NCBI GenBank assembly: GCA_030590175.1
Contig: JAUUZE010000005.1
Span: 1 to 36,975 of the forward strand
DNA: 36,975 bases
Direction: 5' to 3'
Source: Clostridia bacterium
Lineage (GTDB): Bacteria > Bacillota > Clostridia > DUPQ01
Shown here: positions 1 through 36,975 of the stretch, piece by piece
Numbering within the stretch: the first letter of the stretch is position 1
How the letters are laid out: each line of letters starts with the position of its first letter
The notes under the pieces: model-generated
Told to the model about the DNA's origin: nothing
The model's database searches: none
What the model saw: the letters and a program-made list of their open reading frames with translations, nothing else
Program-made: the position numbers and the translations under genes

Positions 1-588
1 AAAACTTTTATTGAGCAAAATGAAGAGTACAGAATAGTTGGTGAGGCTAAAAATGGTATTGAAGCTATTGAAGTATGTAAAAAAGCGTATCCTGATGTCG
101 TATTGATGGATGTGAAAATGCCAGAATTAGATGGTATTAAAGCCGCTAAAGAATTGAAACGAGAATTTCCACGTATTAAAATTATTATTCTAACCTCATA
201 TGAAGATAATGAAAGTATTTTTGAAGCCTTCGCAATGGGAGTAGATGGATACTTACTTAAAAATACTAACCCAAAAGATTTGATGGAAGCCATCAGATTG
301 ACTGTAAATGGATTATGTGTAATTCAGCGGAATATAATGGAACATTTTATGACTCAATTAGGGGGTAAGAGCTTTACTGATTACGAAAAAATTGATGTTG
401 ATCTTTCAGTTGAAGACATAAAAGTATTAGAAATGCTTAGTGTTGGAAAAACAAATCGTGAAATTGCAAAAGCACTAAATTATTCGGAGGGTACTATAAA
501 AAATAGAGTATCTAAGATGATAAATTTATTAGATGTAAAAGATAGAACTCAATTGGTTGTATTCGCATTGAAACACGATATTATTTAG
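1..588 (+). CDS. LuxR/NarL-family DNA-binding response regulator (5' end outside window)
   Basis: Frame is open from base 1 (KTFIEQNEEYRIVGEAKNGIEAIEVCKKAYPDVVLMDVKMPELDG...): receiver domain with phospho-Asp 'LMDVKMPELDG', then C-terminal HTH 'LSVGKTNREIAKALNYSEGTIKNRVSKM'. The ORF track start at 103 is internal. Confidence 0.93.
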   Translation, partial: KTFIEQNEEYRIVGEAKNGIEAIEVCKKAYPDVVLMDVKMPELDGIKAAKELKREFPRIKIIILTSYEDNESIFEAFAMGVDGYLLKNTNPKDLMEAIRLTVNGLCVIQRNIMEHFMTQLGGKSFTDYEKIDVDLSVEDIKVLEMLSVGKTNREIAKALNYSEGTIKNRVSKMINLLDVKDRTQLVVFALKHDII

Positions 589-595
589 GAGTATT

Positions 596-2320
596 ATGAA
601 TCAAACTTCCCTTTCGTTATCACAAATTATCTCGCTTGAGGTTGTTTATACTGTTATTTTAATTATCTCATTATTCTTTATGATTTATATTTTAGTAAAT
701 GCAAAGAAAAGCACATTACGGAATTTTTATGTTGGTTTAAGTTCTCTTTTATTATTATCACTATTTGCAACAATACTACTAATTCTATCTTCTTCCATTA
801 GTTTTACTTACATCTTAATTATTATTAAATATCTAGCGATTAGTATAACCAGTGTAATATTTATTAGTTTTGCTTATTATTACATGACTGATAGACTTCT
901 AAACCCAATTACAATTATATTACTTTCAATTTATCCATTATTTACTTTTTTATTGATTTTAACCAATCCAATTCATTCATTATTCATTGGTGATATGTCT
1001 GTTGGGATTATTACTGGCAATTTATTTTATTATATTAATTCATCTATTGCTGATATTTATATATTTGTTGGTATGGTTATATTTGTTTTCAAAAGACGAA
1101 ATAAAGCTAAAAATATTGTTAATAAGTCCACTGCTTCATTATTAATCTTATCCCTTATATTAGTTAGTAAATCTATTAACTATTTGTTAATTGATAATTT
1201 AATTTTTAATTTCTTTGTAGCTATTTCTAGTGTGTGTATGATATTTGTAGGCTATTATCTCTTTACAAATAAATTGTTTAATATTGAATCATTTGGGATT
1301 GATAAAGCTATAAATAATCTACAAGAAGGCGTAGTTATATTAAATAAAGAAAAGAAAATAATTACTTCTAATCAAAGTTTTCGTAGCTTATTAAAAAAAG
1401 CTTATCCTGGGACTATTAAAGTAGAAAGTAATATTGAATTTCAGCGATTACTAGAATTAAAAAAATTGTTACCTGGTAATCATGTTGAAGGTAATCATAA
1501 TTTAGAGAGGGAAAAAGAAGATCAAGTGTTTGTGAATGTGGTAGAAAGTACAACCTATGATTATCAAGGGAATATAACAGGGTATGTTTTAATCTTTAGA
1601 GATATTAGTGAATATATTACAATGCAAGAAGACTTACAAAAGAAAAATATTGAATTGACAAAAACACGAGTACGACTAGAAAATCATATAAATGATATTA
1701 AAACCATTGATTCATTAGAAAAGAGAAATGCATTAGCAAAAGAACTACATGATATATTAGGTCACACACTAACAGTTACTAATCTTAAATTACAGTATTG
1801 TATTGATACTTTTGATCAAAATGATGAAACTACATTGAATAATATTCAAGACATAAAAGAGATTGTAAGAAAAGGTATGAATCAATTAAGTAAATCAATT
1901 GATGAAGAACAAGTTTATGAAAGTGTGTCACTTCTTCGTTTGCGACAAGAATTGATTAGGCTATGTGAACATGTTGAAAATAGTGGGCTTATGACAGAAG
2001 TTACTGTGAAAGGAATTTATAAGATGATTCCAGTTCATGTGTATAATGCTGTATATAGAGTATGTCAAGAAGCGATTACAAATGCTCTTAGACATGCTAA
2101 AGCTGAAAATATTTACTTAATTATAAAATATAAAGATAATCAATTATCACTAAATATATTTGATGATGGAAATGGTTCTCTAGAAATTATTAAAGGAAAT
2201 GGTTTAAGTGGTATGGAACAACGAATACAAGAATTAAATGGAAAAATCACCTTCAAATCAATAGAAAATGAAGGATTTTATATCAAAGCATCAATTCCTA
2301 TTCTGTCCGAAAGTAACTAA
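596..2320 (+). CDS. Sensor histidine kinase (multi-TM N-terminus, PAS-like region, HisKA_3 + HATPase_c)
   Basis: Hydrophobic multi-span N-terminus; 'LAKELHDILGHTLTVTNLKLQ' H-box of HisKA_3 type; 'VCQEAITNALRHAKA' N-box and 'DDGNG' G-box. Adjacent to the response regulator. Confidence 0.92.
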   Translation: MNQTSLSLSQIISLEVVYTVILIISLFFMIYILVNAKKSTLRNFYVGLSSLLLLSLFATILLILSSSISFTYILIIIKYLAISITSVIFISFAYYYMTDRLLNPITIILLSIYPLFTFLLILTNPIHSLFIGDMSVGIITGNLFYYINSSIADIYIFVGMVIFVFKRRNKAKNIVNKSTASLLILSLILVSKSINYLLIDNLIFNFFVAISSVCMIFVGYYLFTNKLFNIESFGIDKAINNLQEGVVILNKEKKIITSNQSFRSLLKKAYPGTIKVESNIEFQRLLELKKLLPGNHVEGNHNLEREKEDQVFVNVVESTTYDYQGNITGYVLIFRDISEYITMQEDLQKKNIELTKTRVRLENHINDIKTIDSLEKRNALAKELHDILGHTLTVTNLKLQYCIDTFDQNDETTLNNIQDIKEIVRKGMNQLSKSIDEEQVYESVSLLRLRQELIRLCEHVENSGLMTEVTVKGIYKMIPVHVYNAVYRVCQEAITNALRHAKAENIYLIIKYKDNQLSLNIFDDGNGSLEIIKGNGLSGMEQRIQELNGKITFKSIENEGFYIKASIPILSESN

Positions 2321-2436
2321 CAATATTATACAAAGGTCATAGTGATTAGTAACCTATGGCACTATGAATGAAAAGGCATATACCATATAATTCCAATATG
2401 TACTTTGATTAGTATACAAATATATCCCTTAAGCTG

Positions 2437-2474
2437 TTGTTCACCACTCGTCTTTGTGGCGAGTGGGGGAACAA
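2437..2474 (+). other. Strong intergenic hairpin
   Basis: TTGTTCACCACTCG - TCTTTGTGG - CGAGTGGGGGAACAA inverted repeat (about 14 bp with one imperfection), not followed by a T-run. Confidence 0.6.
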
Positions 2475-2500
2475 TAATACATAAGAAATAAAGAATTTTA

Positions 2501-2526
2501 AACACAAGACTGTGTTATTTTTTTTT
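2501..2526 (+). terminator. Rho-independent terminator downstream of the two-component genes
   Basis: AACACA-AGAC-TGTGTT stem-loop followed by ATTTTTTTTT. Confidence 0.75.
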
Positions 2527-2599
2527 GCAAAAAAAGTATATAAATATGAAAACAATTGATATAATGTTTTGATAATAAAAAAACCAGATAGGATTAATT

Positions 2600-3736
2600 A
2601 TGAATATTGGAATTATTGGGACAGGGAACAGAGCAACAGCATATTATGACATAGAAAAATATAATAAAACAGTAAAAGTAGTAGCAATATGTGATCTAGA
2701 TAAAGAAAAAAACAGTAAAGTTGTTAATAAGTATTTTAGCAAAAATAATATAAGAATTTACTATAATTATTTAGATTTACTAAATGATGATGATATTGAT
2801 GGAGTAATAATTTGTACTCCAGATTTCACACATACTCAAATAACAATTGATTCTATAAAAAGGAATAAAAAAATATTACTTGAAAAACCTGTCGCAACAA
2901 ATTTAGATGACTTAAAAGTATTATATCGTGAATGTATTAATTATGATAAAACAATATTACCAGGTTTTGTTTTGCGATATACAGATATTTTTAAGAAAGT
3001 AAATGAATTAATTAAAAGTGGTTCCATTGGAGATATCATAACAATTGAAGCAAGTGAAACCCTTAAACCCATTCATGCAGCTAGTTTTTTTAGACGTTGG
3101 CATAAAAGTGAAATCAATAATGGAGGCTTTTTAAATGCAAAATGTAGCCATGATTTAGATTTATTAAATATGTTTATTAATAAAAAACCTTTATTCGTAT
3201 CATCCTTTGGTTCTAATATACATTTTACAAGTGAAAAAAATAATGTGGCAAAATGTAGCTTATGTGAAAAATATGATGAGTGTATATATGTGGATAAAAG
3301 TAATAATGAGTTTTCTGGTATTAATTATGACTTGTGTCCATACATGGTTAGTAGTGACATAGTTGACCATCAAGTAGTGCTGATTGAATATGAAACTGGC
3401 ATTACAGCAAGTTTTACAGTATCAATGCATGCAGAAAAAGGCAATAGAAAGATGGCTATATTTGGAACAAAAGGAGTAATAAGAACTGATTTTTTTACAC
3501 AAAAAATCACCATAGATTTTCCTAATTCTAAAGAACGTGAAGTATATGATATTAATGCTTCTTCAAAAGGGCATGGCGGTGGTGATGAAAGCTTGTGTAA
3601 GCTATTTGGAATAAACAATGATAATAATGAAATATATAATGGTATATTAAGCACTTCAATTGCACTAGCAGCTGAAAAAAGCAGAAAAGAGAAGGTTATT
3701 GTTTCTATGAAAGAATTTGTTCCTTTTATATTCTAA
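2600..3736 (+). CDS. Gfo/Idh/MocA family oxidoreductase with Cys motif
   Basis: N-terminal Rossmann 'IGIIGTGNRA', 'EKP' motif (KKILLEKPVA), C-terminal Gfo/Idh domain; contains CSLCEKYDEC...CPYM. Confidence 0.88.
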   Translation: MNIGIIGTGNRATAYYDIEKYNKTVKVVAICDLDKEKNSKVVNKYFSKNNIRIYYNYLDLLNDDDIDGVIICTPDFTHTQITIDSIKRNKKILLEKPVATNLDDLKVLYRECINYDKTILPGFVLRYTDIFKKVNELIKSGSIGDIITIEASETLKPIHAASFFRRWHKSEINNGGFLNAKCSHDLDLLNMFINKKPLFVSSFGSNIHFTSEKNNVAKCSLCEKYDECIYVDKSNNEFSGINYDLCPYMVSSDIVDHQVVLIEYETGITASFTVSMHAEKGNRKMAIFGTKGVIRTDFFTQKITIDFPNSKEREVYDINASSKGHGGGDESLCKLFGINNDNNEIYNGILSTSIALAAEKSRKEKVIVSMKEFVPFIF

Positions 3737-3765
3737 AATTTTCTATTAAAAAACAAATAAAGTAT

Positions 3766-3793
3766 TTGCATTTTCTCAAAAATGACATATAAT
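3766..3793 (+). promoter_or_regulatory. Sigma70/SigA-type promoter for the lacI-type operon
   Basis: TTGCAT (3766-3771), 16-bp spacer, TATAAT (3788-3793). Confidence 0.7.
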
Positions 3794-3802
3794 TGTAAAT
3801 GT

Positions 3803-3818
3803 TAGTAAACGTTTACTA
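3803..3818. promoter_or_regulatory. LacI-family operator-like palindrome
   Basis: TAGTAAACGTTTACTA, perfect 16-bp palindrome with central CG, just downstream of the -10 and directly upstream of a LacI-family gene. Confidence 0.8.
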
Positions 3819-3832
3819 TAAGGAGTAGAATT

Positions 3833-4849
3833 TTGGATAAAAAAGCCACAATCAATGATGTAGCAAAAGTTGCAAATGTTTCAATTGCAACTGTATCTAG
3901 ATATCTTTCAAATAATGGTTATCCAATTAAAGAGCAAACTAAAATATCAATAAAAAATGCCATTGAACAACTTTCATATACTCCAAATATTGTTGGCCGA
4001 ATGTTAAAAACTAATAAAAGTATGGATATTGGTGTTATTATACCTACTATTTTAAATCCATATTATCCTGCTGTTATTTATGGAATTGAAAAAAAGGCAT
4101 ATGAAAAAGGTTTTAATATTTTATTATGTAATTCTCAAAGAGATGCAAGTAGACAAAAGCAATATGTAAATACATTAATACAAAAACAAGTAAAAGGATT
4201 AATAATTTCATCAATTGGAGATGATTTCTTGTTATATTCAGATATCGTAAGTAAAGGAATTGCTTTAGTATCACTTGAAGATGAAATAAGTTTAGATAAA
4301 GTTGGGCAAGTATTATTTAATTATGAAAAAGGTGCTTATATGGCAGTTTCTCATTTACTTAAATTAGGTCATAAAAAAATTGCTTTTTTAACTTCTCCTT
4401 TAGTTAGGAAAAGTAGAAAAGATATTTTAAAAGGGTATATAAAGTGTTTAAAAGATAATAACATTACATACAATAAAGTTGTTGAAATTAATGAAGAAAA
4501 TGAATATGAAAATGGTGCGCTTCTAGGAGCTAAACTTTTATCAGAAGATGATTTGCCAACAGCACTACTTGCAGTAAATGATATGGTAGCGTATGGTGTT
4601 ATGCAATATTTAACTCAAAATAATATTAATATTCCAGAAGATATTTCAATTGTGGGGTTTGACGATATTAAAATATCAAAAATGATGAATCCTGCTTTGA
4701 CAACTATTAGTCAACCTTCACAAAAAACAGGAGAGCTTGCGGTATCAATGTTATTTGACATATTAGATGGAAAAGAATCTAAAAGAATTCTATTAGAGCC
4801 TGAATTAGTAATAAGGGCTTCAACTAAAAAAATAAGAGGAGAGATTTAA
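3833..4849 (+). CDS. LacI/GalR family transcriptional regulator (TTG start)
   Basis: N-terminal HTH 'ATINDVAKVANVSIATVSRYLSNNGYPIKEQT', periplasmic-binding-like core, 'VGFDDI' motif; SD 'aaggag' upstream. Confidence 0.95.
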   Translation: MDKKATINDVAKVANVSIATVSRYLSNNGYPIKEQTKISIKNAIEQLSYTPNIVGRMLKTNKSMDIGVIIPTILNPYYPAVIYGIEKKAYEKGFNILLCNSQRDASRQKQYVNTLIQKQVKGLIISSIGDDFLLYSDIVSKGIALVSLEDEISLDKVGQVLFNYEKGAYMAVSHLLKLGHKKIAFLTSPLVRKSRKDILKGYIKCLKDNNITYNKVVEINEENEYENGALLGAKLLSEDDLPTALLAVNDMVAYGVMQYLTQNNINIPEDISIVGFDDIKISKMMNPALTTISQPSQKTGELAVSMLFDILDGKESKRILLEPELVIRASTKKIRGEI

Positions 4850-4850
4850 A

Positions 4851-6038
4851 ATGGATGCAAAAAACAAAGTTGATGTATTAGTTGTGGGTGGAGGTATGAT
4901 TTCACAAGAAGTTATTTTACCCACAGTATTTCAAGAACAAAAATATGGACGTGTTGGTAATATTTCTATTTCATCATTAACGGGAGATATTATTGAAAAA
5001 CTACAGGGGATGTTTCCACCATTCACAGGATATCCAAATCCTAAAACTGAGGGAACTACTAAAATGTATCCTGATATGTTTAAACAAGCAATAGCAGATT
5101 TACCTGAAAACGGTGTTGTTATTGTAGCTACACCAGATCATTTTCATACACCTGTTATTAAAGCTGCTATTGAAGCTGGTAAACATGTAATAGTTGAAAA
5201 ACCACTATGCTTAAAAGTTGAAGAAGCAAATGAAATTATTAAAATGGCAGACGAAAAAGGTGTTTATGTATTAACTGATTATCATAAAAGACATGACAGA
5301 TCAATAAGAGCTTGTAGACATAAATTTAAAAAAGGCTTATTAGGTGAAATGTTACATGGTCACGCTTGGATTGAAGAACCAAAATATATGGCTCTTGATG
5401 TCTTTAAAGACTGGTGTGAAAAAAGTTCACCATTTGAATATATTGGAGTACATTATGCAGATGCATATTATTTTATAACTGGTTTAAAACCAAAAAGACT
5501 TGTTGCATTTGGTCAAAAAAAATATTTACCAACCCAAGGGAAAAATGCATATGATGCCGTACAAGCTACAATTGAGTGGGAAGACGGGTCAGTACAATTT
5601 GTTCAGACTTCATGGGTTAATTCTGAAAATAACTCTGCTATGACTAATCAAGGTATGATGATGCTAGGAACCATGGGTGAGTATTGGGCAGATCATAAAG
5701 ATAGAAATACTCATTTTGCAACTGAAGAGGAAGGGTTTGATGAGTTTAATCCTAATTTCTTTAAAAAGTATGATAGTTTTGATTTTCCTGGAGAAGAAGA
5801 ATGCGTTGGATATGGCTATGATTCAATAGTACAAGGGATTAACGATGTTAGAACCATAGTTACTACTACAAACACATTAAAAGAGCGTAAAGCATTACTG
5901 ACAACAATGGAAGATACTAGAGCACTACCAAGACAAGCACTAATTGGCGTTGCTATTAATAACGCAGTAAGAATGAGTGCTGATGCTGGTGGAAAATTTG
6001 TTACATTTACAAAAGATATGGCTATTTCATTTGAATAG
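4851..6038 (+). CDS. Gfo/Idh/MocA family oxidoreductase
   Basis: 'VDVLVVGGGMISQEVI', 'VATPDHFHTPVIKAAIEAGKHVIVEKPL' signature. Confidence 0.9.
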   Translation: MDAKNKVDVLVVGGGMISQEVILPTVFQEQKYGRVGNISISSLTGDIIEKLQGMFPPFTGYPNPKTEGTTKMYPDMFKQAIADLPENGVVIVATPDHFHTPVIKAAIEAGKHVIVEKPLCLKVEEANEIIKMADEKGVYVLTDYHKRHDRSIRACRHKFKKGLLGEMLHGHAWIEEPKYMALDVFKDWCEKSSPFEYIGVHYADAYYFITGLKPKRLVAFGQKKYLPTQGKNAYDAVQATIEWEDGSVQFVQTSWVNSENNSAMTNQGMMMLGTMGEYWADHKDRNTHFATEEEGFDEFNPNFFKKYDSFDFPGEEECVGYGYDSIVQGINDVRTIVTTTNTLKERKALLTTMEDTRALPRQALIGVAINNAVRMSADAGGKFVTFTKDMAISFE

Positions 6039-6050
6039 GAGAAACGTATA

Positions 6051-6989
6051 ATGAGCATTTTTGATGCTATGCTACCTATGGCTTTTTTTATTATATTAGG
6101 CTATGTACTTAGAAAAATTGGTTTAATAAATGAGCTTGTTAAGAACTTTTTAAATAAACTATTATTCTATGTTGCGCTACCAGCTATGGCTTTTCGTAGC
6201 ATTGCTTCATATGATTTTTCTAAAGCCTTTTCACTGTCTCTTGCCATGCACAATGTAACAGTTTTATTACTTACATTTGCCATTGGAATGTTTTTTGCAT
6301 ATTCCATAAAGGACAAGAAGAAGCGAGGGTCATTTCATCAAGCTTGTTATAGAAATAATCAGGCATACATTGGATTACATGTATCGAAAAATGTTTTTGG
6401 TGAGTTAGCGTTAGCAAAAGCAACCATAGTTAATGGATTCGAAATTCCAGTTGTAAATATTATTGCAATTATTAGTCTTGAAATATTTAGAGAAGAAAAT
6501 GGAACAGTTAATATAACTAAAAAAACTATAAAAACTATTATTAACATTTTAAAAAATCCATTCCTAATTGCAATTGGAGCTGGTATATTAGTTTCATTAC
6601 TTAATATTAGAATACTTGATATAATTGCAATAGATAGCGTATTTGAAATGTCTGGGCGAATTGCACTACCTATGGCACTTATTTTAATTGGTGGTTCAAT
6701 CACTTTTAAGTATTTACGTGAAAACTTGTTCATGGTTACAGGTATAAGTTTAATTAGATTACTAATTGTACCAGTAATTGCTTATTTTTTAGGTATTTGG
6801 GTATTTGGGTTACAAGGGCTTGATTTAAGTATTGGGGTGACACTGTTGTCTACTCCAGTAGCCATATCAAGTTATGTATTTGCACGAGAAATGGGAGCAG
6901 ATGAAAAATTAATGGCATCATTTATTGGGTTATCAACAATATTGTCTATTGCAACAATGCCACTAATTAATATATTATTTAATTTATAA
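6051..6989 (+). CDS. AEC (auxin efflux carrier) family transporter
   Basis: About 10 hydrophobic spans; 'MLPMAFFIILGYVLRKIGLI', 'FYVALPAMAFRSIA', 'RIALPMALILIGGSI' typical of the AEC family. Confidence 0.88.
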   Translation: MSIFDAMLPMAFFIILGYVLRKIGLINELVKNFLNKLLFYVALPAMAFRSIASYDFSKAFSLSLAMHNVTVLLLTFAIGMFFAYSIKDKKKRGSFHQACYRNNQAYIGLHVSKNVFGELALAKATIVNGFEIPVVNIIAIISLEIFREENGTVNITKKTIKTIINILKNPFLIAIGAGILVSLLNIRILDIIAIDSVFEMSGRIALPMALILIGGSITFKYLRENLFMVTGISLIRLLIVPVIAYFLGIWVFGLQGLDLSIGVTLLSTPVAISSYVFAREMGADEKLMASFIGLSTILSIATMPLINILFNL

Positions 6990-7000
6990 GGAGACACATC

Positions 7001-8407
7001 ATGGCAAAAAGTTTTTTATTACAACCTAGGAAGGTTCCAAAAGTATCAACCAAACACAGAACTATCTGTACAGAAATTCCTGTACCTGAAAGTTTAGAGG
7101 TTGTAAAACAATTAAGACAGTATGAACCTAAATCAATGACAGGACAACCATTAGTTATTTGGGACCATGGAAAAGGTGATAAAGTTTATGATAAATATGG
7201 TAATAAGTGGATTGACTTTAGCTCAGGTGTATTAGTTACTAACTCAGGGCATGGTAATGAGAAAATAAAGAAAGCTATTATTGAAATGGTTAATAGTGAT
7301 TTAATGCACAATTATTGTTTTCCCACAGAAGTACGTGCTGATTTAGTAAAAAAATTAGTAGAAATTTCACCAAAACCACTAGAAAAAGTTTTCTTACTAA
7401 CTACTGGTAGTGAGGCATGTGAATGCGCAATTAAACTTTCTAGAACATATGGCCAAAAAGTTGGTGGAACAAAAAAAATAAAGATTATTACATTTATTGA
7501 TGATTTTCATGGTAGAACCATGGGTTCACAAATGGCAGGTGGTTCTAAAGCTGCTAAGGAATGGATTATTAATGTTGATAAAGATATGAATCAAGTTCCA
7601 TTCCCTAATGCATATAAATATGAATGGGCAGATGAATCTAGAGATGATTATTCAGATGATAATTGTTTCAACACTTGGATGACTTATCTAGAAGAACAAA
7701 AAATTACACCTGATCAAATAGCTGCATTTATGCCAGAAACATTTCAAGGTGGTTGGGCACAGTTAATGCCTAAGGGTTTTGTGAAACGCTTACGTCAATT
7801 TTGTGATGATAATGATATATTATTAGTTTTTGATGAGGTACAAGCAGGATTTGGTCGTTCTGGAAAATTATATTCATTTTTGCATTATGATGTGAGTGCT
7901 GATGTTGTTTGTTTGGGTAAGGGAATATCAAGTTCACTACCATTATCAGCTGTAATAGGACGAGCTGATGTTATGGATTTATATGGTCCAAATAAGATGA
8001 CAAGTACCCATACTGGAAATCCTGTATGCTGTGCAGCTGCATTGGCAAATATTGATTTCATATTTGAAAATAAATTAATTGAAAAATCAGCTATGCTTGG
8101 AAAGATATGTGAAGCGAACTTAACTACACTGAAACAAAAATATTCTGAGTATATTGGAAATGTTAAAGGTTCTGGATTAGTGTGGGCTATGATTTTCACT
8201 AAAAAAAATAGTAAAGAAATAGATTGTGATTTGGCACATGATATTGTTAGACTATCAATTGAAAAAGGATTGTTATTCTTTGCACCTGTTGGTGCTGGGT
8301 CAACTATTAAAGTGACACCACCATTGGTAATTAGTGAAGAGGCATTACTAGAAGGATTAGAAGTATTAGAAGAAGCCATAGAAGAAGCAATTGTATTGAG
8401 GAAATAG
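7001..8407 (+). CDS. Class-III PLP aminotransferase (4-aminobutyrate aminotransferase-like)
   Basis: 'TTGSEACECAIKLSR', 'VFDEVQAGFGRSGK', 'VCLGKGISSSLPLSAVIGR' (PLP Lys). Confidence 0.92.
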   Translation: MAKSFLLQPRKVPKVSTKHRTICTEIPVPESLEVVKQLRQYEPKSMTGQPLVIWDHGKGDKVYDKYGNKWIDFSSGVLVTNSGHGNEKIKKAIIEMVNSDLMHNYCFPTEVRADLVKKLVEISPKPLEKVFLLTTGSEACECAIKLSRTYGQKVGGTKKIKIITFIDDFHGRTMGSQMAGGSKAAKEWIINVDKDMNQVPFPNAYKYEWADESRDDYSDDNCFNTWMTYLEEQKITPDQIAAFMPETFQGGWAQLMPKGFVKRLRQFCDDNDILLVFDEVQAGFGRSGKLYSFLHYDVSADVVCLGKGISSSLPLSAVIGRADVMDLYGPNKMTSTHTGNPVCCAAALANIDFIFENKLIEKSAMLGKICEANLTTLKQKYSEYIGNVKGSGLVWAMIFTKKNSKEIDCDLAHDIVRLSIEKGLLFFAPVGAGSTIKVTPPLVISEEALLEGLEVLEEAIEEAIVLRK

Positions 8408-8408
8408 T

Positions 8409-9524
8409 GTGTTTAATAAAGTGCGAGGTTTAAATATTTTAAAACGATTTGACTATCCACTGTTACTATTAGTAGCTGTGATAACTGTAATAGGATTTTT
8501 TGTCCTAAGAAGTGCCACAGCTACTATGAATACAGGTAGTTCAATTGTTAGAATACAATTAATTTCAATAATTATTGGGGTAGTTATTTGTATTGTATTA
8601 TCATTGATTGATTACACATATTTTAAACCGTGGGGATATTTTATTTTTATTGTTGCAATAGGTTTACTTATTTATGTTACATTGTATGGATATGGGCGAG
8701 ATATAGAAGGTATTGGATCAAATAGTTGGATTGTTTTATTTAGCGGGTACACTTTTCAACCAGCCGAGGTAGCAAAAGTAGCATATGTGATGGTTATACC
8801 AGCTTTGTTAGCAAACTTAAAAGAAGAGTTTTCGCTTAAATTATTCTTACTTACAATAGTAGCTTCACTAGCACCTATTGGATTAATTTTATCACAGCCT
8901 GAATTTGGATCTGCAGTTGTTTTTACTGTATCATTAATTTTTATGTTATTTATATATGGAATCAAATTTAAATGGTTTGCAATTGGTATAGGTGCAGTTG
9001 CAGCATTGTTACCAGTTATCTGGTTGTTTTTACAAGATTTTCAGAGAAAAAGAATTTATAGTATTCTTACACCAGGTGCTGAAGGAGTTGATACATCTCA
9101 TATTGATAAAGCTAAAATGGCAATTGGTAGTGGTAGATTAACAGGAATGGGTTTATTTAATGGAACTCAAACTCAAGGTGGTCTACCAATTAAAGATACT
9201 GACTTTATTTTCTCAGTAGTGGGAGAGGAACTAGGATTCATAGGAGCTAGTTTAGTAATTATATTAATATTTTTAATTATTGTTAGGATTATATATATAG
9301 CCGCAAAAACTGATGACTTATATGGACGATACATGACCATAGGAATTGCTGGAATGATGATGTTTCATTTTATTGAAAATGTTGGAATGAATCTTGGTTT
9401 ATTACCTGTTACTGGAATTCCACTACCTTTTGTTAGTGGAGGAGGGACTGCCATGATTATTAACTTTGCATTAATAGGACTTGTCTTATCTGTTTCAATG
9501 CGGCGAAAACAATCTATTACATAA
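8409..9524 (+). CDS. rodA: SEDS-family peptidoglycan glycosyltransferase, RodA-type (GTG start)
   Basis: Multi-TM; 'FQPAEVAK', 'KDTDFIFSVVGEELGFIGA', 'GIPLPFVSGGGT' SEDS motifs. Confidence 0.88.
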   Translation: MFNKVRGLNILKRFDYPLLLLVAVITVIGFFVLRSATATMNTGSSIVRIQLISIIIGVVICIVLSLIDYTYFKPWGYFIFIVAIGLLIYVTLYGYGRDIEGIGSNSWIVLFSGYTFQPAEVAKVAYVMVIPALLANLKEEFSLKLFLLTIVASLAPIGLILSQPEFGSAVVFTVSLIFMLFIYGIKFKWFAIGIGAVAALLPVIWLFLQDFQRKRIYSILTPGAEGVDTSHIDKAKMAIGSGRLTGMGLFNGTQTQGGLPIKDTDFIFSVVGEELGFIGASLVIILIFLIIVRIIYIAAKTDDLYGRYMTIGIAGMMMFHFIENVGMNLGLLPVTGIPLPFVSGGGTAMIINFALIGLVLSVSMRRKQSIT

Positions 9525-9541
9525 CAAATAAAAAATATTTT

Positions 9542-9569
9542 AAAATAACCTAATCATGGTTATTTTTTT
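9542..9569 (+). terminator. Rho-independent terminator after rodA
   Basis: AAAATAACC-TAATCAT-GGTTATTTT stem followed by T-run. Confidence 0.78.
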
Positions 9570-9580
9570 GCGTAAATTCC

Positions 9581-9610
9581 TTGACAAGTGCTAGAAAGTG
9601 ATGCTAAAAT
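9581..9610 (+). promoter_or_regulatory. dcw/mraZ promoter
   Basis: TTGACA (9581-9586), 18-bp spacer, TAAAAT (9605-9610), upstream of mraZ. Confidence 0.7.
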
Positions 9611-9676
9611 GTAATCAAGTGGTGACCAAGTGGGGATTAGTAGTGAGAAATTCCCAAAATTTGCGGTCAATTCCCA
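9586..9676. promoter_or_regulatory. Candidate MraZ-binding repeat region
   Basis: AAGTG/AAGTGG units beginning 9586-9587, 9596, 9617 and 9628 (about 10-11 bp periodicity) and two AATTCCCA (= TGGGAATT on minus) at 9649-9656 and 9669-9676, exactly 20 bp apart. Confidence 0.55.
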
Positions 9677-9695
9677 CAAATAAAAAGTAGGGCAT

Positions 9696-10136
9696 ATGTT
9701 TTTTGGAGAATACCTCCACCGAGTGGATGAAAAAGGAAGAACGATTATACCGCTTAAGTTCAGAGGTGAACTTGGCTCTTCATTTATGGTGGCAAAAAGC
9801 ACAGACAAATGTTTAATTCTTTATCCAATGGACGAATGGATGAAAGTTGTTAGAAATATTGAAGCTCAACCTTTTTCAGGAGAAGCAATGCGAAGAACAA
9901 TTAGACAGTTTTTAGCAGGAGCTTGTGAGTGTGAAGTAGATAAACAAGGTCGATTATTAATTCCTATAACATTGCGAGAGTACGCTGGCATTAAAACAGA
10001 AGTAAATATGAATGGTATGGGATCAAAAGCTGAAATATGGGATGCAGACACATGGGTTACTTACAGAGATCATAAAGCTAATGAACAAAAGGAAATTGAT
10101 GCTGCTACTAAAGCAAGAGAATTATTAGGCTTTTAA
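9696..10136 (+). CDS. mraZ: Transcriptional regulator MraZ
   Basis: 'MFFGEYLHRVDEKGRTIIPLKFRGEL' and second 'CECEVDKQGRLLIP' SpoVT/AbrB-like repeats; position at head of dcw cluster. Confidence 0.96.
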   Translation: MFFGEYLHRVDEKGRTIIPLKFRGELGSSFMVAKSTDKCLILYPMDEWMKVVRNIEAQPFSGEAMRRTIRQFLAGACECEVDKQGRLLIPITLREYAGIKTEVNMNGMGSKAEIWDADTWVTYRDHKANEQKEIDAATKARELLGF

Positions 10137-10137
10137 T

Positions 10138-11085
10138 ATGAGCATTAAATTTTCCCATGAACCAGTTTTATTAAATGAATGCATTAAAGCATTGAACATA
10201 GACAAAAAAGGCACATATATTGATTGTACCGCCGGAGGTGGTGGTCATAGCATTGAAATTGCCAAACGACTAGGTCGTGAAGGAATGCTAATTGCGATTG
10301 ATAGAGATCAAGTGGCTGTAGATGTTGTAACTAAGAGATTAAAAGATGAAAATCTTTTGGCTAAATATATAGTTGTCAAAGATAACTACTTGAACATTGA
10401 AAATATCATAAAAAAATATGCTAAAGAAAATATTTTAGGAATTCTAATGGACTTAGGAGTTTCATCCTATCAGTTGGATACCATTGAGAGAGGATTTTCC
10501 TATCACGATGATGCCAAACTTGACATGAGGATGGATACAAGTGAAACAAAGACTGCATTTAATGTAGTCAATACATATACAAAAGAAAAACTTATCGAAA
10601 TACTTTTTAAGTATGGTGAGGAAAAATACACAAGAAAAATCGTTAACGCGATAATGTACAAAAGAAAAAACAAACCAATAGAGACCACATTAGAATTAGC
10701 AGAATTAGTAAAAAGCTGCTATCCACCTAAAGAACGGTTTAAAGGGAAGCACCCGGCAAGGAAAACATTTCAAGCTATTAGAATTGAAGTTAATGATGAA
10801 TTAACAATACTAGAAAATACCCTTGTCGCGGCGGCTGAATCCCTACAAAAAGGTGGCAGATTAGCTGTCATAACATTTCATTCTCTGGAAGACAGAATAG
10901 TAAAGGTTATATTTTCTAAGTTGGAAAACCCATGCGAATGTCCCCCCGATTTTCCAATATGTGTTTGTAACAAAGTCAGTATGTTTAAAAGAATAAATAG
11001 AAAACCCATACTGGCATCCGACTTAGAGTTAAATAACAATAGGCGATCAAGAAGTGCAAAATTACGTGTAATTGAGCACAGATGA
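10138..11085 (+). CDS. rsmH: 16S rRNA (cytosine1402-N4)-methyltransferase RsmH (MraW)
   Basis: 'HEPVLLNECIKALNI', 'DCTAGGGGHS', 'MDLGVSSYQLD', 'RGFSYHDDAKLDMRMD', 'VITFHSLEDRIVK'. Confidence 0.97.
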   Translation: MSIKFSHEPVLLNECIKALNIDKKGTYIDCTAGGGGHSIEIAKRLGREGMLIAIDRDQVAVDVVTKRLKDENLLAKYIVVKDNYLNIENIIKKYAKENILGILMDLGVSSYQLDTIERGFSYHDDAKLDMRMDTSETKTAFNVVNTYTKEKLIEILFKYGEEKYTRKIVNAIMYKRKNKPIETTLELAELVKSCYPPKERFKGKHPARKTFQAIRIEVNDELTILENTLVAAAESLQKGGRLAVITFHSLEDRIVKVIFSKLENPCECPPDFPICVCNKVSMFKRINRKPILASDLELNNNRRSRSAKLRVIEHR

Positions 11086-11141
11086 TAGTCATACAAAAGA
11101 TAAAATTTTAAAGTACAAAAGACACGAAAGATGAAAAGAAC

Positions 11142-11164
11142 TCGGCCGGTGTACTACCGGCCGA
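11142..11164 (+). other. GC-rich perfect hairpin between rsmH and ftsL-like gene
   Basis: TCGGCCGGT-GTACT-ACCGGCCGA followed by TGTATTTTTC; terminator/attenuator-like. Confidence 0.8.
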
Positions 11165-11194
11165 TGTATTTTTCAACAAACAGGGGAGTCAATT

Positions 11195-11668
11195 ATGAAT
11201 GCACAAAGAATACTAAACAATGAACAACACATAATGACTGAATCTAAGGAAAAACAAGGGATTAAACCAACCTTATTGAAGGGAAATAAAGGAAACAAAA
11301 GACGCATCGTAATATGGGTCTTATTTGTATTTATCGCTTTATTTGGTATTATTTCCCGTTATAGTTATATAACACAAATGAATTATGATGTAGCATCATT
11401 ATCACAGCAATTAACAGCACAGGAAGCTGTTAATTCAGCTTTACAACTTCAATTAGATCAATATATGAATTTACCACAAATTCGTTACACTGCCATGACT
11501 CAGCTTGGAATGCAACAACCTGATAACTATCAAACTATTTATATTTCAGTTCCTAGGTATGATGAAATATCATTGGCTACCAAACCACTAACATTTTATG
11601 ATAGAATACTATTGTCAATTGATGATTTTAAGGTTAGTCTGATGAATATCAGAAATATATTCGGGTAG
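11195..11668 (+). CDS. ftsL: FtsL-like cell-division protein (single TM, coiled-coil)
   Basis: Basic N-terminus, one TM 'RRIVIWVLFVFIALFGIISRYSYI', coiled-coil 'NYDVASLSQQLTAQEAVNSALQLQLDQ'; synteny between rsmH and PBP. Confidence 0.7.
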   Translation: MNAQRILNNEQHIMTESKEKQGIKPTLLKGNKGNKRRIVIWVLFVFIALFGIISRYSYITQMNYDVASLSQQLTAQEAVNSALQLQLDQYMNLPQIRYTAMTQLGMQQPDNYQTIYISVPRYDEISLATKPLTFYDRILLSIDDFKVSLMNIRNIFG

Positions 11669-11691
11669 ATTCACCTACTATAAAGGAAAAA

Positions 11692-13884
11692 ATGATGGTG
11701 AATGACCAACAAAAAGTAAAAAGAAATAAAGAAAAAAAACGACTGTTAATAATAATCGTTTTTTTTGCATTGTTTTCATTTTTATTATTAGCAAGGATTT
11801 TCTATATTCAGTTTATTAAAGGAGAAGAATATCAAAAATTAGCATATCAGCAACAAACAAGAAATCAAACATTAACACCTTCTAGAGGTGCAATCTATGA
11901 TAGATATGGTAACGATTTAGCTATTAGTATATATGTAAACACTATATCAATAAGTCCAACAATTTTAAGAGCTAATCAACTATCCATAGATTTATTAGCA
12001 GAGGGACTAGAAGATATACTTAAAATAGACAAAGAAACCATAATAGAAAAAATAAACAAAGAAAGTGAATATGAATTACTAGTAAGACAAATAGACAAAG
12101 AAATTGGAGATGAATTACAAACTTGGTTAAGTGATAATCATATTGCAGGTGTAACCATTGAAGATGATACAAAAAGATATTATCCTAATAGCAATTTAGC
12201 TGCACATATTATTGGATTTACAGGTATTGATAATCAAGGCTTAATGGGTATCGAATATACCATGGAGGAAATATTAAAAGGAATTCCTGGAAAAATCACA
12301 TCTGAAATTGATAAAAATGGTACTTTGATTCCTTTTGCCACTGACAATCAGATCGCAGCATATGATGGGCTTGATGTTGTATTAACTATTGATGAAAATA
12401 TACAATATATTGTAGAAAAAGCTCTTGATGAAGCCATATTAAAAAATAAAGTTACAAGAGGTGCAACTGCAATTGTTATGGATCCTAAAACAGGTGAAAT
12501 TCTAGCAATGGTATCGAAACCTGATTTTGACTTAAATAATCCAAGAGAATGCCCTGATGGGTTTGATCCTACTAACTGGACTGGATACTCTACTAGTGAT
12601 ATTACTTTACTTAATCAAACAGTATGGAGAAATAAAGCACTTTCTGATACATATGAACCAGGGTCTACATTTAAGGCGATAACTGCTTCTATGGTATTAG
12701 AAGAAAATGTTATTTCACTGTCTACCATGACAGATGATTATGAAATTGAGGTACAAGGTTGGGATATAAACTGTTGGCGTAGTTATCCCCATGGAGAAGA
12801 AACATTCTTAGAAGGAATTTATAACTCATGTAACCCTGTATTTGTAAAAGTCTCTCAGTTATTAGGAATTGATCTGTTTTATGAATATGTTGAAATGTTT
12901 GGATTTTATGATAAAACAAAAATAAACTTACAAGGAGAGTCAAACTCTTTATTCCAAAAAGATTTTGGGTTGGAATACCAAGAAATTGATATGGCAGTTG
13001 CTTCTTTTGGTCAGCGATTTAAAATTACTCCAATTCAAATAATTACAGCTTACTCAGCAATTGCAAATGGAGGGAAGTTACTCCAACCATATATTGTGAA
13101 AGAATTACTTGATTCACAAGGTAATATTGCAAAGAAATTTGAAACTATAACCGTTAGACAAGTAATATCTTCACAAACTTCAAAAACAATGAGAGAAGTA
13201 TTAAAAGGAGTAGTATCTGAAGGAACTGGTAAAAATGCTTATGTACCTGGATATGATGTAGCAGGTAAGACGGGTACATCTGAAACAGATGAAGAAAATG
13301 TTTATACAGCATCTTTTTGTGGGTTTGCTCCAGCTGATAACCCAGTTATTACTGTATTGGTTGTTCTCCATGACCCACAAGGTGATTCGTATTATGGAGG
13401 TGTTATAGCAGCACCTGTTGTTGGGCAGATTATTGAAGAAACTTTAGAGTATTTGCATGTTCCTAGAAACTTAGATGAAACGCTTATTGAGAGAGATGTA
13501 TTAATTCCTGAGTTGATTGGTTACTCTATTGACCAAGCAACTGACATACTAGAAGAACTACGATTACAATCAATTCTTATAGGCGATAATATTTTAGAAG
13601 ATGTGGCTGTAGCATATCAATATCCATTGGCAAAAACCATAGTAAAAGAAGAAAGTATTGTGGTATTATATAGTTACTTACCTGAGGAGAAACAGCAAGT
13701 AATAATGCCTAATTTATTAAATAAGACTATCTATGAGGCAAAGGTAACACTGAGTGCTTTAGGATTAAATATTGATACAAAAGGATTAGGTGCATGTATT
13801 GACCAAAGTATTAAAAAAGGGGAAAAAATTGAAAAGGGCAGTATAATAACAGTTACATTTAGATATACTGATAATGTGGAGTAA
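11692..13884 (+). CDS. Class B penicillin-binding protein with two C-terminal PASTA-like domains (FtsI/SpoVD-type)
   Basis: N-terminal TM, dimerisation domain, 'GSTFKA' (SxxK), 'SCN' (SxN), 'AGKTGTSE' (KTG), two PASTA-like repeats after about residue 600. Confidence 0.94.
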   Translation: MMVNDQQKVKRNKEKKRLLIIIVFFALFSFLLLARIFYIQFIKGEEYQKLAYQQQTRNQTLTPSRGAIYDRYGNDLAISIYVNTISISPTILRANQLSIDLLAEGLEDILKIDKETIIEKINKESEYELLVRQIDKEIGDELQTWLSDNHIAGVTIEDDTKRYYPNSNLAAHIIGFTGIDNQGLMGIEYTMEEILKGIPGKITSEIDKNGTLIPFATDNQIAAYDGLDVVLTIDENIQYIVEKALDEAILKNKVTRGATAIVMDPKTGEILAMVSKPDFDLNNPRECPDGFDPTNWTGYSTSDITLLNQTVWRNKALSDTYEPGSTFKAITASMVLEENVISLSTMTDDYEIEVQGWDINCWRSYPHGEETFLEGIYNSCNPVFVKVSQLLGIDLFYEYVEMFGFYDKTKINLQGESNSLFQKDFGLEYQEIDMAVASFGQRFKITPIQIITAYSAIANGGKLLQPYIVKELLDSQGNIAKKFETITVRQVISSQTSKTMREVLKGVVSEGTGKNAYVPGYDVAGKTGTSETDEENVYTASFCGFAPADNPVITVLVVLHDPQGDSYYGGVIAAPVVGQIIEETLEYLHVPRNLDETLIERDVLIPELIGYSIDQATDILEELRLQSILIGDNILEDVAVAYQYPLAKTIVKEESIVVLYSYLPEEKQQVIMPNLLNKTIYEAKVTLSALGLNIDTKGLGACIDQSIKKGEKIEKGSIITVTFRYTDNVE

Positions 13885-13886
13885 GT

Positions 13887-15338
13887 ATGAAATTAGAAAA
13901 ATTATTAAAAACCATTGAAATAGAAGAGTTCTATGGTAATAGCGAAATTAATATTACTGGAATAGCTTATGATTCTAGAAAAGTTGAAGAAGGCTTTTTA
14001 TTTGTTTGTATTGATGGTATTGATGAAGATGGTCATGCTTATTTAACAAAAGCTTTTGAAAATGGAGCAGTTTGTGCTTTAATTACTAAAAAAGTTTCAC
14101 TACCATTTAAAAATTATGTTCGTGTTCTAGATGGACGAATAGCTTTAGCAAAGTTAGCTGATTGTTTTTATGATCATCCTAGCAAAAAAATGACTATAAC
14201 TGGTATTACTGGCACAAAAGGTAAAACTACAATTACTAAAATGATTAAAACTATTATGGAATATAGTAAATTGCCTACTTCATCCAGTGGAACATTAGGT
14301 ATGTTTATTGGTGATGAACATATAAAAACAACTAATACCACACCAGCTTCTCTTGATCTTCAGCAGTTTTTTGCTAATAGTTTATCAAACAAAATTAATC
14401 ATGTGGTCATGGAAGTTGCCTCAATTGCATTAAAACAAAAACGTGTGCAAATGATTGATTTTGATATTGGTATTTATACTAATTTGGCAAAAACTCATAT
14501 AGGAAAAAGAGAGCATGAAGATTTTGAAGATTATTTACTATCAAAAACTCAATTATTTAATCTATGTAAAGTAGCTATCTATAATATTGACGATCCATAT
14601 TATGAGCGAATGATGTATCAAAAATCAGCAAAACCATTAACTTATTCAGTTAATAATAAACAAGCTAATATTTACGCAACTAACATTCATAAAGATGGTG
14701 TTTATACCACTTTTACTTATAATGGATTAGATAAAGTTATTACAGTAACTTATACTTTACCTGGACAATTTAATATTAGTAATGCAATAGCTGCCATAAC
14801 TGCTTCTCTTTTAATGGGAGCAAGCAATGAAGGCATTATTAATGGATTAGCAAAAACTACTGTAAAAGGACGTTGTGAAGTGCTAGACACAAACACACCA
14901 TATATGGTTATGATTGATTATGCACATAACCAAAGTAGCTTATTAAAACTACTTACAGAAATAAAAGAAGATGTTAAAGGACGATTGATTGTTGTCTTTG
15001 GGTGTGGTGGAGATCGTGATAACGAAATGAGATATGAAATGGGTGAAATTGCAGGTAATCATGCTGATTATTCAATTATAACAACAGATAATCCACGAAC
15101 TGAAGAGCCCATATCAATTATTAATATGATTGAAGAAGGCATGAAAAAAACAAATGGTAAATATATAAAAATAATTGATAGAACGAAAGCGATAAAACAT
15201 GCTTTAGAAATCGGAAAAGCAAATGATTTGATTATTTTAGCTGGAAAAGGTCATGAAACTTATATTGAAAAACATCATGTGAGAACACACTATGATGAAC
15301 GAGAAATTGTAAATAATTTATTAAAGGAGATATTGTAA
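13887..15338 (+). CDS. murE: UDP-MurNAc-tripeptide synthetase (MurE-type Mur ligase)
   Basis: 'GITGTKGKTTITKMI' P-loop, 'DNPRTEEP' motif, 'GKGHETY'; dcw position. Confidence 0.93.
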   Translation: MKLEKLLKTIEIEEFYGNSEINITGIAYDSRKVEEGFLFVCIDGIDEDGHAYLTKAFENGAVCALITKKVSLPFKNYVRVLDGRIALAKLADCFYDHPSKKMTITGITGTKGKTTITKMIKTIMEYSKLPTSSSGTLGMFIGDEHIKTTNTTPASLDLQQFFANSLSNKINHVVMEVASIALKQKRVQMIDFDIGIYTNLAKTHIGKREHEDFEDYLLSKTQLFNLCKVAIYNIDDPYYERMMYQKSAKPLTYSVNNKQANIYATNIHKDGVYTTFTYNGLDKVITVTYTLPGQFNISNAIAAITASLLMGASNEGIINGLAKTTVKGRCEVLDTNTPYMVMIDYAHNQSSLLKLLTEIKEDVKGRLIVVFGCGGDRDNEMRYEMGEIAGNHADYSIITTDNPRTEEPISIINMIEEGMKKTNGKYIKIIDRTKAIKHALEIGKANDLIILAGKGHETYIEKHHVRTHYDEREIVNNLLKEIL

Positions 15339-16691
15339 ATGAATTTATGGATTGATGAAGTACAATCACTATTTAACTGTTGTAATAAATTTAACATGAC
15401 TCATCAATTACTTAAAGGTGTTTCAACTGATAGTAGAAACATTGAAGCTGGCCAATTATTTATTGCCTTAAAAGGTGAAAACTTTGATGGACATGACTAC
15501 ATTGATAAAGCAATAGAAAAAGGTGCTTCGCTAATTTTATCTGAAAATAGCCATATAAATCCAAAAGTCATAAAAGTAGATGATACTATTAAAGCATTAG
15601 GTTTATTGGCTAAATATTATAGATCAAAATTTAAAATCCCTGTTATTGGTCTTACAGGAAGTGTGGGTAAAACCACAACAAAAAACATGATAAACAGTGT
15701 ATTATCATTTTCAAAAAACGTTCATACTACCAAAGGAAATAAAAATAATCATATTGGGTTACCAATGTCGTTACTTGACCTAACGAGTGAACATGATATT
15801 TCTGTTCTTGAAATGGGAATGAATCATTTAGGTGAAATTGACTATTTAAGCTCTATTGCTAAACCTACAATTAGTATTTTAACTAATATTGGTGTTAGTC
15901 ATATTGGGAATTTGCAGTCAAAAGAGAATATTTTTGCGGCTAAAAAGGAAATACTAAATCACTTATTACCTAAAAGTCTTTTATTATTAAATGGTGATGA
16001 CGAATTTCTCAAATCATTACAAGATAATAGCCCATATAGGGTGATTACTTATGGATTTGGCAATCATAATATGGTTAAAGCAAGTCATTATAAACTACTT
16101 AATGAAAATAATGGAAGTCAGTTTATGATAGGTGATGAACTTTATACATTAAATACTCTTGGGAAACATAATGTATATAATGTATTACCTGCTATTATTC
16201 TTGGAAAAGAGTTTGGGTTAGACACGCAAATGATTAATCAAGGGTTAAAAACATTTACACAAGAAAAAATGAGAATGGACATATCTAAAATTCGTGAGAT
16301 GACCATTATAAATGATGCATATAATGCAAATACTCAGTCAATGAAAGCTGCGATTGATGTGTTAGTTACACAACAAGGGCGTAAAGTTGCTATTTTAGGA
16401 GATATGCTTGAAATGGGTGATTTTTCAAAAGATAATCATTTAGATGTTGGACAGTATGTGGCTAATTCTATGGTTGATGTACTAATTGGAGTAGGTAACG
16501 ATGCTATCTTTTATATTGATGGAGCTAAAAAAGAAAAGATAAGTAATTTAAATTTGTATTATTTTCCTGATTTGACACAATTAGCAACAAATATTAATGA
16601 TATAATACAGCCAGGCGATTTTATTTTATTAAAAGGGTCAAGGGGCTCAAAAATGGAATCAGTTATTGAATTTATAAGTAAAAAGGAGTAG
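15339..16691 (+). CDS. murF: UDP-MurNAc-tripeptide:D-Ala-D-Ala ligase
   Basis: 'GLTGSVGKTTTKNMI', 'NDAYNANTQSMKAAI', 'ILGDMLEMGDFS'; dcw position. Confidence 0.96.
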   Translation: MNLWIDEVQSLFNCCNKFNMTHQLLKGVSTDSRNIEAGQLFIALKGENFDGHDYIDKAIEKGASLILSENSHINPKVIKVDDTIKALGLLAKYYRSKFKIPVIGLTGSVGKTTTKNMINSVLSFSKNVHTTKGNKNNHIGLPMSLLDLTSEHDISVLEMGMNHLGEIDYLSSIAKPTISILTNIGVSHIGNLQSKENIFAAKKEILNHLLPKSLLLLNGDDEFLKSLQDNSPYRVITYGFGNHNMVKASHYKLLNENNGSQFMIGDELYTLNTLGKHNVYNVLPAIILGKEFGLDTQMINQGLKTFTQEKMRMDISKIREMTIINDAYNANTQSMKAAIDVLVTQQGRKVAILGDMLEMGDFSKDNHLDVGQYVANSMVDVLIGVGNDAIFYIDGAKKEKISNLNLYYFPDLTQLATNINDIIQPGDFILLKGSRGSKMESVIEFISKKE

Positions 16692-16694
16692 AAC

Positions 16695-17657
16695 ATGGGA
16701 TTATCATTTGTCATTACATTTTTAACAACAGCTTTATTTGGGCGATTACTTATTCCATTACTACAGAAATTAAAATTTGGACAAATTGTTAGAGATGATG
16801 GACCAAAAACTCATTTAAGTAAGATGGGTATTCCAACTATGGGTGGAATCATGTTTATTATTCCTATTTTATTGTTTGCAGTTGTTTTTAATAAGTTTTC
16901 AATGGATAGTCTTGTTATTTCAGCTATTGTTTTGCTATTTTCCTTTGTTGGTTTTTTAGATGATATATTAAAAATAAAAAGAGAAAGCAAAGATGGGCTT
17001 AATGTTTTACAAAAAACAATTGGTTTATTATTTGTTTCCACATTATTTGCCATATATTTTGTATATTTTTCCAATGTGGGAACAGAGATGATTGCACCAT
17101 TTTCTAATATGATGACAACTTTTATGGTTCCAAAGTTCTTATATGTTTTGTTCATTATAATTGTGATGTATGCTACAACCAATTCAGTGAATCTAACAGA
17201 TGGTGTTGATGGATTGGCATCAAGTGTCACAGCTATAGTTATGATGTGTTTAATGATAATAGCTTTTGCTAATATAAATAATGAGTTAGTTATTATTTTT
17301 TCAATTAGTTCAGTTGGTGGCTTATTGGCATTTTTATTATATAATGGACACCCTGCAAAAGTCTTCATGGGTGATACAGGCTCATTAGCTCTAGGGGCAT
17401 TAGTTGGAATTATGGTTATTTATTTACAAATACCTTGGATTTTACTAATCGCTGGGATTATTTATGTGATTGAAGCACTATCAGTTATAATTCAAGTTGG
17501 TCATTACAAAAGAACAAAGCGAAGAGTTTTTAAAATGGCACCTATTCATCATCATTTTGAATTAAGTGGATGGAAAGAAGCAAAAGTTGTTGTTGTCTTT
17601 ACAATAGTAACGGTTGTGGCTTGTGCCTTATCATATGCCATATTATTATGGCTATAA
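16695..17657 (+). CDS. mraY: Phospho-MurNAc-pentapeptide transferase
   Basis: 'DDGPKTHLSKMGIPTMGGIMF', 'NLTDGVDGLA', 'FMGDTGSLALG', 'PIHHHFELSGWKE'. Confidence 0.97.
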   Translation: MGLSFVITFLTTALFGRLLIPLLQKLKFGQIVRDDGPKTHLSKMGIPTMGGIMFIIPILLFAVVFNKFSMDSLVISAIVLLFSFVGFLDDILKIKRESKDGLNVLQKTIGLLFVSTLFAIYFVYFSNVGTEMIAPFSNMMTTFMVPKFLYVLFIIIVMYATTNSVNLTDGVDGLASSVTAIVMMCLMIIAFANINNELVIIFSISSVGGLLAFLLYNGHPAKVFMGDTGSLALGALVGIMVIYLQIPWILLIAGIIYVIEALSVIIQVGHYKRTKRRVFKMAPIHHHFELSGWKEAKVVVVFTIVTVVACALSYAILLWL

Positions 17658-17669
17658 GATGGGATACTA

Positions 17670-18788
17670 ATGAAAAAAATATTTTATACAAAACCTTTTG
17701 ATTATTGGATATTTGTCTTTACTCTAATGTTGGTTTCTTTGGGAATCATCATGGTTTTTAGTGCTAGTACTCCTTATGCAAAAATGGCTTTTGATAATAT
17801 TTATTATTTTTTGAACAAACAGTTAATTGCAGCTGGAATTGGTTTAGTACTTATGATTGGTTTATCTTTTATTGATTATCGATTATTTAAACTCATTGCT
17901 GTCTTATTTCTTAGTATTTGTTTTTTATTATTAATCGCAGTATTAATTCCAGGAATTGGACAAATCTATAATGGAGCAAGAAGGTGGATTGATTGGGGAC
18001 CTGGATTTCAACCATCTGAGTTTTTTAAGTTAGCTTTAATTATTTTTCTATCTTATAGTATTGCTAAGAACCAAGAAAAAGTTTCTACTTCAATACTTAG
18101 TGTATTATATCATTTAATATTTCTAGTTGTTGCTGCACTATTACTATTACTAGAACCGCATTTAAGTGCTACGGTTATTGTAAGTGTAATAACTTTTTTA
18201 TTACTATATATTGGTGGAGCAAAATTACATCATTTACTAATATGTGGATTTATAGGGGCATCAGCGTTGGCAAGCTTTGCAATATTAACAGATTATACAA
18301 ATGAGAGGTTAACAATTTTTTTAAATCCTTTTAAAGATCCTCTAGATTTAGGATATCAATTGATTCAATCTTTTTATGCCATTGGTGCTGGAGGATTGCT
18401 AGGAAGAGGACTTGGAAAAAGTGTTCAGAAATTTTTGTATATGCCTGAGCAACATAATGATTTTATATTTTCAATATTAGCAGAAGAATTAGGATTTATT
18501 GGTTGTTTAGTAGTAATCTTATTATTCTTTTTATTAGTATATCGAGGAATGATGGTGTCTATAAATACCAAAGACCCATTTGGGAAACTTTTAGCTGGAG
18601 GAATTTCTTGTTTATTTTTTATTCAAGCAGTATTTAATATAGCGGTTGTTACAGGTGCACTTCCAACCACAGGAATTTCATTACCATTTTTTAGTTTTGG
18701 TGGAACAAGTTTGGTTGTCAATATGATTGAAATTGGTTTATTATTAAGTATATCAAGACATACAAAGAAAAGTAGGAGAAAAGTATGA
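17670..18788 (+). CDS. ftsW: SEDS-family protein FtsW (SpoVE-like)
   Basis: 'FQPSEFFKLALI', 'EQHNDFIFSILAEELGFIG', 'TTGISLPFFSFGGTS'; between mraY and murG. Confidence 0.93.
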   Translation: MKKIFYTKPFDYWIFVFTLMLVSLGIIMVFSASTPYAKMAFDNIYYFLNKQLIAAGIGLVLMIGLSFIDYRLFKLIAVLFLSICFLLLIAVLIPGIGQIYNGARRWIDWGPGFQPSEFFKLALIIFLSYSIAKNQEKVSTSILSVLYHLIFLVVAALLLLLEPHLSATVIVSVITFLLLYIGGAKLHHLLICGFIGASALASFAILTDYTNERLTIFLNPFKDPLDLGYQLIQSFYAIGAGGLLGRGLGKSVQKFLYMPEQHNDFIFSILAEELGFIGCLVVILLFFLLVYRGMMVSINTKDPFGKLLAGGISCLFFIQAVFNIAVVTGALPTTGISLPFFSFGGTSLVVNMIEIGLLLSISRHTKKSRRKV

Positions 18789-19882
18789 AAGTAGTTATTG
18801 CAGGTGGAGGAACAGCTGGACATATAAATCCAGCCTTAGCAATTGCAGATTTATTAGTTGAAAAATTAGATATTAATAAAGGTGATATTACTTTTATAGG
18901 AACAAAAAGAGGATTAGAAAAAGATTTAGTTCCTAGGGCTGATTATGATTTAAAATATATTACTATAAGAGGATTTAAACGTAAATTCTCAATAAATACA
19001 ATCGTTGGTTTATTTGCACTATGTGTTGGTATGGTACAATCTTACAAAATTTTAAAAGAATTATCTCCTGATATTGTTATTGGTACAGGTGGTTATGTGG
19101 CAGGACCTATTATGTATTTGGCTAGTAGAAAAAAAATTCCCACATTTTTACATGAATCAAATGCATATCCGGGTATCACAACACGATTGTTAGCTAAAAG
19201 GGTTGATGTAATTGGTATTAGTTTTTCAAAAAGTAGACAATTATTAAAAAATAGCAAGAAAATCATTTTAACTGGCAATCCATTAAGAAATGACATATTA
19301 AATCTTGACCGTCATGAGTGTCGAGAAAAAATAGGATTAAAAAATAATGAAAAATTAGTAGTTGTTATGGGTGGGTCATTAGGTGCAAGAGCCATAAATG
19401 AGGCAATGGTTCAACTTATTAATAAGCAACTAAAAGATAATGATTTCACACTTATATATGCACCAGGAAAACAATATTATTCTGAAGTAATTGGTAAGAT
19501 AAATAAAGATTTTAATAATGTATCTATTGTTGATTATATATATAATTCACCAGAAGTATATCACAGCGCAGATTTAATGATTACAAGAGGAGGCTCAATG
19601 ACAATAAGCGAAATGTTGGCTATTGGTGTTCCATCAATTATTATTCCATCATCAAATGTGGCTGAAAATCATCAAGAACTAAATGCTAGAGCTGTTGAAA
19701 ATAATGGAGCTTGTGAAGTAATACTAGATGAGCAATTAAGTGGTTTAGTCTTATATGAAAAAATAATTAATCTATTGCAAAATGATAAAAAAATGATTAA
19801 TATGAGAGAAAGTGCTTTGGAAATGGGCATTATTGATGGAAAAGAGAGAATTTTAGATATTATCAGAAAGTTGGTTAAGTAA
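18785..19882 (+). CDS. murG: UDP-GlcNAc--lipid I N-acetylglucosaminyltransferase
   Basis: 'VIAGGGTAGHINPALAIAD', 'GTGGYVAGPI', 'HESNAYPG', 'MGGSLGARAIN', 'TRGGSMTISE'. Overlaps ftsW by 4 nt (ATGA). Confidence 0.97.
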   Translation: MKVVIAGGGTAGHINPALAIADLLVEKLDINKGDITFIGTKRGLEKDLVPRADYDLKYITIRGFKRKFSINTIVGLFALCVGMVQSYKILKELSPDIVIGTGGYVAGPIMYLASRKKIPTFLHESNAYPGITTRLLAKRVDVIGISFSKSRQLLKNSKKIILTGNPLRNDILNLDRHECREKIGLKNNEKLVVVMGGSLGARAINEAMVQLINKQLKDNDFTLIYAPGKQYYSEVIGKINKDFNNVSIVDYIYNSPEVYHSADLMITRGGSMTISEMLAIGVPSIIIPSSNVAENHQELNARAVENNGACEVILDEQLSGLVLYEKIINLLQNDKKMINMRESALEMGIIDGKERILDIIRKLVK

Positions 19883-20553
19883 TGGAGGTAACAGTTTTAG
19901 GAAATAGTGGTCCATATTGTTTAAAAGACGGTGCTTGTTCTAGCTATTTAGTTCAATCAGGTCAAACTTCAATACTTAATGACTGTGGTCCAGGTTCAAT
20001 AGCAAATCTACGTACTATTATGGACCCTATTGATTTAGACGCTATTTGTTTATCACATTTTCATTATGATCATATTAGTGATTTATTAGGACTTTCTTAT
20101 TATTTTCAAAGTAAGAATAAGAAAATGCTCTTATATGTGCCTAATAATCCAAGAAATATCTTAGAGTTATTCTTAGATAATGAAGCATTTGAGGTATACA
20201 CTATTAGTGATTGTAAATTAACACATATAAAAGATATGACTGTAACTTTTTGTGAAATGACTCATCCAATAAAAAGTTACGCCACTAAATTTAGAGATGA
20301 TACACATACTTTTGTTTATACTGGAGATACAAATTATAATGGGCGATTAGAATCTTTCGCTGAAAATTGTGATTTGCTTATTGTAGATGGGGGAAACACC
20401 CCACCACATTTATCCCCAGAAGATTGTGATAGTATTGAAATAGAAGCTTACCCTAAAAAAATGTTAATATCTCATTTAAATCCAGAATTTGACAACGAAA
20501 AATTGTTTTCACAACCTTTAGCAATTCTATTAAAAACATATGAATTAGATTAG
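19882..20553 (+). CDS. MBL-fold metallohydrolase (RNase Z/YhfI-like)
   Basis: 'LSHFHYDHISD' (HxHxDH), 'VYTGDTNYN', 'LLIVDGG', 'ISHLNPEF'. TAATG coupling with murG. Confidence 0.85.
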   Translation: MEVTVLGNSGPYCLKDGACSSYLVQSGQTSILNDCGPGSIANLRTIMDPIDLDAICLSHFHYDHISDLLGLSYYFQSKNKKMLLYVPNNPRNILELFLDNEAFEVYTISDCKLTHIKDMTVTFCEMTHPIKSYATKFRDDTHTFVYTGDTNYNGRLESFAENCDLLIVDGGNTPPHLSPEDCDSIEIEAYPKKMLISHLNPEFDNEKLFSQPLAILLKTYELD

Positions 20554-22670
20554 TATTTTATTTCGCTTTTTACTTCTATAGTTAAAAGAGCTTTTTGTGT
20601 ACTTTTATTTGGTTGTCCTTCATCAATATATATTGTGTATTCTCCATCTAATATAACTCGTTTTCCTTCATCAGTAATAAAGGATAATGCTTGTTCATCC
20701 AATGTAAAAGTTATTTCTTTTTGTTGATTAACTTTAAAAAACTCATTACTAAATCGCTTTAGTTGATAATGTGGAGACTTCATAGATGTTTTTGGTGTTT
20801 TTATATATAACTGAATAACATTATTACTATCATATGGACCATCATTTATAACTTTGATTGTAACTTCATATAAGTAATCACTTTTTTTATTAATATTAAT
20901 ATTACCAAAGGAAAACTTTGAGTAGGTTAAACCGAAACCAAATGGGAAAAGTGGAGCTTCTTTAAGATATCTATATGTTTGAGTAGTTAACTCATATTGA
21001 TCATAAGAGGGAAGTTGCTTAATAGAGTTATAAAAAGTAACAGGTAGCTTACCACTAGGTGAAAAATCACCAGCTAATAGGTTTGCAACTGCTTTTCCAC
21101 CTAATGCTCCTGGATACCAAGCTTGTATTATTGCATCTGCATGTTCATTAGCTGTAACCAAAGAAACACAACTACCACTTAAGTTAACAATAATTAGTGG
21201 TTTGTTAATTGTTGAAATTTTACTTATTAATTGATTTTGTAATCCTGGTAATTCAATATCTTCTCTATCACCACCACCAAATTCAGGATAACGAGGATCA
21301 GCTTCTTCACCTTCAATCAAAGAATTAATACCAGTTACCAAAATGGTTACATCACATGCTTTGGCACAAGATATGGCTTCTGAAATAAGTGAGGTTTCAT
21401 CATCTCGCAATGTTGTATTGGCAATATGACATCCTTTTGAATATTTAATTTCACAATCGCTGAATTTTTCAATGATTCCCTCTAAAATAGTACTATATCT
21501 TGAAGGAATTCCTTTATAGTTAGCCAAAAGAACTTCTCTATCATCTGCATTTGGTCCTATAACTGCAATACTTTTCACATTAGATTTTAAAGGTAGAATT
21601 CCACTATTTTTTAGTAATACTAATGATTTTTCAGCTACTTTAATTGCATAATCGCGATGTTTATTACTATCGTTAACCTCATAAGGTATGGAAGAGTAAG
21701 GGACTTTATCATCATCATCAAACATTCCTAATTTAAATTTAGCGACTAACAATCGCTTAACAGCTTTATTGATTTGTTCTTCTGTAATTATATTCTCTTC
21801 ATAAGCAAGAGTTAATGATTCAAATGCTTTGCCACAGTTTAAATCACAACCGTTTTTAACAGCCATAGCAGCTGATTCTTGAGGCGTTTTTGTTAAATGA
21901 TGGTGTAAGTGTAAATCAATTATGGCATGACAATCAGATACAACAAATCCTTTAAATGAAAATTCATCTCGTAAAATATCCAAAAGGAAAGTTCTAGAAG
22001 CACAACAGGCTTCTCCATTAGTTCTATTATATGCTCCCATTATTGAATACGCTTGTCCTTCTACAATACACTCTTTAAATGCTGGTAGGTAGGTTTCTCT
22101 AAGATCTTTTTTTGATACTACTGCATCAAAATGATGACGATCACTTTCAGGTCCACTATGAACTAAATAATGTTTTGGGGTTGCAATCGTTTTTAGGTAT
22201 TTAGGATGATCTCCTTGCATCCCTTTAATGAATGAAATACCCATTCGACCAGTTAAATAGGGATCTTCACCATATGTTTCGTGTCCACGACCCCATCTAG
22301 GATCTCTAAAAATATTAATATTAGGACTCCACATTGTTAGTCCTTTATAAATTCCCATGTCATTTTGTCTTTTATATTCATGGTGTTTTGCTCGAGCTTC
22401 ATCTGAAATATATGTGGCAGTTTGATAAACCATTTGTTTATCAAATGTGGCGGCCAAAGCAATGGCTTGTGGAAACACTGTGGCGGTTCCAGCCCGTGCT
22501 ATACCATGCAATGCTTCGTTCCACCAAGTATAGGCTGGAATTGATAATCTATCAATTGCAGGTGAGAAATGAAGCATCTGTGAAACTTTTTCTTCGATTG
22601 TCATTAATGATAATAAAATTTCTGCTCGTTTTTCAAAAGATAGCTGTTGATTTTCATATGGATAATTCAT
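20550..22670 (-). CDS. Glycoside hydrolase family 3 beta-glycosidase (no signal peptide)
   Basis: 'TWWNEALHGIARAGTATVFPQAIALAATFD', 'TMWSPNINIFRDPRWGRGHETYGEDPYL', nucleophile region 'GFVVSDCHAI', 'GPNAD', C-terminal Fn3-like domain. Confidence 0.93.
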   Translation of the reverse strand: MNYPYENQQLSFEKRAEILLSLMTIEEKVSQMLHFSPAIDRLSIPAYTWWNEALHGIARAGTATVFPQAIALAATFDKQMVYQTATYISDEARAKHHEYKRQNDMGIYKGLTMWSPNINIFRDPRWGRGHETYGEDPYLTGRMGISFIKGMQGDHPKYLKTIATPKHYLVHSGPESDRHHFDAVVSKKDLRETYLPAFKECIVEGQAYSIMGAYNRTNGEACCASRTFLLDILRDEFSFKGFVVSDCHAIIDLHLHHHLTKTPQESAAMAVKNGCDLNCGKAFESLTLAYEENIITEEQINKAVKRLLVAKFKLGMFDDDDKVPYSSIPYEVNDSNKHRDYAIKVAEKSLVLLKNSGILPLKSNVKSIAVIGPNADDREVLLANYKGIPSRYSTILEGIIEKFSDCEIKYSKGCHIANTTLRDDETSLISEAISCAKACDVTILVTGINSLIEGEEADPRYPEFGGGDREDIELPGLQNQLISKISTINKPLIIVNLSGSCVSLVTANEHADAIIQAWYPGALGGKAVANLLAGDFSPSGKLPVTFYNSIKQLPSYDQYELTTQTYRYLKEAPLFPFGFGLTYSKFSFGNININKKSDYLYEVTIKVINDGPYDSNNVIQLYIKTPKTSMKSPHYQLKRFSNEFFKVNQQKEITFTLDEQALSFITDEGKRVILDGEYTIYIDEGQPNKSTQKALLTIEVKSEIKY

Positions 22671-22746
22671 AATAACTCCTTGTTATAAAATGTAAATAAT
22701 TTGTGAACATTTAGTAAAAAGTATACTACAATTTTTTTATTAATGC

Positions 22747-22752
22747 TATAAT
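22747..22752 (+). promoter_or_regulatory. Candidate -10 element upstream of the ABC operon
   Basis: TATAAT at 22747-22752, 28 nt before the ORF start; no convincing -35. Confidence 0.4.
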
Positions 22753-22779
22753 CGAACAATATGATGAAAAAAGGTTAGA

Positions 22780-23763
22780 GTGTTTATTGTGAAAAAAAAT
22801 ATATTATTAATCATAGTAGTTATAGTGATATCAACTTTCTTATCTGGATGTATGTTTTTACCTAAAGAAGATGAGAGACTTTCTCCACCAATTATTGAAT
22901 CAAAAGCAACAGAATATAAGACTGAAGCAGTATCATATGGAACTGTTTCAAAGGATGTTAGTGCATTTGGATCATTTAAACCTGTAAATGAAATCGCTTA
23001 TTCATTTAAGTATTTGGGAGGAACATTTCTACAGTTCTTTGTAAGTAAAAATGACGATATCGTTGTAGGACAAATTATAGCTGAATTAGATACTGGTGAT
23101 TTAGATAAGGACATAAGAGATAGCGAAATAGAATTAAAAAGGGCACAACTCACATTTGATAGATCTGTTGAATTATATAACAATAATCAAATTAGTGAAT
23201 ATGATTATCAAATTGCCCAATTAAATTATCAAAAAGTATTAAATTCACATAATGATTTAATATTAATTAAAGAGCAATCACAAATTGTTGCAGACGAAAA
23301 TGGCTCAATTTCTTACTTAGCACCCCTTGAAGAAGGAGATCAGGTAACAAAAGGAAATTTAGTTTTTAAAATTGTTTTAAATAACGAAATGAAATTAACT
23401 TGTATTGGTAGTGGTATTTATAAATTTGATTCTGATATGCCTGTAGTAATTGAATCACTAAACTTTCAAACAGAAGGAATTATAACAGTTTCTAGCCATA
23501 ATAGTATGGTGGTGGTTCCCAATGAATTTAACGAAGATTGGGGAATTGGAACATCTGTTATGGTTACACAAAATTTAGATACTGTTGAAAATGTGTTAAT
23601 GGTCAACCAAAAAGCTATTAAAACATTTGGTGGTAGAACTTATGCTAAGATATTAGAAGATGGTGTTCCAATAGAAAAAGAAGTGGTACTTGGACAGACT
23701 AATGGTAGATACTACGAAGTGATATCAGGATTAGTTGAAGGCGAATTAGCCATTATTTATTAG
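22780..23763 (+). CDS. Lipoprotein HlyD/MacA-like adaptor A
   Basis: Signal peptide with lipobox-like 'FLSGC'; barrel-sandwich/short coiled-coil pattern; C-terminal 'VLGQTNGRYYEVISGLVEGE' typical of RND/MacA adaptors. Confidence 0.82.
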   Translation: MFIVKKNILLIIVVIVISTFLSGCMFLPKEDERLSPPIIESKATEYKTEAVSYGTVSKDVSAFGSFKPVNEIAYSFKYLGGTFLQFFVSKNDDIVVGQIIAELDTGDLDKDIRDSEIELKRAQLTFDRSVELYNNNQISEYDYQIAQLNYQKVLNSHNDLILIKEQSQIVADENGSISYLAPLEEGDQVTKGNLVFKIVLNNEMKLTCIGSGIYKFDSDMPVVIESLNFQTEGIITVSSHNSMVVVPNEFNEDWGIGTSVMVTQNLDTVENVLMVNQKAIKTFGGRTYAKILEDGVPIEKEVVLGQTNGRYYEVISGLVEGELAIIY

Positions 23764-23772
23764 GAGAAATAC

Positions 23773-26676
23773 ATGCTTAGATTAGTACTTAGAAAAATAG
23801 TTAATAATAAATGGTTGGTATTATGTCTTTTGATTGGTAGTGTGTTAGCAGTAGCCGTAGTTAGTTCTATACCAATATACTCTAGTGGCATGCTACAACG
23901 TATGCTAGTAAAAGATTTTGAAACAACACAAGAGGAAACTAATATTCATCCAGCTACTTATGAATTTGTTAGCAGTTGGTCAAATCTTAATGTATTAGAA
24001 GACCGAATTAATTTATTTGAATATTATGATAGTAAAATTAAAGATGATATGTCAAAAAATATACCAATGAGTATTTTAACCGATTTTACATTATTGGAAA
24101 CTTCAAATTTTCTTTCAGTAGATATTAGAGGATGGGATCTATATTTAGAAGAAGTAGCTAAAGAAATGATGTTTCCAACTACAAGATTAAATCGTATTAA
24201 TATTTATGGTATGACAAATTTAGAAAATAATGTCAAAGTAATTTCTGGGCGAATGTATGAAAAAGAACCAATAGAAAGTATTAATTCTATAACTGGAAAA
24301 ACAGAGTTTATGTATGAAGTCATTGTTAGCTCAGAAGTCATGAAACGTAATAATTATGTTTTAAATGGAGAATATGCAATTATTGAAGCTAAAAATGATG
24401 TTGAGTATTTAGATAAGTTTAAAATTGTTGGTGTTGTTGAAATGCAAGAAGACAAATCATCATATTATACATTTGACAGTTATGGATTATATATGGATGC
24501 AGATGTCTTTTATAGCGATTTTATTAAAACAGAAGAGTATAGCCTTGATACTACTAATTGGTATTATGCATATAATTACTATGAATTATCATTAACAGAA
24601 ACCAAAGATATTTTAACTCAATATGATGAGAATGGCACATGGATTGTTAATAACCATGGATATATGAAACACAGAATGTCATTTGCTCCAATTTTACAAG
24701 ATTACATGGACCGTGCCAGTCGATTATCAGGTTTGCTTATTTTGTTAGTTATTCCCGTTATTTTAATGATTAGTTTTTATGTATCAATGATTGCACAATT
24801 GATTATGGAACAAGAAAAAAATGAAATTGCCATGTTAGAAAGTCGTGGTGCATCTAGAAAACAAATATTCAAGATTTATTTTTATGAGAGTTTATTAATT
24901 GGAGCTATTTCATTTGTTGCTGGCATTATATCGGCAATATTCCTGTGTAGATTATTAGGAGCATCAAATGGTTTTATGGAATTTGTAAACCGAGCTCAAA
25001 TGGACATTAATCTAAGTTGGGAAGCAATACTTTATGGCTTCATTTGTGCTTTATTCTTTATTATAATGATGGTATTTCCAGCTATTAAAGCATCAAAATT
25101 TACTATTGTTCAATATAAACAAGGCAAAGATATAATAAGCAAAAAACCATTTTGGCAAAAATTATATTTAGATATTATATTGCTTGCTGTGGCTTTGTGG
25201 GCACTAAATAATTACAATACATTTAAAGACAGTATTGGATTATCAGGAGATGGGCAGATTGACTATTTGATCTTCTTTGCAGTTACTTTCTTTATTTTAG
25301 GTTTAAGTTTAGTAATTATGAGAATATATCCATTACTTATTAACTTACTATTCAAATCAACTAAACGATTTATGTCACCACCTATGTATGCTGCATTTAC
25401 ATATGTAGGCCGTGGTGGTTCCATGAAACAATTTATTATGATTTTCTTGATTTTAGCTTTAGGTGTAGGAATTTTTAATGCTAATAGTGCTAGAACCATA
25501 AATGAAAACCTTGTAGATATTGTGAAGCATCAGTATGCTACTGATGTTTCTATTACCCTAAGCAATTGGATTGTAGATGAAAATGGTGAATTAGTACAAG
25601 AGGAAGGCTCTGAAGTAATAGCCAAAGATTTATTGAAATTTGAAAAAATTAAATCAAGTGAATTAATAGATACTGCTACAAAAGTTGCTAAGTATAAAAC
25701 ATTGATTAAAAAATATAGTACATATGGTGGCGCTACACTTAGCTCAACCTTGATAGGAATAACCCCAGAGGATTATGGCCGTGTAGTATGGACACGAGAC
25801 GATTTACTAACTGTTCATATTAACTTTTATTTAAATTTAATGGCATCCTATCCAGATGGTGTAATTATTTCTTCATTTACAGCGAATGAATTAGGAGTAA
25901 ATCCTGGAGATTTTCTTTCAATTGAAGTTCCTGACATAGATAATATTATTGAAGCACCTATATTAGCAATTGTAGATAACTGGCCTGGGTATAATCCTTA
26001 TACAGGGTACGATTTTGCAACAAATAGAACAGTAACAAATGATGATGTTTCATTTGGGTTTGTAGTTATGCATTATGATTTACTTTTATCAAATGCAGGT
26101 GATATTGATTACATGATTTGGATGAAAAAAAGTGATGGTGTGTTAGATAGTGAGATAAATAGCTTCTTATCAGAAAATGAAATTACTATTTCTTCTGGTG
26201 AATATGCAGACTTTGAAGTGTCTGAACAGAAAAAAGATCCAATGGTATTAGGAATGAATGGAATGCTTACATTAGATTTTATTGTCACAATGATTATTTG
26301 TGGTGCTGGATTTATAATTTTCTGGATTTTATCAATTAGGCAGAGGGTTTTACAATTTGGTATTTTTAGAGCTATGGGATTAAGCAAAAAAGAACTTATT
26401 CATATAATTTTCTGGGAGCAGTTACTAATTTCAGCAGTGGCAATAGTTCTTGGAATTGTAATTGGAGGAATATCGTCAGATGTCTTTGTTCCACTATTTG
26501 AATTAATCAGTGCACAAAGTGGACGTTTAATTGGATTTAAAGTGTTCTCGTTTAGAGAAGATTATTATAGAATTTATATAATTGTTGCAGCTATGTTAAT
26601 TATTGGTATTTCTACCATTGGACGATTCATTACTCATATTAAGATGGATCAAGCTGTTAAACTAGGAGAGGATTAA
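23773..26676 (+). CDS. FtsX/MacB-like ABC permease A (967 aa)
   Basis: N-terminal TM plus large extracytoplasmic region, two FtsX-like TM blocks ('MIAQLIMEQEKNEIAMLESRGASRKQIFKIY', 'ILSIRQRVLQFGIFRAMGLSKKELI'). Confidence 0.9.
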   Translation: MLRLVLRKIVNNKWLVLCLLIGSVLAVAVVSSIPIYSSGMLQRMLVKDFETTQEETNIHPATYEFVSSWSNLNVLEDRINLFEYYDSKIKDDMSKNIPMSILTDFTLLETSNFLSVDIRGWDLYLEEVAKEMMFPTTRLNRINIYGMTNLENNVKVISGRMYEKEPIESINSITGKTEFMYEVIVSSEVMKRNNYVLNGEYAIIEAKNDVEYLDKFKIVGVVEMQEDKSSYYTFDSYGLYMDADVFYSDFIKTEEYSLDTTNWYYAYNYYELSLTETKDILTQYDENGTWIVNNHGYMKHRMSFAPILQDYMDRASRLSGLLILLVIPVILMISFYVSMIAQLIMEQEKNEIAMLESRGASRKQIFKIYFYESLLIGAISFVAGIISAIFLCRLLGASNGFMEFVNRAQMDINLSWEAILYGFICALFFIIMMVFPAIKASKFTIVQYKQGKDIISKKPFWQKLYLDIILLAVALWALNNYNTFKDSIGLSGDGQIDYLIFFAVTFFILGLSLVIMRIYPLLINLLFKSTKRFMSPPMYAAFTYVGRGGSMKQFIMIFLILALGVGIFNANSARTINENLVDIVKHQYATDVSITLSNWIVDENGELVQEEGSEVIAKDLLKFEKIKSSELIDTATKVAKYKTLIKKYSTYGGATLSSTLIGITPEDYGRVVWTRDDLLTVHINFYLNLMASYPDGVIISSFTANELGVNPGDFLSIEVPDIDNIIEAPILAIVDNWPGYNPYTGYDFATNRTVTNDDVSFGFVVMHYDLLLSNAGDIDYMIWMKKSDGVLDSEINSFLSENEITISSGEYADFEVSEQKKDPMVLGMNGMLTLDFIVTMIICGAGFIIFWILSIRQRVLQFGIFRAMGLSKKELIHIIFWEQLLISAVAIVLGIVIGGISSDVFVPLFELISAQSGRLIGFKVFSFREDYYRIYIIVAAMLIIGISTIGRFITHIKMDQAVKLGED

Positions 26677-26689
26677 AAGGGGTAATAAA

Positions 26690-27370
26690 TTGAATTACAT
26701 TTATGAAACAAAAGGTATATGTAGAGAATTTATTCAAGGTAGACAAACAGTTCATGCCTTGAAAGATATTAATATTAAGATTGAAGAAGGCGCCTTTACA
26801 ATCCTTAAAGGGACTTCAGGATCTGGTAAAACAACCTTAATGAATATATTAGGTGGACTAGACCGACCAACTAGTGGGCAAGTGTTCTTTGATAAAAAAG
26901 AACTAACCGCCATAAGTGACTCAGAACGAGATATGATAAGAAGAAAAAATATCGGCTTTGTCTTTCAATCTGTTGCATTAATATCAGTTATGGATGCTTA
27001 TGAAAATGTGGAATTTGGTTTGCGAGTATCAGGAGCTCTAAGAAAAGACTGGAAACAATTAACTAGAAACAGTTTAATTAGAGTGGGACTTGAAAAGAGA
27101 ATGAATCATAAACCATTCCAACTATCAGGTGGAGAACAACAACGTGTTGCAATATCTAGAGCAATTGCTAATAAACCTAGAATTGTATTTGCTGATGAAC
27201 CAACAGCTGAACTAGATACACATTTAGGATTACAGATTGTAAAACTCTTTAAAACTTTGGTAACAGAATCAGGATTAACTATAGTCATGAGTACTCATGA
27301 CCCAAGTATGATTGAAATTGCTGATCATGTTATTTCATTAGAGGATGGTGAAGTTATTGATGAACGATAG
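26690..27370 (+). CDS. ABC transporter ATPase 1 (MacB/LolD-like; TTG start)
   Basis: Walker A 'GTSGSGKTT', signature 'LSGGEQQRVAISRAI', Walker B 'IVFADEPTAELD'. Confidence 0.96.
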   Translation: MNYIYETKGICREFIQGRQTVHALKDINIKIEEGAFTILKGTSGSGKTTLMNILGGLDRPTSGQVFFDKKELTAISDSERDMIRRKNIGFVFQSVALISVMDAYENVEFGLRVSGALRKDWKQLTRNSLIRVGLEKRMNHKPFQLSGGEQQRVAISRAIANKPRIVFADEPTAELDTHLGLQIVKLFKTLVTESGLTIVMSTHDPSMIEIADHVISLEDGEVIDER

Positions 27371-28322
27371 TAGTACAAATTTATATACTGGAGAAGATGA
27401 GAATTATTATGATCCTAAAAATGTCATAACTTGTGAGAATCTTGTAAAAATTTACAAAACAAAAGATACTGAAGTTGTAGCATTACAAGGACTTGATTTG
27501 GAAATAAAATATGGAGAAATGATGGCTATTATTGGGAACAGTGGTAGTGGGAAATCTACTCTATTAAATATGATCGGTGGTCTTGATAGACCGTCAGCTG
27601 GAAAATTGATTGTTAATGGACACAATCTCCTTAGAGTTAAAAAAACTGCGCTAACAGACTATAAACGAAATACAGTAGGGTTTGTGTGGCAAAATAATGC
27701 GCGGAATCTGATTCCTTATTTATCTGCTAAACAGAATGTGGAATTACCAATGATTTTAGCTAATCGAGCTGACTTTAAGAAGCGAAGTGCAGAATTGTTG
27801 AAAATAGTTGGATTAGAAGAGCGTATGAGAAATAAACTTAGTCAACTATCAGGTGGAGAACAACAACGTGTAGCTATTGCAATAGCCATGGCTAATGAAC
27901 CTAAGATAATATTAGCCGATGAACCAACTGGAGCTGTTGACTCTGATACAGGTAAACAAATATTTAATGCTTTTAGAAAATTAAATAGAGAAACAGGTGT
28001 AACAATTATAATCGTTACACATGATAGAGGAGTTGCTAAAAATGTAGATAGAGTAGTAGCAATTTCTGATGGTCGTACATCAAGTGAGTATATTCGTAAG
28101 ATAAGCTATAAAGAAGAACTAGAAGAACTTGATAGAATGTCAGGTGTTGAAGAAAGTGATACTCATGAAGAACTGGTTGTTGTTGATAGGCATGGACGTT
28201 TAAAATTACCAGAAGAATATCTAGGAGCGACTGGTATCAGTAAAAATAGCCGTATTAAAATGGATGTAGAAGACAATAAAATCGTCATATATAGACAGAA
28301 AGATGACAATGAAGAATCATAA
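27360..28322 (+). CDS. ABC transporter ATPase 2 with C-terminal SpoVT/AbrB-like domain
   Basis: Walker A 'GNSGSGKST', signature 'LSGGEQQRVAIAIAM', Walker B 'IILADEPTGAVD'; C-terminus 'ELVVVDRHGRLKLPEEYLGATGISKNSRIKMDVEDNKIVIYR' (about 28170-28300). ATG at 27360 chosen over 27345. Confidence 0.93.
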   Translation: MNDSSTNLYTGEDENYYDPKNVITCENLVKIYKTKDTEVVALQGLDLEIKYGEMMAIIGNSGSGKSTLLNMIGGLDRPSAGKLIVNGHNLLRVKKTALTDYKRNTVGFVWQNNARNLIPYLSAKQNVELPMILANRADFKKRSAELLKIVGLEERMRNKLSQLSGGEQQRVAIAIAMANEPKIILADEPTGAVDSDTGKQIFNAFRKLNRETGVTIIIVTHDRGVAKNVDRVVAISDGRTSSEYIRKISYKEELEELDRMSGVEESDTHEELVVVDRHGRLKLPEEYLGATGISKNSRIKMDVEDNKIVIYRQKDDNEES

Positions 28323-29376
28323 AAAATATTTATTATTAATAGTACTACTTATAGTTATGTCACTACTATTTTCAGGGTGTATGTATTTTATGCCTATTGA
28401 ACGTACAATATATGAACCTGAATTATTACCTTCAGAAAAACTGATTTTGCCAACTATAAATGTTATTGAAGGTGATTTACGAATTGTATATGATAAAGAA
28501 GCTATTATTGTTGCAGACATTGAAAATACTGAAATTGTAAGTTGTACTACTCTTGGAACAATTAGCGAATTGTATGTTAAAGTTGGAGAAGTTGTTAAGA
28601 AAAATCAATTAGTGGGAATTCTTGACATGAAATCTATTAATGAACAAGTATTTAAACAAGAAATTACTGTAGAAAAAGCTAAAATGAATTATGATAGGCA
28701 ATTAGGATTATATAATATCGGAAAGATTGATTTTTACACATTAGAGTTTGCACGTTTATCTTTAGAGGCATATGAGAATTATTTATCTGATTTATATGAA
28801 AAACAAGTTGCTCATTATCTATATGCCACATCTTCTGGAACTATTGTTGAAATTTTTAAATTTGAAGGAGATCCAGCTAAAGGTGATGTGCTAAGCATTT
28901 GTCCATTAAGTAATTTTTTAATTCAATATGAAATACCAGCAACTGATAATCTTGCCCCAACAGATGCATTACTAATGAGATTGCCTAGTGGAAAGTCAAA
29001 TGATGATGGGAAAGTTAAGATTATTTATGATGGTAATCAATATACTGGCTATATTTATAGAACTTCTTCACAGTATTCATTGGCATATGATTACTTTGGA
29101 AATGACGTCTATGGTCAAATAGCTTTTACAATTTTACCAGAACAATTAGTTTTAGGAAAAACAACAACCATTAGATATGTGGAAGATGAAGCTTTTAATG
29201 TAATGGTTATTCCTATTTCAACTGTTTATCCAAATGATGATGGTACATTTTATACCTATGTAGTAGTCAACAATGAAATTGAATTTAGGATTATTGAGAT
29301 TGGAATTACTGATGGAATTTTTTATGAAGTAAAAAGTGGTCTAGTGGCAGGCGACAAAGTTTTAAAGAGTAGGTAA
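28303..29376 (+). CDS. Lipoprotein HlyD/MacA-like adaptor B
   Basis: Lipobox 'LLFSGC'; 'CTTLGTISELYVKVGEVVKKNQLVGIL' lipoyl-like motif; C-terminal 'EIGITDGIFYEVKSGLVAGDKV'. Overlaps ATPase 2. Confidence 0.82.
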   Translation: MTMKNHKKYLLLIVLLIVMSLLFSGCMYFMPIERTIYEPELLPSEKLILPTINVIEGDLRIVYDKEAIIVADIENTEIVSCTTLGTISELYVKVGEVVKKNQLVGILDMKSINEQVFKQEITVEKAKMNYDRQLGLYNIGKIDFYTLEFARLSLEAYENYLSDLYEKQVAHYLYATSSGTIVEIFKFEGDPAKGDVLSICPLSNFLIQYEIPATDNLAPTDALLMRLPSGKSNDDGKVKIIYDGNQYTGYIYRTSSQYSLAYDYFGNDVYGQIAFTILPEQLVLGKTTTIRYVEDEAFNVMVIPISTVYPNDDGTFYTYVVVNNEIEFRIIEIGITDGIFYEVKSGLVAGDKVLKSR

Positions 29377-29381
29377 CATTA

Positions 29382-30374
29382 ATGAATAATATAAAGAGTA
29401 AAAAAGGAATATTGTGGATTATAGGTTTATCACTTATTTTTTCACTTATTGGATGTCAGAAGGTGATTGTTAATCCTCTTACTATTCCTGAGTATATAAA
29501 AAAAGAGCCAAATTATTTAACTGAAATAATTGTTAAGGTTGATTTATACGATTCTAAAACTATATATGCAAAAGTTCATCCAATTCGCGAGGAAACCTAT
29601 TCGTTTGATTCAACTGGCTATATTGAAAGAATTATTCCAGTAAGGGGAGATGAAGTTGTAAAAGGACAATTACTAGCTATTTTAAACAATGCTGATTTAT
29701 TAAAAGAAGCAAGAGATATGGAAATCACCTATCAGGTAGAAAAATTAAAAATTGAAAAACTTCAAAAAATATATGATTCAACTGGTAGTGGAAAATATGA
29801 CTTAGATATAGCTATTCTTGATTTTAAAATTACTCAATATCAATATGACCAGTTACAAGTTCGAGTAGATGATTTGAATATTTATGCAACATTTGATGGT
29901 GTTGTTTCTGCAATTAAAGCTACTGTAAATAAATATGTTACTTCATCTAATGGGATTATTTCAGTAATTGATGAAAGTGATACATATATTTCATTTACAG
30001 ATCCTGATATACCAGGGTTAATAATTGGATCAATTGTTAACTTATATATAACTAAAGATGAAATAGTTGAAGCAACTGTTATTGATATTGACAAAAAAGA
30101 AGAAATTATTATTATTGATACTGGTATTGAAGATATACGGCTAGAAGATATTGGACAATTGTTTAAAGTTGAAATAATTTTAGATCAGGTGAATCAGGCA
30201 ATAGCAATAAAAGAAGGTTGGTTACATGAGGCTGCTGGTAGAGAGTTTGTCTATGTACTTGACAATGGAGTTATGACTGAACGGGAAATATCAAAGGGGA
30301 AACAACTTGGGGGATGGATTGAAATTTTACTTGGTCTTCAAGAAGGGGATGAGGTAATTGTTAATACTAATTAA
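29382..30374 (+). CDS. Lipoprotein HlyD/MacA-like adaptor C
   Basis: Signal peptide with 'SLIGC' lipobox-like site; 'GYIERIIPVRGDEVVKGQLLAIL'; 'GKQLGGWIEILLGLQEGDEVIV'. Confidence 0.8.
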   Translation: MNNIKSKKGILWIIGLSLIFSLIGCQKVIVNPLTIPEYIKKEPNYLTEIIVKVDLYDSKTIYAKVHPIREETYSFDSTGYIERIIPVRGDEVVKGQLLAILNNADLLKEARDMEITYQVEKLKIEKLQKIYDSTGSGKYDLDIAILDFKITQYQYDQLQVRVDDLNIYATFDGVVSAIKATVNKYVTSSNGIISVIDESDTYISFTDPDIPGLIIGSIVNLYITKDEIVEATVIDIDKKEEIIIIDTGIEDIRLEDIGQLFKVEIILDQVNQAIAIKEGWLHEAAGREFVYVLDNGVMTEREISKGKQLGGWIEILLGLQEGDEVIVNTN

Positions 30375-30391
30375 TAATTACAAAACTTTTA

Positions 30392-33300
30392 ATGCTAAAA
30401 ATTGTAGTACGTAAAATCATATATAATCGATGGATTAGCATTAGTTTATTAATCTGTTGTACTTTAGCAATTGCTGTAGCAGGCGCAATTCCCATGTATT
30501 CATATTCTGTTATAAATAATAGTATATCAAATGAATTCGAAGATATGATTACCAATGGTGACGAAATTGGTATGACATATCAATTTGAAGCAAATTTTGA
30601 ATATGTTGATGAAAATCAACTATCTATTTATCAATTATATGATGAGAAGATTAATAGTACTCTAAGTAAAAAAATACATGCAGATATAATTGTTAATTAT
30701 AGTGAAGTTTCTTCAGTTAAATACAAAACAAAAAATATAAACAATCCTAATAATATTACAATTATTAGTAAAGATGTATATCAAATACCTGCAGGGTATA
30801 CTGACTTATATGTAACTGCAATTGAAAATTTTACTGAAATGGTTGGTATTTCAAAAGGACGTATGTACCAAGCAAATGATGAATATTTAGAAGTAGTTGC
30901 TACTGATGCTTTTATGAGGCAAAATAAATTTGAATTAGGTGAAATCTATGAAAATTACTTACTAGACGATGAAATCATAAAGGGAGGAACCTTTATGATT
31001 GTTGGTATTGTTTATGACAAAGATACTACAAATGGTTATTTAAACTTAACTAATCAACAAGTATATGCTGATATTAATATATTGAAATCCCAATTTACAG
31101 GTAGTGAAAGTTTTAAAATTGGTTTAGTTTCTTGGTTCTACATATATGATTTTTATACTTTTCAGTTATATAATGTGACTAAAACTGCAAAAGGATTAGC
31201 AGATAATGAACAATGGATAACTGATAATTATGGTTACCTTAGCCATCAAAGTAATTTTAATCATATAATCGCAAAATTTGAAGATAATGTGAAAAACACA
31301 TCACTAATAGTTGTTATGCTTATTATCCCAATTATATTTATGATTGCATTATATATTTCTATGATAACTAATTTATTAATTAATAATGAAAAAAATGAAA
31401 TTGCTACAATGAAAAGTAGAGGAGCTACTAAAAAACATATTATAAAAATATATTTTTATAATAGTTTACTTATCTCGATAGTGTCGTACTTTTTAGGGAT
31501 TTTGCTTGCAATATTTATCTGCAAACTGTTAGGTGCATCAAATGGATTTTTAGAATTTATTACTCGTGATGATATAGTAGTTAAAGTTAATTGGAAAGTT
31601 TTCTTATATGCTTTTATTGCATTAGTATTTTTTAATATATCAATGTTAATTCCAGTTTTTCGCTATTCAAAATATGACATAATTCAACTTAAAGCAGATG
31701 AATTACTATTTAATCACAAACCATTTTGGGAAAAAATGTATATTGATGTTATTTTATTAGCCATTTCTATTTATTCAATTATTAATTATCAAAACTTTAG
31801 GTCACTTATTACACTAACATCTGAACAGGCTTCCTATTATCCAATTTTTATAGCTGCGTCCTTTTTTATGCTTGGTAGTTGTATGCTTTTTACTAGAATT
31901 TATCCATTTATGATGAAGCTATTTAGCTCTATTGGAAAGAGAAGTAAACAAGTAACTCTATATAGCTCTTTATTATTTGCTGCACGTGGAGATAAAATAA
32001 GACAAACTGTTATGATATTTTTAATGTTTGCTGTTTGTATTGGAATTTTTAATGCTAATAGTGCCAGATCAATAAATGCAAATTTAGTAGATGAAATTAA
32101 ACATCAAAATCAAAGTGATATTATTATAAAACCAATTGACTATATTGTTAGACCTACAGAACGACGTATTTCACATACTCTAGCTGTATTAATTTATCAA
32201 GAGACAAGAATTAGACCACCATTCAATGGAGAATATTATTATTTAAAAGTATATGAAAAGGTAATGACTTTAGGTATTATACAAAATCAACGACGATTAT
32301 ATGAAGGGCTAAAAGAATATGAAAACTTTATTATGGTTACATCGATATTACAATCTCAAGGTATAACAAATTTACCAGTTGAAAGAGAAATTCCCAGATA
32401 TTTTTATAGTAGTAGTCGAGATACTGATACAAAGTTTGTTGAAAATCCTGATAATATTAATTTACAGATTTTAGGAATTAATCCTGAGGAATACTCAAAA
32501 GCTGTCTGGTATAGAGAAAACATTAATGAACATCCATTAAACTATTATTTAAGTTTATTAATAACATATCGTAATGGAATGATAATTTCTAGAAATTTAG
32601 CAGAAGAAAAGAACTTGGCTGTTGGAGATACATATCGTATTTATTTAAAAGATACAGAACGACCAATTGACTTATTCATATTAGAAATTGTAGATTACTG
32701 GCCTGGATACACTTCACAATCTAACTACAATAAGCCTTTAGATGAATATGTAAAAGATGAAGATAATATTATGGGACTTTGTGTGATGGATTATAATTTC
32801 TTAGTTTCATACACTGGTGAAAATGATTTAAAATTTATTGCTAAGAAAAAAGAGGGTGTTAAGGATAGCGAAGTAATCAGGTATATGATTGATAACAATT
32901 TAGGTGTACTTGGTTCTCATTTTACTGACTATGAAATTGAAAGCATGAAAAAAGAAGTATCAATTTACACCATGAATAGTACATTAACATTAAACTTTTT
33001 AATAAGCCTAATTATTTGTGCAATTGGTTTTGTGATTTTCTGGTCTGTATCTATTAAAAAAAGAGAATTACAATTTGGTATTTTGCGCTCAATGGGAATT
33101 ACAAAAAAAGAATTAATGTTAATTATTTTTGGAGAACAAGCTTGGGTATTTTTAATTGCTATTGTAGCTGCAATTCCCATAGGAAGTATTGCTAGTAATA
33201 TATTTATTCCAATATATTCATTTATTAATGAAAAAAATATGATGATGCTTGATTTTATTATGAAAAAAGACCCATTCGATTACATTAGTATTTATGGCAT

Positions 33301-33394
33301 GTTAGTTATAATGATTGTTGCTGGAATATTTATTATTAAAAGTATTATTAACAAACTTAAGATGGATCAAGCTATTAAGTTAGGAGAAGACTAA
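30392..33394 (+). CDS. FtsX/MacB-like ABC permease B (1000 aa)
   Basis: Paralog of permease A: shared 'GIFNANSAR', 'IVDYWPGY', 'ELQFGILRSMGITKKELM', identical-type C-terminus 'KMDQAIKLGED'. Confidence 0.9.
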   Translation: MLKIVVRKIIYNRWISISLLICCTLAIAVAGAIPMYSYSVINNSISNEFEDMITNGDEIGMTYQFEANFEYVDENQLSIYQLYDEKINSTLSKKIHADIIVNYSEVSSVKYKTKNINNPNNITIISKDVYQIPAGYTDLYVTAIENFTEMVGISKGRMYQANDEYLEVVATDAFMRQNKFELGEIYENYLLDDEIIKGGTFMIVGIVYDKDTTNGYLNLTNQQVYADINILKSQFTGSESFKIGLVSWFYIYDFYTFQLYNVTKTAKGLADNEQWITDNYGYLSHQSNFNHIIAKFEDNVKNTSLIVVMLIIPIIFMIALYISMITNLLINNEKNEIATMKSRGATKKHIIKIYFYNSLLISIVSYFLGILLAIFICKLLGASNGFLEFITRDDIVVKVNWKVFLYAFIALVFFNISMLIPVFRYSKYDIIQLKADELLFNHKPFWEKMYIDVILLAISIYSIINYQNFRSLITLTSEQASYYPIFIAASFFMLGSCMLFTRIYPFMMKLFSSIGKRSKQVTLYSSLLFAARGDKIRQTVMIFLMFAVCIGIFNANSARSINANLVDEIKHQNQSDIIIKPIDYIVRPTERRISHTLAVLIYQETRIRPPFNGEYYYLKVYEKVMTLGIIQNQRRLYEGLKEYENFIMVTSILQSQGITNLPVEREIPRYFYSSSRDTDTKFVENPDNINLQILGINPEEYSKAVWYRENINEHPLNYYLSLLITYRNGMIISRNLAEEKNLAVGDTYRIYLKDTERPIDLFILEIVDYWPGYTSQSNYNKPLDEYVKDEDNIMGLCVMDYNFLVSYTGENDLKFIAKKKEGVKDSEVIRYMIDNNLGVLGSHFTDYEIESMKKEVSIYTMNSTLTLNFLISLIICAIGFVIFWSVSIKKRELQFGILRSMGITKKELMLIIFGEQAWVFLIAIVAAIPIGSIASNIFIPIYSFINEKNMMMLDFIMKKDPFDYISIYGMLVIMIVAGIFIIKSIINKLKMDQAIKLGED

Positions 33395-34482
33395 TGAGAA
33401 AGAAACAATTATTTAAGTTAATTGCTTTATTAGTAATGATGATATTACTACTTTCTTCTTGTGACTTATATTTACCTAAAAAGGAGATAATATATAAAAC
33501 TAATCTTATTACTGGAGATGAGTATGAACTTCAAACAGTTTCACCTTTTATTGGGAATCTGGTTGTTGAGCGTCGTAAATATGGTACATTTATTCCTGAT
33601 GAAGAAGAAACATTTACAATTAACTGTAAAATAAACTCAGTTATTAGTGAAATATTTATAAGAGTGAATGATCATGTAGAAAAAGGACAATTAATTGCCA
33701 AAGCTAACAGTGAGAAAATTGCTGAACAAGTATTTTACCAAGAAATATACACAGAAAAAGCTGTACTTAGTTATGAAAAAGCTAAAGATCAATTTGGAAA
33801 TAAACTTATTGATCAATATCAACTAGAATTACTTAGATTGATTGTTGTTAGTGCTAAGAACCAACTTGACGACTACCGTGAACTATATAATGATAGTTTT
33901 ATATATGCTAGTGATGAGGGCGAAATAATAGAAATATTTAAATCAGTCAGTGATTACAGTATTGGGAAAATAGCTTTAGTTTGTAATAAAGACAATGGAA
34001 TTTTGCGAGTTTCTACTGATAAAGAAGTAGATGAAGCTTTAATTAATTTTGGGGTTGCTACACAAAAAGTTATATCTAGTATTGATTATATATATATGCG
34101 TTTAAAAAATAAAGATGAAATAAAAATAAAAGTCATTGATCAAGTATATGATGGTATTATTTTTAGAGACATAAATACCTTTATTCTTCAATATGGGAAT
34201 GAATTTGAAATGAATTATATAGATATCCTTTTCAAAGATGCACCTGATGATATATACTTTCAACAGAATATGACAGCAATATATATTGAAACCCAACTAA
34301 ATGATATATTGCTACTTGAAACAATAGCTATATATTCTGATGTTGATGATAAAAAATATGTATATTTTGTTGAAAATAATAGAACAATTATCAAAGAAGT
34401 AATAACAGGATTAAGTTCAAATGGATATACACAAATTATTAGTGGACTAGTTGAAGGGGATAAGGTTTTTATAGTTAAATGA
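33394..34482 (+). CDS. Lipoprotein HlyD/MacA-like adaptor D
   Basis: Lipobox 'LLLSSC'; similar to adaptor B ('SVISEIFIRVNDHVEKGQLIAKANSEKIAEQVFYQEIYTEKAVLSYEKA'); C-terminal 'VITGLSSNGYTQIISGLVEGDKVFIVK'. Confidence 0.8.
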   Translation: MRKKQLFKLIALLVMMILLLSSCDLYLPKKEIIYKTNLITGDEYELQTVSPFIGNLVVERRKYGTFIPDEEETFTINCKINSVISEIFIRVNDHVEKGQLIAKANSEKIAEQVFYQEIYTEKAVLSYEKAKDQFGNKLIDQYQLELLRLIVVSAKNQLDDYRELYNDSFIYASDEGEIIEIFKSVSDYSIGKIALVCNKDNGILRVSTDKEVDEALINFGVATQKVISSIDYIYMRLKNKDEIKIKVIDQVYDGIIFRDINTFILQYGNEFEMNYIDILFKDAPDDIYFQQNMTAIYIETQLNDILLLETIAIYSDVDDKKYVYFVENNRTIIKEVITGLSSNGYTQIISGLVEGDKVFIVK

Positions 34483-35687
34483 AAAAGTATGTATTAGTAG
34501 GAGCTAGTGGTAGAGGATTCAATACTTATGCCAAAAACATGGTAAAACATTTTAGCGAACATACAAAGATTGTAGGTATGTTTGACATTAATACTACTAG
34601 AATGAATTATATTAATCAACAATTGGATACATCAATTCCCACGTATACAGATTTTGATTTAATGATGACTGAATGTAAACCTGATTGTGCAATAATTACA
34701 ACAGTAGATGCATATCATCATGAATTTATTATTAAAGTATTACAATATAATTGTGATGTAATTGTGGAAAAGCCACTAGCAACTGATGAAAAAAAAGCTG
34801 TAGCTATAAAAGAGGTTTATCAAAAGTCTAATAATAATATTACAATTACATTTAATTATCGATTTACTCCATATGTTACTGCCATTAAACAATTGTTAAC
34901 TACAAATATTATTGGAGAAATTCATCATGTTGATTTTGAATATTTACTAGACAGAAGTCATGGAGCAGATTATTACAGAAGATGGCATAGATATATGAAT
35001 AAATCAGGTGGATTACTTGTACACAAATCTACTCATCATTTTGATTTAGTAAACTGGTGGTTAGATAAACGACCACTATCGGTTTCTGCTCATGGTTCAT
35101 TAGAGTTTTATGGTGCAAATGGTGAAATAAGAGGGGAGAGATGTTCTACTTGTCCCCATCATGAAGAATGCGAATTTTATGTTAATTATATTGAACAAGA
35201 TTACTATAAACAATTCTATTTTGATGCAGAATTTGAAGATGGTTATCATAGGGATGGTTGTGTTTTTGATAAAGCAATTGATATATATGACACTATGTCA
35301 GTACGAGTACTTTATGAAAACAATACAACCTTAACCTATTCATTAACAGCTTTTAATCCTTACGAGGGATTTAAAGCCTCTATTTTAGGTACTAAAGGAC
35401 GAATAGAAATTGCAGAATACCATAGTGGTGAGCATAAAGATGATAAAACTTACACTATTCATATTTATGATTTACAAGGTAATCATACAAAAAAGGTTAT
35501 TAATAAATCATCTGGTGACCATGGTGGAGGAGATCAATTACTATTAAAAATGCTCTTTTTAGAAAATATAAAAGATCCACTTGGTCATATGGCCTCATTA
35601 CAGGCGGGAATCAACTCTGCTATGATTGGAATTGCTGCAAATGAGAGTATTAGTAGTAAGAAGAATGTAAATATTACAGAATTGTGA
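34479..35687 (+). CDS. Gfo/Idh/MocA family oxidoreductase with Cys motif
   Basis: 'YVLVGASGRGFNTY', 'VIVEKPLATDEK', contains CSTCPHHEEC...C. ATGA overlap with adaptor D. Confidence 0.88.
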   Translation: MKKYVLVGASGRGFNTYAKNMVKHFSEHTKIVGMFDINTTRMNYINQQLDTSIPTYTDFDLMMTECKPDCAIITTVDAYHHEFIIKVLQYNCDVIVEKPLATDEKKAVAIKEVYQKSNNNITITFNYRFTPYVTAIKQLLTTNIIGEIHHVDFEYLLDRSHGADYYRRWHRYMNKSGGLLVHKSTHHFDLVNWWLDKRPLSVSAHGSLEFYGANGEIRGERCSTCPHHEECEFYVNYIEQDYYKQFYFDAEFEDGYHRDGCVFDKAIDIYDTMSVRVLYENNTTLTYSLTAFNPYEGFKASILGTKGRIEIAEYHSGEHKDDKTYTIHIYDLQGNHTKKVINKSSGDHGGGDQLLLKMLFLENIKDPLGHMASLQAGINSAMIGIAANESISSKKNVNITEL

Positions 35688-35700
35688 TATATGTTAAGAT

Positions 35701-35725
35701 AAATGGAAGATTGCCATTTTCTTTT
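35701..35725 (+). terminator. Weak candidate terminator
   Basis: AAATGG-AAGATTG-CCATTT stem followed by TCTTTT. Confidence 0.4.
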
Positions 35726-35774
35726 AGAATGAAAATTCATATAATATTAATAATAACTTTTTTGGAGGAATTAC

Positions 35775-36975
35775 ATGAAAAATACGTTAGCAATTAATGG
35801 TGGAACCCCATTTATAAAAGATGGATTAAAAAACAGATACAATATTGGTATTGAAGAAAAAAATGCAGTTAATGAATTATTTGATGAAGCCATAAATTCA
35901 GGACAAGCATTTGGCTATAATGGTGAAAAAGAAGAACAATTCTGTAATGATTTTGTTAAACTAATGGGTGGTGGTTATGCAGATGGTGTTAATTCAGGTA
36001 CTAATGCTGTATATGTTGCATTAAGAGCTTTAGAACTTGAACCTTTTTCAGAAGTAATTGTTAGCCCAATTACTGATCCAGGTGGAATAATGCCAATTGT
36101 ATTAAATAATTGTATTCCAGTTATTATTGATAGTGCTAAAGGGACATATAATATGGATCCTTTAAAAATTGAAGAAAAAATTTCAGATAAAACTAAAGCA
36201 ATAATTGTAGCTCATATAACAGGTGAGTCATGTGATATGCCAGCTATAATGGCAATTGCTAAAAAACATGATTTGTTAGTTTTAGAAGATTGTGCACAAG
36301 CACACTTATGTGAGTTAAATGGACAGTTAGTAGGAACATTTGGCCATGTAGCTAGTTTTTCTACAATGTTTGGAAAACACTTTAATACAGGTGGTCAAGG
36401 TGGTGTTGTTTATACTACAAATGAAGATGTTTATTGGAAACTAAGACAATATGCTGATAGAGGAAAACCATTTGGGCTTAAAGACAGTACTACTAATGTT
36501 GTAGCATCGCTAAACTTTAACATGGACGAGTTAAGTGCAACAATTGGGATTGAACAATTAAAAAAATTACCAGGATTAGTAGAAAAGAGAAGAAAATTAG
36601 TTAAATATATGACTAGTCAACTACATAAACTTAAAACAGTTAGCATTCCCACACTTATAGAGGGTTCTAACCCATCATATTGGTTCTTAAGATTAGTAGT
36701 AGATAATAGCATATTATCAGTTTCAAAGGATGAGTTTTTACAAGCTGTAATAGCAGAAGGTGTACAACTATTAGTTGATTACTCATTTGCACAACCTCAT
36801 TTAATGGATTGGTATATTAATAAAAAAGTATATGGAACAAAAGGGTTCCCATGGACAGCTCCTCAATATGGTAAAGATGATCCATCTGATCTTATATGTA
36901 AAAATGTAGCAAATACATGCAAAACTTGTTTTAACCTTCATTTATATGAAAGTTGGACAGAAATTGAGATTGATC
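35775..36975 (+). CDS. DegT/DnrJ/EryC1/StrS family PLP aminotransferase (3' end outside window)
   Basis: Absent from the ORF track because no stop occurs in the window. ATG at 35775 after SD 'ggagg'; 'SGTNAVYVALRALEL', 'VLEDCAQAHLCELNGQLVGTFG', 'SFSTMFGKHFNTGGQGGVVYT' (PLP Lys), 'NFNMDELSATIGIEQL'. Confidence 0.9.
   Translation, partial: MKNTLAINGGTPFIKDGLKNRYNIGIEEKNAVNELFDEAINSGQAFGYNGEKEEQFCNDFVKLMGGGYADGVNSGTNAVYVALRALELEPFSEVIVSPITDPGGIMPIVLNNCIPVIIDSAKGTYNMDPLKIEEKISDKTKAIIVAHITGESCDMPAIMAIAKKHDLLVLEDCAQAHLCELNGQLVGTFGHVASFSTMFGKHFNTGGQGGVVYTTNEDVYWKLRQYADRGKPFGLKDSTTNVVASLNFNMDELSATIGIEQLKKLPGLVEKRRKLVKYMTSQLHKLKTVSIPTLIEGSNPSYWFLRLVVDNSILSVSKDEFLQAVIAEGVQLLVDYSFAQPHLMDWYINKKVYGTKGFPWTAPQYGKDDPSDLICKNVANTCKTCFNLHLYESWTEIEID

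What the first reader, a model, noticed from the sequence alone, without database searches (positions are those of the whole stretch)
27360..28322. ABC ATPase fused to a C-terminal SpoVT/AbrB-like domain
After a complete MacB/LolD-type ATPase (Walker A, LSGGEQQ, Walker B all present) and a charged linker, the protein ends in 'ELVVVDRHGRLKLPEEYLGATGISKNSRIKMDVEDNKIVIYR'. This matches the AbrB/MazE/SpoVT swapped-hairpin pattern (vDrhGRikLPee...lGi...sri.m.ve.nkIvI). AbrB-type domains normally bind DNA as dimers. Two hypotheses: the ATPase feeds transporter state back to transcription of its own operon, or the swapped hairpin serves as a dimerisation/regulatory module on the NBD, analogous to C-terminal regulatory domains of other NBDs. 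The partner ATPase (26690-27370) lacks the extension, so the heterodimer would be asymmetric.
Basis: partly seen in the sequence, partly recalled or inferred. Interest (0 to 1): 0.75.

Follow-up and report, generated by a model that had tools for sequence, protein, structure and literature searches.

The report
ABC ATPase with AbrB-fold tail
One of the two motor proteins of a widespread bacterial membrane transporter carries a small domain borrowed from a family of DNA-binding regulators, but the residues that touch DNA are mostly gone, so the domain most likely links or regulates the motors instead of switching genes.

Summary
The protein at 27360-28322 is a complete MacB/LolD-type ATPase followed by a genuine AbrB-superfamily half-barrel (residues ~269-313). 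A profile of the family's tails finds B. subtilis AbrB as the best PDB sequence (E=5e-6), and the predicted fold matches AbrB, SpoVT and MazE. It is not a local oddity. All 11 genomes of the order have it, and it recurs in Bacillota, Chloroflexota (~61 of 201 sampled) and Actinomycetota. It arose once on the ATPase tree (SH-aLRT 99), is under purifying selection, and usually sits next to a tail-less ATPase; no tail-less partner carries it. Of AbrB's DNA-contact residues only R15 remains (46/46). R8 and K9 are never basic, R23 is lost in 38/46 and R24 in 41/46, whereas stand-alone relatives in the same order mostly keep them. DNA feedback is therefore unlikely. The best reading is a DNA-independent dimerisation/regulatory module: the tails of two tailed ATPases intertwine and couple two transporters. 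Some Ktedonobacteria carry two tandem halves in one chain, which could complete a barrel alone. Oligomeric state and function are inferred, not shown. I found no description in the open-access papers searched.

The parts
27360..28322 (+). NBD2: MacB/LolD-type ABC ATPase with C-terminal AbrB-fold tail (320 aa; alternative in-frame ATG at 27345)
   Evidence: Pfam ABC_tran 4.4e-32, LolD/MacB-type models best in NCBIfam
27423..28094 (+). ATPase core of NBD2 (residues 22-245)
   Evidence: AF2 pLDDT mostly above 90
28095..28163 (+). charged linker, residues 246-268, low confidence in the AF2 model, variable in length and sequence outside the order
28164..28298 (+). AbrB-superfamily half-barrel (residues 269-313): first hairpin, helix 285-291, strand 299-304, strand 307-312; invariant D276 and R280
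26690..27370 (+). NBD1: tail-less partner ATPase
   Evidence: tail-less ATPase adjacent in 117 of 138 loci
23773..26676 (+). permease 1, 967 aa with two FtsX domains
30392..33394 (+). permease 2, 1000 aa with two FtsX domains, paralogue of permease 1 (35-39% identity)
22780..23763 (+). HlyD/MacA-like lipoprotein adaptor a (weak Biotin_lipoyl match)
28303..29376 (+). HlyD/MacA-like lipoprotein adaptor b (weak Biotin_lipoyl match)
29382..30374 (+). HlyD/MacA-like lipoprotein adaptor c (HlyD_D23 1.2e-4)
33394..34482 (+). HlyD/MacA-like lipoprotein adaptor d (Biotin_lipoyl_2 5e-4)
22691..22709 (+). conserved direct repeat TGTAAA-N5-TGTGAA upstream of the operon, candidate response-regulator site

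Best explanation
The tail is a co-opted AbrB half-barrel that works as a DNA-independent oligomerisation/regulatory module on one of the two ATPases of a type VII (MacB/LolCDE-like) transporter. Shown: the domain is of the AbrB superfamily; it sits on NBD2 only; NBD2 is usually encoded beside tail-less NBD1; the tail arose once and is under purifying selection; the DNA-contact residues are mostly lost while R15 (R280 here) is kept. Inferred from established structures of the superfamily: an AbrB half folds stably by intertwining with a second half. Inferred: each permease has two FtsX halves and binds one NBD1 and one NBD2, so a full transporter has one half-barrel. Two NBD2 tails would therefore join two transporters through their cytoplasmic faces, and restrain or synchronise ATP-driven closing of the motors. 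In this window one NBD pair lies between two permease genes, so the joined pair could be permease 1 with permease 2. In Ktedonobacteria tandem halves could form the barrel within one chain.
For: AbrB membership. Basic residues at R8/K9 in 0/46, at R23 in 8/46 and R24 in 5/46, with R15 in 46/46, against 24 stand-alone relatives from genomes of the same order with R23 basic in 24/24. Mean net charge of the domain -1.8 against +1.1. In AbrB itself R15A kept DNA binding (five-fold weaker) but changed the oligomeric state (PMC4022651), so keeping R15 alone fits a structural role. One change on the ATPase tree, SH-aLRT 99. Omega 0.05-0.09 for the tail in the two closest pairs. Tail-less ATPase adjacent in 117 of 138 loci; none of the other ATPases in the loci is tailed. 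Tandem halves in L110, L237, L238 and L240.
Against: No complex was modelled or measured; AF2 here is single-chain only. The tandem versions show that a barrel need not join two ATPases, which favours a barrel with its own function. The window's own domain has net charge 0 and keeps eight basic residues, so weak DNA or RNA binding is not excluded. In many Lachnospiraceae the tail loses the fold's conserved Pro and sometimes Gly, so the requirement may be loose.
Confidence: 0.52

Rival explanations
1. Docking module: the half-barrel pairs with, or its completed barrel binds, another cytoplasmic protein (a stand-alone AbrB/SpoVT protein, or a client) and so recruits or gates the transporter.
For: Stand-alone AbrB-superfamily proteins occur in nearly all of the order's genomes. 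The tandem halves make a barrel possible inside one chain. A family-specific acidic motif (H/Q)(E/D)E precedes strand 1, with E271 in 44/46. A PDB model of AbrB with AtpE exists (9a4b).
Against: No partner gene beyond the transporter's own parts recurs next to the ATPases in all the groups of loci seen; partners elsewhere in the genome were not searched.
Confidence: 0.25
2. Transcriptional feedback: the tail dimer binds DNA, for example the operon promoter, and reports transporter state.
For: The fold is that of DNA-binding AbrB; R15 is kept; some relatives (8/46) have Arg at the R23 position. The promoter has a conserved element.
Against: R8/K9 are non-basic in 46/46 and R24 is acidic in 31/46. 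The domain is tethered to what should be a membrane complex. The conserved element is an 11-bp-phased direct repeat typical of OmpR-family regulators, and similar sites lie before genes unrelated to the transporter.
Confidence: 0.1
3. Intramolecular cap: a single half-barrel packs on its own NBD or on NBD1 without dimerising and tunes ATP hydrolysis.
For: Comparable C-terminal regulatory domains exist on MalK, ModC and MetN (from established knowledge). The linker is short (about 20-40 residues).
Against: The linker has low AF2 confidence and no fixed packing could be read from the model. A lone half leaves strand pairings unmet.
Confidence: 0.1
4. The tail is a non-functional remnant.
For: None beyond the loosened motif in Lachnospiraceae.
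Against: Omega about 0.05-0.09 in the two closest pairs, and retention across several phyla with one origin and no loss in the sample.
Confidence: 0.02

Closest known systems
AbrB/MazE/SpoVT (MraZ) swapped-hairpin superfamily, B. subtilis AbrB N-domain (PDB 1yfb, 1z0r, 2k1n)
   Same: Sequence profile, fold, VDxxGRxxxP core, R15
   Different: C-terminal on an ATPase instead of free; positions R8, K9, R23, R24 mostly not basic; more acidic
MacB / LolCDE / FtsE type VII ABC transporters
   Same: ATPase core (LolD and MacB models best), FtsX permease and MacA-like adaptors in the operon
   Different: Heteromeric NBD pair, one with an AbrB tail; permease with two FtsX domains in one chain; one NBD pair apparently serves two permeases
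C-terminal regulatory domains of MalK, ModC, MetN and similar NBDs
   Same: Small domain after the NBD, expected to modulate NBD closure (analogy only, from general knowledge)
   Different: Different fold; present on only one of two NBDs; not compared here by computation

Membership tests
AbrB/MazE/SpoVT superfamily (tail) | Sequence similarity to characterised members | tested here: met
   AbrB E=5e-6 and MazE 5e-4 in PDB; TIGR01439 17/30, PF04014 18/30
AbrB/MazE/SpoVT superfamily (tail) | beta-beta-alpha-beta-beta half-barrel fold | tested here: met
   AF2 plus Foldseek: top hits AbrB, Abh, SpoVT, MazE at probability about 1.0; E-values weak for 54 aa
AbrB/MazE/SpoVT superfamily (tail) | Intertwined dimer | not testable with these tools
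   Only single chains can be folded here
AbrB-type DNA-binding regulators | Conserved DNA-contact arginines R8, R15, R23, R24 | tested here: not met
   Only R15 kept; R8 0/46, R23 8/46, R24 5/46 basic against 16/24, 24/24 and 18/24 in stand-alone proteins (residues from PMC4022651)
MacB/LolD-type (type VII) ABC transporter | LolD/MacB-class NBD with intact Walker A, signature, Walker B, H-loop | tested here: met
MacB/LolD-type (type VII) ABC transporter | FtsX-domain permease and extracytoplasmic adaptor | tested here: met
   Two permeases with two FtsX domains each; adaptors only weakly matched by Pfam
LolD equivalog / MacB equivalog | Score over the curated equivalog cut-off | tested here: not met
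   LolD 224 bits against 307.75; MacB 210 against 966

The most novel reading that the evidence does not exclude
A regulatory fold was captured once by an ABC transporter motor, lost its DNA contacts, and now bridges two transporters (here permease 1 and permease 2) into a coupled pair through a swapped-hairpin clasp on the shared asymmetric ATPases.
Probability: 0.25. Interest if true: 0.75.

Novelty: new variant of a known kind. Interest (0 to 1): 0.52.

Why it matters
It would be a case of a transcription-factor fold recruited as a mechanical or regulatory part of a membrane transporter, in a large and apparently uncharacterised transporter family of gut, soil and environmental bacteria. 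It offers a concrete, easily tested reason for having two different ATPases, and it warns that automatic annotation of such proteins as AbrB-type DNA binders would probably be wrong.

Tried and rejected
Pfam and NCBIfam on the window protein alone gave only borderline tail matches, so relatives were needed. Chance or frameshift extension was rejected by conservation and purifying selection. A tail on the partner ATPase was looked for and not found. DNA feedback was tested through the contact residues and the promoter and judged unlikely. Literature searches for an AbrB domain on an ABC ATPase gave no relevant paper; the library lacks most subscription journals, and family databases may already list the architecture. 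A first Chloroflexota search failed on a handle rule, and one alignment on a frame slip; both were redone.

Full report
Observation. The frame at 27360-28322 encodes 320 residues: an ABC ATPase core (Pfam ABC_tran 4.4e-32; best curated models LolD and MacB, both below their equivalog cut-offs), a charged linker, and a C-terminal segment of about 45 residues. Among the best 60 solved-structure hits the matched stretch ends by residue 249, so none covers the tail.

Is the tail an AbrB domain? On the window protein alone the match is weak (MazE_antitoxin E=0.043; isolated tail 0.003). Relatives give the power. Thirty diverse tails aligned (A3) share an invariant Asp, Arg and Pro with a nearly invariant Gly. 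A profile of them finds B. subtilis AbrB first in PDB sequences (5e-6), then MazE (5e-4) and Abh; a few unrelated chains such as SRP proteins appear at 0.01 and above. Eighteen of 30 match PF04014 and 17 match TIGR01439. A 54-residue AF2 model finds AbrB, Abh, SpoVT and MazE as its top nine Foldseek hits with probability 0.97-1.00; E-values are only 0.008-0.24, as expected for so short a domain. In the full-length model the order of elements is a first strand pair, helix 285-291, strand 299-304, strand 307-312.

How widespread? All 11 genomes of the order have it. In an even sample of the phylum, 12 of 399 genomes besides this one had strong matches (E below 1e-13) spanning ATPase end and tail; most weaker hits in that table cover only the ATPase end. 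A scan of the 84,980-species collection gave Clostridia and Chloroflexota. About 61 of 201 Chloroflexota genomes have strong matches. Plasmid records add Streptomyces, Kitasatospora, Nonomuraea and Paenibacillus. The two records I opened annotate it simply as an ATP-binding cassette domain protein.

Partner and permease. Of 138 distinct tailed ATPases, 117 have a tail-less ATPase directly adjacent; about half of the exceptions lie on short fetched fragments. None of the other ATPases of the loci carries the tail. Both kinds keep catalytic motifs in nearly all cases. Most loci with enough flank carry the long permease with two FtsX domains. In the window two such permeases and four adaptor-like lipoproteins surround one ATPase pair; in Ruminiclostridium-type genomes and Caldicoprobacter an adaptor-permease cassette lies elsewhere, mostly without any ATPase beside it. 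In Clostridia the gene order is NBD1 then NBD2; in Chloroflexota the reverse.

Origin and constraint. On a tree of 124 dereplicated ATPase cores, built without the tail, tailed proteins form one side of one branch (48 rows, SH-aLRT 99; quick search). In the two closest pairs omega of the tail is 0.046 and 0.093; other pairs are saturated at synonymous sites.

DNA binding? AbrB's proposed DNA contacts are R8, R15, R23 and R24 (PMC4022651). Mapped on 46 dereplicated tails, position R8 is basic in 0, K9 in 0, R15 in 46, R23 in 8, R24 in 5. In 24 stand-alone superfamily members from genomes of the same order the numbers are 16, 23, 17, 24 and 18. Mean net charge is -1.8 against +1.1; the window's own tail is at 0. 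In AbrB R15A still bound DNA, five times weaker, and altered oligomerisation. The retained residue is thus one with a structural role.

Tandem tails. In Dictyobacter (L110) and other Ktedonobacteria (L237, L238, L240) the tailed ATPase ends in two successive halves; the first copy has lost the R15 equivalent, the second keeps it; L235 and L239 show an eroded first copy. This suggests that a complete barrel, however assembled, is the functional unit.

Mechanism. I favour a DNA-independent oligomerisation/regulatory module (0.52). What is shown is the domain, its exclusive position on NBD2, its constraint and the loss of DNA contacts. That two tails pair, that this joins two transporters, and that it affects ATP hydrolysis are inferences from the known pairing of the fold and from one half-barrel per presumed transporter.

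Promoter. A 19-bp element TGTAAATAATTTGTGAACA upstream of the operon (22691-22709) is identical or nearly so in the three same-genus relatives, also where the neighbouring gene differs. It is a direct repeat with 11-bp phasing, as for WalR/PhoP-type regulators (from general knowledge); similar sites stand before genes that look like galU, a VTC-type gene and lipoprotein genes in these genomes (identities read from sequence, not tested). It gives no support to AbrB-type autoregulation.

Noticed in passing
L057, L058, L060-L068, L075, L076, L079: In Ruminiclostridium/Oscillospiraceae genomes the NBD1 + NBD2-AbrB pair is followed by a ~1000 aa secreted protein with a sugar-type solute-binding domain, MalF- and MalG-like permeases and an NHL-repeat protein: a conserved operon mixing exporter-type motors with importer parts.
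   Followed up: partly
L248, L249, L250, L253 (L251 has a distant NBD ORF nearby): Adaptor + double-FtsX permease two-gene cassettes without an ATPase next to them, in genomes whose NBD1/NBD2-AbrB pair lies elsewhere; the motors probably act in trans.
   Followed up: partly
L110 5359-6591; L237, L238, L240: Tandem AbrB halves on the tailed ATPase of Ktedonobacteria, first copy without the GR arginine.
   Followed up: partly
window 22691-22709: Conserved TGTAAA-N5-TGTGAA direct repeat upstream of the operon, with a small set of similar sites elsewhere in the related genomes.
   Followed up: partly
L074, L077, L081, L082, L084-L086, L093-L098 among others: Many Lachnospiraceae tails lose the conserved Pro (P284) and some the Gly (DKAHRVQLS...), yet keep Asp276 and Arg280.
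   Followed up: no
window 9696-10136: A true AbrB-fold regulator, MraZ (6e-31), starts what by gene order looks like a division/cell-wall cluster in the same window; both of its halves keep the R23 arginine.
   Followed up: partly
L195 (Paenibacillus cellulosilyticus plasmid): The tailed ATPase is followed by an extracellular solute-binding protein; a second ATPase, an adaptor and the double-FtsX permease precede it. A second hint that this exporter-like system goes with solute-binding proteins.
   Followed up: no
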